IMG/VR virus record: IMGVR_UViG_3300027759_000109
Span: 1 to 57,002 of that record
Source: a virus
DNA length: 57,002 nucleotides
Direction: 5' to 3' (one strand)
Shown one piece after another: positions 1-57,002 of this stretch. Made by a program: the position numbers and the translations under genes. Under the pieces are notes generated by a model, which saw only the letters and a program-made list of their open reading frames with translations, did not search any database and was not told the DNA's origin. Position 1 is the stretch's first letter; the number at the start of each line of letters is the position of its first letter.

Positions 1-350
1 ATTGCGTTCATCATTATTTCTGAACCCTCCACATCTATCTTCATTACCTGTGGTTTGTAATAATCCATGTACATAATGAACTTCTCGTGTCTATCCACCA
101 TATCCATATGTGGAATGAAGTGTTGAACATTATAGTTTTGTTTAAACCATTCGTATGATTGTGGGTTTCCATCCACACCAATTACCTTTGATGCCTTACG
201 TTCTTGTAGAAAGTATACTGGTGTTGGTGTAAACTCTGAGTTGATTCCACATCCTAAATCTAATACAACCTTATCTCTGATGTTTAAAAATCCCCAATGA
301 ATGTCTGGTGATTCTGATGTGATAATTCCTTTTGGTTCCCTAATCTTCAT
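1..350 (-). CDS. FkbM-like SAM methyltransferase, C-terminus cut by window edge (left unit)
   Basis: This is the N-terminal 116 codons of the same protein that is complete at 32065-32592. Both carry the SAM-binding loop VLDLGCG, the acidic VDGNPQSYEW strand and the MKIDVEGSE motif that is typical of FkbM-family O-methyltransferases. The ATG is at 350-348 and overlaps the end of the upstream sigma-like gene by 11 bases, as in the middle unit. The two copies are about 95 percent identical at DNA level over this stretch, and similarity falls sharply upstream of the start codon, so a recombination boundary lies here. The substrate is unknown; a sugar or protein modification is possible. Confidence 0.8.
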   Translation of the reverse strand, partial: MKIREPKGIITSESPDIHWGFLNIRDKVVLDLGCGINSEFTPTPVYFLQERKASKVIGVDGNPQSYEWFKQNYNVQHFIPHMDMVDRHEKFIMYMDYYKPQVMKIDVEGSEIMMNA

Positions 351-867
351 TTTCTAATCTATTAAAAGTGTTTAATCTAATTGTCTTTTTTGTTTCATTA
401 ACATACCTGGCGATAGAAGTAAGTGGAATGCTTGTGTCAACCGATACTTTCTTTAATGATCCAAGTACCATGTACTTCTCAAATATTTTCTTATTAAACC
501 ATCCTGTTTGTGCCCATTCCATTTCAATTATATCTAAGATTTTATGATTATCAAAAATATCTTCTTCGGTGGTAAGTTCATTTATTATATTGTCAAATAA
601 TTCATTGTATAGTGTACTTTCTCTTCTGACTTTTCTAAAAAATGGACTTGTTTTGGAATACCAATTGATTGTTATAACTCTAATAATATAATATTTTATA
701 TCGTTATCTTCAAGTGATTTTAACTTTATCTCCTTCTTGTTATACAATTGAAGTATAACTTCATTGAGTAAGTCTTTGTGCCAATCACTATTCCTTGTTA
801 CCTTTTTACATATGTTCTGTAATTCGTAATAGTTCTTCGTAATGTATTGTTCTATCTCAGTCGTCAT
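340..867 (-). CDS. sigma-factor-like DNA-binding protein (left unit)
   Basis: This 175-residue protein has an N-terminal helical segment (about residues 30-80, with HKDLLNEVILQLY and an aromatic/basic SKTSPFFRKVRRE stretch) that resembles sigma region 2 of small ECF-type factors. Its C-terminus (about residues 136-165, GSLKKVSVDTSIPLTSIARY) reads as a region-4-like helix-turn-helix. It would direct host RNA polymerase to phage promoters; that role is inferred. The counterpart at 32582-33103 keeps the same architecture but is clearly diverged. It overlaps the genes on both sides by about 11 bases, which indicates translational coupling. A plain HTH regulator is the alternative. Confidence 0.6.
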   Translation of the reverse strand: MTTEIEQYITKNYYELQNICKKVTRNSDWHKDLLNEVILQLYNKKEIKLKSLEDNDIKYYIIRVITINWYSKTSPFFRKVRRESTLYNELFDNIINELTTEEDIFDNHKILDIIEMEWAQTGWFNKKIFEKYMVLGSLKKVSVDTSIPLTSIARYVNETKKTIRLNTFNRLENED

Positions 868-1120
868 TTAATCGTTTTCTACAATCAGATATGACTTGAC
901 ACACTTCAAAGTTTTCTTGTTCCTCATTGGTGATTAATGAACTTTCCAATACTTCGTCAAGGAAGTCAATCCTGTTTATTTCAGGTGATAAGTTTCTATC
1001 CAATTGAAGTAACATCATATCAATAAACCTATCACATATCACTTGTTTACTTTCTGAATCAAGTGTTAAATATTCTTTTGGTATGTCTATATATCCAATA
1101 TCAATTTGACTCCTTTTCAT
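857..1120 (-). CDS. conserved hypothetical protein, 87 aa (left unit)
   Basis: A small acidic, helical protein with no family I recognise. It is kept in both units (33096-33365) with recognisable identity around IDIGYIDIPKEY, the PEINRIDFLDEVLESS segment and the C-terminal VCQVISD motif, so it is a real gene. It starts inside the 3' end of the zinc-finger gene (20-base overlap) and ends inside the start of the sigma-like gene (11-base overlap). The tight coupling suggests that it works with one of them, for example as a co-regulator or anti-sigma partner; nothing in the sequence proves this. Confidence 0.7.
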   Translation of the reverse strand: MKRSQIDIGYIDIPKEYLTLDSESKQVICDRFIDMMLLQLDRNLSPEINRIDFLDEVLESSLITNEEQENFEVCQVISDCRKRLNDD

Positions 1121-1862
1121 TCTTAATCTTGTTTACAAGTTTTTGTATACTGGCGGTTGATACACCATACTTTATGGCAATTCTTTTATAAGTCCAATCC
1201 TTACTTGAAGAATATAATTCTATTATCTCTCGTCTATGTTCTTCATTCCAATTAGTTGATGATGTATAAACTAATTTCTTTTTAACCTTTGGAAATACCA
1301 ATTTACCATTAACATATTCTTTAACACCAGGTTTTAAGAAATGACCACACTCATCACTATAAGTATAACCAAGTGCCTTCATTACCATACTAGTTTGTTC
1401 CTTTTGATATTCATCAATCCATACCCCAACTTTATTATGTACTCTTTCTGAACCACCACTTGTTTCCAATTCCCCCTGTCTTTCCCCTTTTCTTCTATTC
1501 TTTTCTCTATTGTTACAACAACTTCTACAATCAAGGTATGTAGTTTTTTTACTTACACCATGATAATAATAATCATCCATCCTATGTTTATACACACGAC
1601 ATGTTCTACATTGTTTGTAGTCAGGATTTGTTGAGAATGAATTATTCTGTTCCACATGTTGAGGTTCCAATACCTCTATTTCTAATTCTAAGACCACTGG
1701 TGACATTATCTTTTTCATTGTGATACTTTCCTTGTATTTTGTTTTTTGATCCTTAAAACAGGACTTACAGATTCTTCTTGTACGCCATTTCTTTTGAGTG
1801 GAATGGTAATAAGTATAATACTCATTTTCCTGTTTATCAATTGAACATTTGGTACATATCAT
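1101..1862 (-). CDS. double zinc-finger protein with C-terminal helix-turn-helix (left unit)
   Basis: Two CxxC...CxxC zinc modules are visible, near residues 3-35 (CTKC ... CKSC) and about 85-115 (CRTC ... CRSC). Each has the K/YY-aromatic spacing common in small zinc-binding domains of phage HNH-like proteins, but no HNH residues are present. The C-terminus (about 225-250, YKRIAIKYGVSTASIQKLVN) is a clear helix-turn-helix. It is probably a DNA-binding regulator of the early operon. The copy at 33355-34101 is very similar along its length, and the leader with its terminator hairpin is also conserved. Confidence 0.7.
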   Translation of the reverse strand: MICTKCSIDKQENEYYTYYHSTQKKWRTRRICKSCFKDQKTKYKESITMKKIMSPVVLELEIEVLEPQHVEQNNSFSTNPDYKQCRTCRVYKHRMDDYYYHGVSKKTTYLDCRSCCNNREKNRRKGERQGELETSGGSERVHNKVGVWIDEYQKEQTSMVMKALGYTYSDECGHFLKPGVKEYVNGKLVFPKVKKKLVYTSSTNWNEEHRREIIELYSSSKDWTYKRIAIKYGVSTASIQKLVNKIKNEKESN

Positions 1863-1881
1863 AAATATCTGAGTTTAAACG

Positions 1882-1915
1882 AAAAACCCCCACCTAACAA
1901 AATATTAGGTAGGGG
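1882..1915 (-). terminator. terminator or attenuator hairpin in the leader of the zinc-finger gene (left unit)
   Basis: The arms at 1887-1897 and 1905-1915 pair over 11 positions (one G-U on the minus strand). On the minus strand the hairpin is followed by TTTTTCG, the usual form of an intrinsic terminator. It sits 20-53 bases upstream of the zinc-finger gene's ATG. The same hairpin is conserved almost base for base at 34121-34154, although the genes upstream of it are unrelated in the two units. Confidence 0.75.
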
Positions 1916-1962
1916 AAGAAAATTCTTAATGTTTGGGAACATATTAGAATATTAAAATATAA

Positions 1963-2493
1963 TCATCGTTTTGGTTTTTGTATAGTCCTAATTTCAATTT
2001 TTTTTGACCTTAGTACTTCTTCTACTGCCTTGTCATACATTCCCCATAATATCATCAAATAACTCTTTCGTTGGTATTTTAGATAATTGTTAATTCCTTC
2101 TTGGATTAACTTCTCATTCTTAAGTAGTTTACCAATTTTGGTATTGGTTCTGTTCTTATTTTTTTTATTATGAAGTGAGGTTACCCATTCAAGGTTTTCA
2201 AGTTTGTTATTGGTAATATCAAAATCCTTGTGATTAACTTCAGCAAGATTGTCAGGATTTGGAATAAAGTGTTGTGCCACCAATCTATGAACATAATACA
2301 ATACTGGTTTATATCCTTCAGGAATATTCTGTAATATCACCTGATGGTATCCAGTATTTTTGTTGGGATGATGTTTTCTAACTCTAGGTTCTTTTAGTTT
2401 TGTACGCCATCTTCTGTGTAATGTTGTCCATAAAGTACCGTTGGTATCAATTAAGTAATGTTCAAATCCTTCTATTTCTATTGGTTTTATCAT
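1963..2493 (-). CDS. NUMOD4/HNH homing endonuclease
   Basis: The 176-residue protein opens with a NUMOD4-like segment (IEGFEHYLIDTNGTLW). A classical HNH core follows: histidine in YVHRLVAQHFIPNP, asparagine in EVNHKDFDITNN, and the closing NNKLENLEWVT. It is expected to cut DNA site-specifically and promote its own spread. It is free-standing, lies in the early operon, and is absent from the middle unit, where a different nuclease-like gene (34211-34636) stands at the same place. Its ATG overlaps the preceding stop by 4 bases. Confidence 0.9.
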   Translation of the reverse strand: MIKPIEIEGFEHYLIDTNGTLWTTLHRRWRTKLKEPRVRKHHPNKNTGYHQVILQNIPEGYKPVLYYVHRLVAQHFIPNPDNLAEVNHKDFDITNNKLENLEWVTSLHNKKNKNRTNTKIGKLLKNEKLIQEGINNYLKYQRKSYLMILWGMYDKAVEEVLRSKKIEIRTIQKPKR

Positions 2494-2852
2494 AATTCAT
2501 CGTTTAATGTTGGTGTAGTATTTTTAGGTGTAAAGATACTAGACATAACTGATACTGTTAAATTATCAAGTTGTTCCACTTCTTTCAAGTTGAAGTATTT
2601 TTTATTTTCAATATCGGTAATAGGTAGATACTGGTTGAGATTAAGTTCATCAATAGTTGATATATCCTCATAGTTCATTTCCAATAGAAAATTGATATAC
2701 TTTTTCTTTTCTTCTCTTTCCAATTGTTGAAATTCTTTATTTGATAATTCACCTTCACGCCAAAAATGCGTTTGAGTAATACCACCACTAACCATTAATT
2801 TTTCTGATTTACCATATTCCTTACGGAGTTCTTCGTCTGTGTACCTTTTCAT
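2490..2852 (-). CDS. hypothetical early protein, 120 aa
   Basis: A charged, mostly helical protein that I do not recognise. It has an N-terminal KRYTDEELRKEYGKSEKL segment and no membrane segment, cysteine cluster or clear HTH. It lies 11 bases after the replication-type protein and overlaps the homing endonuclease by 4 bases, so it belongs to the same early transcript. The middle unit has no counterpart, so it is part of the variable block between the divergent promoter region and the conserved hairpin at 1882-1915. Confidence 0.6.
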   Translation of the reverse strand: MKRYTDEELRKEYGKSEKLMVSGGITQTHFWREGELSNKEFQQLEREEKKKYINFLLEMNYEDISTIDELNLNQYLPITDIENKKYFNLKEVEQLDNLTVSVMSSIFTPKNTTPTLNDEL

Positions 2853-2863
2853 TCTGTTGAGTT

Positions 2864-3598
2864 TTAATTGTTTAAAAGTTTATACGCCTTAATTGTTGCT
2901 ATTCTAAAATTATCAAATTGAAATTGTTTTTCCAAATTAACACAAAATCTATTTGCGTCATTCTTCTTCAAATCTTTTTCCCACTCCGGATATTTCTCAT
3001 TGAAGTATAAATTTAAATCTTTCTTCAACAAATCATTATCAATTGCTAATACTTGTTCTTTTGTTAATATCTTATCTTTAATTTCATATTTAAATATTTC
3101 TATTAACTTTTTATTTCTTTTATCTATTTCTGTTACTATTACTTTCTCTTTATCTTTCTCTTTCTCTTTCTCTTTCTCTTTGTTATGTTCTGTTATAACA
3201 CTGTTATATTCTGTTATAACACTGTTATCGTTTGTTATAACACTACTATTATTTTTATTCCAACGAACCGACATCCCTTTCTTTCCCGCTTCTGATTTTT
3301 TTAATTTAATTTCTTCCCTATATAATAGGTTTTGTTTTACTCTATTACAAGTAATTTTATCATCCTCAACGGAGAAACAAATTTCAACCACATCGTTTAT
3401 TACTTGTTCATCAACTTGTAATTGGAATGCTAGTAATTTAGGTTTGGTCTCAATATAACCATTACCCTCGTGTAACATCTCAACTAAACACCAATAGACA
3501 CCGATACCGGCCATTTGATGTTTCATTCTAACCTCAATTAGTTTTTCATCTTCACGACTATGATTGTCGTGCTGAAAATAATATTTTGGATTTACCAT
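2864..3598 (-). CDS. replication-initiation-like protein with Lin1244/DUF4373-type N-terminus
   Basis: Residues 1-95 match the pattern of the Lin1244/Lin1753 (DUF4373) N-terminal domain seen in phage and mobile-element replication proteins: a YYFQHDNHSREDEKL start, then GIGVYWCLVEMLHEGNGYI. The middle holds repeats of NSVITE/NDNSVIT followed by a run of KE pairs (about 135-155), a low-complexity hinge. The C-terminus ends with RIATIKAYKLLNN, similar to the end of the otherwise different protein at 34638-35123 (TIAHIHAYKKLM). Both are the first leftward gene after the divergent region, so they may be functional equivalents in replication. The start ATG follows an A/T-rich leader without a clear ribosome site. 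Confidence 0.6.
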   Translation of the reverse strand: MVNPKYYFQHDNHSREDEKLIEVRMKHQMAGIGVYWCLVEMLHEGNGYIETKPKLLAFQLQVDEQVINDVVEICFSVEDDKITCNRVKQNLLYREEIKLKKSEAGKKGMSVRWNKNNSSVITNDNSVITEYNSVITEHNKEKEKEKEKDKEKVIVTEIDKRNKKLIEIFKYEIKDKILTKEQVLAIDNDLLKKDLNLYFNEKYPEWEKDLKKNDANRFCVNLEKQFQFDNFRIATIKAYKLLNN

Positions 3599-3783
3599 AT
3601 TATTGTTTAATTTAATAAAAAAGGGCCATCAAATACTTACTGCCTCTTACCTCAGTTTTCTTTGACAACCCTTAAAATCTTTAATGTCCTTATAGTGTAA
3701 GAGGGGACTACAATTATAAATATATGAAAAAAAATCAAAAGAAAAAAATTATAGTAATATTTTTTTATTTCAACTATTCTTCT
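3599..3783. promoter_or_regulatory. divergent early control region (left unit)
   Basis: This non-coding stretch separates the leftward replication-type operon from the rightward small gene. It holds a long-range inverted repeat (3643-3650 with 3697-3704, eight pairs, CCTCTTAC/GTAAGAGG). On the minus strand this would form a large hairpin in the leader of the leftward mRNA. A minus-strand TATATTTA box lies just upstream of it (about 3713-3725). A rightward promoter box follows at 3784. The dyads found in the middle unit's equivalent region are absent. Confidence 0.45.
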
Positions 3784-3791
3784 TATATTTG
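3784..3791 (+). promoter_or_regulatory. -7 box of rightward early promoter (left unit)
   Basis: TATATTTG fits the Bacteroidota TAnnTTTG -7 consensus and lies 29 bases before the ATG of the 92-aa gene. At the -33 position there is only a T-run, not a clear TTTG. The middle unit has the same box and similar flanks at 35479-35486, although the genes downstream share little sequence, which supports a real promoter. Confidence 0.7.
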
Positions 3792-3820
3792 AGTATTGTT
3801 AAACAACAAAACAAATAGAA

Positions 3821-4099
3821 ATGGCAAACAACAAAACTTACGAGAACCTTCAAATGGGATTTGACAGGACTCAACTTTACAAAGAGTACACACAACCTCA
3901 AATCAATCGTTCAACCGCCTTACAGGCTACCATGAACTTTATTAGGGTTAATCAGTACCAATTATCACTTACGGAGACTATTGCGTTATCAGAGAATTTT
4001 GTTAAGTATATTGAAGATGGTAAAACAGACTGGATGAAAAAGACAGAACAATACCTTCAAAATAAATTACAAGATATTGATGGTGTATTAATCGATTAA
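3821..4099 (+). CDS. small rightward early protein, 92 aa (left unit)
   Basis: First gene of the short rightward transcript. Mostly helical, no recognised domain; the centre reads ALQATMNFIRVNQYQLSLTE and the C-terminus is charged. The positional counterpart at 35510-35743 is shorter and only loosely similar (an N-terminal lead, a hydrophobic helix, then a K-rich tail). The leader AACAAAACAAATAGAA before ATGGCA is shared with it. The start-codon stretch GAAATGGCAA (3818-3827) is exactly complementary to the loop of the small RNA encoded 740 bases downstream, so translation could be under antisense control. Confidence 0.65.
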   Translation: MANNKTYENLQMGFDRTQLYKEYTQPQINRSTALQATMNFIRVNQYQLSLTETIALSENFVKYIEDGKTDWMKKTEQYLQNKLQDIDGVLID

Positions 4100-4164
4100 A
4101 TATAATACTTTTTTGTTTATACTAAGGGGTGAAGTTGGTGTACTTCCCCCTTTTTTTAATACTT

Positions 4165-4488
4165 ATGGTTATGAAAGATTTTAAATTCCTTTCATCTGTT
4201 GATGATGAAGATGCTGTTGAACCGAACCTTGATAGATTCCATGAACTGATTGGTTATCAAAGAAGAATTGAAATAGATATTCTACCAACAGAAACACCCC
4301 AAATTTACACTCAAATCATAAGGGTGGAACTTCCTATCAACCAAATGTCGGAAGACCATTTAAACCACCTTAAAATAAGTAATCAGAGTATCTTACTTAA
4401 TCAAATATCAGATACATTAGATTTCCGTCACGAGATTATTCATCAAGACGAAAACGGATTTACTCTTAGAACAGAATTATATTTTTAA
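4165..4488 (+). CDS. conserved rightward early protein, 107 aa (left unit)
   Basis: I chose the ATG at 4165 over the upstream GTG at 4129 because the counterpart at 35813-36136 begins at the same place and has the same length (107 aa). The two are closely similar along the whole protein (FKFLSSVDDEDA, DRFHELIGYQRR, TQIIRVELPIN, DFRHEII). No domain recognised. The regular alternation at IYTQIIRVELPI and the C-terminal GFTLRTELYF suggests a small alpha/beta fold. The gene ends two bases before the small-RNA promoter. Confidence 0.75.
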   Translation: MVMKDFKFLSSVDDEDAVEPNLDRFHELIGYQRRIEIDILPTETPQIYTQIIRVELPINQMSEDHLNHLKISNQSILLNQISDTLDFRHEIIHQDENGFTLRTELYF

Positions 4489-4490
4489 TA

Positions 4491-4522
4491 TTTGTTTTTA
4501 TAAAAATATTTTGTTATATTTA
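4491..4522 (+). promoter_or_regulatory. promoter of the small RNA (left unit)
   Basis: TTTG at 4491-4494, a 20-base spacer and TATATTTA at 4515-4522 match a Bacteroidota-type promoter. The predicted start is near 4527-4529, exactly at the 5' arm of the downstream hairpin. The middle unit repeats the arrangement with the same spacing (36139-36142 and 36163-36170). Confidence 0.7.
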
Positions 4523-4527
4523 ATATT

Positions 4528-4640
4528 GGAAGGACGGATACAGTTTTCATTCTAAATTTGATATTGCCATTTCATGTAGTCCATCCGTTCTTCCTTTTTA
4601 TATATAGATAAACCCCTGATTTTTTAAGTCAGGGGTTTTT
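4528..4640 (+). ncRNA. predicted phage small RNA (left unit)
   Basis: An outer helix pairs 4528-4539 (GGAAGGACGGAT) with 4583-4594 (ATCCGTTCTTCC), and the terminator hairpin 4610-4638 follows. The 43-base apical region is strongly conserved with the middle unit copy (36176-36294), with the shared core GATATTGCCATTTCAT. The second stem position is G-C here and T-A there, a compensatory change, and one G-U appears in both. No open reading frame of meaningful length is present and no gene follows on this strand. The RNA therefore stands alone between its own promoter and terminator. The family is not one I recognise. Confidence 0.65.
4610..4638. terminator. bidirectional terminator at the left/middle unit junction
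   Basis: AAACCCCTGA (4610-4619) pairs with TCAGGGGTTT (4629-4638) and is followed by T-rich sequence on both strands. It would end the small RNA from the left and the middle unit's leftward late operon from the right. Confidence 0.85.
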
Positions 4641-4666
4641 AATTATATATGGTCAGAGGTGATTTT

Positions 4667-4987
4667 TTATTTTTCGTCCCAAGTACCTTTACACACTGCG
4701 TATGCTTGTCCTTCAACATCGTACTCTGTTCCAATTGCTCCAATACATCTTCCAATATATTCATCTTCAGTTTCCCCACCATCAGGTGTTGGAATAACAA
4801 ACTCTTGTTTTGATTGTTCTTCTTTAACTGGAACACAGTTAGGAACCATGATACCGTCTTTTTCTTTCATTCCAACAGGTTCATATCCTTCCCAACATGG
4901 GTTCTCCATTTCACCTTCCGCCATTTTCTTTGGGTATTTAATCTCAAAGTTGTTTAATTTAAGATTGATGATTTGTTCTAAATTCAT
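4667..4987 (-). CDS. conserved small protein at end of head operon, 106 aa (middle unit)
   Basis: Last gene of the middle unit's leftward late operon. Its start overlaps the preceding stop by 4 bases. The protein has an N-terminal helix (MNLEQIINLKLNNFEIKYP) and then a cysteine-containing region with the pattern CWEGYEPVGMKEKDG...VPNCVPV and a C-terminal GRCIGAIGTEYD...AYAVCKGTWDE. I know such cysteine-bearing segments only from small phage or head-associated proteins; the role is unknown. The right unit copy at 36926-37246 has the same length and keeps all four cysteines. Confidence 0.7.
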   Translation of the reverse strand: MNLEQIINLKLNNFEIKYPKKMAEGEMENPCWEGYEPVGMKEKDGIMVPNCVPVKEEQSKQEFVIPTPDGGETEDEYIGRCIGAIGTEYDVEGQAYAVCKGTWDEK

Positions 4988-5199
4988 TTTGATAATTTTT
5001 GATACTCTTTGAATGTTAATTCTTTGTTTAGTATAAATACACTATTGTAATTATGACTAATCCAACCAGTTAATTCATTCTGTGTTATTTTATATTTCTT
5101 ATCTAAATCAGGAATATGGATTAATAATCTTTCAAAGTAATCCGATTTTCCTGTAAAGTTTAATTCAGTATCTGTTGGGTAAGGTAATTTAAAATCCAT
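4984..5199 (-). CDS. conserved hypothetical protein, 71 aa (middle unit)
   Basis: A short protein almost identical to the copy at 37243-37458 (MDFKLPYPTDTELNFTGKSD start). No domain or membrane segment is visible. It is translationally coupled on both sides (4-base overlap downstream, 11-base overlap with the membrane/coiled-coil gene upstream). Function unknown; lysis or head assembly would fit its position. Confidence 0.7.
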   Translation of the reverse strand: MDFKLPYPTDTELNFTGKSDYFERLLIHIPDLDKKYKITQNELTGWISHNYNSVFILNKELTFKEYQKLSK

Positions 5200-5440
5200 T
5201 TGTATTTTTTAATTTGTTATTTTCTTTTTTAAGACTATCAATTGTTGCTTCTAATCTAACAATATGTCCTGTTAATTCTTCAACCTTTTTGGATAAGTCA
5301 TCAATAACCACCTGATAAATCCTAATAGATTTTTCAAGGTTCTCTAAACGACCACCTTCAATTTCATTCTTAGATTTTCTGTATCCGACAAAGTAACCAA
5401 TTAACGTGGTTACAATTGTCAATATTATTTGTTCTATCAT
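5189..5440 (-). CDS. membrane-anchored coiled-coil protein, 83 aa (middle unit)
   Basis: I start it at the ATG at 5440, because an upstream in-frame start at 5473 would overlap the connector gene and the right unit copy (37448-37699) begins here. Residues 3-20 (EQIILTIVTTLIGYFVGY) form one transmembrane helix, followed by a long heptad-rich coiled coil to the C-terminus. This shape suits a holin-like, spanin-like or inner-membrane accessory protein, but no signature decides between them. No other lysis candidate is visible in the window. Confidence 0.65.
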   Translation of the reverse strand: MIEQIILTIVTTLIGYFVGYRKSKNEIEGGRLENLEKSIRIYQVVIDDLSKKVEELTGHIVRLEATIDSLKKENNKLKNTNGF

Positions 5441-5441
5441 A

Positions 5442-6059
5442 TTAATAACAATCTTGACATGGGGGGTTCTCATGTTCTAACTCAGAATATACTTGATATG
5501 TCTTTGCAATTTCTCTTGAGTTATATCCTTTACGAGTTGTATGTTTAAGGTATATTCCATTCATATATTTCTCTTGTCTATTTGGTATCATACCATCAAT
5601 TGTAGATTGAGTAACGTATTGTGGGAACCTGTTTTGACCATAACCAATCAATAGATAATCTTGAAGTCTGGTCATATAAAAGTCTGCGGTCTGTTTCTGA
5701 ATGTTTCTTAAGTACTTAAATGTCTCAATAGAAACAGGTTCAGCGTTCTCCATAGACCCTTGTACAATTGATCTATTCATTGACCTGTACATGATACTTG
5801 GCATGGCTCTAAAGTATGCTTGTTGTATCAAATATGGTTGAATATAATCATTTACCAAAGTTGTTTCATCAGCATTAAATGTATTACCTGTTGATGACAC
5901 TTGTGATAACAAATGATTATAGAATAAAGTACCCAATAATGTTTGTAGGTCTACGTCCTGTGCTATCTGAACTTCCGCTTTAAGAACGTCCATATCCACA
6001 TTTTTATTGATATTGGTAAAGTTTTTCAGCTTTACCTCTGATATTAATAATACACCCAT
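5442..6059 (-). CDS. head-tail connector-like structural protein (middle unit)
   Basis: A 205-residue helical protein directly after the portal gene. It resembles the connector/adaptor-type proteins found beside portals in Bacteroidota phages: an N-terminal FTNINKNVDMDVLKAEVQIAQD helix, LQTLLGTLFYNHLL, and a variable C-terminus ending NPPCQDCY. The copy at 37711-38331 keeps the N-terminal half and the terminal PPC-x-DC motif (DPPCSDCH). Assignment is by position and general pattern, so another neck role is possible. Confidence 0.6.
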   Translation of the reverse strand: MGVLLISEVKLKNFTNINKNVDMDVLKAEVQIAQDVDLQTLLGTLFYNHLLSQVSSTGNTFNADETTLVNDYIQPYLIQQAYFRAMPSIMYRSMNRSIVQGSMENAEPVSIETFKYLRNIQKQTADFYMTRLQDYLLIGYGQNRFPQYVTQSTIDGMIPNRQEKYMNGIYLKHTTRKGYNSREIAKTYQVYSELEHENPPCQDCY

Positions 6060-6060
6060 T

Positions 6061-7218
6061 TTATACTAATGTTGGAGTTACTGGTTTATCATCTACAGTT
6101 GGATTTTCTTTAACATCACCAGTTAAGAATAAACTTAATGGTTTAATATCTAATGTTGTAGGTCTTTCAAACTTTAATGATAAAAGTTTATTGAATACAG
6201 GAAGAATTTCGTTTTGGTATGGCATAATAACCATCTTACGGAAATACTCTGAATGTTCTGTAATTTCGTTTGCCCCACCCAATTTACCTGCTGTGGAGAT
6301 ACCGAATAGTTCTGCTGATGATACTCTATGTGCTGATAATATTGAACGAGTTATGTCATCAGTAATTTGGGCATAATAGGTATCGTTATCGTTTCTTTGA
6401 ATTTGTATAATTTCAGGAGATTGCTCCTTTGATTCGTTGAATGAAATGATTGCTTGACCTGCGTTGTCTGTTCCACCATATTGTGATTCCAATGCTCTTG
6501 TAATTGTCAACATTTCCTCTTCACCAGGAATACCATTCACGTAGTTAATCCACAAACTTGGCATCATACCCTTTCTTAAATTATTCATATAGAAGTTTTT
6601 AATTTCTATATCAGTTTCCATTGACCTTTGTCCTGCTGACCAATCAGGTACAGGATAATATGACATGGATGGCATGTAAGTTTTAAAATAATATATTTGA
6701 TTTGGGTCGTTTTCTGATTGATTAAAAGATTTTATTTCAATTGGTGGAAACTTTCTAACATTTTTCCAATCAGGAGAGTAGTAATAACAATCTATTTTAT
6801 CTGTTTCATCGTTAATTTTACCACTTCTAATTCTACTAAAATCTATATGATAAATCTCTGCAATTGATTTTCTATCTTTTGACCATATAACATTCAACGA
6901 AAATCCACCAAACATCATCATATCCAATACACATTTCTTCATTACATCTGTAACATTCTCAGATGGATTAATTAAGTTAACTGTGGCCATTGGATTGTTT
7001 ATTGAAACAATACCATCACCCAAGATTTGATTTACCTTTGATGTAACCACCGCCTTATGTATGGCACAATTGTCATATAACCCAATAAAATATTGAGGTA
7101 ATAGATTGTTTTCACCATAATAAACCCATGGACTACGTTGTAATACCTCAGCAAATATTGGAATACTTGCGGTCTGAAAGTTTATCTTCTTAAATTCTGT
7201 TTTTTTAATTTCACTCAT
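6061..7218 (-). CDS. portal protein (middle unit)
   Basis: 385 residues with the layout of HK97/SPP1-type portals of Bacteroidota phages: YYGENNLLPQYFIGLYDNC, then AIHKAVVTSKVNQILGDGI (stem/clip entry), a GGFSLNVIWSKDRKSIAEIYHIDFSRIR beta section (given here in its landmarks GGFSLNV and IYHIDFSR), and a helical STAGKLGGANEITEHSEYF segment. It forms the dodecameric DNA-entry ring of the capsid. It ends about 64 residues earlier than the right unit portal (38338-39687), which carries an extra helical C-terminus. Neighbours are the connector and a small beta-rich protein. Confidence 0.85.
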   Translation of the reverse strand: MSEIKKTEFKKINFQTASIPIFAEVLQRSPWVYYGENNLLPQYFIGLYDNCAIHKAVVTSKVNQILGDGIVSINNPMATVNLINPSENVTDVMKKCVLDMMMFGGFSLNVIWSKDRKSIAEIYHIDFSRIRSGKINDETDKIDCYYYSPDWKNVRKFPPIEIKSFNQSENDPNQIYYFKTYMPSMSYYPVPDWSAGQRSMETDIEIKNFYMNNLRKGMMPSLWINYVNGIPGEEEMLTITRALESQYGGTDNAGQAIISFNESKEQSPEIIQIQRNDNDTYYAQITDDITRSILSAHRVSSAELFGISTAGKLGGANEITEHSEYFRKMVIMPYQNEILPVFNKLLSLKFERPTTLDIKPLSLFLTGDVKENPTVDDKPVTPTLV

Positions 7219-7219
7219 A

Positions 7220-7594
7220 TTAATTATCTATATATATAAAGTTCTCATTATCCTCATTAGGGGAAATGTATTGTGTAAATGGATTTGATTCTTGAGTTCC
7301 CTCCAATACTACCATTCCGTTGAAAACCTTGCTGTTATTATCACCATCCCCATATATATTCAACACATATTGACCCAAATAGTTTAGGTCATTAGTTATA
7401 AAATCTAAGTAAATTTCACAGTATCTAATGTTTGAAAAATATTGAGCAGGATTAGATAAATTAACCGTATAAACCTTAGATTCTTTACTCATTACATGTG
7501 TAAAATCTAAAGTATAAGTAGTAAATGTATCTCTACTATTATTGTTTATGTTTAGAACTAATGTGTTCTGTTGTGATTTTTGTAAGTATAACAT
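7220..7594 (-). CDS. small beta-rich structural protein, 124 aa (middle unit)
   Basis: The sequence alternates polar and hydrophobic residues throughout (NTLVLNINNNSRDTF, YTLDFTHVMS, EIYLDFITNDLNYLGQYVL) and ends with FTQYISPNEDNENFIYI, so an all-beta sandwich is likely. The copy at 39691-40062 is clearly homologous. Its position one base before the portal suggests a head or neck accessory protein. The leader contains TTTTATATTTAATATT, a promoter-like element following a terminator. Confidence 0.6.
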   Translation of the reverse strand: MLYLQKSQQNTLVLNINNNSRDTFTTYTLDFTHVMSKESKVYTVNLSNPAQYFSNIRYCEIYLDFITNDLNYLGQYVLNIYGDGDNNSKVFNGMVVLEGTQESNPFTQYISPNEDNENFIYIDN

Positions 7595-7644
7595 AATAAT
7601 CTCTCAATATTAAATATAAAAAAAGTTAATTTGAATTGGTAGAA

Positions 7645-7669
7645 TAAAAAAAAGGGGCCAGATGGCCCC
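7645..7669 (-). terminator. terminator after the tail-tube-like gene (middle unit)
   Basis: On the minus strand GGGGCC-ATCT-GGCCCC is followed by a run of T, a textbook intrinsic terminator. The right unit has GGGGAC-CTAT-GTCCCC at the same place (40121-40143), a compensatory change that keeps pairing. It separates strongly expressed virion genes from the portal section. Confidence 0.9.
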
Positions 7670-7710
7670 AATTTTGTTAGAGATATAAATTTCGGTTTTT
7701 AAACCTACGA

Positions 7711-8259
7711 TTATCCTACGATAGATACTCCAGCGAATACTGATGAAAGTGCTCCTGTAATAACATTTGCTGGGTTTGGTTCTTGACCTGTGAAAATCAA
7801 TTCAAAACCGTTTCTATCACCATATGCTGTACCAGTTGCTGCTGAGCCACCTGATAAGTACATTCCGTTTACTTGACCTAAGTAATATTGTGTATCATTT
7901 TGGTCAATTGCAATAATTTCCATTGCATCATTTTGACCTAAGATTAACAATTGGTTTCTCTTATCTTGGTCGTACTTATACAAAATTGCTGTAAGTACTT
8001 GCTCATAAAATATAGTTCCGTTTTCAAAATTCTTTGTAGTATTTTGTGATAAAGAACTTGTATTTCTTTTTAATTCAAAGCCGTAAAGTACGGTTGAAGA
8101 TGCTGATGTTGCTCCGGTAATTGATCCTGATGCGTTAAAGGTTAAACCTGTAACACCACCATTTGTAGTACCTGAACCGCCTACGATGTATATTTTTTTA
8201 ATACCACCGATACCATCACTACACCCTAACGCTACCCCACTTGATAAATAACATGACAT
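7711..8259 (-). CDS. tail-tube-like or major virion protein, 182 aa (middle unit)
   Basis: The N-terminus reads MSCYLSSGVALGCSDGIGG then IKKIYIVGG, a signature I associate with an abundant virion protein of Bacteroidota phages, most likely the tail tube. The middle is glycine/serine-rich; the C-terminal half (FYEQVLTAILYKYDQDKR, GDRNGFELIFTGQE) is well conserved in the right unit copy (40188-40742). It is flanked by terminators on both sides, so it can be expressed at its own level. Decoration protein is the main alternative. Confidence 0.65.
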   Translation of the reverse strand: MSCYLSSGVALGCSDGIGGIKKIYIVGGSGTTNGGVTGLTFNASGSITGATSASSTVLYGFELKRNTSSLSQNTTKNFENGTIFYEQVLTAILYKYDQDKRNQLLILGQNDAMEIIAIDQNDTQYYLGQVNGMYLSGGSAATGTAYGDRNGFELIFTGQEPNPANVITGALSSVFAGVSIVG

Positions 8260-8294
8260 GATTTATATGTTTAATTTTTTTGTTTATGTTTTTT

Positions 8295-8319
8295 AAAAGG
8301 GGGATTTTACACCCCCTTT
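8295..8319 (-). terminator. terminator after major capsid gene (middle unit)
   Basis: AAAAGGGGG (8295-8303) pairs with CCCCCTTT (8312-8319) around an eight-base loop. On the minus strand the hairpin ends in a short T-run. The right unit has the same hairpin at 40779-40803. It is likely a partial terminator that sets the capsid to tail-tube ratio. Confidence 0.75.
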
Positions 8320-8330
8320 AATATTTTTAA

Positions 8331-9293
8331 TTACGATAATCCGTTAGTTGCGAAGTAAGCAGTTGAACCAAACTTGGCGATTGTTACACCGTAGTTGTAG
8401 TTTGCTCTCAAACGTAACTCATCAAAATCTTTTGAGTACCAGATTACTAATTTCTCGTGGTCAGACAATAAGTCAAAACCTACAACGATATACTCACGTG
8501 GTCCGATTACTACTTGATTAGAACCGTTCAAACCAATGGTTGGAACAACCTTTACGTTTGTATTTGGTGCTGTGGCTTCCATCATAGAAGTTACATCAGT
8601 ACCACCGATATAGTTTTGGAAGTAGTTGGCGGTTGTTAAAGCCTGTACATATAATCTAAAGTTAGAGTAAGACATAAACACAACTAAGTCTTCACGAGAC
8701 ATTGCGTTGTCATCCAATACGTTGATTAATTTATTTACCTCAAAAATAGGATTACCTGCTGTAGTTGTTGAACCTGTACTAGTAAATGTAGAACCACTTG
8801 AAGATGCTACACCTGTTTGACCTGATGCAATTAAAGTCTTCAAACCATTGAAACAAGATGATCCAGTGGTTGCTTGCCATAATTGTTGTTCAATTCTTTG
8901 TTGGATTTGTTTAACTTTTAACTCAGCAATTTGTTGTTCAAACGGAACAGATTCTTGAGTTTGACCTGGTGCCATTAACATTGACTGATAAGTGTCAAAA
9001 AGATCTTTGTAACATAATGCTTCATTGTACTTCTCAGGACAAGTTGTAATGTTTGATTGAGTGAAGGTAGTTGTACCTGATGGAGACCATCCGCAAGTAC
9101 CGTCTTGGAAATAAGCTGTAGAGTTTAAAAGGTTCAATGCTTGAGTACCTTTAATACCTAATCTTACGTTTGCGTAACGAGCAGTTGTTCCACCGATTAA
9201 CGCCTTTGAAAGTAATTCACCACCTACTTGGTCAACGTAACTACCGATTGTTGCTACGTCATAAGCGAATTGTTCTTTTGATAAAATTTTCAT
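8331..9293 (-). CDS. major capsid protein (middle unit)
   Basis: 320 residues, directly after the scaffold gene. The pattern GELLSKALIGGTTARYANVR, QDGTCGWSPSGTTTFTQ and IEQQLWQATTGSSCFNGLK is that of a family of HK97-fold capsid proteins in Bacteroidota phages. The C-terminus ends with a beta segment, GVTIAKFGSTAYFATNGLS. The right unit copy (40818-41780) has the same length; the first 70 and last 60 residues are nearly identical and the central surface-loop region (about 160-185) is variable. Confidence 0.8.
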   Translation of the reverse strand: MKILSKEQFAYDVATIGSYVDQVGGELLSKALIGGTTARYANVRLGIKGTQALNLLNSTAYFQDGTCGWSPSGTTTFTQSNITTCPEKYNEALCYKDLFDTYQSMLMAPGQTQESVPFEQQIAELKVKQIQQRIEQQLWQATTGSSCFNGLKTLIASGQTGVASSSGSTFTSTGSTTTAGNPIFEVNKLINVLDDNAMSREDLVVFMSYSNFRLYVQALTTANYFQNYIGGTDVTSMMEATAPNTNVKVVPTIGLNGSNQVVIGPREYIVVGFDLLSDHEKLVIWYSKDFDELRLRANYNYGVTIAKFGSTAYFATNGLS

Positions 9294-9310
9294 AATTATT
9301 TTATTTTTTT

Positions 9311-10057
9311 TTATTTGTTATTTTTTCTTAATTCAGCAATCATATCTAATTTAGATTGAAGTGCGTCATCATTATTGTTTATTGATTTATTAAAATCAGT
9401 TTTACCGTTGGCAATCTTTTTTGCTGCTGGTTCTTTTTTGAATGAGTTAAAGTCAGAAGATAATGAAGACATTTGTTCTTCCATCTTTTTTACTTTGTCA
9501 CCCATTTGGTAGATAAACTCTTTTAACATATCTAACATATCCTTTTCCATATATTCTTTAGATACTTCAATCTCTACTTCAGGTTTTTCACCTTCTTTAA
9601 GGTCGTCTACTACCTCTTCAACTTTTGCGATAATACCGTCTTTGGTTTCAACTTTAGTTCCGTCCTCAAGTTCATGTACTCCATCGGGTGCAGGAATTTC
9701 TGCATCTTCTGTAACTACTATAACTTTGGCTCCTTCTACTAAACTATCACCTGAAACTTTTACTACAGTTCCATCGGCTAACTTTGCGTCAAGGAAAATT
9801 TCCTTTACTGTTTCAATTTTTCCGTCTTTAACTTCTATTTCAAAGTTTTCAACTAGTCTGAATGAACCATTTTCTAATGCAACACGCTCAAACTGATCAT
9901 TAATTTTGGTGATTTCCTCACCTTGAATTAAATCTTTTGTTTCAAGTATTGTATTATCTTCCAATTTGAAAGACTTTAAAGTAGGTTGTTCAGCCATAAA
10001 TCCAAATTGAACCATTAATTTTTTAATCTCTTGAATGGCGTTTTTAGAATTTGACAT
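9311..10057 (-). CDS. capsid scaffold-like protein (middle unit)
   Basis: 248 residues, acidic, placed between the maturation protein and the capsid gene, where scaffolds lie. Residues 25-145 consist of repeated short beta motifs (FKLEDNTILE, ELEDGTKVETKDGIIAKVEE), followed by a glutamate/lysine coiled coil (about 165-215) and a basic C-terminus with KKIANGKTDFNKS. A coiled coil plus a basic capsid-binding end is the usual scaffold layout. The copy at 41788-42561 keeps all three parts but ends in a lysine run. Confidence 0.7.
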   Translation of the reverse strand: MSNSKNAIQEIKKLMVQFGFMAEQPTLKSFKLEDNTILETKDLIQGEEITKINDQFERVALENGSFRLVENFEIEVKDGKIETVKEIFLDAKLADGTVVKVSGDSLVEGAKVIVVTEDAEIPAPDGVHELEDGTKVETKDGIIAKVEEVVDDLKEGEKPEVEIEVSKEYMEKDMLDMLKEFIYQMGDKVKKMEEQMSSLSSDFNSFKKEPAAKKIANGKTDFNKSINNNDDALQSKLDMIAELRKNNK

Positions 10058-10131
10058 AATTTGTTTTTAATTTTATTTATTATTTCTCTAACTATATATA
10101 TAAAATGTAATATATATTACCAGATTTATTT

Positions 10132-11934
10132 TTATTCTTTAATATTCTTCAATATTTCACTTACTTTATATAGGAACATTTCTTCTTTGGTGAACGCTTT
10201 AACTTCCTCAAAAAATCCTGAGACCGAGAAACCATTTAGACCACCATTTTTAATTTTATCCCATACTTGGTCATTCTTAACCTTCATAGATACAAACCAC
10301 GTTCCTATTGGTAATTCGGAATAACCGTATTTGTTGCTCTTGTCCTCTATATCATCTTTAATCCAAGATTCAATTACATATACATCTTTTACCGCTTTAC
10401 CGTCATGATTTTCATCATTATTGTCTATGTACTTGTTTCTCATGTATTTTTCAGCAATCATCTTGATAGTTTCAGCGCTGAAGAAAACATAATAAGGATT
10501 ACCTAAGGCGTCTTTTCTGAATATATTTAAATCAGGAACCATTGCAGGTCCAACAACTATTCTTTTTTCTTCGTTCTCAACTTGGAAATGTTGTTTTGAC
10601 ATTTGTTTCTTTTCAAATGAATTGATTTTTGATTCAGCCCAAGATAGTGCTGATAGTCCACCCCAACTGTCGTACATCAATTTTCCACAACCATCATCGT
10701 ATGATTTAGAACTTTCCAAATCTACCTTATGTCTTGATAAGTAACTATACATACGCTGTATTGTGTCTTCAGATATAGGATTACCTTGTGCTAAATCGTT
10801 TGCACGACCTTTACCCACGTCAGTTCCACAGTCTCCCCAACCATTCTCCTCAACGTATTTAAGAACCGCCTGAGCATTGTTCTTAACACTATCAGGATAA
10901 TCAGAATAACTTTCAAACATCGTTGGTTTTGTTAATGACTTTGAGATAGTATTACCTGTTTGACCTGTCTTAACGCCAGGATCAACATAACCACCAATAC
11001 CACCAACATCATAACCCATATCATATTCAGATGCATTGTCATAACCACATTTGTTACACATATATGGTTTATCACCACCATCTTCCATATTCCAACTATG
11101 TTCACATTTTTTACATTCAATAACCTTTTGTTCTAACTCATCTTCATGATATAAATAAACACTATCTTCTGTATGAACAGCTCCTGTCATTAATCTACCA
11201 TCAGCGTCTTTATGTGTAGGACCTTCGTACAATTTACCATCTTCTGTATAATGTGGTACACCTACTTCAAATCCTTCTTTTGTAAATATGAATGATGGAT
11301 GTTCATCAACCGTTGTTTTAGGTTGAGGGTATCCTAATACGTTTATATCCAATCCTGTGTCCACTCTTCCCTTTCTATCAGATGATTTGATGTTTATATC
11401 AGTTCCTCTTCTATAAGTGATTTTAGACCACAAATGACGACAATTATATCCACCTCTCCATACCATTGCTGGTGAACCCTCATCGTTGGTAATATTCTCA
11501 ATATCTTCAATACGAAATACCCAATTCTTTACCACAAGGTCTCTACAAAAATCTCTTGTTGTTTCTTTGATAGGAGAACCTGGTGCCTTAGGATTAAGGA
11601 TATATTTGTATCTAATTAGATATTGGTCAGTATCCTCAAATGATGGTGCGTTTGGATTTGCGTCAATAAAGTTTTCTTTATTGTTATATTCGGTTTTGTA
11701 AACTTCCCAACCATCGTTTAATAATTCTTCTTCATTCTGTCCTTTATCTAAGAACTTTTCCAAATAGATTTTATCTTCTCCTTCAGGAATGTGAAATTCT
11801 TGAGGTTTAACTTTGTTAAAGAACATCCAATTAATTTCAATTGCTGGTTCGTCAACAAGGGAAATACTATCAATTCCAGATAATTCATCATCTTCTTCTA
11901 TTTTAAGTTCAAAAACTTTGTCTTTTCTTATCAT
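10132..11934 (-). CDS. MuF-like / XkdF-like head morphogenesis and maturation protein (middle unit)
   Basis: A 600-residue multidomain protein. Residues 105-175 hold the MuF/SPP1 gp7-type pattern RDFC ... GGYNCRHLW. Residues 225-262 form a beta segment (VPHYTEDGKLYEGPTHK). C274, C277, C292 and C295 make a zinc ribbon. Residues 335-437 are a conserved helical domain (SYSDYPDSVKNNAQAVL, RMYSYLSRHKVDLE, YDSWGG). Residues 455-577 match the XkdF family, annotated as putative phage serine protease (VVGPAMVPDLNIFRKD, GYSELPIGTWFVSMKV, LNGFSVSGFFEE). It should act in portal/capsid assembly and procapsid maturation. The right unit version has an inserted HAD-like domain. Confidence 0.8.
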   Translation of the reverse strand: MIRKDKVFELKIEEDDELSGIDSISLVDEPAIEINWMFFNKVKPQEFHIPEGEDKIYLEKFLDKGQNEEELLNDGWEVYKTEYNNKENFIDANPNAPSFEDTDQYLIRYKYILNPKAPGSPIKETTRDFCRDLVVKNWVFRIEDIENITNDEGSPAMVWRGGYNCRHLWSKITYRRGTDINIKSSDRKGRVDTGLDINVLGYPQPKTTVDEHPSFIFTKEGFEVGVPHYTEDGKLYEGPTHKDADGRLMTGAVHTEDSVYLYHEDELEQKVIECKKCEHSWNMEDGGDKPYMCNKCGYDNASEYDMGYDVGGIGGYVDPGVKTGQTGNTISKSLTKPTMFESYSDYPDSVKNNAQAVLKYVEENGWGDCGTDVGKGRANDLAQGNPISEDTIQRMYSYLSRHKVDLESSKSYDDGCGKLMYDSWGGLSALSWAESKINSFEKKQMSKQHFQVENEEKRIVVGPAMVPDLNIFRKDALGNPYYVFFSAETIKMIAEKYMRNKYIDNNDENHDGKAVKDVYVIESWIKDDIEDKSNKYGYSELPIGTWFVSMKVKNDQVWDKIKNGGLNGFSVSGFFEEVKAFTKEEMFLYKVSEILKNIKE

Positions 11935-11960
11935 AATATTAAATATATAAAATTATAGAG

Positions 11961-14909
11961 TTATAATGTACTTAAGTCCTTAAGACGGGCTTGTTTTTCC
12001 ATTTCACTCTTCATGTCACTTGACACTACATATGTCTTCATAACTAATGGTTGTCTATCTTGTGCCACATTTTGAACACTTGGATTATCAAATCTTGATG
12101 ACCCCGCTGCTCCTGGCATAAACGATGCTCCACCACCATATTGGTTCATTGCTGACAACATCGGACCAAACATGGATACAGCTCCTCTTGTCATTACTGC
12201 CTCACCACCTTCAGCGTTAATCATAACACCACCTGCTGCTGATTTATGAGATGGTCCATCAATCATACCACCATCACCGTAGTTTCTACCTAATGTATTT
12301 CCTTGTTGTTTTCCACCACTACCTCCACTTGCGTTAAATTCAGTTGATTTAATCTTACTGATTTGTACTGCCGTCATGATACCTAACGCCGCTGCGTTTG
12401 CTATCTTAACAATCCAATCAAATGGTGAAGGTAAAGTCGATGGTTGAGTTAATATTTGAATAATACCTGATGCTGCCGATAGTGCTGCCGTTGCAATTTG
12501 ATACTTTTTGTTTTGTTCAAACGCCTTCTTCCTATCCTCCATGGAGTTTTCTGTATTTTGAGATTCAAACTCATAGAAGGCTCCAATTGCACTAGTTAAA
12601 TTTGCCAGAGAATCCATCATTGCGGTTGCCACACCTGCGTATGCTTGAATTTTTTGATTCTGTAAATCCTTTAAATTTTTTGTATGTTCTCTTTCAATTA
12701 TCTCTATTTCCGCTGCGTTATCTCCTGCCGCTTTAATTCTTGCCGCGTAAGATAAGTTTTCAGCATCTTCAAGGTCTCTAAACATTTGACCATACAATTT
12801 CTTCTCTGTTTCCGCTCTTCTTTCCAATAGTGATGCGATTGTATTAAGTTCGGATACATCAATCATGTTCATGTTCTTGGCGTGTTGTTTTGCTAACGCC
12901 TCCATAAATTCATAATTCTGTTCGTTTCCTCTTTTTTGTTCTTCGTATCTTGCGTTCTCAATGTCCCTTAATTTGTCATATGCCTCAGCGGAAACTTGGT
13001 ACATACCATCATATTCTAATTCAAGATTACTTCTAATATTACCTAATTCTTCTTTGTCTATGGCAAGTATTTTCTCCCATTGTTGTGTTCTTGCCTCTTC
13101 TTCTTTATCGTAATTACCATCAGCAAGTTTAAAATCTTTTTCTAATTCTAAAGTTGCTAAATCACGTTTTCTTTGATAAAAATCTTTACTGTTTGAAAGT
13201 TCTTCTCTTAAGTTTCTATTTTCTTCATTTATTTTTTGTTGCATTATCCATGCGGCATATTGAAGTTCTTGTTTTCTTTCATTTTCTACCGCCACAGCCA
13301 TTTCTGCCGCCTGTTTCTCTTTTAATTTTAATTCTGTACCACCAGCAAGTCTTATTTCTTCTAATTCCTTTCTATGTTGTTCTTTTAATGTATTAATTGC
13401 GAAAGTGGCTTTTTGAAGATTACGTGCTTCTTCATTTTTAAGAAGTTCGGTACTTAATTCTAATATTTGATTACTTCTCTCAATTATTGCCGCAGTATCT
13501 TCTCTTCTGAATTGTCTATCTAATTTTTGTAATTCGGCATTACTTGATGCTTTAATTTTAACTTTTTGATCCTGTAAATATTTAACGTTTTCTTTTTCAT
13601 CGTTAATTGATTGATTTAATGCTGCTATTGTTTCTGCTCTTCTTTTCCTTTCTTCGTCTGAACCTTGGTTTGCTATGGCTTGAATTTGTTCTTGTAAAGC
13701 CATCATTCTAATAATCCTACCATTTGCTCCCTTAATCTCACTATTTGCTAACTCTTCTTCTGTTACCTTTTGTATTTCTAATGTTTGTTTTTGTGTATAA
13801 CGTTCATTATCAATACCTTTTAATGTATTTTCTTTATCTAATTTTGTTAATTCAATATCTCTATCTCTTTTGATTTTATCATATTTCTTCTGTAATAAAT
13901 CCTTTTCAATGTAATATAATGCGTCTAATTCAAGTATTTCAGTATTTTTATCGTCTACCGACATTTTCTCATCATCTAATACTGCCTTTCTTTTTTCATT
14001 ATATTTTTGTTGTAATTCTAATAAACCTCTATAATGTTCAGATAAAAAAGATGAATAATTGTCTAATGTCTTCTTTTGTCTATCTATTGACCTTTCTAAT
14101 TCAAGAGACATTTGTTTTGCTCCATTATTAACTCCACCAAACGCTGACGCTACAGCATTGATTGCTCCTGCCAATATATTAAGTGCCCCAACAACTACAT
14201 TTAATATAAAGTCGGTAACTGGTTTTAATGCGTTGAATAAGGCGCCAACTGCGTCTCCTACCGCGGCGAACGCGTTTTGAAGTGGTTTAAATGATTTGGC
14301 TGCGTCCATTACTGCCGATACTAAAGTAACCAATAAACCTACTAAGAAACCAACTAAACTGGTTTTTACTATTTTATCGAATGAACTAAATCCTAAACCC
14401 AAAGATTTGAACGCTGAAGTTGCGTTTTGTGAAACACTTTCAAATGTTTGTAAACCCTGACCAATCATTCCAATTGGACCAGGTATTTGTGCTAAGGTAT
14501 CGTCTAAATCTTGAGTACTTCTAACTAATCTTTCTTGAGCATCTCTTAACGATTTAATCTTCTTTTCATTATCTGCGTATTGTTGTGAGTTTTCCTTTCC
14601 TTGTTCCTCTAATGCTACTTGTGCTTTAGTTAATTCAGCAATCTGTGCTCTATATGATTTAACATCATTTTCACCATTCTTCAATTCATTATCAAAATCA
14701 CCAACGGATTTTCTTGCCTCTTTCCATGCCTTATCTGCCGCCTTAATCTCAGCGTTAAGGACCTTATAACGAGGGTCATTTAATGGTAGTGCTTGTAAGT
14801 CTTTCTTGGCTTCTTTAACTACCTTATCAAAATCTTTGAATGATATTTTTGCTAGGTCTAATTGTTTACCGTTAACCTTAATATCAAAATTTATATCTTT
14901 TGTGGCCAT
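11961..14909 (-). CDS. tail tape measure protein (middle unit)
   Basis: 982 residues dominated by long charged helices and coiled coil. Hydrophobic segments lie around residues 185-205 (SLVGFLVGLLVTLVSAVM) and 235-255 (LNVVVGALNILAGAINAVAS), and the C-terminal 150 residues are glycine-rich (ASGGSGGKQQGNTLGRNYGD, MFGPMLSAMNQYGGG). This is the typical make-up of a tape measure protein that sets tail length and passes through the membrane at DNA ejection. The right unit homologue is 772 residues, with conserved ends and a shorter coiled-coil middle. It lies between the head and tail gene blocks. Confidence 0.85.
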   Translation of the reverse strand: MATKDINFDIKVNGKQLDLAKISFKDFDKVVKEAKKDLQALPLNDPRYKVLNAEIKAADKAWKEARKSVGDFDNELKNGENDVKSYRAQIAELTKAQVALEEQGKENSQQYADNEKKIKSLRDAQERLVRSTQDLDDTLAQIPGPIGMIGQGLQTFESVSQNATSAFKSLGLGFSSFDKIVKTSLVGFLVGLLVTLVSAVMDAAKSFKPLQNAFAAVGDAVGALFNALKPVTDFILNVVVGALNILAGAINAVASAFGGVNNGAKQMSLELERSIDRQKKTLDNYSSFLSEHYRGLLELQQKYNEKRKAVLDDEKMSVDDKNTEILELDALYYIEKDLLQKKYDKIKRDRDIELTKLDKENTLKGIDNERYTQKQTLEIQKVTEEELANSEIKGANGRIIRMMALQEQIQAIANQGSDEERKRRAETIAALNQSINDEKENVKYLQDQKVKIKASSNAELQKLDRQFRREDTAAIIERSNQILELSTELLKNEEARNLQKATFAINTLKEQHRKELEEIRLAGGTELKLKEKQAAEMAVAVENERKQELQYAAWIMQQKINEENRNLREELSNSKDFYQRKRDLATLELEKDFKLADGNYDKEEEARTQQWEKILAIDKEELGNIRSNLELEYDGMYQVSAEAYDKLRDIENARYEEQKRGNEQNYEFMEALAKQHAKNMNMIDVSELNTIASLLERRAETEKKLYGQMFRDLEDAENLSYAARIKAAGDNAAEIEIIEREHTKNLKDLQNQKIQAYAGVATAMMDSLANLTSAIGAFYEFESQNTENSMEDRKKAFEQNKKYQIATAALSAASGIIQILTQPSTLPSPFDWIVKIANAAALGIMTAVQISKIKSTEFNASGGSGGKQQGNTLGRNYGDGGMIDGPSHKSAAGGVMINAEGGEAVMTRGAVSMFGPMLSAMNQYGGGASFMPGAAGSSRFDNPSVQNVAQDRQPLVMKTYVVSSDMKSEMEKQARLKDLSTL

Positions 14910-14921
14910 ATTCTATTTTTT

Positions 14922-15929
14922 TTAACAAATTCCTGCTATTGATACATTTGGGAATCCTGTATAACTTAATGTTCCGTCTTTAACACATCCGGTAAGTGTT
15001 TGTGAGTATGCCATAATTGTTCCACCCACAGAACTATTTTCACAATCTAAACCACTCCAATAGACTTCGTATCCATTTGAAGTGTTATCAATAATCCATG
15101 ATGTTGATTCACAAGGTCCTGGTGTTGGAGTTGGAGTTGGTGTTGGAGTTGGTGGTAAACCACTACATGTTGTTCCACAATTGGTTATTGTAAACGATGC
15201 TACGTCCGCAAATGGGAAACCTGGTGTAATTGAACTACATATTGCACATTCTGTTATGGTATAAGTTCCTGTTGTGGATACAAATACATAATAATCATCA
15301 CCATTTGTTTGACTATCATATTTAATCCAACCAGTATCTGTTACGTTTAATGTTGCTCCACTTTGATATACCGTTGGTGTCGGAGTTGGTGTAGGTGGAC
15401 CTGGTGTCGGTGTTGGCGTAACTGGTGTTGGAGTCGGAGTTACTGGTGGTGTAATAGTACTTATTACAATATTTTGACATATGGGATAGACCGCTCTTTT
15501 TCCAATAAATCTAACTTCAAAATAATATGTTCCATTACTAAATTGGGATAAACCAAAGTCTGATGGTAATACAGTAATTCCCGCAATCGTTCCTGAAAAA
15601 GATGTTGAACCTGTTGATGAGCTACTTTGTGAATTTATCGTTCTCCATGGTTTAAAATATTCTTGACCTGCCGCCATCATATGAAGTGTGAATATAGATA
15701 CATTACCACTTTGTCTTAAGAATATTTCAGCATTATTTTTTGACCATGTATAACCTAAACTAAAGGTTAATGCTGAATAACTTATAGTTGTTGCGCTTAA
15801 ACTAACTACCGTTCCACTTACACTATTTTCATTAATATCATGAATAATCTCTGTATCATATTCAGTTAAATCGTAATTTGGATATACGAAATTTTGATTA
15901 TCAATTTGTTTTATATACTTTCTTCCCAT
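14922..15929 (-). CDS. tail protein with two PT-repeat linkers, 335 aa (middle unit)
   Basis: N-terminal 150 residues (NQNFVYPNYDLTEYDTEIIH, YFKPWRTINS, GTYYFEVRFIGKRAVYPICQ) are shared with the right unit protein at 47147-48145 and presumably anchor it to the tail. PT-rich linkers at residues 161-187 and 258-272 join two small cysteine-containing beta domains (ITECAICSS, TNCGTTCSG) and a variable C-terminus. It is probably a tail-tip or receptor-binding accessory. The promoter-like TATATTTAATA lies 4 bases before the ATG. Confidence 0.65.
   Translation of the reverse strand: MGRKYIKQIDNQNFVYPNYDLTEYDTEIIHDINENSVSGTVVSLSATTISYSALTFSLGYTWSKNNAEIFLRQSGNVSIFTLHMMAAGQEYFKPWRTINSQSSSSTGSTSFSGTIAGITVLPSDFGLSQFSNGTYYFEVRFIGKRAVYPICQNIVISTITPPVTPTPTPVTPTPTPGPPTPTPTPTVYQSGATLNVTDTGWIKYDSQTNGDDYYVFVSTTGTYTITECAICSSITPGFPFADVASFTITNCGTTCSGLPPTPTPTPTPTPGPCESTSWIIDNTSNGYEVYWSGLDCENSSVGGTIMAYSQTLTGCVKDGTLSYTGFPNVSIAGIC
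15371..15450 (-). repeat. PT-linker hexamer repeats
   Basis: Degenerate GGTGTWGGAGTW-type repeats on the plus strand encode threonine-proline runs on the minus strand. Such flexible linkers also act as short homologous patches for domain exchange. Comparable blocks lie at 15120-15154, 18549-18658, 47341-47375, 47588-47680, 49080-49218, 50278-50315 and 51098-51185. Confidence 0.85.
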
Positions 15930-15977
15930 ATTATTAAATATATTTTTTCTCTATATCAGTTCCCAAATTATTCATTA

Positions 15978-17522
15978 TTAACATATATTCTCAGTTCCAT
16001 CAGAAAATAATCTAATAAAATGATTGGCAGATAAACCTCTATATGTATTAAATTGACCACCAACATATATTCTATCTGTTAAATCATCATTATGTACCCT
16101 ATAAGTTGTACTATTAAATCCTGTTAATGTGGTTAACGTACTATCTACTGAACCATCTGAATTTAATCTTACTAATCCATTTCTTGTATTTCCATTCCAC
16201 GTACTAAAAGGTCCTACAACTAATATTTTACCGTCAGGTAGGATGTCAAATGATTCTACCCATGCGTTACTTCCTGTTCCAATATTAAATGATGTGTCTA
16301 TTGTACCATTACTATTTAATCTTATCAAGTCGTTAACGGATACTCCACTATATTTTGAGAATGTTCCACCAACAATAATCTTATCGTCAGGTTGAACCCT
16401 TACAAAGTAGTTTGCGGTATTTGTTGAACCTGAAAAACCTGAACCTGAGTTAAATGATGTATCAAGTGTACCATCACTATTAAACATGATAATATCTCTT
16501 GTAGTAACTCCACTATATGAAGTAAAATCACCAACGGCTACTATTTTTCCTGTACTTAAAACATCTACACTATAAATTTCATCTGTTATTGTATTAGGGG
16601 ATGTTCCAAATGTATTTAATACTGCTCCTGTTGAACTTAATTTATATATATCGGTTGCTGTAGTTCCTGTAATATAATTAAAATCACCAACTACAATCAT
16701 ACTACCATCTGATAATAATCTTATATCGTTAACTCTTTTACCTCCTGTAAAATTTGGAAAATTGGCATTAAAAGTATTATCAACGGAACCATCGGTATTT
16801 AATCTTATAATACCCGATATACTATTTCCATTATATCTATTGAATCTTCCACCAACAATAACTTTACCATCAGGTTGAACGATAATTGTACCTACATATG
16901 ATTTATAACCAGTATCTGTATAACTAAATCCTGTTCCGATATTGAATGAAGTATCTATATTACCAAATCTATTTGTTTTAACAAAGTTTCTTGATGCGTT
17001 CCCACTATAACCAGTAAAACTACCACCAACATATACATTTGAACTACTATCAGTTTGTATTGCTAAAACATAATCGGTTGTTCCTGATGGTGAAAATCCT
17101 ATTCCTAAATCATAACATGTAAACTCTTCATTACTAATAAGATATTCAAAATTATAACTACTTGAATTACCTGTAACTGTAAAAGTTATTCCTGATGTAG
17201 AACCAGAAGTTATATAACTTTGTTTTATACCCATATCACCATTCTCATCATCTCTAGTATAATCCAATCTGTTTACAGTTAGATATTCATTTACATTAAT
17301 TGGTGATCTACTAACCGTAATTGTATCATTAATATCTAAAAAAGTTGAATAAAGATTATCAATATTAGTATATTGTATTTTTGATGTAAGACTATTTTTT
17401 GTTACTTGTATATAAGGTGAACCAAAATCATACGGTAATTCATTGAACGTAACCATTAATGAACCAGAACTTAATTGTGGTTGTGTTATTCCCGATAATT
17501 GTATAATGTCTCTTTGTGGCAT
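15978..17522 (-). CDS. tail protein with delta-60-type beta-propeller repeats, 514 aa
   Basis: Residues 1-140 are shared with the N-terminus of the right unit protein at 48401-50743 (GSLMVTFNELPYDFG, RLDYTRDDENGDMGIKQSYI). From about residue 140 it consists of seven or so repeats of the form VQPDGKVIVGGRFNRYNGN plus IIRLNTDGSVDNTFN, typical of delta-60 repeats, which form a beta-propeller-like structure. The right unit protein carries BNR-like repeats and a LamG-like domain there. I infer a receptor-binding protein with exchangeable head. Confidence 0.75.
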   Translation of the reverse strand: MPQRDIIQLSGITQPQLSSGSLMVTFNELPYDFGSPYIQVTKNSLTSKIQYTNIDNLYSTFLDINDTITVSRSPINVNEYLTVNRLDYTRDDENGDMGIKQSYITSGSTSGITFTVTGNSSSYNFEYLISNEEFTCYDLGIGFSPSGTTDYVLAIQTDSSSNVYVGGSFTGYSGNASRNFVKTNRFGNIDTSFNIGTGFSYTDTGYKSYVGTIIVQPDGKVIVGGRFNRYNGNSISGIIRLNTDGSVDNTFNANFPNFTGGKRVNDIRLLSDGSMIVVGDFNYITGTTATDIYKLSSTGAVLNTFGTSPNTITDEIYSVDVLSTGKIVAVGDFTSYSGVTTRDIIMFNSDGTLDTSFNSGSGFSGSTNTANYFVRVQPDDKIIVGGTFSKYSGVSVNDLIRLNSNGTIDTSFNIGTGSNAWVESFDILPDGKILVVGPFSTWNGNTRNGLVRLNSDGSVDSTLTTLTGFNSTTYRVHNDDLTDRIYVGGQFNTYRGLSANHFIRLFSDGTENIC

Positions 17523-17541
17523 TTTATTTATTAATTTTAAT

Positions 17542-20500
17542 TTATGTTGATGGGTTCATTGTTATATCACCAATATAAAATTCTGATAATCCTTTATATC
17601 TAAAATAATTTGAAACATTCCATGAAGTACCTCCATTTGTTGAATATAATACTGTATAAATAAAATTATTAGGGAAAGAAGGTGCTACCTTTCTTTTTAT
17701 TGCCACATTAATTTTACTACCAGAACCATTTGTTGCTACCACATCAAATCTATCGGTAAAACTATAATTTGTAGAACCGCTTAATATTAAATTAAATGAA
17801 TCAGCATAATCACTTGATTTATATAATTTACTTTCAGCCATCAAATACCAAAATTGACCAGTTTCATTGATTGCCATTTTGAAAAAGTATAAAGAATATA
17901 AATCTTTTATATTTTCTAAAGCCCATGTTGTTCCATAATTAGATGAAACATATAAATAAGAATAATTTAATAATAATCCAATATATTGACCATCACTTGA
18001 AATTGAAAATTCATTTATAATTGAAGTACCTGTCATAGATGGAAAGGTCGTTAAGGTTGTCCAAGTTGAACCTGAATTTGTTGATTTTATAACTTTTGAA
18101 CTTCCCGCTAAATATATTGTACTACCATCTAATGTTAAATTTCCTTTAACATAAGGGTCACTAATACTTGTACCCGTTAAATTATTATAATTAGAACCAT
18201 AATCAGATGAAAATATAAAATTAGTTGAATCATAAGTAATTAATCTATATTGTCCATTTCTTGACATTGATGTTGTGGCAAAATCGGCAGAACTCATACC
18301 ATAAGAACCAACCTGTGTAAATGTTGCTCCACTATCACTTGATTGATATATTCTATCATTAGTACTGGTTGCTGTATTATTAGTAGTTACGATTATGTAT
18401 TTACCTGATGAATCTAATGATAATATATATGGTTCCGTAGTTCCAGTAAATCCATATATATCACTAAAATCTAAACCATTATTAGTGGATTTCATTATAC
18501 TTTGACCTTCTTGTGGTGTATTTGATAATAAAATTATTTCACCTCCAACTAATGGTGTAGGAGTAGGAGTAGGAGTTGGTGTTGATGTTGGTGTTTGAGT
18601 CGGAGTAGGAGTTGGACTTGAAGTAGGCGTTGGAGTTGGAGTAGGTGTAGGAGTTGGAACCAAACATTGACCGTAGTTAATGGATGAGCCAGTCAACACA
18701 CCCCATGTTGATACTGTACTATAAAATTCTGAACAGTTATTAAATAAGTTTGTACCTTGTCTTGTTGAACCACTATTCATCCAAAAGGTTGGCATGTTAT
18801 ATTGGAAAGGTCCGTACTGTTCATTATATATATAATTGTGTAATGTATCATTACTCCAATCTGATCCTGTTGAGTTGTAAGTATCCTCATCAACCTCATA
18901 CATACTATAAGGACAATAGACTTCCTGAGAGAAGTTTATTACAAACTTGAATGAAGATGTAAAACCACTTGTTTGACCCGTTAAAGACCCCACAGAGTGA
19001 TCGTAATATACTGACCAACCATAATTAGTGTCCAGTATATTTGGGTTCGTAAAATCGGTCTTAAATTTGAATGTACAGTTATTTAAACCATCACAATAAT
19101 CATACATGAAGTATCTTGTTGGATATTGATTAACATCCCCATTAAATTGAATTAATTCAACCTTGGTTAATTCTCTATTAGTTAAATTAAATTCAGATAT
19201 TTTGGATACAACAAAATATTGTTCATTAATCTTAATTGCGTCTTCAGGTTTTAGATATTTTACATCAGCATAACTTAAATCAAAGTTACCTGTCAATACC
19301 CTTGTATTAGGGTTATATAAATTAGTAATTCTATTTTGATAGAATGTTGAATATGCGTCGTTTTCTGTATATGTGTTGAATGTTTCTACACCAATTGTAT
19401 CCGTTGGAAACTCTGAATTAAATAAAAGACATAAACTATCGTTATTAATCTTGTTTTGGTCCGCAAGTCCCATAGGCATTGTATGACTAATCACAGGAAT
19501 ACGGTCAAATTGTGTATATGTTGAACCTGATGTATTAGAAACATATGTATTATATGTCTTATAAAAGTTAGTTGCGTCATAGTTTTCACCCACAATGTCT
19601 AAGAATGGATTGAAACAACCCAACCAAAACATCAATTTAGGTTTAGTTTTAACACCTTTATATACCCAACTTACCTTTGAAGTTGTCTGATCTGTCTGTT
19701 CACTACTTGAACCAACGTAATTTATACCTAATGGTAGACTAATATTACCATTATTTGTGGTACCAGAGGTATCCCATTTACGAATTATCTCAGGTCCAAA
19801 TATTGTTTCAATCTTTTTTACATTAGATTTAAATGATGTTGGACCATAAAAATTATTAATACCATATATACGATTGGTATTACCTTTAAATTCTTTATTA
19901 CCTTCATCATTATCTTCAGCGTCTGTAAATGTTATTTGACTTTCAATAAAGTTTAACGCTGGCTCAACGGTAAATCCTTTGTCAAAACTAATCTTATCAG
20001 ACCAGTTATGAACTGTACCACTACCTATGAAAAAATCATATGGTTCAATACGAATCACAGATGGTTCATAAGGGTCAGGAACAAGGACTAAATTGAACTT
20101 CTTGGCCACAGATGATAGTATGTCTATCTGTTTAATATTTTCGTCTATAACAAAATTAAAATCAACAAAATCACCATCCACAAAATTAACACTACTACCA
20201 ACAGCCACAGGAAGATACAATAATGGACCACTTGAAGTTGCTGTACTTAAAGATTCACCAGTAAGAAATGTTGAACCCAAATCAAATGTTAAACCTGATG
20301 TACCATATGGAATTGTTGAATCAAATGTATAGTTTAGATAATTCATTCTGATATTAATATCATTTGAACAAAAACAAGGGATACCTGTCCCAAGTTTACA
20401 AACAATTGCATATTGTTTTTCATTTAAATCTAAAAAGAAAACATCCACACCTTCTAAAGGTAATGTTTGAATTGAATTTACTTTAAATGAGAACTTAGTT

Positions 20501-21369
20501 GCTTCAGAACTAAAATAACCATACATGTATAAACTCTTCATCCATGGTGTATTGAAAAAGTCTGAGGATATTTGATACCCATGAGTTTTAAATATCAATT
20601 GTAATAATCCCCAAACACTTAATGCTGGTTTTAATTGATTATCATAAGGTCCTTGTGTTGGACTATTAATTCTAAATTGTTGAACACCTGCCGCATATGC
20701 TGCTGCCAAAGAGGCATAAGAATTAAGGGGAGCTGTTGAAGTATATAATCTCGTTCTTTCAAGTATTGTTCCACCTGAAAAGTTAACAGTATCACCCGTA
20801 TATAGATACCCATTATGAACAATTGGATAGAAATATAGATATGGTTTTTCACTATTGTTTGCGAAGTTTGTGTAGTTGAACGCCTCTGTAACATTATTTA
20901 AACTAAATTCATGGTTAAATTCAAAATCAGAATCAGAAAAATCTAAATCTTTTAATAAATTATTACCAATGGTACCGTATAAATCTGCCACAGTTGAAAA
21001 TAAAGTAACATCATATTCCACTTTTGAATTAAGAACATTGATTTTATTTAATTTCATGTACCCTGTAAAGTATGGTTCATCATTTATCAATATCCAACAT
21101 GGTACACGCTTAGTTGCGTTAAAATAATATCCAACAGTATCTACGTTAAAATAACTTTCAAAGAATGTGTTATTTGTTTTTGATGCTGGTAATAAAACTC
21201 CTACAGAAAAATCTGAATTTCTTTTTCCTATATCTCCTAACTCTGCAAAAGATTTATTAATTGATAATGGTATACTACTATAAATGTCCAAGGTTAATTG
21301 CTCAGTTTGACCTGATATTGAACCTGGAATATTTGTCTGTACTCTTAATGTTGTTTGTTGTTGTGACAT
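17542..21369 (-). CDS. tail hub/baseplate protein with C-terminal BNR-like module, 1275 aa
   Basis: Residues 1-900 are homologous to the right unit protein at 50755-53904 (NKSFAELGDIGKRNSDFSVG, YFTGYMKLNKINVLNSKVEY, LPLEGVDV) and probably form the tail hub or distal tail structure. A PT linker (about 904-941) leads to a domain of BNR/Asp-box-like repeats (about 942-1275: STNNGLDF, SSDSGATF, STNSGSTW, SSNYGTTW), the type found in sialidases and other carbohydrate-binding propellers. In the right unit a different module follows the linker. It probably contacts the host surface. Confidence 0.7.
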   Translation of the reverse strand: MSQQQTTLRVQTNIPGSISGQTEQLTLDIYSSIPLSINKSFAELGDIGKRNSDFSVGVLLPASKTNNTFFESYFNVDTVGYYFNATKRVPCWILINDEPYFTGYMKLNKINVLNSKVEYDVTLFSTVADLYGTIGNNLLKDLDFSDSDFEFNHEFSLNNVTEAFNYTNFANNSEKPYLYFYPIVHNGYLYTGDTVNFSGGTILERTRLYTSTAPLNSYASLAAAYAAGVQQFRINSPTQGPYDNQLKPALSVWGLLQLIFKTHGYQISSDFFNTPWMKSLYMYGYFSSEATKFSFKVNSIQTLPLEGVDVFFLDLNEKQYAIVCKLGTGIPCFCSNDINIRMNYLNYTFDSTIPYGTSGLTFDLGSTFLTGESLSTATSSGPLLYLPVAVGSSVNFVDGDFVDFNFVIDENIKQIDILSSVAKKFNLVLVPDPYEPSVIRIEPYDFFIGSGTVHNWSDKISFDKGFTVEPALNFIESQITFTDAEDNDEGNKEFKGNTNRIYGINNFYGPTSFKSNVKKIETIFGPEIIRKWDTSGTTNNGNISLPLGINYVGSSSEQTDQTTSKVSWVYKGVKTKPKLMFWLGCFNPFLDIVGENYDATNFYKTYNTYVSNTSGSTYTQFDRIPVISHTMPMGLADQNKINNDSLCLLFNSEFPTDTIGVETFNTYTENDAYSTFYQNRITNLYNPNTRVLTGNFDLSYADVKYLKPEDAIKINEQYFVVSKISEFNLTNRELTKVELIQFNGDVNQYPTRYFMYDYCDGLNNCTFKFKTDFTNPNILDTNYGWSVYYDHSVGSLTGQTSGFTSSFKFVINFSQEVYCPYSMYEVDEDTYNSTGSDWSNDTLHNYIYNEQYGPFQYNMPTFWMNSGSTRQGTNLFNNCSEFYSTVSTWGVLTGSSINYGQCLVPTPTPTPTPTPTSSPTPTPTQTPTSTPTPTPTPTPLVGGEIILLSNTPQEGQSIMKSTNNGLDFSDIYGFTGTTEPYILSLDSSGKYIIVTTNNTATSTNDRIYQSSDSGATFTQVGSYGMSSADFATTSMSRNGQYRLITYDSTNFIFSSDYGSNYNNLTGTSISDPYVKGNLTLDGSTIYLAGSSKVIKSTNSGSTWTTLTTFPSMTGTSIINEFSISSDGQYIGLLLNYSYLYVSSNYGTTWALENIKDLYSLYFFKMAINETGQFWYLMAESKLYKSSDYADSFNLILSGSTNYSFTDRFDVVATNGSGSKINVAIKRKVAPSFPNNFIYTVLYSTNGGTSWNVSNYFRYKGLSEFYIGDITMNPST
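18549..18658 (-). repeat. long PT-linker repeat in hub gene
   Basis: About 110 bases of imperfect six-base repeats encode the PTPTPTPT-type linker that joins the conserved hub domain to the BNR-like module. A similar block in the right unit hub gene (51098-51185) is richer in proline-only codons. Confidence 0.8.
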
Positions 21370-21370
21370 A

Positions 21371-22951
21371 TTAGAAACCTCTATTTACGAAAGTTGTCTG
21401 TGCTGACTTTAATGTTATTCTATATTTGTTCAACTTTTTATGTTTTTTAGTAATATGATCAACCTCTGTTGATATTACTTGTACTGGTGTTAAATCTTTA
21501 TATATTTTATCTTGTCTATCCATCGGTGATACGAAGTCACTCTTCATGATATAAACTTGAGGAGATGTAAATAAACCTTCAATCCAATGTGCTTTAGGTA
21601 AGTTAAGATATTCACTTTCAAGAACAATCTCATTACTTACGTCTGACGCAAATGTCTTTAAAGAACGACCTACATTTCTATCAGGTGATTGTAAATCCGT
21701 TGCGTAGTATCTACTATCATATGTTTGTGCCGCTATTTTACTTGTTTCTTGTCTAAAAGATGTGAATGTGTAATAATCATATCCACCTCTTTGATTCAAC
21801 CATACCAATCTTGTGTTTTCTGGTTGACAGTTATTGTATAGATAAAAATAAAATATTTCAGATACTGGTCCTAATGGTCCAAGAATTTGTCTATTTGCTT
21901 GGTTAGTTGGCCATGCATAACATAATTGTACCTTATAATATGCCACTTGTGACCAGTCTACTGTTGCGAACAAATTGTTTATATCTTTTGGACCACATGG
22001 TAATGAGAATATTTCAAGTGTGTTTTCAAAGTCTGTAGGTGATTCATATGTTGTACCACTGAAATTTAATTCTTGGTTAAAATAATCTACTTGATTATTG
22101 TTCTCATCATAAAATTCAAATACAGCATAGTCTGCTTCAATTACTTGTCTATCACCTGTTTGTCCATTTAAATAAAATAATACATAATTTTCTTCTTCTT
22201 GTATATATTGAATCCTTGGTGCCTCAGTTAAAAACCTTGAGGTCTCTGATTGTTCAGGAACCGTTGGATAGTCCATTAAGAACTGAGACATTGGTGACAA
22301 TCTTCTATAAACATCAAGTGTGTTAATAGTTGTACCAGTTCCAATTATAGTACCTATTTCTTGATCAAAGTTTGGTAGGAAATACTTCTCATCCATTTGG
22401 AATATACCTCCCACATAATTAAAGTATGCCCCCGTATTTGTGAAACCAGATGGAACAAATGATGTATCAGAGTTACATGCTGGAATATCTGTAAAGTGAT
22501 TTAATGGATTATTTGGTGAGGTAACATATTCATTAACTGTTGTATTACCTGAAATAAATGTATAACCAAACTTATATGCTGCTTTAACAGAATTTGGATA
22601 TGGATTATTAAGGTTAATTTGAGTTGTTGTATTATACCAATTGTTTAACCAATAGTATTGGTAATGTTCTGACTCAACGTAATTTGACATGTAGTCATAT
22701 GGTCTTACATTGAAATTATAATAATATGTTGAACCTGATTGTGATACCTGATATGGAATAACAGACATACGACCAACGACATCATTATCTTGATACAAAT
22801 CAACATTTAATTTCATAGATGACACATAGGTATCACCAGTTAAAACAACTTCATATGTTCCACCTCTTTGGTAAACCATATCAGTACTTCTACGAAGTTG
22901 TGTATTATTATTTAAACCGTTACTATATAACGATGGATAACCAAATGTCAT
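21371..22951 (-). CDS. tail tip/baseplate structural protein, 526 aa (middle unit)
   Basis: Beta-rich protein, similar over its entire length to the right unit copy at 53908-55500: YPSLYSNGLNNNTQLRRSTD start, YDYMSNYVESE, VYRRLSPMSQFLMDYPTVPE, and a basic C-terminus ITKKHKKLNKYRITLKSAQT. It lies between the gp10-like gene and the hub gene with one-base spacing. I know no named family; a tail-tip role follows from the context. Confidence 0.65.
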   Translation of the reverse strand: MTFGYPSLYSNGLNNNTQLRRSTDMVYQRGGTYEVVLTGDTYVSSMKLNVDLYQDNDVVGRMSVIPYQVSQSGSTYYYNFNVRPYDYMSNYVESEHYQYYWLNNWYNTTTQINLNNPYPNSVKAAYKFGYTFISGNTTVNEYVTSPNNPLNHFTDIPACNSDTSFVPSGFTNTGAYFNYVGGIFQMDEKYFLPNFDQEIGTIIGTGTTINTLDVYRRLSPMSQFLMDYPTVPEQSETSRFLTEAPRIQYIQEEENYVLFYLNGQTGDRQVIEADYAVFEFYDENNNQVDYFNQELNFSGTTYESPTDFENTLEIFSLPCGPKDINNLFATVDWSQVAYYKVQLCYAWPTNQANRQILGPLGPVSEIFYFYLYNNCQPENTRLVWLNQRGGYDYYTFTSFRQETSKIAAQTYDSRYYATDLQSPDRNVGRSLKTFASDVSNEIVLESEYLNLPKAHWIEGLFTSPQVYIMKSDFVSPMDRQDKIYKDLTPVQVISTEVDHITKKHKKLNKYRITLKSAQTTFVNRGF

Positions 22952-23475
22952 ATTCCTTCAATTAATTTTACTAAATCATTCATGGTTGCGTCAGCAATCA
23001 ATTCTGTTATTCTTGGGTCTTTATAAATCTTTTCTACTGATATTTCCCAAAAGTTCTTAGGTTGGTTATAATAACCGAACGCTTTCATACTACGTCTAAT
23101 CACATATGCCACACTCTTAACATTCTTTTCATTCTTTGGGAGATACCTACCCGTTTTCATATCTCTAATTTTAAAACTTTTTTTGTTCATAATCCACTCC
23201 TCAATCACACCCTTTGCCACATTACCAGGTCCTCTATCATTTGCCAACCAATATGCGTATGTGTTAATTAATGGTTTACCACCAGGTCCTGACAATTGAA
23301 TAACTTGTATCCCTTGCTTATTAGGACCTGTCTTTGCTTTAATACTGTTTCTTAAATTACCTGTGGCCACTCTATTAGTTGTACCTTTTTGATAACGTCC
23401 GTATATGTATACCTTATCAGATAAACTTTCCTTGACAATCTCCTCAATAATAGGTGCTAATAAATTTAAGTCCAT
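22948..23475 (-). CDS. HK97 gp10-like tail completion protein (middle unit)
   Basis: 175 residues with the mark of gp10-type proteins: a VATGNLRNSIKAK motif after an N-terminal helix, then a central beta section and a helical C-terminus. Such proteins join head and tail or finish the tail. The right unit protein (55497-55982) shares the first 15 and last 30 residues and the GKLKNSIKV motif but is diverged between them. The ATG overlaps the next gene by 4 bases. Confidence 0.65.
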   Translation of the reverse strand: MDLNLLAPIIEEIVKESLSDKVYIYGRYQKGTTNRVATGNLRNSIKAKTGPNKQGIQVIQLSGPGGKPLINTYAYWLANDRGPGNVAKGVIEEWIMNKKSFKIRDMKTGRYLPKNEKNVKSVAYVIRRSMKAFGYYNQPKNFWEISVEKIYKDPRITELIADATMNDLVKLIEGI

Positions 23476-23476
23476 A

Positions 23477-26359
23477 TTATGATGGGTTTATAATTAAGTA
23501 TGCTACCGTATCTGCGTCTCCATTATGGTCTGATGTTATACTAAATGTTCCACCACCTTTTGATGTTACACTTACAGTTCCATTTCCACTATTAGTATTT
23601 GTTTGTTTGGTTAAGAATATTAAACTTGTTGCTGAAACCAAACTATTTGATACTGTTGCCGTACCAGGGTTTCCACCATTAAGAACAAATGTTCCCATTG
23701 TTTTATCTGAACCTGATGCGAATAACACATTACCTGTTACAGCAAATGAACCTGATATAGTTAAAGGTGCACTACCACTCTTAAACATAATTGGTTGACT
23801 AGTACTTGGTAACTGTACATTGAAATAATCTTGTGCTTCATCAATACCTTGTAAAGAACCTAATATTAAGTTATTAGAACCTGTTGTGAAACTTGATGCC
23901 TTTGCGAGAATTACGTTATTAGAACCTGACCTAATACTGATATTACCAACACCTAACATCAAGTTGTTTGAACCTGTTCTAAAGTTGTTAAAGTTACCAC
24001 CCATTGTATAGTTGTCAGTTGATCCTGACGTGATACCAAATTGTGTATCTGTCTGGTCCATATTAGATTGACCTAAGAAGAAACCTATTTTTCTTGCTGG
24101 GTTAAAGAATAACTGTGGTTGGTTTGTACCATCCGCAATTCTAATCGAACCTGATTCATTATACATTCTCATTGAACCTGAGTGAATAACAAATGTTCTA
24201 TCTGATGTATTTACGTTTGAACTACTTACTATTGATGTTCCTATTGTTGTTAATGAACCAGATATTATTGTGTTTGAACCACTATCAATTGATAAACCTG
24301 TTCTTCTTGTTGATGTTGCGGTACCCGTTCCTACTGCGAAAACTATATCTTGTGATAATGATAATGAACCTGTATCATTAAATCTACCAAAGAATGCTGA
24401 ACCACCTGCGGTTGTTGATGTATTTGATGCGGACACTGATAAGTTACTACCAAATATTACGGTTGAAGTTAAGTTTGAATTTGATGATGAAACAAATGAT
24501 GATGATATAATATTATTATTACCACCAATTAAGTTATTGTTAAATGATCTTGCTACGTTTGATGATTGTGAACCTGATACATATATGTTATGACCTGTTC
24601 CAACTGCTCCACCCAAAAATGTATTATTATTAAGAGTAACGTTGTTATTAGTAATATTTGAACTACTTACGTGGTTATTAACTGTAATAGGTGAGTTATT
24701 AAAGTTACTTGAATAGTTGATTGAACTACTGATATGATTTAATGTAACACTAGTACCATTAATTAAATTTGTTGATATTGATGGTCTTGTGTTTGTTACA
24801 AAGTTTTGTGTTGATGTAATACTACCACCATTCAATAAGTTTGCTGCCATAGCTTGAATAGAACCACTATTACTATTAATTGTAATGTTTCCTGCGTTTA
24901 ATGTATTATTTTGAAAAATTGGATGACCACCCGATAAAGACGATGTGGTAAAGTTCATTAATATATTTGCGTTAGCACCTACATAGTTGTTTGTTGTTTT
25001 AGGGAATAATAATGAACCTGTGTTTAAATAAATTCCACCACCATTAGATGTTAATGTATTATCTGAACCTGAAATATAACCTTGTTGGTCTACACCACCA
25101 CCATTACCTGTGGCTCTTAATTGTGGTAATGATACTATGTTATTTGAACCTGTGATTCTTAATGAACCTGTATAGTTTGCTTGTGTTGCACCAGGTCCAC
25201 TTGCTGCTGGATTTTCACTCCAACCTTTAATTATATTAACTTGTCCCGCTTGTGAACTTGTTAAATATAATGATGGTTGAACTGTTGTGTTAAGTGATAA
25301 ATTTAATAAATTACCATCAGCGTATAAAGAACCTGTAACACCAACGTTATTAGTTGTGTTCCATACTGAACCTGTTAGTGCAAATAAACTATCTCCACTT
25401 GTACCTGATGTACCTGCGGTTCCACTTGTTCCTGAAGTTCCTGAACTACCACTATCTCCTGAAGTTCCACTTGTTCCCGATGAACCAGCAACACCTGATG
25501 TACCACTACTGCCACTACTTCCTGATGTACCTGAACTTCCACTTGTACCTGATGTACCGCTCGTACCTGAACTACCACTACTTCCTGAATCACCACTTGT
25601 TCCTGAAGTACCAGACGTTCCATTTGTACCTCCACTAAACGCAACACCATTAACAAGATATTGTCCTGTTATATCTATTGAACCTGTTACGCTCATTGAA
25701 CCTGAAACATTTATATCATTCTCTGCTACAATATCAATACGTTTAACTGAACCGTAATTATCAACCTTAACATATGTTACATCATTACCCAAGAATATTT
25801 GACCACCACTTGCGGTGATGTGTGTATCAGTTGGTGATGTATTATATACTTCCAAATATCTTGCGTCAGATTGATTTGGTTGTAAGAATAAACTTCCTGT
25901 ACCTTGTATATTAGTTACACCTAATGAACCTGTTACATTTAATTTACCAGTCCATCCATTATGACCAACATTCACATTACCCTCACCACCATCAGCGTTA
26001 ATATATAATGTTCCACCATTTAATGATGAGAAGTACAACGCACCTGATACATTGTCGGTTGATACAAATGAATTACTTGGGAAAGATAAATTCCCTTCAA
26101 TTATTTGGCTACCAATAAAAGTGTTTGAACCTGTGGTTGCGAAAGAACCAGTATCAACCGCACTTCCTGTAATTGGTGAACCATTAACAGTGAATGAACC
26201 TGAGATGTTTACCTCAGTTAAACTCATCTGTAAAGGTGAATTATCACCGTCACCTGTTTGTACGGTTTGTAGTGTGTTAGTTAAACCATTAGTACTATCG
26301 GTCATTTTTAAAAGACCTTGAAATGAACTACTAACGTAAAGATTATTTAATTGACCCAT
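23477..26359 (-). CDS. collagen-like tail fibre, 960 aa (middle unit)
   Basis: The N-terminus (MGQLNNLYVSSSFQGLLKMT) is the tail-attachment end. Residues about 239-322 are an unbroken Gly-X-Y repeat of GTS, GSS and GDS triplets, a collagen-like trimerising rod without proline. Many short SGSLxVTGS strands suggest a beta-helical shaft (residues 320-850). The last 75 residues (VLNGGNPGTATVSNSLVSAT onward) are almost identical to the right unit gene and belong to a C-terminal domain common in fibres of such phages. It is the probable receptor-recognition fibre. Confidence 0.75.
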   Translation of the reverse strand: MGQLNNLYVSSSFQGLLKMTDSTNGLTNTLQTVQTGDGDNSPLQMSLTEVNISGSFTVNGSPITGSAVDTGSFATTGSNTFIGSQIIEGNLSFPSNSFVSTDNVSGALYFSSLNGGTLYINADGGEGNVNVGHNGWTGKLNVTGSLGVTNIQGTGSLFLQPNQSDARYLEVYNTSPTDTHITASGGQIFLGNDVTYVKVDNYGSVKRIDIVAENDINVSGSMSVTGSIDITGQYLVNGVAFSGGTNGTSGTSGTSGDSGSSGSSGTSGTSGTSGSSGTSGSSGSSGTSGVAGSSGTSGTSGDSGSSGTSGTSGTAGTSGTSGDSLFALTGSVWNTTNNVGVTGSLYADGNLLNLSLNTTVQPSLYLTSSQAGQVNIIKGWSENPAASGPGATQANYTGSLRITGSNNIVSLPQLRATGNGGGVDQQGYISGSDNTLTSNGGGIYLNTGSLLFPKTTNNYVGANANILMNFTTSSLSGGHPIFQNNTLNAGNITINSNSGSIQAMAANLLNGGSITSTQNFVTNTRPSISTNLINGTSVTLNHISSSINYSSNFNNSPITVNNHVSSSNITNNNVTLNNNTFLGGAVGTGHNIYVSGSQSSNVARSFNNNLIGGNNNIISSSFVSSSNSNLTSTVIFGSNLSVSASNTSTTAGGSAFFGRFNDTGSLSLSQDIVFAVGTGTATSTRRTGLSIDSGSNTIISGSLTTIGTSIVSSSNVNTSDRTFVIHSGSMRMYNESGSIRIADGTNQPQLFFNPARKIGFFLGQSNMDQTDTQFGITSGSTDNYTMGGNFNNFRTGSNNLMLGVGNISIRSGSNNVILAKASSFTTGSNNLILGSLQGIDEAQDYFNVQLPSTSQPIMFKSGSAPLTISGSFAVTGNVLFASGSDKTMGTFVLNGGNPGTATVSNSLVSATSLIFLTKQTNTNSGNGTVSVTSKGGGTFSITSDHNGDADTVAYLIINPS
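25396..25640 (-). repeat. Gly-Thr-Ser collagen-like coding repeat
   Basis: Nine-base-type repeats encode about 27 consecutive GTS/GSS/GDS triplets in the fibre. The opposite strand is also open here but only as a by-product of the repeat. Such blocks expand and contract by slippage, so fibre length may vary. Confidence 0.85.
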
Positions 26360-26376
26360 TTTATATTAATATTTTT

Positions 26377-27381
26377 TTAAACATTATCCCATTGTTCTTT
26401 TATTTTTCTCCATAACTCATTAACCTCTTCCCATGTTAAGTTAGGACTAAAGTTGGTTGTTGGAAGAACACATCTATTATAATCAAATTTTTGTTGAACG
26501 GAAATATTAAACGACCATCCAGCAAGAGTAGATTCTGTCTCCTCCAACCATGGGTTTAATACTGCGTCCCACTCAACATCGTAATCTGATAAGTACGCTT
26601 TAGAATAGAAATCCTTACATATCTCAAGACAATCTGATAAGACCTCAATTTGATTTGATTGGTCTTCCTCTATTTTATCACAAACAATAACATTCCATGT
26701 TATGTGATAATGATTCTCATTTAATTTTGTTGTATCAGGTATAAAATATATACGAGGATATTCAGGTTCCTTCTTTGTTATTATATCGTTTGTTAATTGA
26801 CTACCATCACCGAAACCATAACTTCTTAATTGTTTATGGTTCTCAGCGAATTGTTGCCAATCATCTAATATTTGTATGTAAGATGAAAAAGATTCATCTT
26901 GTGGGAAACTAAAAGCTTCCATTGGTAAATTACAAGAGTTGTAATCAAATGGTACGGACAATCTCATGTTTAATGTCCATCCTGCAAGTATTGTTTCAAA
27001 TCTTTCTGTAAACGGATGTATATCCGGTGCGTAATCACCCACAACAATCTTACTAAAATCACCTTGTTCAGATGTATATGACTGCCAGAATATGGTCCAT
27101 ATATCAGTACATATTTCCAAAGTATCACTCATCACTTCCTTAAGGTTGGATAAATCTTCTTCTACCTTGTCCATTATTATAATTGAAAAACTATAATGGA
27201 TATTGTTTTGTTTTAACTCAACATTCTCAGGTATAACATACATTCTTGTATATTTTGGTTCCTGTTTGGTAATGACATCGTTGGTTAATTGTTCAAAATC
27301 ACCCACACCAAATGAATTTATTTGTTCATGATGGTAGGCTATCTGACCAAAATACGATACTAGTTGTTTATAATTTAACAT
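26377..27381 (-). CDS. tail accessory protein made of an internal duplication, 334 aa
   Basis: Two halves of about 155 residues repeat the same pattern: QLTNDVITKQEPKYTRMYVIP, DKVEEDLSNLKEVMSDTLEI and FDYNSCNLP in the first, QLTNDIITKKEPEYPRIYFIP, DKIEEDQSNQIEVLSDCLEI and FDYNRCVLP in the second. A tail terminator or neck protein is plausible from its place between the chaperone-like gene and the fibre. No named family. The leader has TTTTATATTTAATATT after a terminator-like hairpin. Confidence 0.65.
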   Translation of the reverse strand: MLNYKQLVSYFGQIAYHHEQINSFGVGDFEQLTNDVITKQEPKYTRMYVIPENVELKQNNIHYSFSIIIMDKVEEDLSNLKEVMSDTLEICTDIWTIFWQSYTSEQGDFSKIVVGDYAPDIHPFTERFETILAGWTLNMRLSVPFDYNSCNLPMEAFSFPQDESFSSYIQILDDWQQFAENHKQLRSYGFGDGSQLTNDIITKKEPEYPRIYFIPDTTKLNENHYHITWNVIVCDKIEEDQSNQIEVLSDCLEICKDFYSKAYLSDYDVEWDAVLNPWLEETESTLAGWSFNISVQQKFDYNRCVLPTTNFSPNLTWEEVNELWRKIKEQWDNV

Positions 27382-27404
27382 ATTCTCTTAATATTAAATA
27401 TAAA

Positions 27405-27451
27405 AAGACCAACAATAACCGCTGAAATTATGCGAGATATCCGTTGGCCTT
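27405..27451 (-). terminator. probable terminator overlapping the end of the -1 frame
   Basis: GTTGGCCTT (27443-27451) pairs with AAGACCAAC (27405-27413), one G-U, and the loop is 29 bases. On the minus strand TTTTTATATTT follows. The stop codon of the -1 frame (27428-27430) lies inside the loop. It is less certain than the short-loop terminators. Confidence 0.45.
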
Positions 27452-28257
27452 CTTTTGTTGTTTTATTTGTTCTTCGTCCAAACCTATTAAGTAGGTCAAT
27501 TGATTTAACGCTTCAATAATTTTTTTGTCAAGGATTTTATCGTGTTCATTGATTTTGTTATCTGATAATCTATTAAGGACGACGTACCATCCGAATCTTT
27601 TTTCGAAAGTAATTTCCATACTAGACTCCAATTCTTTACTATCCATTTCGTCATCTCCCATTCTCTCCTGATCTTCTGTGTCAAAGATAGACGGGTATAA
27701 TTGGATAACCTCTTTCCGAAGTTGGTAAAAAAAAACTGTCCACCTAACGCAAACTTGACATCTAATTTCTTTTTGAAGAGTTCCGCCCTATCGTTGAGGG
27801 TCTCTTGATTATACTTCTCAATCTTAAAGTTGTGTTTGGATTTGGAACTTATGATTGGTCTATACATGATGGCTGCGATAATATGTAGATAATCCATCAC
27901 CTCCTCTGGTTTCTTTGTTAATAATGTATCAAGGTCAGCAAACTCACCAAACGTAATTTCCTTATATGATGGTAGATACCCGTACTTAACACCATTCAAT
28001 TCAAATGTATCTACTAAATTATATGGTGGTCGTGGGACCATGGCGAAGATTGATGTGGATAGAAACTCAACCTTATGATGTTCAGCTTCCAATAAGTCAT
28101 TCATCGGACAACTGGTTAATAAGTTAATAACCTTTGCGTGAAGATATTCATCCTCAAACAAATCCTTAACTTTAAAAATCTTTACATAATCCTCTATGGA
28201 TAAATAATCAGGTAAGTTATAATCATTACCGTTAAAATTAAATGTTACATTACTCAT
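27428..28257 (-). CDS. frameshift product of the tail chaperone-like gene, 276 aa
   Basis: The zero frame runs from ATG 28257 to the slippery site at 27733-27727; a -1 shift there opens a frame of 99 further residues to the stop at 27428. After the shift the sequence continues YQLRKEVIQLYPSIF and FEKRFGWYVVLNRLSDNKIN, acidic and well-formed, and it fits the usual continuation of the preceding ALGGQFFF segment in this protein family. The gene is analogous in layout to gpG/gpGT tail assembly chaperones. A miscounted T in the nine-base run is the alternative, in which case this is simply the single real product. Confidence 0.65.
27505..28257 (-). CDS. zero-frame product of the tail chaperone-like gene, 250 aa
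   Basis: The same start as the frameshift product, read through to the zero-frame stop. Residues 1-177 (NDYNLPDYLSIEDYVKIFKV, MNDLLEAEHHKVEFLSTSIF, EVMDYLHIIAAIMYRPI) resemble a conserved tail-associated protein of Bacteroidota phages. The last 73 residues are strongly basic and of odd composition (RLSNYTRLSLTQKIRREWEM), so they may be only the out-of-frame tail. It lies between the large terminase and the duplicated tail protein. Confidence 0.55.
   Translation of the reverse strand: MSNVTFNFNGNDYNLPDYLSIEDYVKIFKVKDLFEDEYLHAKVINLLTSCPMNDLLEAEHHKVEFLSTSIFAMVPRPPYNLVDTFELNGVKYGYLPSYKEITFGEFADLDTLLTKKPEEVMDYLHIIAAIMYRPIISSKSKHNFKIEKYNQETLNDRAELFKKKLDVKFALGGQFFFTNFGKRLSNYTRLSLTQKIRREWEMTKWIVKNWSLVWKLLSKKDSDGTSSLIDYQITKSMNTIKSLTKKLLKR
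27727..27733 (-). promoter_or_regulatory. -1 ribosomal frameshift site (T TTT TTT)
   Basis: The mRNA reads CAG TTT TTT TTT ACC in the zero frame, which gives a perfect X XXY YYZ heptamer T-TTT-TTT. After slipping back one base the frame is open for 99 codons and overlaps the zero-frame end by 223 bases. No strong downstream stem is obvious to the eye. Confidence 0.6.
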
Positions 28258-28272
28258 ATATATATATATATT

Positions 28273-30913
<2,641 letters not shown>

Positions 30914-30952
30914 TCAAAAACGAAACATTACTTCCGTTTAATTTAAATTTTT

Positions 30953-31345
30953 TTATTCTGTAATATTAATATTAATAGAAATAGTTTCACCATTTGAAGT
31001 TAGGTCAACTTTCTTTGGTGCTTCCATTCCTAATATCTTTGTTATGTCTCTTAGAACTTCTGATTCAATCCTTCTATTACCTTGTAGTCTACAACGATTT
31101 AAAAGGTCATACAGACGATTTAATTGTTCGGTTAGTATTTCCTCTTGGTTCTGAGTATATCGTTCCTTCAGACGGTTCCTAACATCCTTCCAAACGTTTT
31201 CCGCTTGTCTTGTTGTTATATCATATTCTTGTGCGAACTGTTTCTTAAATTCATCATATGATTTTTTCTCATATAACATTAACTCAAAGGCACGTTCCAT
31301 CCTTTGTTCATATTCTATTTCGTTTGCTTTGTTTTCTTTGCTCAT
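30953..31345 (-). CDS. terminase small subunit-like protein
   Basis: 130 residues. An N-terminal helical part with a helix-turn-helix-like ITTRQAENVWKDVRNRLKER is followed by a long coiled helix and a C-terminal beta tail (KILGMEAPKKVDLTSNGETI) that is typical of small terminase subunits in this phage group. Its position before the methyltransferase and large subunit fits. It would recognise the packaging site. The start overlaps the preceding gene by 4 bases. Confidence 0.7.
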   Translation of the reverse strand: MSKENKANEIEYEQRMERAFELMLYEKKSYDEFKKQFAQEYDITTRQAENVWKDVRNRLKERYTQNQEEILTEQLNRLYDLLNRCRLQGNRRIESEVLRDITKILGMEAPKKVDLTSNGETISININITE

Positions 31346-31701
31346 AATATTCCTATGTTATTTAAGTGATTGGTAAACTTTCTTGCTTGACCTTTACCAC
31401 ATCCTCCACAGTTAAATATAAATTCTTCACCAAAGAGTGCCTGATATACTTTTTGAATAAATTCTTTCTTGTCTTCTTTCACCCCACCGAATGATGTAAG
31501 TTCAGCGTATGCAAGTTTAATATCCTCTACGGTTGGAATATATATTTCAGGTTCCAAGTCAAATGGTAATGGTACATTTTCTACCACAACTTCTTTTGGT
31601 TTCTTACAAGTTGTACACTTTGTTCTCTTTTGTTTGCCAGGATTTTCAATAGAGTTTTGTTTTAACTTTTCTAATCTATCCTTACTTCCGAGTTTGTCCA
31701 T
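31342..31701 (-). CDS. cysteine-rich small protein, 119 aa
   Basis: Two cysteine pairs (CTTCKKPKE near residue 30 and NCGGCGKGQARKF near residue 100) may bind one or two zinc ions. The centre (YIPTVEDIKLAYAELTSFGG) is helical. No known family; it lies in a coupled string of small genes before the small terminase and could assist packaging. Starts three bases after the stop of the 46-aa gene. Confidence 0.6.
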   Translation of the reverse strand: MDKLGSKDRLEKLKQNSIENPGKQKRTKCTTCKKPKEVVVENVPLPFDLEPEIYIPTVEDIKLAYAELTSFGGVKEDKKEFIQKVYQALFGEEFIFNCGGCGKGQARKFTNHLNNIGIL

Positions 31702-31704
31702 ATT

Positions 31705-31845
31705 TTAGTTCTGAGTTTGTCCACTTATTGGTGTTATTTCATCTATGTTATTATACCAATCTTCTTGTGGTTGAGGTATTGGTTCAGGCGTTGGTTCAGG
31801 TTTTGGTACTTCTTGAAGTGCTCTACCTTTTTTACAGTTACACAT
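31705..31845 (-). CDS. CNC-motif small protein, 46 aa
   Basis: An ORF too short for routine prediction. It opens with MCNCKKGRALQEV, continues with a proline/glutamate run (KPEPTPEPIPQPQ) and ends EDWYNNIDEITPISGQTQN. Its ATG overlaps the end of the upstream gene by 8 bases and its stop is 3 bases before the next ATG, so it fills the gap precisely. Very short proteins beginning with a CxC motif are common next to terminase genes in Bacteroidota phages, as far as I recall; function unknown. Confidence 0.6.
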   Translation of the reverse strand: MCNCKKGRALQEVPKPEPTPEPIPQPQEDWYNNIDEITPISGQTQN

Positions 31846-32068
31846 CTTGTTCTATATTTTCTCCTTCTACGATAACAGTATTTTCCCTATTGATTCTTTC
31901 TTGTTCTCTTTGTTTTAACATTACATCATATAGTTCAAGTAACTGTTGTCTTTCTTCAGGAGTATGTTTGTTTATCTGTTCCATTGTTTCTCTTTGAATC
32001 TTTAGGAACATCTTCTTTGATTCTCTATCTTGGAATCTTTTGTTTCTTCTTGTTGGTGATGCACTCAT
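31838..32068 (-). CDS. basic helical protein, 76 aa
   Basis: Short, strongly charged protein (SASPTRRNKRFQDRESKKMF then ETMEQINKHTPEERQQLLEL) with predicted helices and no known domain. It overlaps the FkbM gene by 4 bases and the 46-aa gene by 8 bases, so it is part of the same coupled series. Confidence 0.6.
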   Translation of the reverse strand: MSASPTRRNKRFQDRESKKMFLKIQRETMEQINKHTPEERQQLLELYDVMLKQREQERINRENTVIVEGENIEQDV

Positions 32069-32592
32069 TCTTTTATCTTTTTACCGTGAATGACCCCCTG
32101 ATAATCTATATCAATATGGTCAAACTTATAATAGTTTATTTCATAACCGTTGTTTTCTAATATATGTTCTATTGATAATAGACAACTCAAGTTGTGGTAC
32201 TCACACGCTATCTCATCTATACCATCAAAATGTTTATATTCAATTGCGTTCATCATTATTTCAGATCCTTCCACATCAATCTTCATTACCTGTGGTTTGT
32301 AATAGTCCATATACATAATAAACTTCTCGTGCCTATCTACCATATCCATATGTGGAATGAAGTGTTGAACATTATAGTTTTGTTTAAACCATTCGTATGA
32401 TTGTGGGTTTCCATCCACACCAATTACCTTTGATGCTTTACGTTCCTGTAAAAAATATACTGGTGTTGGTGTAAACTCTGAGTTGATTCCACATCCTAAA
32501 TCTAATACAACCTTATCTCTGATGTTTAAAAATCCCCAATGAATGTCTGGTGATTCTGATGTGATGATTCCTTTTGGTTCCCTAATCTTCAT
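32065..32592 (-). CDS. FkbM-like SAM methyltransferase (middle unit)
   Basis: Full-length version of the gene cut at the left window edge. SAM motif I VVLDLGCG (about 28-35), acidic VIGVDGNPQ (about 56-64), MKIDVEGSE (about 103-111) and a C-terminal strand pattern fit a class I methyltransferase of the FkbM type. It is small at 175 residues, near the minimum fold. Possible roles: O-methylating a glycan or a virion component, or modifying a host molecule. Its coupled place between the sigma-like gene and the packaging genes is kept in both units, as far as visible. Confidence 0.8.
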   Translation of the reverse strand: MKIREPKGIITSESPDIHWGFLNIRDKVVLDLGCGINSEFTPTPVYFLQERKASKVIGVDGNPQSYEWFKQNYNVQHFIPHMDMVDRHEKFIMYMDYYKPQVMKIDVEGSEIMMNAIEYKHFDGIDEIACEYHNLSCLLSIEHILENNGYEINYYKFDHIDIDYQGVIHGKKIKE

Positions 32593-33103
32593 TTTCTAAT
32601 CTTTTTAATATTTTTGTTTTAACTTCTTTTCTTGCTTCTTTGATATATCTTGAAATAGAAGGTAGTGGTATGGTTGTCTTCTTTGATACTTTCTTTAATG
32701 ACCCAAGCGTTAAATACATTTCAAACAAACTCTTATGAAACCAATTCAACTCACTAAACTCTGCTTCTAATATATCATAAATATTTTGTACTTCAAATGA
32801 TTCTTGGTCTGATTCCATCTCAGCAATACCATTTAAGTCTACATACAATGTATGTTCCCTCCTTACCCTATAATAAAATGGTGATGTTTTTGAATAGAAA
32901 TTTGTCCTGAGTATTGCGGTAATATAATACCTGATTGAATTGTCATCGTATGACTTTAAAATGATTTCGTCTTTGTCATACAATTGTAGAATTACTTCGT
33001 GTAATAAATCTTTGGATAGGTCGTGATGTTTGGTTATTCTCTCTGAAATGTTTGAGAGTAAGTAATAGTTCTTCGTTATGTAAGCCTCTATTATTTTATT
33101 CAT
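32582..33103 (-). CDS. sigma-factor-like DNA-binding protein (middle unit)
   Basis: 173 residues, homologous to 340-867: region-2-like DLSKDLLHEVILQLYDKDEI and SKTSPFYYRVRRE, and region-4-like GSLKKVSKKTTIPLPSISRY. It is clearly diverged from the left copy while the next gene downstream is nearly identical, so the boundary lies at the ATG of the methyltransferase. It may redirect host polymerase to late promoters. Confidence 0.6.
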   Translation of the reverse strand: MNKIIEAYITKNYYLLSNISERITKHHDLSKDLLHEVILQLYDKDEIILKSYDDNSIRYYITAILRTNFYSKTSPFYYRVRREHTLYVDLNGIAEMESDQESFEVQNIYDILEAEFSELNWFHKSLFEMYLTLGSLKKVSKKTTIPLPSISRYIKEARKEVKTKILKRLENED

Positions 33104-33365
33104 TTTTAGTTAATAATGTTTTCACATCTGAAAGAACTTGTACGACCTCGTAATTCTCATCTCCCAAATTAGTTATAATAGAACTTTCAATAATTCCATC
33201 CAATATTTCTAACCTATCTATTTCAGGTTCAACACTTCTATCAATAATATGTAACATTGAATCTATTATAGTATTACATAATGATACCCTTTGTCTATGA
33301 GTAAACTTAAAATAGTCTTTTGGTATATTTAATTCACCTATGTCAACCGTTTCCTTATGCTCCAT
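33096..33365 (-). CDS. conserved hypothetical protein, 89 aa (middle unit)
   Basis: Counterpart of 857-1120, with the same plan: VDIGELNIPKDYFKF, PEIDRLEILDGIIESSIITN and VVQVLSDVK. Overlaps both neighbours. No family known; conserved coupling to the sigma-like gene is the only functional hint. Confidence 0.7.
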   Translation of the reverse strand: MEHKETVDIGELNIPKDYFKFTHRQRVSLCNTIIDSMLHIIDRSVEPEIDRLEILDGIIESSIITNLGDENYEVVQVLSDVKTLLTKNE

Positions 33366-34101
33366 TCTTATTTATAAGTTTTTGTATGCTGGCTGTTGAT
33401 ACACCATACTTTATAGCAATTCTTTTATAAGACCAATCCTTACTTGAATTATATAATTCTATTATCTCTTTTCTATGTTCAGGATTCCAATTTATTTCTG
33501 ATGTATAGATTAATTTCTTTTTAACCTTTGGAAATACCAATTTACCATTAATATATTCTTTAACACCAGGTTTTAAGAAATGACCACACTCATCACTATA
33601 AGTATAACCGAGTGCCTTCATTACCATATAGGTTTGTTCCTTTTGATATTCATCAGCCCATACCCCAACTTTATTATATACTCTTTCTGAACCACCACTT
33701 GTTTCTAATTCCCCGTATCTACTCTCCCTTCTTCTATCTAATTCCCTTTTGTTACAACATTTTCTACAATCAAGATATGTGGTTTTTTTACTTTTACCGT
33801 GATAATAATAATCATCCATCCTATGTTTATACTGCTGACAGGTTCTACATAACTTGTAGTCAGGATTTGTTGAGAATAGATTCTGTTCCACAGGTTGAGG
33901 TTGCAATACCTCTATTTCTAATTCTAAGACCACTGGTTCAATTATCTCTTTCATTGTGATACTTTCCTTGTATTTTGTTTTTTGATTCTTAAAACAAGAC
34001 TTACAGATTCTTCTTGTACGCCATTTCTTTTGAGTGGAATGGTAATAACTATAATACTCATTTTCCTGTTTATCAATTGAACATTTACTACACTTAATCA
34101 T
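33355..34101 (-). CDS. double zinc-finger protein with helix-turn-helix (middle unit)
   Basis: 248 residues, nearly the same as 1101-1862. Cysteine modules CSKC ... CKSC and CRTC ... CRKC, then a long shared segment (GGSERVYNKVGVWADEYQKE) and the C-terminal HTH WSYKRIAIKYGVSTASIQKL. One cysteine-adjacent region differs (QQYKHRMDDYYYHGKSKKTT). It is preceded by the conserved hairpin at 34121-34154. Confidence 0.7.
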   Translation of the reverse strand: MIKCSKCSIDKQENEYYSYYHSTQKKWRTRRICKSCFKNQKTKYKESITMKEIIEPVVLELEIEVLQPQPVEQNLFSTNPDYKLCRTCQQYKHRMDDYYYHGKSKKTTYLDCRKCCNKRELDRRRESRYGELETSGGSERVYNKVGVWADEYQKEQTYMVMKALGYTYSDECGHFLKPGVKEYINGKLVFPKVKKKLIYTSEINWNPEHRKEIIELYNSSKDWSYKRIAIKYGVSTASIQKLINKNGA

Positions 34102-34120
34102 AAATACTTGCGTTTAAACG

Positions 34121-34154
34121 AAAAACCCCCACCTAACAAAATATTAGGTAGGGG
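34121..34154 (-). terminator. terminator or attenuator hairpin in leader (middle unit)
   Basis: Arms at 34126-34136 and 34144-34154, with T-rich sequence following on the minus strand. Essentially identical to 1882-1915. About 85 bases around it are shared by both units, and then the upstream gene content changes completely. Confidence 0.75.
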
Positions 34155-34210
34155 AAGAAAATTCCTAATGTTTGGGAACATATTAGAATAATAAATATTA
34201 CACAAACATC

Positions 34211-34636
34211 TTAAAAAAGTAAATGGTCAATCTGTACTGCCTTTGATGTAGGTAAATCACCTACTAGTTTCTTTATTACATCAGTACTACCATTATTGTA
34301 GTAAGTAGATTTCAACATTGATTGTTCTCTCCACACTGGTTCTTCTATCTCTTTCAAATCAAAGATGTAGATACCGTTAGGTGTTGAGTTAACATACCAA
34401 CAGTTTTCTTTTTCCATTAATACTTTGTACTTGTCTTGTTGAATGAACAGAAAACCATTATGGTGGTCATCCCTACACTTTGCCTCCATCCAAATATCGG
34501 ATTCAGGATAATGCCAGTCAATAATTGAGTGCGGATCTTTTTCGTTGAGGTCTATGAGTCCAGTATATCTGGTGCTCATTAACTTGAACAATTCCTGTTC
34601 ATTCATATTGGATAGATATTTTTCTCTGTTGAACAT
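34211..34636 (-). CDS. putative PD-(D/E)xK-type nuclease, 141 aa
   Basis: The segment SIIDWHYPESDIWMEAKCRD reads like the catalytic core of the PD-(D/E)xK fold: an aspartate, then E-x-K on a strand, followed by GFLFIQQDKYKVL (helix with the conserved Q). The C-terminus closes with DHLLF. It could be a recombination or resolvase nuclease. It replaces the HNH endonuclease of the left unit, so the early block is exchanged between units. Starts right at the end of the preceding gene. Confidence 0.55.
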   Translation of the reverse strand: MFNREKYLSNMNEQELFKLMSTRYTGLIDLNEKDPHSIIDWHYPESDIWMEAKCRDDHHNGFLFIQQDKYKVLMEKENCWYVNSTPNGIYIFDLKEIEEPVWREQSMLKSTYYNNGSTDVIKKLVGDLPTSKAVQIDHLLF

Positions 34637-34637
34637 A

Positions 34638-35123
34638 TTACATTAGTTTTTTATACGCGTGAATGTGTGCGATAGTTAATTCATTTACTTCCATATAGTT
34701 CTTTGTATTTTGAATAAACTTTTCCGCAGTGTTAGTTGAGATTAAATCCAATTTCCATTTACGATTATCATTTTCAAAAAACAGGTTCAAATATTCTTCC
34801 AAATATTCTTTACCAAAATTCATTAATACATTTACCTGTGGAACTTTGATGTCGTCCAGTATACTAGAACTTGTATCTGTTGAGGTATTATCAAATAGTT
34901 TTTTATCAACTAGCGAGTTACCATCCCTAAATTCCCTATCTCTTTTATACATATCAATTATTACTCGTTCGTATGTACTGCGAGAATCTTCAGGTATTTC
35001 TAATACTTCCAATATGTATTTTTCCTTTCGTTCTTGTGATAGATAAGAAAATTTGATAGGGCGTATTTCACCTGCTCTGTATTTCCATACGCCATCTGTT
35101 GTTAATTCTGGTCTGTTTGCCAT
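34638..35123 (-). CDS. first leftward early protein, 161 aa (middle unit)
   Basis: Charged, helical protein without a clear family. Its end (TIAHIHAYKKLM) and the preceding helix (AEKFIQNTKNYMEVNE) resemble the end of the left unit's replication-type protein, so both may share a C-terminal partner-binding part. The start context GAAATGGCAA (minus strand, 35126-35117) is exactly complementary to the small-RNA loop. It lies 29 bases from the nearest GCGA-N6-TCGC dyad, so autoregulation is possible. Confidence 0.55.
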   Translation of the reverse strand: MANRPELTTDGVWKYRAGEIRPIKFSYLSQERKEKYILEVLEIPEDSRSTYERVIIDMYKRDREFRDGNSLVDKKLFDNTSTDTSSSILDDIKVPQVNVLMNFGKEYLEEYLNLFFENDNRKWKLDLISTNTAEKFIQNTKNYMEVNELTIAHIHAYKKLM

Positions 35124-35151
35124 TTCTATTTTGTTTAAGTTAAAGATATAT

Positions 35152-35165
35152 GCGAGTATATTCGC
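35152..35165. promoter_or_regulatory. operator-like dyad GCGA-N6-TCGC, site 1
   Basis: GCGA-GTATAT-TCGC, a perfect four-base dyad separated by six bases. It lies 29-42 bases upstream of the first leftward early gene, where a repressor would block transcription. Confidence 0.5.
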
Positions 35166-35226
35166 CTATTTTATATATACAAATTTAAATAATTAAATTG
35201 ATAAAAAAAAATCTCAAAGAAGATAT

Positions 35227-35240
35227 GCGAACATTCTCGC
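35227..35240. promoter_or_regulatory. operator-like dyad GCGA-N6-TCGC, site 2
   Basis: GCGA-ACATTC-TCGC, the same dyad 75 bases from site 1 (centre to centre). The adjacent CATACTCGC adds a third half-site. No equivalent is visible in the left unit's region. Confidence 0.5.
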
Positions 35241-35286
35241 TCATACTCGCTCCTTTCTTTTATTTGTTTTTTATACTGGTGCTCTA

Positions 35287-35310
35287 TGCTGGGTAAAATG
35301 CTGGATAAAA
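35287..35310 (+). repeat. tandem 12-base repeat
   Basis: TGCTGGGTAAAA is followed directly by TGCTGGATAAAA. Two adjoining copies of one motif in the control region could be a protein-binding iteron. Confidence 0.5.
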
Positions 35311-35478
35311 AATTTCAATAAAAATTTTACACGGTCCAACAGGGGTGATTACCTGAAGTCTAGTAGTTTATTTGAAATGGTTCCTACTCCACCATTAGAA
35401 TGTGTATAACAATAAATACATAATTTTTTCCGAAAAGACAAATTTTCCAATAAATTTTTTTTTATCAATTATTCTTCG

Positions 35479-35486
35479 TATATTTG
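35479..35486 (+). promoter_or_regulatory. -7 box of rightward early promoter (middle unit)
   Basis: TATATTTG, 24 bases before the ATG of the 77-aa gene, with a T-run at -33. The equivalent box in the left unit is at 3784-3791 and the sequence CAAxTATTCTTC precedes both. Confidence 0.7.
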
Positions 35487-35509
35487 ATTAAACAATAAAA
35501 CAAACAGAA

Positions 35510-35743
35510 ATGGCAGAACTACAATTTTACAGCACAGATATCAAAATCTTGCAACAATCTCAAAGTAAATTAGTACTTGAGTATTTGAATCTTATGGGTA
35601 TTAAACCTACCGTAGAAGAACTTTGGAGAGTAACTGAAGTATTTGTTCAATGTTGTCTTCATAACCAAGACGATGACCTTAAAAAGAGAATTAAAGCGTT
35701 GGATGAGTGGGTTGTAAAAAAACAATCTAAAAATAAAGTATAA
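35510..35743 (+). CDS. small rightward early protein, 77 aa (middle unit)
   Basis: Positional counterpart of 3821-4099. Starts MAELQFYSTDIKILQQSQ, has a hydrophobic helix (LVLEYLNLMGIKPTVEELWR) and a basic tail. Little sequence is shared with the left version. Its start-codon stretch (35507-35516) pairs with the small-RNA loop over 10 positions, one being G-U. Confidence 0.65.
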   Translation: MAELQFYSTDIKILQQSQSKLVLEYLNLMGIKPTVEELWRVTEVFVQCCLHNQDDDLKKRIKALDEWVVKKQSKNKV

Positions 35744-35812
35744 TACATTTTTGTTTATATAGTGTTAAGGGGGATTTGGTTGGTGTACCATTTCTCCCTT
35801 TTTTAAATATTT

Positions 35813-36136
35813 ATGGTTATGAGAAATTTTAAATTCCTTTCATCTGTTGATGATGAAGATGCAATTGAACCGAATCTTGATAGATTCCATCAACTGATAG
35901 GTTATCAAAGAAGAACTGAAGTGGACATTATTCCAACAGAACCACCCCAAATTTACACTCAAATCATAAGAGTGGAACTTCCTATCAATGAGATGACAGA
36001 AGACCATTTAAATCAACTTAAAATGAGTAATCAGAGTATCTTACTTAATGAAATATCAAACACATTAGATTTTCGTCACGAGATAATTTCAGTTGATGGG
36101 AATGGATTTACACTTAGAACAGAATTATTTCTTTAA
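35813..36136 (+). CDS. conserved rightward early protein, 107 aa (middle unit)
   Basis: Near-identical in plan to 4165-4488 (FKFLSSVDDEDAIEPNLDRF, QIIRVELPIN, DFRHEII). Both begin with ATG-GTT-ATG, so either ATG may be used. It ends two bases before the small-RNA promoter. Function unknown. Confidence 0.75.
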   Translation: MVMRNFKFLSSVDDEDAIEPNLDRFHQLIGYQRRTEVDIIPTEPPQIYTQIIRVELPINEMTEDHLNQLKMSNQSILLNEISNTLDFRHEIISVDGNGFTLRTELFL

Positions 36137-36138
36137 CA

Positions 36139-36170
36139 TTTGTTTTTTTAAAAATATTTTCATATATTTA
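36139..36170 (+). promoter_or_regulatory. promoter of the small RNA (middle unit)
   Basis: TTTG at 36139-36142, 20-base spacer, TATATTTA at 36163-36170; identical spacing to the left unit promoter. Predicted start at the 5' arm of the hairpin at 36176. Confidence 0.7.
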
Positions 36171-36175
36171 TAATT

Positions 36176-36294
36176 GTAAGGGCGGATACATTTTTATTCT
36201 AAATCTGATATTGCCATTTCATATAGTACATCCGTCCTTACTTTACTTATATAGATAGTGATTTTACTTAAAACCCTGACTTTGTCGGGGTTTT
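36176..36294 (+). ncRNA. predicted phage small RNA (middle unit)
   Basis: Second copy of the RNA at 4528-4640. GTAAGGGCGGAT (36176-36187) pairs with ATCCGTCCTTAC (36230-36241), one G-U. The loop keeps TTGCCATTTC (36211-36220), complementary to the translation starts of the 77-aa gene (10 positions, one G-U) and the leftward 161-aa gene (10 positions). The terminator follows at 36270-36296. Confidence 0.65.
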
Positions 36295-36296
36295 TT
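36270..36296 (+). terminator. terminator of the small RNA (middle unit)
   Basis: AAAACCCTGAC (36270-36280) pairs with GTCGGGGTTTT (36284-36294), one G-U, three-base loop, then T-run. It takes the place of the hairpin at 4610-4638 in the other unit, with different sequence but the same position. Confidence 0.85.
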
Positions 36297-36331
36297 GTTT
36301 GTGGATATGTCAATAACTTTTTTATAAAGTA

Positions 36332-36363
36332 TTTTGATATTGTATAAATTAATATTACCTTTA
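36332..36363 (+). promoter_or_regulatory. promoter of the inserted 158-aa gene
   Basis: TTTTG (36332-36336), 19-base spacer, TACCTTTA (36356-36363), a Bacteroidota-type promoter. The ATG is 22 bases further on. Present only here. Confidence 0.6.
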
Positions 36364-36384
36364 TTAAAATAAAAATCAATAGAT

Positions 36385-36861
36385 ATGAAATGGAATAAAG
36401 ATAAGGTTACAGAAATTGCTAAACAATATTCTAATCAAAAAGAATTTAGAAAGGCTAACATTGGGGCGTTTGAATATTCTAAACGTACTGGTTTATTAGA
36501 TGTTTTATTCCCCGATAGAAAGAAGAATGAAACTAATTGGACAGTTGATAAGGTTAAGGATATTGCGTCCAAATATCGTAGACGTAAAGACTTTTGTCAG
36601 ATTGAAAAGTCGGCTGCTGGTATGGCATACCGATTTGGTATTATGAATGAACTTTACCCACACAAAGAGTTTAAGACTCATACTCCAACCGAAGAGGAAA
36701 TGAAAGGACGCACAAAGAGATGTTGTCACTGTAAAGAAGAATTACCTTTAAAGTATTTCCACAAGAATAGAGTATTTTTTGATGGTCTTGCACACAACTG
36801 TAAGAACTGTACCAATAGTTTTAACAGAGAAAGAATGAGATTAGTTAAAAATAAAAAATAA
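36385..36861 (+). CDS. inserted repeat/zinc-ribbon DNA-binding protein, 158 aa
   Basis: Two copies of a helical repeat (WNKDKVTEIAKQYSNQKEF and WTVDKVKDIASKYRRRKDF) of a type often attached to homing endonucleases, followed by a zinc module (CCHCKEELPLKYFH ... CKNC). No nuclease core is seen. With its own promoter and terminator it looks like a self-contained insertion (a moron or the remnant of a mobile gene). The zinc part resembles that of the early zinc-finger genes. Absent from the left/middle junction. Confidence 0.7.
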   Translation: MKWNKDKVTEIAKQYSNQKEFRKANIGAFEYSKRTGLLDVLFPDRKKNETNWTVDKVKDIASKYRRRKDFCQIEKSAAGMAYRFGIMNELYPHKEFKTHTPTEEEMKGRTKRCCHCKEELPLKYFHKNRVFFDGLAHNCKNCTNSFNRERMRLVKNKK

Positions 36862-36867
36862 ACAAAT

Positions 36868-36890
36868 AAGGGACCTGTAATGGGTCCCTT
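36868..36890. terminator. bidirectional terminator at the middle/right unit junction
   Basis: AAGGGACC (36868-36875) pairs with GGTCCCTT (36883-36890). It closes the inserted gene and, from the other side, the right unit's late operon. Confidence 0.85.
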
Positions 36891-36925
36891 TATTTTGTAT
36901 ATATAATTTTGTGAGAGGTGTTCAA

Positions 36926-37246
36926 TTACTCGTCCCACTTTGCTTTACAAACAGCATACGCTTGTCCTTCAGCATCGTATTCGGAACCAATCTCACTGAT
37001 ACATCTACTGATGTATTTTTGTTCATCTTCATCACTTGCTGGTGATGGAATAGGGAAACCTTCTTTTTTAATTTTAGATTGTTCTTCTTTGATTGGAACA
37101 CAATTAGGAACGGTCTTACCATCCAGTTCTTTAGTTCCTATAGCGATGTATCCTGGCCAACAAGCGTCTTCTAAATCCGCCATTTTCTTTGGATACTTAA
37201 TCTCAAAGTTATTTAATTTAAGATTGATGATTTGTTCTAATTTCAT
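36926..37246 (-). CDS. conserved small protein at end of head operon, 106 aa (right unit)
   Basis: Homologue of 4667-4987 with the same length and four cysteines (CWPGYIAIGTKELDG, VPNCVP, SRCISEIGSEYDAE, AVCKAKWDE). The middle acidic part differs. Role unknown. Confidence 0.7.
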   Translation of the reverse strand: MKLEQIINLKLNNFEIKYPKKMADLEDACWPGYIAIGTKELDGKTVPNCVPIKEEQSKIKKEGFPIPSPASDEDEQKYISRCISEIGSEYDAEGQAYAVCKAKWDE

Positions 37247-37458
37247 TTTAATAATTTTTGATATTCTTTGAATGTTAATTCTTTGTTTAATAAAAATACA
37301 CTATTATAGTTATGACTAATCCAACCAGTTAATTCGTGCTGTGTTATTTTATATTTCTTATCTAAATCAGGAATTTGAATTAATAATCTATCAAAGTAAT
37401 CTGATTTTCCTGTAAAGTTTAATTCTGTATCTGTTGGGTAAGGTAATTTAAAATCCAT
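37243..37458 (-). CDS. conserved hypothetical protein, 71 aa (right unit)
   Basis: Near-identical to 4984-5199; only a few substitutions (for example DYFDRLLIQIPD). Overlaps both neighbours as in the middle unit. The high identity in contrast to its neighbours marks a recently exchanged or strongly constrained block. Confidence 0.7.
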   Translation of the reverse strand: MDFKLPYPTDTELNFTGKSDYFDRLLIQIPDLDKKYKITQHELTGWISHNYNSVFLLNKELTFKEYQKLLK

Positions 37459-37699
37459 TCGTATTTTTTAATTTTTGATTTTCTTGTTTTAAACTATCAA
37501 TTGTTAATTCTAATCTAACAATATGTGCGGTAAGTTCTTCAACCTTTTTGGATAAGTCATCAATAACCACCTGATAAATCCTAATAGACTTTTCAAGGTT
37601 CTCTAAACGACCACCTTCAATTTCATTCTGTGATTTTTTGTATCCGACAAAGTAACCAATTAACGTGGTTACAACTGTCAATATAATTTGTTCTATCAT
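37448..37699 (-). CDS. membrane-anchored coiled-coil protein, 83 aa (right unit)
   Basis: Homologue of 5189-5440. Transmembrane helix at residues 3-20 (EQIILTVVTTLIGYFVGY) and heptad-rich coiled coil after it. This copy begins at the ATG that decided the start in the middle unit. Confidence 0.65.
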   Translation of the reverse strand: MIEQIILTVVTTLIGYFVGYKKSQNEIEGGRLENLEKSIRIYQVVIDDLSKKVEELTAHIVRLELTIDSLKQENQKLKNTNGF

Positions 37700-37710
37700 A
37701 TTATATTATA

Positions 37711-38331
37711 TTAATGACAATCAGAACAAGGAGGGTCATAGTGGTCCATTTCAGACCATACTCTTACACTCCTATTCAATTGGTCTCTACTATAACCATA
37801 TCTTGTTGTATGATTAAGATAGATTGGTGAATTGTACTTAGCAGTCTTATCAGGTATCATACCATCTATTGTTGAATAAGTTAGGTAGTCAGGGAATAAG
37901 TTTTGACCTAAACCTGTCATCAAATAATCAAGCAATCTCATTTTATAAAAATCTGAACGTTGTTGTTGAATGGTACGAAGATATTTCATCGTTTCAATAT
38001 CAACACCTGTTGCTGATTCCATATCACCAACCACAATTGCACGATTCATCGTTCTATAATGTAGGTGAGGTATCATTTCAAAGTACGCAGTTTGAATCAA
38101 ATATGGTGAGATAAAATCATTTACCAATGTTAACTCATCAGAATTAAATGTATTACCTGTTGATGATACTTGTGATAATAAATGATTATAGAATCTTGAT
38201 CCTAATAATGTCTGTAAATGAATATCTTGAGCGATACCTATTTCTGCTCGTATGGTATCCATATCAACATTTTTGTTAATGTTGGTGAATGCCTTAATTT
38301 TATTCTCAGATATTAATAATGTATTAGCCAT
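37711..38331 (-). CDS. head-tail connector-like protein, 206 aa (right unit)
   Basis: Homologue of 5442-6059: TNINKNVDMDTIRAEIGIAQ, LLGSRFYNHLLSQVSSTGNT (near-identical), then diverged, and the final YDPPCSDCH. Directly after the portal. Confidence 0.6.
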   Translation of the reverse strand: MANTLLISENKIKAFTNINKNVDMDTIRAEIGIAQDIHLQTLLGSRFYNHLLSQVSSTGNTFNSDELTLVNDFISPYLIQTAYFEMIPHLHYRTMNRAIVVGDMESATGVDIETMKYLRTIQQQRSDFYKMRLLDYLMTGLGQNLFPDYLTYSTIDGMIPDKTAKYNSPIYLNHTTRYGYSRDQLNRSVRVWSEMDHYDPPCSDCH

Positions 38332-38337
38332 ATAAAA

Positions 38338-39687
38338 TTAGTTTGTTTCTTCGTCTCCTAAATAAACACTACATTCTTCTTCTGTTAATCCGTATCCACT
38401 CATTAACATATGTATTGCTTGTCCTCTTGTTATTTTTTCTTTGTTATATTCTCTTACAATTCTTAATAGACCTTGATATTCTCTGCCAGACAATTTCTTG
38501 ATATTCTCATTAATTGGTGTAGACTCCGCCTCAACAGATGTAACTGGTTTATCAATAACCGCAGGGTTATCGGTAACATCACCAGTTAAAAATAATGATA
38601 ATGGTTTAATTTCAAATGTTGTTGGTCTTTGGAATTTAAGTGAAATCAACTTATTGAATGTTGGTAATAATTGATATTGGTATGGTTGAATTACCATCTT
38701 TCTAAAGTACTCTGAATGGTCCACAATCTCCGCTCTTGACCCTAATTTACCTGCGGTGGATATACCATATAACTCACCTGAAGAAACCCTGTGAGCGGAA
38801 AGAATTGTACGAACAATATCCTCATAAATTGCTTGGTAATAACCATCGTTTGCCGATGTCTGTATTTGGGTTATTTCAGGTCCTAATTCCTTACTTTCGT
38901 TGAAAGAGATGATTGGTCTACCTGCGTTGTTTACAGATGAAAATTGGGACTCTAATGCTCTTGTAACAAGTCTTTGTTCTTCCTCGCCAGGAATACCATT
39001 ATTCATATTAATCCAAAGTGATGGCATCATACCATTCTTTAGATTGTTTGCGTGAAACTCTTTTATATTAACATCAATCTCAATAGCGGCAAGACCACCT
39101 GAATAATCAGGGTGTGGGTAGTAAGAATTAGACGGAGTATAAGATTTATAATAATATATCTGAGATGCTCCACCTTCGTTTTGATTGAATGAATCATATT
39201 CTTCTGGTACAAACTTTTTGGTATTTAACCAATCTGCTGAGTAATAAAACTTTTCAATTTCATCTGTTTCAGGATTTATTTTTCCACATCTAAGTCTACT
39301 ATAATCAATATGGTAAATCTCAGCAATACTTTCTCTGTCTCTTGACCATACCACATTTAATGCGTAACCACCAAACAGAACCAAATCCAACGCACATTTA
39401 TGATATACATCATAAACATTCTCCTTTGGATTGATTAGATTAATTGTTGCCATTGGATTGTTTAATGAAACAATTCCATCACCACAAATCTGTTCTTTTT
39501 TTGAAATTATAACTGACTTATGTATAGCACAATTTTGGTATCTTGAAATTAGGTATTGTGGCATCATATTATTTTCACCATAATAAACCCAGGGATATCT
39601 TTGAAATACTTCATTGAACACAGGTAACAATGGTTCCTGTGTAAAATTCATTTTCCCTAATTGATATTTTTGTTTTTCTTCACTCAT
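38338..39687 (-). CDS. portal protein with extended C-terminus, 449 aa (right unit)
   Basis: Homologue of the middle unit portal over residues 1-380 (YYGENNMMPQYLISRYQNC, GGYALNVVWSRDRESIAEIY, STAGKLGSRAEIVDHSEYF). It adds about 64 residues, a charged helical tail (KLSGREYQGLLRIVREYNKE, ITRGQAIHMLMSGYGLTEEE) that is missing from the middle unit, where the gene stops at the corresponding point. The tail is probably in the internal or clip-facing part. Confidence 0.85.
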   Translation of the reverse strand: MSEEKQKYQLGKMNFTQEPLLPVFNEVFQRYPWVYYGENNMMPQYLISRYQNCAIHKSVIISKKEQICGDGIVSLNNPMATINLINPKENVYDVYHKCALDLVLFGGYALNVVWSRDRESIAEIYHIDYSRLRCGKINPETDEIEKFYYSADWLNTKKFVPEEYDSFNQNEGGASQIYYYKSYTPSNSYYPHPDYSGGLAAIEIDVNIKEFHANNLKNGMMPSLWINMNNGIPGEEEQRLVTRALESQFSSVNNAGRPIISFNESKELGPEITQIQTSANDGYYQAIYEDIVRTILSAHRVSSGELYGISTAGKLGSRAEIVDHSEYFRKMVIQPYQYQLLPTFNKLISLKFQRPTTFEIKPLSLFLTGDVTDNPAVIDKPVTSVEAESTPINENIKKLSGREYQGLLRIVREYNKEKITRGQAIHMLMSGYGLTEEECSVYLGDEETN

Positions 39688-39690
39688 AAA

Positions 39691-40062
39691 TTATTCTTGT
39701 ATGTATATGTAATTGTTATTCTCCTCATCATTTGAAATGTATTGTGTGAAAGTATTACCTTGTTCTGTGGTACCATCTAACCTCGCCATACCTGTATAAA
39801 CTAATTGTGTACCATTACCATATATTTTCAATTGGTACTGTCCTTCGTAGTTTAAATCGTTTGCAGCAAAGTTTAATATAATTTCACAATACCTATCATT
39901 CTCACCAAACTGAGCATTGTTTGAAGTACTAATTGTATATGTCTTTTCCTCCTGACTTACGATATGAAGAAAGGTCAAAGTATAACCAGAAAAATCCGTT
40001 CTTGAGTTATTATTGATGTTTAATACTAACGTATTAGATTGTCCTTTATTTAATATAATCAT
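39691..40062 (-). CDS. small beta-rich structural protein, 123 aa (right unit)
   Basis: Homologue of 7220-7594: SNTLVLNINNNSRTDF, YTLTFLHIVSQEE, EIILNFAANDLNYEGQYQLK. Ends FTQYISNDEENNNYIYIQ. A leader with TTTTATATTTACTAATAT precedes it. Confidence 0.6.
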   Translation of the reverse strand: MIILNKGQSNTLVLNINNNSRTDFSGYTLTFLHIVSQEEKTYTISTSNNAQFGENDRYCEIILNFAANDLNYEGQYQLKIYGNGTQLVYTGMARLDGTTEQGNTFTQYISNDEENNNYIYIQE

Positions 40063-40120
40063 AAGATATGTTGTATATATTAGTAAATATAAAAAAATTC
40101 ATCTTGAATTGGTATGGCAT

Positions 40121-40143
40121 AAAAAAAGGGGACATAGGTCCCC
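40121..40143 (-). terminator. terminator after tail-tube-like gene (right unit)
   Basis: GGGGAC-CTAT-GTCCCC with T-run on the minus strand; the pairing is preserved relative to 7645-7669 by a compensatory C/G to A/T change. Confidence 0.9.
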
Positions 40144-40187
40144 CTTAAATTATTTAGATATAGAATATTCAGTCTTACGACTTACTA

Positions 40188-40742
40188 TTATCCACTAATG
40201 ATTGCACCGAACACTGAAGTAATTACTGCCTCTGGAGTAGAACCTGCGCCAGACAATACTCTTGCTGGTTCAGCTTCTTGTGCCGTGAAAATTAATTCAA
40301 ATCCGTTACGATCTCCCAATGCCAAACCTGAAGTTGCAGCACCACCTGATAAGTAAGAATAGTTAACTTGACCTAAAACGTAAATTGTGTCATTTTGGTC
40401 AATTGCTAAAATCTGTAAATTATCATTTTGTCCTAACACTTTCAATTTGTTTCTCTTTTCTTGGTCGTATTTAAACAATACAGCAGTTAGAACTTGTTCC
40501 CAATAAACGGTTCCATTTTCGTAACTCTTTGTTGTGTTTTGTGCCAATGAAGAAGTATTTCTTTTAAGTTCAAATCCGTAGTAAGTAGTGCCAGCGGTTG
40601 ATGTTGCACCAGTTACAGCACCGTCAGCGTCATATGTATAACCTGAAGTGTATCCTGAACCACCAGCAACATAAATCTTTTTAATACCACCTATACTATC
40701 GGAACAACCTAACGCTTCTCCTGAAGTTATAAAACAGCTCAT
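40188..40742 (-). CDS. tail-tube-like or major virion protein, 184 aa (right unit)
   Basis: Homologue of 7711-8259 (MSCFITSGEALGCSDSIGG, KKIYVAGGSG, YWEQVLTAVLFKYDQEKR, GDRNGFELIFTAQE). The N- and C-terminal parts are similar; the glycine-rich inner loop differs. Confidence 0.65.
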   Translation of the reverse strand: MSCFITSGEALGCSDSIGGIKKIYVAGGSGYTSGYTYDADGAVTGATSTAGTTYYGFELKRNTSSLAQNTTKSYENGTVYWEQVLTAVLFKYDQEKRNKLKVLGQNDNLQILAIDQNDTIYVLGQVNYSYLSGGAATSGLALGDRNGFELIFTAQEAEPARVLSGAGSTPEAVITSVFGAIISG

Positions 40743-40778
40743 ATTTTTTATATTTAATTTGTTTTGTTTATTTTTTTT

Positions 40779-40803
40779 AAAAGGGGGATTTTACTCCCCC
40801 CTT
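40779..40803 (-). terminator. terminator after major capsid gene (right unit)
   Basis: AAGGGGG pairs with CCCCCTT across an eight-base loop, the counterpart of 8295-8319. Confidence 0.7.
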
Positions 40804-40817
40804 AATATTTTTAATTA

Positions 40818-41780
40818 CTATAATCCGTTAGTTGCGAAGTAAGCAGTTGAACCAAACTTGGCGATTGTTACACCATAGTTGTAGTTTGCACGTAAGCGCA
40901 ATTCATCTGTATCCCTGCTATACCAAATTACTAATTTCTCGTGGTCAGACAATAAGTCAAAACCTACAACGATATATTCACGTGGTCCGATTACTACTTG
41001 GTTAGAACTGTTCAAACCAATAGTTGGAACGATTTTTACGTTAGTTGAAGGATGAGTGGCTTCTAACATTGAAGTAATATCAGTAGAACCGATATAGTTC
41101 ATAAAGAAGTTAGCCTTAACCAATGATTGTACATATAAACGGAAGTTACTGTAAGACATAAACACAACTAAGTCTTCACGAGACATTGCGTTGTCATCTA
41201 ATGCGTTGATTAATTTATCAACTTCAGTGATTGGGTTACCGTTAGAACCGTATGCTGCGGTTGGTGAGAAAGTTGTACCTGATGCAGATACAGCGATACC
41301 TGTTTGACCTGATGCAATTAAAGTCTTCAAACCATTGAAACAAGATGAACCTGTTGTTGCTTGCCATAATTGTTGTTCAATTCTTTGTTGAATTTGTAAA
41401 ACTTTTAAGTCAGCGATTTGTGCTTCAAACGGAACAGTCTCAGAAGTTTGACCTGGTGCCATTAACATTGATTGGTATGTATCATACAAATCTTTGTAAC
41501 ATAGTGCCTCGTTGTACTTCTCAGGACAAGTTGTAATGTTTGATTGAGTGAAGGTAGTTGTACCAGATGGAGACCATCCGCAAGTACCATCTTGGAAATA
41601 CGCAGTTGAGTTTAAAAGGTTTAACGCCTGTGTCCCTTTTATGCCGAGACGAACATTGCTGTATTTTGCGGTCGTTCCTCCGATCAATGCTTTTGAAAGT
41701 AATTCACCACCTACTTGGTCAACGTAACTACCGATTGTTGCTACGTCATATGCGAATTGTTCTTTTGATAAAATTTTCAT
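40818..41780 (-). CDS. major capsid protein, 320 aa (right unit)
   Basis: Homologue of 8331-9293; the first 70 residues and the region ending VTIAKFGSTAYFATNGL are almost unchanged. The variable part is residues 160-185 (SASGTTFSPTAAYGSNGNPI) and a second patch around 225-250, both likely surface loops. Confidence 0.8.
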   Translation of the reverse strand: MKILSKEQFAYDVATIGSYVDQVGGELLSKALIGGTTAKYSNVRLGIKGTQALNLLNSTAYFQDGTCGWSPSGTTTFTQSNITTCPEKYNEALCYKDLYDTYQSMLMAPGQTSETVPFEAQIADLKVLQIQQRIEQQLWQATTGSSCFNGLKTLIASGQTGIAVSASGTTFSPTAAYGSNGNPITEVDKLINALDDNAMSREDLVVFMSYSNFRLYVQSLVKANFFMNYIGSTDITSMLEATHPSTNVKIVPTIGLNSSNQVVIGPREYIVVGFDLLSDHEKLVIWYSRDTDELRLRANYNYGVTIAKFGSTAYFATNGL

Positions 41781-41787
41781 AATTCTT

Positions 41788-42561
41788 TTATTTTTTTTTT
41801 TTTTTTTTTTTTTTTCTTAATTCAGCAATCATATCTAATTTAGATTGAAGTGCGTCCTCATTATTATTTGTTGATTTATTAAAATCTGTTTTACCGTTAG
41901 CAATCTTTTTACCTGCTGGTTCTGATTTAAATTTACTGAAGTCAGCCTTAACTTCTTCAACCTTTTCTTCCATCTCTTTCATCTTTTGAGATACTTTTTC
42001 CATCATATCTTTTAGTAATGAAACGATTTCTTGGATTGGGTCTTTTGATTCAACTTCAATTTCTACTTCTGGTTTTTCTTCCATTGGTAAATCTTCCATT
42101 TGCTCTTCAGCAATTTTTTCTTCTACCATTGCGATAACTCCTTCTTTGGTTTCTACCTTTGTTCCATCTTCTAATGTGTGTACACCATCTGGTGCTGGCA
42201 TTTCCCCTTCTTCAGTTACTACAACGACTTTAGCACCCTCAACAAGTGAATCACCTTCAACTCTGATTTGAGTACCATCTTCCAATTTTGCGTCAACAAA
42301 TATTTGTTGAACCTTAATGATTTTACTGTTTTTAACTTCTATTTCAAAGTTTTCAACTAATCTGAATTTACCATCTTCTAATGCTACTCTTTCAAACTCA
42401 TCACTTAAACGAGTGATTGACTCACCTACTTTAAGTTCTGATGCTTCAAGGATTGTATTGTCTTCCAATTTGAAAGACTTTAAAGATGCGTCATCGGACA
42501 TAAAACCAAACTGTTTCATTAACTTCTTGATTTCGTTAATTGCTGTTTTTGAATTTGACAT
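41788..42561 (-). CDS. capsid scaffold-like protein ending in a lysine run, 257 aa (right unit)
   Basis: Homologue of 9311-10057 with the same repeated beta motifs, a longer acidic coiled-coil region (MEEKPEVEIEVESKDPIQEI, VSQKMKEMEEKVEEVKADFS) and the basic end KKIANGKTDFNKS. The last codons are eight or more lysines encoded by a 25-base A-run (plus-strand T-run, 41791-41815), where the middle unit has KNNK. Confidence 0.7.
   Translation of the reverse strand: MSNSKTAINEIKKLMKQFGFMSDDASLKSFKLEDNTILEASELKVGESITRLSDEFERVALEDGKFRLVENFEIEVKNSKIIKVQQIFVDAKLEDGTQIRVEGDSLVEGAKVVVVTEEGEMPAPDGVHTLEDGTKVETKEGVIAMVEEKIAEEQMEDLPMEEKPEVEIEVESKDPIQEIVSLLKDMMEKVSQKMKEMEEKVEEVKADFSKFKSEPAGKKIANGKTDFNKSTNNNEDALQSKLDMIAELRKKKKKKKK
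41791..41815 (+). repeat. 25-base T homopolymer
   Basis: A single uninterrupted run of T at the end of the scaffold gene, ending at its stop codon. The equivalent place in the middle unit has T-rich but interrupted sequence. The length is at risk of sequencing error and slippage. Confidence 0.8.
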
Positions 42562-42630
42562 AGTCTGTTTTAATTGTTTTTAATTTATTTGTTCTATTAG
42601 TAAATATGGAATTATATATATATTCTCATT

Positions 42631-44769
42631 TTAGTCTTTAATATTTTTTAATATGTCAACAACTTGTTTAAGGAACATCTCCTCCATACAGAATTGTGCT
42701 ACCTCCTCAAAGTATCCTGATACACTAAATCCATTCAATTCACCTTTCTTAACTTTCTGCCAAACCTCATCATTACGTACCTTCATTGATACAAACCAAG
42801 TTCCAATAGGTAATTCGGAATAACCGTATTTGTTGCTCTTGTCTTCCATATCCTCTTTAATCCAAGACTCAATTACATAAACATCTTTTACCGCGTTACC
42901 ATTATGATTCTCGTCATTATTATCAGTATATTTGTTTCTCATATACTTTTCCATAATCATCTTGATTGTTTTTGAACTGAAGAAAACAAAGTAAGGATTA
43001 CCTTTTGAATCTTTACGGAATATCTTTAAGTCAGGAACCATTGCTGGTCCTACAACTATTCTCTTTTCATCATCTGTTGCGAACTTTTGTTTTGACATTT
43101 TCTCCCTGTCAATTGATTTGATTTTAGACTCAGACCAACTTAGTGCTGATTTACCTCCCCAACTATCGTACATCAATTTACCACATCCATCATCGTAACT
43201 CTTTGAACTATCTAAGTCTACTTCGTGTCTTGATAGGTAACTGTACATTCTTTTGATTGTATCCTCTGAGATTGGTTCACCTTTAGCAAGTTGATTAACT
43301 CTCATTTTTCCAACGGGAGTACCACAAGAACCCCATCCATTTTCCTCAACATATTTCAATACCGCCTTAGCGTTGTTCTTAATACTATCAGGATAATCAG
43401 AATAATTTTCAAATAGAGTTGGTTTTGTTAATGACTTTGATATAGTATTACCTGTCTTTCCTGTAACACCAGGATCAACGTAACCACCAATACCACCAAC
43501 ATCATAACCCATATTATATTCAGATGCGTTGTCATAACCACATTTGTTACACATATATGGTTTATCACCACCATCTTCCATAACCCAACTATGTTGACAT
43601 TTTTTACATATTATTAATTCATCTGCGTGATATAAATAAACACTATCTTCTGAATGAACAGCACCCGTCATTAATCTACCATTAGCATCTTTATGTGTAG
43701 GACCTTCGTATAATTTACCGTCTTCTGTATAATGTGGTACACCTACTTCAAACTTCTGTGCTTCAACTTCAGGTGTATGTTCCTTAATTGAGTCAATCTC
43801 ATTTTGGTTATTATCAATATGTTTTTCTATACCTAATTTCTTGATAGTCTCCCATTTCAATTTTCCGTTCGTTGCGTGGACTTTATCTCTTGGGATACCT
43901 AATTCATCAGCGGTCTTATAAACCTCTTCTAATTGGTCTGATTGTCTTCTTGTAATAATACTTACATCCTTACCTTCTTTCAACATTCTCTTAGCAAGTT
44001 CTTTACCTCTTTCAGTTGATAATGTATCATCATAGTCAATAGATACTTTCTGAGCAATAAAGTCATAAACTTTAGACAATCCCAAGTTTCTCACCGTTGA
44101 AGGTGATGGATTTGCTGCCGTTTTAGATGTTACAGTTGAAGGTTGTGGATAACCAAGTACATTTGTATTAGGTGTCATATCAGTTGGGAATCCTGCTTCA
44201 GTTTCCTTACCTTTATTTACTGACGCCTTGTTTACAATTGTAGCATCTTTCTTATATCTAATTTGTGACCATACGTGTCTACAATTGTATCCACCCCTCC
44301 ATACTAACGCACTCTGACCAAAGTCATTTGTGGTTGATTCCATATCCTCAATCCTCCACACAAAGTTCTTATTGATTAATTCTTTACAGAAACTACGAGT
44401 GGTATTGATGATTGCTCTTTCGTTAATACGAGGATTCAATATATACTTATATCTGATTTTTACATCATCCTCATCCCAATCAGAATTTGCGTTAGGATTT
44501 GTACTGGCAAACTTATCTTTTAATAATGTGATTGATTCTATTACATACCCTGCGTCAAATAAATCTTGTTCATTCTCCGCCTTGCCAATCAACTTTTCCA
44601 AATAGATTTCATCTTCGCCATCAGGGATGTGAAAATCCTCTTGTTTTGTTTTATTGAACGCAATCCAATTAACTTCAATTGCTGGTTCGTCAACAAGGGA
44701 AATACTATCAATACCAGATAATTCATCTTCATCTTCTATTTTAAGTTCAAATATTTTTTCTTTGTTCAT
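42631..44769 (-). CDS. MuF/XkdF-like head protein with inserted HAD-like domain, 712 aa (right unit)
   Basis: Homologue of 10132-11934 with the same order: MuF motif (RSFC ... GGYNCRHVW, about 125-167), zinc ribbon (CKKC ... CNKC, about 388-410), helical domain (about 450-550) and XkdF-like protease region (about 565-690). Residues 226-330 are extra: KVSIDYDDTL has the DxDxT motif I of HAD hydrolases (D245, D247), IITRRQ motif II (T273), lysine in KLKWETIK (about 303-305) and HIDNNQNEID as motif IV (D319; the second D is N). It may be a phosphatase-like or purely structural module. Confidence 0.8.
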   Translation of the reverse strand: MNKEKIFELKIEDEDELSGIDSISLVDEPAIEVNWIAFNKTKQEDFHIPDGEDEIYLEKLIGKAENEQDLFDAGYVIESITLLKDKFASTNPNANSDWDEDDVKIRYKYILNPRINERAIINTTRSFCKELINKNFVWRIEDMESTTNDFGQSALVWRGGYNCRHVWSQIRYKKDATIVNKASVNKGKETEAGFPTDMTPNTNVLGYPQPSTVTSKTAANPSPSTVRNLGLSKVYDFIAQKVSIDYDDTLSTERGKELAKRMLKEGKDVSIITRRQSDQLEEVYKTADELGIPRDKVHATNGKLKWETIKKLGIEKHIDNNQNEIDSIKEHTPEVEAQKFEVGVPHYTEDGKLYEGPTHKDANGRLMTGAVHSEDSVYLYHADELIICKKCQHSWVMEDGGDKPYMCNKCGYDNASEYNMGYDVGGIGGYVDPGVTGKTGNTISKSLTKPTLFENYSDYPDSIKNNAKAVLKYVEENGWGSCGTPVGKMRVNQLAKGEPISEDTIKRMYSYLSRHEVDLDSSKSYDDGCGKLMYDSWGGKSALSWSESKIKSIDREKMSKQKFATDDEKRIVVGPAMVPDLKIFRKDSKGNPYFVFFSSKTIKMIMEKYMRNKYTDNNDENHNGNAVKDVYVIESWIKEDMEDKSNKYGYSELPIGTWFVSMKVRNDEVWQKVKKGELNGFSVSGYFEEVAQFCMEEMFLKQVVDILKNIKD

Positions 44770-44793
44770 ATTATTAAATATAAATTTTTTAGA

Positions 44794-47112
44794 TTAGATT
44801 GTGGATAGGTCTTTCAATCTTGCCTGTCTTTGTTGTGCGGTAGTTAATTCTCCCTCTACAACGTATGTTTTTATTATTTGGGTAGTTTGACTTGTATCTG
44901 ATGGATAAGCTGATTTTGGTCTATCTGGTCCCGCAATACTAATATTTGGAGTAAACCCTACACCACCACCCGCTTGATTCATTTGTGACAATAATGGACC
45001 AAACATCTGTACCGCTTGTGCGGTCATAACACCCTCGCCATTTGATAATCTTACGGGAATTGAATCTGATGTTCCTGAACCTGGTCCTCTTACAATACCA
45101 CCTGTTGCGTATCCTTGACCCATTCCATTTGATACTGCTCCACCACCACCACTACCTGAAGTTCCTGCATTAGCAGATTGTTTTGCCGCACTTACGGCTG
45201 ACTTTATTGCCAGTATAATTCCAATTGCTTGTGCTGCGTATCCAATTAATAATGGAATGTTCTGAGGAAATCCTACCTTCGCAGTCTGTGCGGTACCTTC
45301 AGCAACTGCCACAACAGAACGGGCTGCCGCTTGAGTTGAGAACGTTATGGTTCTTGTTACTTCCATAAACAATTCCTTAGCCATCAATATTTGTTTTGCA
45401 ATTAACGCCGCTCTTCCTACATCACTTTCGGCACCAGCAATTGATATAATATCATCAAGTGCTTTCTGTTTAACAGCAATTCTTGCTCTCTCTGTTTCTT
45501 GTGTATTGGTTAATTGTTCTTGGTCAATACCCTTTCTTAAATCAGAGTATTTTTGAATAATCTTGTTTCTTTCTATCTCATTGTTCTCAACCGCTTGAAG
45601 TTCTAATAATTCAGCTTGTGCTAAGTTTTCTCTTTTTAATTTATATCTTTCATTGTCCGCTTCTAAATCTGTATTGAATAGTTTGTTTAACTTATCAATA
45701 TTATTCATTTCTTCTTGAAGTGCTGTTAATTTTGAACTTCTTTCCTGTTCAACAAGTTCTTTCTTTTTGTTTGTTTTAACTTGTTCATTGGCAATTTCAA
45801 TATCATTTAATTCCTTCTTGTCAGTTGTATATTTCTTTTGAATTTCATATAACTGTGATTGATATTGTTCTTCAGTTAATTCACCTTTAGCCTTCTTTAA
45901 ATTTAACGCACCAATTTCATCATCCATTAATGCTTTAACCTTCTTCTTATTCTCCTCTACTAACTTTACATCTCTATCAATTTTATCTTTAGTATATGTC
46001 GTTTCAAGATTATTAAGTTCAATTGTAAGTTGTTTCTGTTCTTCTGCAGTTGTACCTTTTACCTTTTTTAGTTTTTCAATACGTGCTTTCTCTCTTTCGT
46101 AGTCTTCGTCTTTTACCTTTTGTTCTTGTTTTATTGCCTCTATCGGGTCCATAGACGCCTTAATTTTGGCTCTAAGTAATTCCATTACAGATTGTTCTAA
46201 ATCCTCGTTGGACTTAATTAAATCTTGTTGTCTTTTCTTCTCATCTTCAGCGTCTTTTATCGCTTTATCTTTTGCTGCTTGTTTTCTTGCCGCTTCTTTT
46301 TCTGCATCCGCTGCCGCCTTTTCTTGTCTTTTCTTTTCATTCTCCGCCGCCTCTTTACCAACCTCATCAATATCCTTTGTAGCCTGAGCGATACTTTCTT
46401 TTGATACTCCTAACTTCTCAGCAAAGAACGCAAATGCACCCGCAACCTTTTCAATAATCATTGCAAGGGTTTCAAATATAGGAATTGCAACCGTATTGAT
46501 TAACGCAAGTATTGGTCCTAATATTTTACTGAATGCTTGTTGTACTTTGTTAAGTGCCTCTTGACCTTCTGATGTTTTACTCAACGCTTCCTTTAAGAAC
46601 ATAAACGCACCAACCACTGCGGTAACAACCGCTAATATTGGATTGGCAACAAGTACCTTAAACGCTTTGTCAACACCTTGAATTGATTGACCAACCAAAC
46701 CTGCAACACCTGGCATCGTAGCCAAGGCGTCCTCAAACTTCATTGATTTTAATGTGGTAATTTCTAATTGGTCACCTAAGTCATCTAATTGTTTCTTAGC
46801 TTTACTCATTCCCGCTAAGTCACCCTTTTCCTCTGCCTCTTGGAATGCAATCGTTGCTTGTCTAATCTGTAAACGAAGGGATTTAAATTTACCTTCAGTT
46901 TCATTTATAGTATCTTTGGTTTGTTGAAACGCCGTTTCCGAGTTCTTTAGTTCTGTATTTAGTTTTTTCCACTCAGGACTACCTAATGGTAAATCATTGA
47001 GTTTCTTTGACGCGTCAGAATATACTTTATTAAATTCATTGACGGAGGTTTTCGCTAAATCTAATTCCTTACCGTCAACCTTTATTTTAAAATCTACTGT
47101 TTTAATAGCCAT
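44794..47112 (-). CDS. tail tape measure protein, 772 aa (right unit)
   Basis: Homologue of 11961-14909, with conserved start (VDFKIKVDGKELDLAKTSVN) and end (FGPLLSQMNQAGGG, QQRQARLKDLSTI). Hydrophobic segment around residues 155-175 (VLVANPILAVVTAVVGAFMF). The coiled-coil middle is about 210 residues shorter, so the tail should be shorter. Confidence 0.85.
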   Translation of the reverse strand: MAIKTVDFKIKVDGKELDLAKTSVNEFNKVYSDASKKLNDLPLGSPEWKKLNTELKNSETAFQQTKDTINETEGKFKSLRLQIRQATIAFQEAEEKGDLAGMSKAKKQLDDLGDQLEITTLKSMKFEDALATMPGVAGLVGQSIQGVDKAFKVLVANPILAVVTAVVGAFMFLKEALSKTSEGQEALNKVQQAFSKILGPILALINTVAIPIFETLAMIIEKVAGAFAFFAEKLGVSKESIAQATKDIDEVGKEAAENEKKRQEKAAADAEKEAARKQAAKDKAIKDAEDEKKRQQDLIKSNEDLEQSVMELLRAKIKASMDPIEAIKQEQKVKDEDYEREKARIEKLKKVKGTTAEEQKQLTIELNNLETTYTKDKIDRDVKLVEENKKKVKALMDDEIGALNLKKAKGELTEEQYQSQLYEIQKKYTTDKKELNDIEIANEQVKTNKKKELVEQERSSKLTALQEEMNNIDKLNKLFNTDLEADNERYKLKRENLAQAELLELQAVENNEIERNKIIQKYSDLRKGIDQEQLTNTQETERARIAVKQKALDDIISIAGAESDVGRAALIAKQILMAKELFMEVTRTITFSTQAAARSVVAVAEGTAQTAKVGFPQNIPLLIGYAAQAIGIILAIKSAVSAAKQSANAGTSGSGGGGAVSNGMGQGYATGGIVRGPGSGTSDSIPVRLSNGEGVMTAQAVQMFGPLLSQMNQAGGGVGFTPNISIAGPDRPKSAYPSDTSQTTQIIKTYVVEGELTTAQQRQARLKDLSTI

Positions 47113-47146
47113 AATTAATTTTTTATTTTATATATATGTATATATT

Positions 47147-48145
47147 TTATGGACAACTGTAATCACCTGTAGCCGTAACAGTATATGTTATTGGTTGGTA
47201 TGATGGTGTAAATCCTGATATTACGTAGAAATAACCAAAACTTCCTTGTACTCTATCACCACTATTAAATGTTCCATATCCTAATAATTGTGAATATTTT
47301 GTTTCATATGTTTGACAATCAACCATTATATAATATCCATCATTACTGGTCGGTGTAGGTGTTGGTGTTGGTGTAACACCAGGACTACAACTTGAACCAC
47401 ATTGAATTACTGTAAAGTTTGCTAAGTCAGCAAATGGATAACCATAATTAATTGTATCACAAATTAAACAGGCTGTTAACGTTACCGTTCCAAGACTTCC
47501 AATATATTCATATGTTGTACCTGATACAGTATCGTATTTAATATAACCTGTATCTGTTACGTTTATGGTTGCTCCACTTGTAAAAGGAGATGGGGTTGGT
47601 GTTGGTGTTATTGGTAACGGTGTAGGTGTTGGTGTAACAGGTGTAGGAGTCGGAGTAGGTGTAGGAGTTGGTATTGTTCCTACCGCATATGTTTGACATA
47701 TAGGATAGATTGCTCTATGACCTATAAATCTAAATTCAAAATAGTATGTACCATTGGTAAATGATGTTAGACCCATTTGTGATGGTGTAACAGTAATTGT
47801 ATTTGAACCACTTAATGTTGTTGAGCCTGTTGATGCTGATGATAAGAAATCTACTAACCTCCAAGGCTTAAAATAATCCTGACCTTCTGCCATCATATGA
47901 ACAGATAATACAGATAAGTTACCACTACTTTGTATATATGGTTCTGCGTTATTCTTTACCCAAGTATAATCGTGTGTAAAGGTCAAACCTGTACTTGTGA
48001 TACTTGTACCTGTAAAGTTGGTTACCGTTCCACTTATACTATTCTCATTGACATCGTGAATTATTTCTGTATCATATTCCGCCAAATAGTTATTTGGGTA
48101 TATGAAATTTTGATTATCAACCTGTCCTATAAATTTTCTACTCAT
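47147..48145 (-). CDS. tail protein with PT-repeat linkers, 332 aa (right unit)
   Basis: Homologue of 14922-15929 in the N-terminal 150 residues (NQNFIYPNNYLAEYDTEIIH, YFKPWRLVDF, GTYYFEFRFIGHRAIYPIC), with PT linkers and two cysteine-containing beta domains of the same type (LTACLICDT, IQCGSSCSP). The C-terminal part (TSNDGYYIMVDCQTYETKYS) is of a different sequence, a swapped end. Confidence 0.65.
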   Translation of the reverse strand: MSRKFIGQVDNQNFIYPNNYLAEYDTEIIHDVNENSISGTVTNFTGTSITSTGLTFTHDYTWVKNNAEPYIQSSGNLSVLSVHMMAEGQDYFKPWRLVDFLSSASTGSTTLSGSNTITVTPSQMGLTSFTNGTYYFEFRFIGHRAIYPICQTYAVGTIPTPTPTPTPTPVTPTPTPLPITPTPTPSPFTSGATINVTDTGYIKYDTVSGTTYEYIGSLGTVTLTACLICDTINYGYPFADLANFTVIQCGSSCSPGVTPTPTPTPTSNDGYYIMVDCQTYETKYSQLLGYGTFNSGDRVQGSFGYFYVISGFTPSYQPITYTVTATGDYSCP

Positions 48146-48146
48146 A

Positions 48147-48401
48147 TTAATTAATTGTGTTTCCTGTTAAACTTGAATATTCGTTATCCCAACCCTCAAC
48201 TATATTATTAATTTCTCTATTATTAAATATAATATTGTTGGTCATCGTACTGTGAAAGTCAGGTGTGTCACCTGTCCAACTAATAATAAATAATGATTTG
48301 TCAAAGTTGTATCTTATGGTTTCTTCTGAATCCTGAAGGATTTGAGTAAAATCTATTTTATCCAAATCTATTATTGGTTGTATTGTATATTTTCTTTCCA
48401 T
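48147..48401 (-). CDS. additional small tail-region protein, 84 aa (right unit only)
   Basis: Short protein (MERKYTIQPIIDLDKIDFTQ, FIISWTGDTPDFH, YSSLTGNTIN) with no counterpart in the middle unit. Its ATG overlaps the stop of the preceding tail gene by one base (TAATG). Beta-rich; perhaps an accessory that binds the adjacent receptor-binding protein. Confidence 0.6.
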   Translation of the reverse strand: MERKYTIQPIIDLDKIDFTQILQDSEETIRYNFDKSLFIISWTGDTPDFHSTMTNNIIFNNREINNIVEGWDNEYSSLTGNTIN

Positions 48402-50743
48402 TATGAATATCTTGTTACGTAATATGAGTATAAATCACTCACTTCTGTTGAGGTTAATGTTTTACTATATGCCTGTATATTATAAATGTTACCATCTAAA
48501 TAATTACCGCCGTCCGATTGTGCTAATGTCATATTTGTATCAGTAGGTACTCCTATATTAACATTAGATAAAACACTAACTAATGTTTGATTTAATGAAC
48601 CATTCAAATATATTTTTGTCGTTTTAGTTGATGCTTCCCAAGTTATTGCTAAATTATAAATTGTACTAGCACTTATTGTGGCTCCCGTATATGACGGTAA
48701 AATATCAACAGCAGAGATATTTCTCATACCACCATCTATTTTACCACTATTAATTTGCCACACAAATATAAAATTGAAAAGTGGACTACTTCCGTTTGAG
48801 GACCAATTACCAAATATTCTTTGGTTATCAGTTATTTTATTAGTTTTAAACCACATATTCCAAGTAAAATTAGAACCAATGGTTAAACCTGTTCTTAAAA
48901 TATTAGCATAATCATTTACACCATCAAATACAATACTTCCACCATTTAAACTACTATATGTTGGACCATTTACTAATGTTGTTGTATGACCACTTCCCGA
49001 TAAATCATACCAAGTTGTTCCTGTGCCAGGATATGACAATGGGTCACCAGCATCTAAATTAAGTACTAAATTAGATGGTATAACAGGAGTTGGTGTCGGA
49101 GTTGGAGTTGATGTAGGTGTAGCGGTTGGTGTAGGCGTAGGTGTTCCTGTAGGAGTTGGGGTAGGAGTAGGTGTACCTGTTGGTGTAGGGGTAGGTGTGC
49201 TAGTAGGTGGTGGTGTAGGTACAGGTAATGAATAACCATTATTTTTATTTTGTTTAACAAATTCAAAACCATTTGGCCAAGATCCTATAATATAATCAAC
49301 TATAATATCACTAAATGTTGCACCATAGTCTGATGATTTTTTCAATTGATATTGTTCTGATTGATTTTGTATTGTCACAAAAACATATTGTCCTGTTGCG
49401 GATGCTGAAATATCTACAACTCTATTATTACCAATTGTACTACCTGTTGACCAAGTAGCACCATAATCTGTTGAACGTTTAAACCATCCTGTTGGTGTCG
49501 GACTATTTGTTGTATTAGCACCAACAAACATATATTGTCCTGTTTCTGACATAGCAACTTGACCATTGTTTAATAAATCTAAATAAACAAAACTAAATGT
49601 AGAACCTGAATTTGTTGATAATAATACACTACCATCCTTAGGGTCAAGTGTAGATAATGTATTATAACTTGCTAAGATATATTGATTGTTTTTAGATACG
49701 GCAACACGACTATAAGACGTTGCTCCTGTTAAACCAGTATCAGCATCAATATAAATTGGTGCTCTTGAATTATTACCTAAATTTGTTAAACTTGATAATG
49801 AATCAACTTTATATATATAATCATTTAAGGTACTTGTTATACCATACATTGGATATGTTACATTAGGAACAACCACTTGTTGCCAATTTTTTGTTGATCC
49901 TGAAACAGGATTAAAATTAAAACCATAATTTGATGAAACAAATAAACTACCACTACTTATTTTACCAATTGCTTGATATTCACCTGTATAGTTTATATCC
50001 ATTTTTGACCATTCATAATCAGTAGTTCCTCCTGCGAATGAACCAGTAGTAAATGTTATACCTGAATTTACTGAAATATAATATTTATCAGCGGCAAATG
50101 AAACAACATTACCTAATGCTGATACACCAGCGGTAGTTGGATATTGTATTGGTTGATAAATTGATGAATATGTATTATTACCTCCACCTGTGGATGAGTA
50201 CATAATTCTTTCATCATAACTAAATGATGGTGGAAATACTGTCGGTATATCAACTAAAACAAACTTACCTTCTGGTAATGGTGTTGGAGTTGGTGTAGGA
50301 GTTGGTGTTGGTCCAGGATTAAATGTTGATGCTGTAACTCTATACTCAAAGTTATACGCATCTGATACAGTAGTTGCGGTAAATATTATTGATACTGGAT
50401 TTGATGTTCCACCACTACTTGTTATGAAAGTATCTCTTATACCGTTATCACCATTTTGATCATCAGTTGTATAATCCCTTCTTGTTAATGAAATTTGTTT
50501 ACCTAAATTTGATGGTGATGTAAATACTTGCATTGAAACAACATCACCTAAATTTATGTTAGTTGTATATAATCCTTCTGTATCTGTGTATCTAATATTT
50601 CTAAATAAACCATTAACTCTACAATTAATAAAATCCACACCCCTATCATTAACCAATTCATCAAAGTTCAATATTAATGAACCATTAGTTGGAGTCGGAG
50701 TAGGTGTTGCACCTGTTATAATTATGATATTTTGATTTGGCAT
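48401..50743 (-). CDS. receptor-binding protein with BNR-like repeats and LamG-like end, 780 aa
   Basis: Residues 1-140 match the N-terminus of the delta-60 protein (15978-17522). A first PT linker (about 142-156) is followed by BNR/Asp-box-like repeats (SSNYGFNF, STNSGSTF, STDYGATW, SSDYGATF), another long PT linker (about 508-555) and a C-terminal LamG/concanavalin-like domain (LDAGDPLSYPGTGTTWYDLS, GSIVFDGVNDYANI, TWNMWFKTN, TKIYLNGSLNQTL). Such domains bind glycans. The BNR-like block resembles the one that in the middle unit sits on the hub protein. Confidence 0.75.
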   Translation of the reverse strand: MPNQNIIIITGATPTPTPTNGSLILNFDELVNDRGVDFINCRVNGLFRNIRYTDTEGLYTTNINLGDVVSMQVFTSPSNLGKQISLTRRDYTTDDQNGDNGIRDTFITSSGGTSNPVSIIFTATTVSDAYNFEYRVTASTFNPGPTPTPTPTPTPLPEGKFVLVDIPTVFPPSFSYDERIMYSSTGGGNNTYSSIYQPIQYPTTAGVSALGNVVSFAADKYYISVNSGITFTTGSFAGGTTDYEWSKMDINYTGEYQAIGKISSGSLFVSSNYGFNFNPVSGSTKNWQQVVVPNVTYPMYGITSTLNDYIYKVDSLSSLTNLGNNSRAPIYIDADTGLTGATSYSRVAVSKNNQYILASYNTLSTLDPKDGSVLLSTNSGSTFSFVYLDLLNNGQVAMSETGQYMFVGANTTNSPTPTGWFKRSTDYGATWSTGSTIGNNRVVDISASATGQYVFVTIQNQSEQYQLKKSSDYGATFSDIIVDYIIGSWPNGFEFVKQNKNNGYSLPVPTPPPTSTPTPTPTGTPTPTPTPTGTPTPTPTATPTSTPTPTPTPVIPSNLVLNLDAGDPLSYPGTGTTWYDLSGSGHTTTLVNGPTYSSLNGGSIVFDGVNDYANILRTGLTIGSNFTWNMWFKTNKITDNQRIFGNWSSNGSSPLFNFIFVWQINSGKIDGGMRNISAVDILPSYTGATISASTIYNLAITWEASTKTTKIYLNGSLNQTLVSVLSNVNIGVPTDTNMTLAQSDGGNYLDGNIYNIQAYSKTLTSTEVSDLYSYYVTRYS
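49080..49218 (-). repeat. long PT-linker repeat before LamG-like domain
   Basis: About 140 bases of hexamer-type repeats encoding PTPTPT with glycine and serine interruptions. It lies exactly between two modules, as expected for a recombination joint. Confidence 0.8.
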
Positions 50744-50754
50744 AGTTTATTTTA

Positions 50755-53700
50755 TTAAGGTATAGTTTGTGTGTCTACTGTTAATGAAAGTGTTTGAACT
50801 GATGGTGCATCTACAACGTATGAATATATGGTCATACTTCCAACATAACCAGGACAACCTGTTCCTCCAGCACCTTCTATAGCACAATTTATACTTGTTC
50901 CAAAATAAACAATATCACCTGTAGTCAAACCTGTTATTGTATAAATATAAGTACAAGTGATTGGTAAAGTAACTGATGTTAAGCCAGGTATATTTACATT
51001 ACCAGTAATATTAACATCATAAAACATTGTTATTGTCTGAGGTGTACTTGCAATATCTAGTACACGTAACTCTAAACTTTTACCCCCCACTTCTGGTGTA
51101 GGAGTAGGTGGAGGTGGTGTAGGAGTAGGGGTAACCGTTGGAGGTGGTGTAGGAGGTGGACCTGTTGGAGTAGGTGTAGGGGTACAACCAACACCATAAG
51201 ATATTGATGAACCTGTTGCTATTCCATAAGTAGACGCTACCGAACTAAATTGAGCACAACTTTCAAATACGTTAATACCTGTAAAAGTGGCACCTGAGTT
51301 GCTCCAAAATGTTGGCATATTAAAAGATGAAAACGCACCATTATTATCCCATATATAATTTGTTAATGTATCACAAGTCCAATCAAAACATTCACTACTA
51401 TTATATTCATCCTTATTTATTTCATACATAGTGTATGGTACATAAACTACTTCAGAAAAGTTTTCAACATTTTTAAACGTTGAGGTAAATCCTGATGTAT
51501 TTCCTGTTAAAGATCCGATTTGATTGTCATAATAAATTGACCAACCAAAATTGGTATCCAATAAATTTGGATTTGTAAAATCTGTTTTTAATTTATAACA
51601 AGTTGTTGGGTCATCACAATAGTAATACTCAAAATATCTTGTTGGATATTCCTGTGGATTGACATTGAATTGTACTAACTCAACCTTTGTTAATTCTCTT
51701 TGAGTTAAATTAAACTCACTAATCTTATTCCAAGTAAAGTATTGTTGTTGTATTTTGATAATGTCATTAGGTTTTAAATTCTTAATGTCATTATATTTTA
51801 GATTAAAGAACCCTGTTAGGAATCTTGTATTTGGATTGTATATATTTGTAATTCTGTTATCATAGAAAGTATTATACGCATCTTGTTCTGTATATGTATT
51901 GTATGTTGGTTGACCTAATCCAATATCAACTGGTGATTCAGAATTAAATAAAATACATATACTATCATTTTCAAACCCATCCCTTTCTTTATTACTATCA
52001 GGATTCCCCATTGGCATCGTATGTGATATAACAGGTAATTTATCTGATTGGAAATAAAATGCTGCGGCACTATCAAGTACATAAACTGAATATGTTGAAT
52101 ATGGTGCGTTTGGAAATACCTCACCAATCTTATCTAAGAATGGATTAAATCCACCCAACCAATAGAATAGTTTTGGTTTTGTTTTAACACCTTTATATAC
52201 CCAATCAACCCCTGCGTTATTTGTACCGACAGGTTCATTTGATGCTACATAATTAATACCTAATGGTAGTCCAATATTATTATCCCATTTACGAACTAAT
52301 TCAGGACCGAATATTGTTTCAATTTTCTTCTCTTGTGATTTAAAATCTGTTTCATTATATACGATATTTCTACCATATACTCTATTGTTTCTTTCTTTAA
52401 ACTGTTTGTTTCCATCATCACTATCCTCTAAATCAGTTAATGTCAATTCTGATTCAACAAAGTTTAATGCTGGTTCAACTGACCATCCTTTGTCATAACT
52501 AATCTTATCTGTCCAATCATAAACATCACCAGTACCCATATAGTAATCAAATGGTTCTATTATGATTTGGTTTGGCAAGTCAGGGTCAGGTACAAATACC
52601 AAATTGAATTTCTTTGCTAATGAACCAATAATATCAATCTGTTTTATATTTAAATCTATGACCTCACTAAAGTTAACTAAGTTACCATCTACAAATGATA
52701 TAGGTGTATTAACAGGAACTGGTAAATATTTTATTGGTCCTGCTGATACTGTTGCGTTTGATGTTACAAAATTAAATTCATATTCATCACCTATGTTTTG
52801 TAATGTGGAACCTGTTGTTCCTGCTTTGATTGTTGATGGAAATTCAATATCATATGTATAACTAATACCATCATATAAATTTAAATGTAATACTACATTA
52901 ATATCCTGTAAACAAAAACAAGGAATACCTGTTCCTAATTTACATACATATGAGTTCCATAATTGTCCTTCTCTGATGGTAATAATTTCACAACCTTCAA
53001 TTGGTAAGTTTTGTATTGTACTTAATTTATAAGAAAACTTAGTTAATTCAGAACTAAAATATCCATATAGATATAATGTCTTAAACCAAGGCGTATTAAA
53101 AAAATCTGATTTGATTGTATAATCGTGTTCCTTAAAAATTAAATTGAATAAACTATATATATTTAACGCAGGTTTTAATTGATTATTAATTAATCCTTGT
53201 GTTGGTGAATTAATAAAATATGGTTTCACACCTGCGGCAGTTGCGCCAGATAGTGAGGTAAATCCACTAATTGGTGTTGTTGTTGTATAATATCTTGTTT
53301 GGTCTATTGTTGTCCCACTTAAATTTACAGTTGTACCTGTACTATAATTGTAACCATTGTGAACAACAGGATATATAAATGGATGTGGTTTTTCCGAATC
53401 CAATTGGAAGTTTGTAAAATTAAAATATTGTGTTACGTTGGATAAATTAAAAGTATGGTTGAATGTATATTCTTCATCAGCAAAGTTTAAATCTTTCAAT
53501 AACCCATTACCTATTGCGCCAAACAAATTTGCCACAGTTGAGTATAGAGTTATATCATATTCTATTTTTGAATTTTGTACTGATACCTTATTTAATTTTA
53601 AGTATCCTCTGAATAGTGGTTCATCACCCAATAAGATGTCACAGACGTTTCTTTTGGTTGCGTCAAAATATAATGATTGGGTATCAACATTAAAGAAGTT

Positions 53701-53904
53701 TTCAAAGAATCTATTGTTCTTTTTAGAACCTGGCACTGTAAGTCCAATTGTATAGTCCGTGTTCTTCTTGGCTATGTCTTGTAATTCAGCAAAGGATTTG
53801 TTTAACTTAATCGGTATATCATTATATAAATCTATAAATTCATATTGTGGTAATACAGATTCGTTATTTGTTTGAACCCTTAATACAGTTTGTTGTTGAC
53901 TCAT
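50755..53904 (-). CDS. tail hub/baseplate protein, 1049 aa (right unit)
   Basis: Homologue of 17542-21369 over residues 1-900 (NKSFAELQDIAKKNTDYTIG, LFRGYLKLNKVSVQNSKIEY, KWDNNIGLPLGINYVAS). After the PT linker (about 906-935, with proline-rich PPPPTPTP) the end is a short beta domain (TMFYDVNITGNVNIPGL, CTYIYTITGLTTGDIVYFG) instead of the BNR-like repeats. The end with two cysteine-containing turns could be an alternative binding module. Confidence 0.7.
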   Translation of the reverse strand: MSQQQTVLRVQTNNESVLPQYEFIDLYNDIPIKLNKSFAELQDIAKKNTDYTIGLTVPGSKKNNRFFENFFNVDTQSLYFDATKRNVCDILLGDEPLFRGYLKLNKVSVQNSKIEYDITLYSTVANLFGAIGNGLLKDLNFADEEYTFNHTFNLSNVTQYFNFTNFQLDSEKPHPFIYPVVHNGYNYSTGTTVNLSGTTIDQTRYYTTTTPISGFTSLSGATAAGVKPYFINSPTQGLINNQLKPALNIYSLFNLIFKEHDYTIKSDFFNTPWFKTLYLYGYFSSELTKFSYKLSTIQNLPIEGCEIITIREGQLWNSYVCKLGTGIPCFCLQDINVVLHLNLYDGISYTYDIEFPSTIKAGTTGSTLQNIGDEYEFNFVTSNATVSAGPIKYLPVPVNTPISFVDGNLVNFSEVIDLNIKQIDIIGSLAKKFNLVFVPDPDLPNQIIIEPFDYYMGTGDVYDWTDKISYDKGWSVEPALNFVESELTLTDLEDSDDGNKQFKERNNRVYGRNIVYNETDFKSQEKKIETIFGPELVRKWDNNIGLPLGINYVASNEPVGTNNAGVDWVYKGVKTKPKLFYWLGGFNPFLDKIGEVFPNAPYSTYSVYVLDSAAAFYFQSDKLPVISHTMPMGNPDSNKERDGFENDSICILFNSESPVDIGLGQPTYNTYTEQDAYNTFYDNRITNIYNPNTRFLTGFFNLKYNDIKNLKPNDIIKIQQQYFTWNKISEFNLTQRELTKVELVQFNVNPQEYPTRYFEYYYCDDPTTCYKLKTDFTNPNLLDTNFGWSIYYDNQIGSLTGNTSGFTSTFKNVENFSEVVYVPYTMYEINKDEYNSSECFDWTCDTLTNYIWDNNGAFSSFNMPTFWSNSGATFTGINVFESCAQFSSVASTYGIATGSSISYGVGCTPTPTPTGPPPTPPPTVTPTPTPPPPTPTPEVGGKSLELRVLDIASTPQTITMFYDVNITGNVNIPGLTSVTLPITCTYIYTITGLTTGDIVYFGTSINCAIEGAGGTGCPGYVGSMTIYSYVVDAPSVQTLSLTVDTQTIP

Positions 53905-53907
53905 ATA

Positions 53908-55500
53908 TTAAAATCCTCTGTTAATAAAGAAAGAATCTGCGTATTTCATCGTGACTCTATACTTGTTTAATTTTTTGTGTTTCTTCGTAATGGTTTCCAC
54001 CTCTGTTGATAATATCTGTAAAGGTCTCAAATCCTTATACACTTTATCTTGTCTATCCATTGGTGAAATAAAGTCATCCTTTACTTCGTACACTTGTGGT
54101 GAATAGAATAGTTGTTCCAACCAATTACCTACTGGTACAGATATAAAATCTGATTCCAATATAACTTCTCTGTTTAAGTCTGTGGCGAAAGTCTTAACTG
54201 TTCTTCCAAAGTCTCTATCAGGTGTTTGTAAATCGGTTGCATAATATCTATTGTCAAATGTTTGTGAACTAATCTTTTTACTATCTTGTCTGTATGCTGT
54301 GAATGTATAAAAATCATAACCACCCTTTGCGTTCATAAACATAAGTCTTGTATTTTGAGGTTTACAATTGTCATACAAATAAAAATAGAATGCTTCAGAT
54401 ACAGGTCCCACAGGTCCTACACTATTTCTAGATGCACTGTTAGTTGGATATGAATAAAATAATTGTACCCTATAATATGCTACTTGACTAAAATCAATTG
54501 TAGCAAATATGTTATTAATGTCAATAGGTCCACAAGGTAAACTGAATATTGTTAATGTATCCGTATATCCTGTTGGTGATGCGAATGTTGTGCCAGAGAA
54601 GTTTAATTCTTGATTAAAATCAGTAACTAAATTATTGTTCTCATCATAAAATTCAAATACAGCAAAGTCCGCTTCAATTACTTGTCTATCACCTGTCTGT
54701 CCATTTAAGTAATATAATACATAATTTTCTGTATCTTGTACATATTGAATGCGTGGTGAGTCAGTTAAAAATCTTGATGTTTCTGATTGTTCAGGTACCG
54801 TTGGATAGTCCATCAAGAATTGTGACATTGGTGACAATCTTCTATATACATCAACTGTATTAATGGTTGTACCTGTTCCAATTACTGAACCAATTTCTTG
54901 GTCAAAGTTTGGAAGGATAAATTTGTCTTCACCCATTTGGAATGAACCACCTACATAGTTAAAATACTTACCTGTATTGGTAAATCCTGATGGTACGAAT
55001 GATGTGTCTGATACACAATAAGGAATGTCTGTAAAGTGTGTTAAGTCATTAAACGGACCCTCATCATAGTTATATTCTGTAACTACTTCTGTACCACCTG
55101 TTAAGTATCTATAACCAAATTTAAAGTTAGCCTCAACAATATTTGGGTATTGGTTATTAATGTTATTTGAAACAGATGTATTATACCAATTGTTTAACCA
55201 ATAATATGTGTAAGGTTGTGATTGAATGTAGTTAGATATATAATCATATGGTCTTAAATTAAAAGAATAAGTTACCGTTGTTGCTCCTGATGTTACTTGA
55301 TATGGTACTAATGCCATTCTACCAACTTTACTACCATCTGCGAATAAATCAACATCCATTTCCATTGATGGTATGTATGTACTTCCTGTTAAAGTTATAC
55401 CATATGTACCTCCGCGTTGAAATACCATATCTGTTGATCTTCGTAATTGTGAATTGTTGTTCAATCCATTACTATATAATTGTGGATATCCTATACTCAT
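53908..55500 (-). CDS. tail tip/baseplate structural protein, 530 aa (right unit)
   Basis: Homologue of 21371-22951 along the full length; YPQLYSNGLNNNSQLRRSTD, VYRRLSPMSQFLMDYPTVPE and KKHKKLNKYRVTMK are nearly the same. Ends with FFINRGF (middle: TFVNRGF). One insertion around residues 120-135. Confidence 0.65.
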   Translation of the reverse strand: MSIGYPQLYSNGLNNNSQLRRSTDMVFQRGGTYGITLTGSTYIPSMEMDVDLFADGSKVGRMALVPYQVTSGATTVTYSFNLRPYDYISNYIQSQPYTYYWLNNWYNTSVSNNINNQYPNIVEANFKFGYRYLTGGTEVVTEYNYDEGPFNDLTHFTDIPYCVSDTSFVPSGFTNTGKYFNYVGGSFQMGEDKFILPNFDQEIGSVIGTGTTINTVDVYRRLSPMSQFLMDYPTVPEQSETSRFLTDSPRIQYVQDTENYVLYYLNGQTGDRQVIEADFAVFEFYDENNNLVTDFNQELNFSGTTFASPTGYTDTLTIFSLPCGPIDINNIFATIDFSQVAYYRVQLFYSYPTNSASRNSVGPVGPVSEAFYFYLYDNCKPQNTRLMFMNAKGGYDFYTFTAYRQDSKKISSQTFDNRYYATDLQTPDRDFGRTVKTFATDLNREVILESDFISVPVGNWLEQLFYSPQVYEVKDDFISPMDRQDKVYKDLRPLQILSTEVETITKKHKKLNKYRVTMKYADSFFINRGF

Positions 55501-55982
55501 ATTCCTTCTATTTTGTTTAATAATTCTTCAAAAGTTGCGTCACCAATTATTTCTAAAATTTCTTGATTGTCCTGTAATTTATCAACTGCAACATCCAAGA
55601 AGTTTGATGGTCTTATTCCGAACTTCTTTATATTTTTTTGGATGGCGAACGCAAAGTTTCTATTCTTTATAAATTTACCTTTTTTGTCCCTACCCTTTAA
55701 TTTTCTATCTCTTATCCATTGTTCAATACTTTCTATTGGAACACCCTTAGCACCAGGTTTTCTTCCTGATTGTACCCATTGGAAATAATCTTCTGCCATT
55801 ACTTGTATGGTAGTTTGTTCTTGTGATTCGTTCACTTGAACCTTAATACTATTTTTTAACTTACCTGACGCAACCTTATCACCCAATCCCTTGTATTTGG
55901 AAAACCCAAAAGGATATCTTTTCTCTTGTAATGATTGAATCAATACTTGTTGAATAATAGGTGCTAATAAATTTAAGTCCAT
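55497..55982 (-). CDS. gp10-like tail completion protein, 161 aa (right unit)
   Basis: The N-terminus MDLNLLAPIIQQVL and the C-terminal DATFEELLNKIEGI agree with the middle unit protein; the gp10 motif VASGKLKNSIKVQ is present, while the central part is of another type (FQWVQSGRKPGAKGVPIESI), more like the standard gp10 loop. Confidence 0.65.
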   Translation of the reverse strand: MDLNLLAPIIQQVLIQSLQEKRYPFGFSKYKGLGDKVASGKLKNSIKVQVNESQEQTTIQVMAEDYFQWVQSGRKPGAKGVPIESIEQWIRDRKLKGRDKKGKFIKNRNFAFAIQKNIKKFGIRPSNFLDVAVDKLQDNQEILEIIGDATFEELLNKIEGI

Positions 55983-55983
55983 A

Positions 55984-57002
55984 TTATGATGGGTTTATAA
56001 TTAAGTATGCTACCGTATCTGCGTCTCCGTTATGGTCTGATGTTACGTTGAATGTTCCTGAACCTTTTGATGTTACACTTACTGTTCCGTTACCACTATT
56101 TGTGTTTGTTTGTTTGGTTAAGAATATTAAACTTGTTGCTGAAACCAAACTATTTGATACTGTTGCCGTACCAGGGTTTCCACCATTAAGAACAAATGTT
56201 CCCATTGTTTTATTTGAACCTGATGCGAATAACACATCACCTGTTACCAATAATGAACCTGTCATTTGTGTTTCACCAATTACAATTAATTCAGGATTGG
56301 CAGAACCACTAAGTCTTAATGAACCAGTAACAGTTGTGTTACCATTAACATTTAATGAACCAGTTACTTGAACAGGGAATCCAATTTGTATTGGAACGTT
56401 TGCTCCTGAACCACTCTTAAATAAATAAGAATTTGATTCTGATTGTGATTTGACAACAAAATGTGCGTCAACTTGTGGTCCCAAAGAAGATGGCATTTGA
56501 CCAATTAAAATATTCTGTGAACCACTTGTAATGTTTTCTGTATTACCAATAATGATATTGATTGAACCTGATTTAAAGTTTCCACCTGATGGTACTACCA
56601 AGAAGTTTTGTGAACCTGTAGCAAACTGTGAATTAAATCCACCCAATAATATATTGTTTGTTCCGTTAGCAAACTTGGTATTTGTTCCACTAAATTCACC
56701 AATTGCGGTCGTATATTTATTTGCGTTACGATATAATGTAACACCTGCCCCAAATCCTATACTTGTAATATTATCAGTTCCATCATTAAAACCAAGAGTC
56801 ATTGCTCCTGATACATTTAATGAACCTGTGATTACTGTATTACCAATTATTTGATGATTAGAACCTGATATATTAACTGAACCTGTTATATATACGTTTG
56901 AACCTGAATCAATTAAGAAACCTGTTCTTCTTGATCCCACTGCCGTACCTGTTCCAACTGCGAACACAACTGATTGTGCGTCTTCTTGGTTTGAACCTGT
57001 TG
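55984..57002 (-). CDS. tail fibre, N-terminus cut by window edge (right unit)
   Basis: The frame is open to the right edge, so the gene continues outside (reading upstream: TGSNQEDAQSVVFAVGTG). The shaft repeats (SGSLNVSG type) resemble those of 23477-26359 but are not the same. The last 75 residues, starting MGTFVLNGGNPGTATV, are nearly identical to it. No collagen-like part is seen in this portion. Confidence 0.75.
   Translation of the reverse strand, partial: TGSNQEDAQSVVFAVGTGTAVGSRRTGFLIDSGSNVYITGSVNISGSNHQIIGNTVITGSLNVSGAMTLGFNDGTDNITSIGFGAGVTLYRNANKYTTAIGEFSGTNTKFANGTNNILLGGFNSQFATGSQNFLVVPSGGNFKSGSINIIIGNTENITSGSQNILIGQMPSSLGPQVDAHFVVKSQSESNSYLFKSGSGANVPIQIGFPVQVTGSLNVNGNTTVTGSLRLSGSANPELIVIGETQMTGSLLVTGDVLFASGSNKTMGTFVLNGGNPGTATVSNSLVSATSLIFLTKQTNTNSGNGTVSVTSKGSGTFNVTSDHNGDADTVAYLIINPS

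Follow-up and report, generated by a model that had tools for sequence, protein, structure and literature searches.

A 57,002-nt stretch of viral DNA (IMG/VR record IMGVR_UViG_3300027759_000109, positions 1 to 57,002; hereafter the window) carries two diverged copies of a putative small RNA gene, whose transcription is predicted from sequence and whose family has no description in Rfam or in the literature searched. The product is probably a phage trans-acting antisense RNA, which would pair through its loop with the start codons of an adjoining operon and repress translation of those genes. The left copy reads as the complete unit that a preliminary description had claimed, with a −33/−7 promoter of 20-base spacer, a 12-bp hairpin, a 43-nt loop and a terminator all found between 4491 and 4640, and a transcription start predicted at about 4527:

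4491–4494, plus strand: promoter −33 box TTTG, from sequence
4515–4522, plus strand: promoter −7 box TATATTTA, following TTTG after a 20-nt spacer, from sequence
4528–4539, plus strand: 5′ stem arm GGAAGGACGGAT, from folds and covariation with the 3′ arm
4540–4582, plus strand: 43-nt loop, from sequence and fold
4564–4573, plus strand: seed TTGCCATTTC of the loop, including the conserved GCCAU core
4583–4594, plus strand: 3′ stem arm ATCCGTTCTTCC, 12 bp with the 5′ arm, from fold and covariation
4610–4640, plus strand: intrinsic terminator AAACCCCTGA...TCAGGGGTTTTT, from sequence and fold

The left element folds at −35.7 kcal/mol, compared with −19.2 ± 3.2 for its shuffles (z −5.2, 0/200), and its terminator is also usable by the convergent minus-strand genes. 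That the unit lacks a reading frame, as first stated, agrees with the six frames of 4527–4642, all of which are short or broken with none usable for coding, and with the variation of loop length between relatives. A diverged copy occupies 36139–36296 in the right unit, where the promoter, loop and stem announced for the other junction are indeed present, the loop being 42 nt long:

36139–36142, plus strand: −33 box TTTG
36163–36170, plus strand: −7 box TATATTTA
36176–36187, plus strand: 5′ stem arm GTAAGGGCGGAT
36188–36229, plus strand: 42-nt loop, with its seed at 36211–36220
36230–36241, plus strand: 3′ stem arm ATCCGTCCTTAC
36271–36296, plus strand: intrinsic terminator, from sequence

The window is made up of two related, diverged phage units, arranged head to tail with a repeat of about 32.2 kb, and the longest contigs of its relatives are mostly 32–35 kb. 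The units have in common an exact stretch of 110 bases, at 214/32456, so this layout is equally likely to reflect a chimeric assembly of two co-occurring phages or a true dimer. Portal, terminase and prohead-protease-like genes identify the window as that of a tailed phage. The nearest isolated phages found are the Nonlabens phages P12024S/L (Inhavirus), with a related portal (28% identical over 85% of the query); P12024S was checked for the hairpin and has none. Portal relatives number 472; a search of bacterial genomes returned none, and thus no prophage or host link. Other features of the window include:

1–1956 and 32243–34195: matching parts of the two units
28273–29607: large terminase subunit, Terminase_3/Terminase_6N
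23477–26359, minus strand: fibre-like protein with collagen-like repeats and a C-terminal K1-lyase domain (Pfam)
14922–15929: one of several other virion proteins with long TPTPTP repeats

Several dozen relatives of the hairpin RNA have been identified in IMG/VR phages. Ten other IMG/VR contigs have exactly the same loop, with stems that differ in a compensated manner. Among eight sequences, three stem pairs are altered on both sides, none is broken and 100% of cells are paired; the compensatory change proposed at the second stem position is real, being GC in four and UA in four. The stem covariation score is 0.390, against 0.191 ± 0.029 for shuffled alignments (0/500). A covariance model search, of the kind suggested in the preliminary description, also reached remoter phages, with weaker matches at the identical genomic place, in most cases on the strand opposite to the portal gene.

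Relatives were also recovered by routes that differ in what they select. Scanning loci picked by the portal gene only, for TATATTTR followed by a hairpin, yielded 28 distinct hairpins, compared with 3/511 control placements; these were not picked by loop, and 23 of them contain [TC]GCCA[TC], with a GCCAT or GCCAA variant in three more (26/28). Sites in phage loci picked by the loop motif, and not by the stem, have a hairpin in 30 of 32 cases, and their own stem arms score 13.9 versus 10.0 after 3′ halves are swapped between phages. Bacterial genomes with the promoter-plus-TTGCCAT pattern gave many pattern matches, with a hairpin in 0/73 control sites, and among 46 non-redundant loci picked by the family B gene only (see below), 36 have a GCCA hairpin downstream. 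The region is AT-rich and of low complexity, which would suit a chance hairpin or composition artefact, but the two sets of control sites refute this reading, as does the better fit of each stem arm to its own partner, and we give it practically no weight.

The stem sequence is wholly unlike between subgroups (GGAACCCG/CGGGTTCC in L078 versus GGGGGCAGTC/GACTGCCCC in L095), and it includes G–U pairs that are compatible with the plus strand only. This turnover with pairing kept, together with the strand-specific G–U pairs, indicates an RNA under selection for its structure; the family is well supported and occurs widely within one phage group. The hairpin begins 38 nt past the stop of the upstream gene and one terminator closes both, which would suit a processed 3′ UTR element of that gene or, alternatively, a DNA element such as a replication, packaging or recombination site. 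Such readings are very improbable, given a promoter at fixed spacing before the hairpin in relatives, G–U pairs suited to one strand, and a stem whose sequence drifts with its pairing intact, unlike that of a protein-bound DNA palindrome.

A search of Rfam (Rfam 15) gave no match at the gathering threshold, the best sub-threshold matches being noise; tRNA-like and Rfam identities were rejected. When phage and plasmid records were searched with the element as DNA, only AT-rich chance matches came back. A phi29-type packaging RNA was likewise rejected, since the phage encodes the Terminase_3/Terminase_6N large subunit. Terminators in the homologues were found by inspection. The earlier proposal of an undescribed small RNA gene is hence supported by the covarying stem, the promoter, the terminators, the lack of an Rfam match and the lack of a frame in homologues.

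In all 41 relatives the −7 box stands at a constant distance before the hairpin, and it agrees with the Bacteroidota sigma-A consensus TAnnTTTG, which is located at −12 to −5 (PMC9723704). TTTG lies 18–20 nt 5′ of TATATTTR in 29 of the 41 elements (19–20 nt in 28, 18 nt in one). Most elements without TTTG at that spacing are directly behind a C-rich, T-rich stretch resembling a terminator for the gene before it, and elements so placed may not need a −33 box.

The near-invariant part of the loop is GCCAU, the complement of AUGGC, and folding predicts the seed to be mostly accessible, with a mean unpaired probability of 0.74 and values above 0.5 in 39 of 41 elements. The RNA gene is found just downstream of a small operon on the same strand, the first genes of which mostly start AUG-GC. 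AUGGC starts occur in 18/50 upstream operon genes versus 26/320 others (p 1e-6), and 15 of 16 loci have at least one upstream AUGGC start. The proposed targets in the window are as follows:

3784–3791, plus strand: −7 box TATATTTG of the proposed target transcript, from sequence, with a predicted 5′ leader of about 25 nt
3818–3827, plus strand: proposed target site GAAATGGCAA of the left unit, over the start codon, a 10-nt perfect seed complement
3821–4099, plus strand: proposed target gene of the left unit, encoding a small helical protein of 92 aa, family B
35507–35515, plus strand: proposed target site GAAATGGCA of the right unit, 9 nt, over the start of gene 35510
35510–35743, plus strand: proposed target gene of the right unit, encoding a predicted three-helix protein of 77 aa, family B

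Across relatives, the upstream same-strand operon begins with family B, whose small proteins have three predicted helices, with family A, or with both. The family B product of gene 35510 was modelled by AlphaFold2 with a pLDDT of 84; it has no match in PHROG or Pfam and no confident one in the PDB, and no PDB counterpart was found for the family B structure. Family A corresponds to PHROG 9069, which forms the operon head in many of these phages (e.g. L062:10195–10647 and relatives), and its predicted winged helix (best Foldseek E 0.007, to bacterial regulators) suggests that it is likely a DNA-binding regulator. No isolated phage was found to encode family A or B. Protein alignments over all members of either family were too diverse to serve as queries, and subsets took their place.

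Among the start regions of the left unit, the site at 3818–3827 pairs best, and matches between loop and start in relatives extend to 12–13 nt (ACAAAATGGCAC in L028, TAACAATATGGC in L146, ATTACAAATGGCA in L130). There are also examples of matched change on the two sides: target ATGGCAAT is accompanied by loop ATTGCCAT, and in L139 the target ATGGCTA faces a loop with TAGCCAT in place of TTGCCAT. In many target genes the AUG follows a −7 box by some 25–35 nt, which implies short leaders.

Exchanging loops between phages provides a measure of this pairing. With 16 non-redundant loop groups, upstream starts score −13.06 with their own loop and −11.10 with swapped loops (sd 0.46; z −4.28, 0/20000), in permutations that only partly remove shared ancestry. 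Controls on the same groups gave z −0.19 for the full set of opposite-strand starts and −1.4 to +1.3 for internal positions of operon genes; one random subsample of the opposite-strand starts reached z −2.5, with two others, and the full set, being without signal. Extended to 33 loop groups, which take in the 16 on which the target idea was formed, the test gave z −4.5 for own-operon pairing and 0.16 for the opposite-strand control. The 16 loops gathered last, through the target gene and with several contigs incomplete, gave z −1.3 (p 0.10) when taken alone. Seven of these 16 later loci have no upstream AUGGC start in view, and four of the seven combine a family B gene starting ATGTC with a GCCAU loop.

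When 30 gene families were screened separately, with no target chosen beforehand, family B ranked first (z −3.5, p 0.001) and family A second (z −3.2, p 0.0007). In a long late-gene family, 93% of starts are AUGGC and yet the score was z +1.9, so the signal does not arise from the AUGGC core by itself. The best-pairing start in the contig belongs to family B in 28 and to family A in six of 55 contigs (34/55 together).

Taken together, these data make the start-codon mechanism probable but unproven. Transcription from the element's own promoter would begin at the base of the 12-bp GC-rich stem and end at the intrinsic terminator, producing an RNA of about 114 nt. The closing stem would shield the 5′ end and hold open a loop of about 40–55 nt that displays the GCCAU-based anti-start-codon seed. 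This loop would nucleate on AUGGC and extend into the leader and codons 3–4, forming some 9–13 bp in trans with the first gene or genes of the adjoining upstream operon, namely family B and, where present, family A. Pairing would then block ribosome loading on the short leaders, lowering A and B protein levels once the RNA accumulates. Whether the elements constitute, for Bacteroidota phages, a natural class of looped antisense RNAs is a more tentative proposal, and one to which we give somewhat less than even odds: the stem would drift freely while the loop tracks the start of whichever regulator gene heads the operon, giving a chaperone-free switch that ends operon expression during infection.

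Some operons start ATGTC or ATGGA and are nevertheless accompanied by a GCCAU loop; in L095 and L097, ATGGAATTT is the sole visible operon start. The right-unit site at 35507–35515 ranks third among the start regions of its unit, behind those of 34638–35123 (minus strand) and 36385–36861 (plus strand). Together, these observations point to more targets, or to a second role for GCCAU. The latter would fit a structured phage RNA in which GCCAU is a protein-binding site or pairs with RNA of the host, and in which its match to operon starts is secondary. This is unlikely, though the retention of GCCAU beside ATGTC and ATGGA starts speaks for it, as does a second loop motif, GUUAUACA, that is conserved in a subset without matching the target leaders; against it, the loop sequence flanking the core follows the start regions of its own operon and not other regions. 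The second motif occurs just 5′ of the 3′ stem arm in one subgroup (L037, L059, L061, L067, L078, L099, L130, L201 and L207), and was rejected as a further antisense site because it is not complementary to the target leaders.

Pairing with the operon starts could also have an effect other than repression, such as activation, stabilisation, anchoring of the mRNA, or titration with the operon transcript as sponge. Such outcomes are compatible with the support for pairing but are rather improbable: with leaders of about 25 nt the AUG itself would be covered, an arrangement that usually leads to repression, and the Bacteroides thetaiotaomicron RNA GibS represses genes with which it pairs over the start codon (PMC7366714).

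GibS, of about 145 nt, has its own promoter and terminator and pairs over the start codons of BT_0771 and BT_3893 (PMC7366714), features that the phage RNA would share, its pairing being predicted. The two differ in that GibS is bacterial with a seed at its unstructured 5′ end, whereas the phage seed lies in a loop closed by a covarying stem, and no sequence relation between them was found (no Rfam match). P22 sar and lambda OOP are phage antisense RNAs that pair with phage regulator mRNA and lower its expression (PMC12197685), as is proposed here. These are cis-antisense RNAs, encoded on the opposite strand with long perfect complementarity, whereas the present RNA gene shares the strand of its proposed target, lies downstream of it and would pair over 9–13 nt. 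A cis-antisense assignment was rejected, the RNA and operon being on one strand and hundreds of bases apart.

A further parallel, in layout, is synthetic. Paired-termini antisense RNAs hold a sequence antisense to a translation start between stabilising GC-rich inverted repeats (PMC2698124, PMC3694883), and similarly enclose the antisense sequence between paired ends; they are engineered, with 38-bp termini and long inserts, whereas the phage RNA is natural, with a 12-bp stem and a short seed. Evolution seems to use the layout of the engineered molecules. Few small RNAs have been characterised in the Bacteroidota, and Bacteroides has no obvious Hfq or ProQ homologue (PMC7366714). The family added here has no Rfam entry, is common among uncultured phages of Bacteroidota type and comes with a specific, testable proposed target; a compact loop that is closed by a stem and recognises AUG with its flanking bases would be a self-contained design, and a natural parallel to the paired-termini RNAs.

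Gene 34638–35123 (minus strand) also starts GAAATGGCAA and shows the best pairing of all right-unit starts, and the RNA may have targets beyond the operon, this gene being an example. Gene 36385–36861 (plus strand) is a possible second target: the right loop is complementary over 11 nt to its start, ATATGAAATGG. Only the right unit has this gene, which separates the RNA from the convergent genes; in its 158-aa product the C-terminal part is HNH/endonuclease VII-like (PHROG matches). The G004/L046 hairpin type, of like layout and place and present in L046 (10543, minus strand), L047 and L049, has the loop ACCTACCCC and is without GCCAU; the two operon genes directly before it start ATGGA (ATGGAAGC). 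One relative with both operon and RNA, L406 (contig IMGVR_UViG_2651869531_000031), has a record number resembling that of a single-genome record, and might identify a host.
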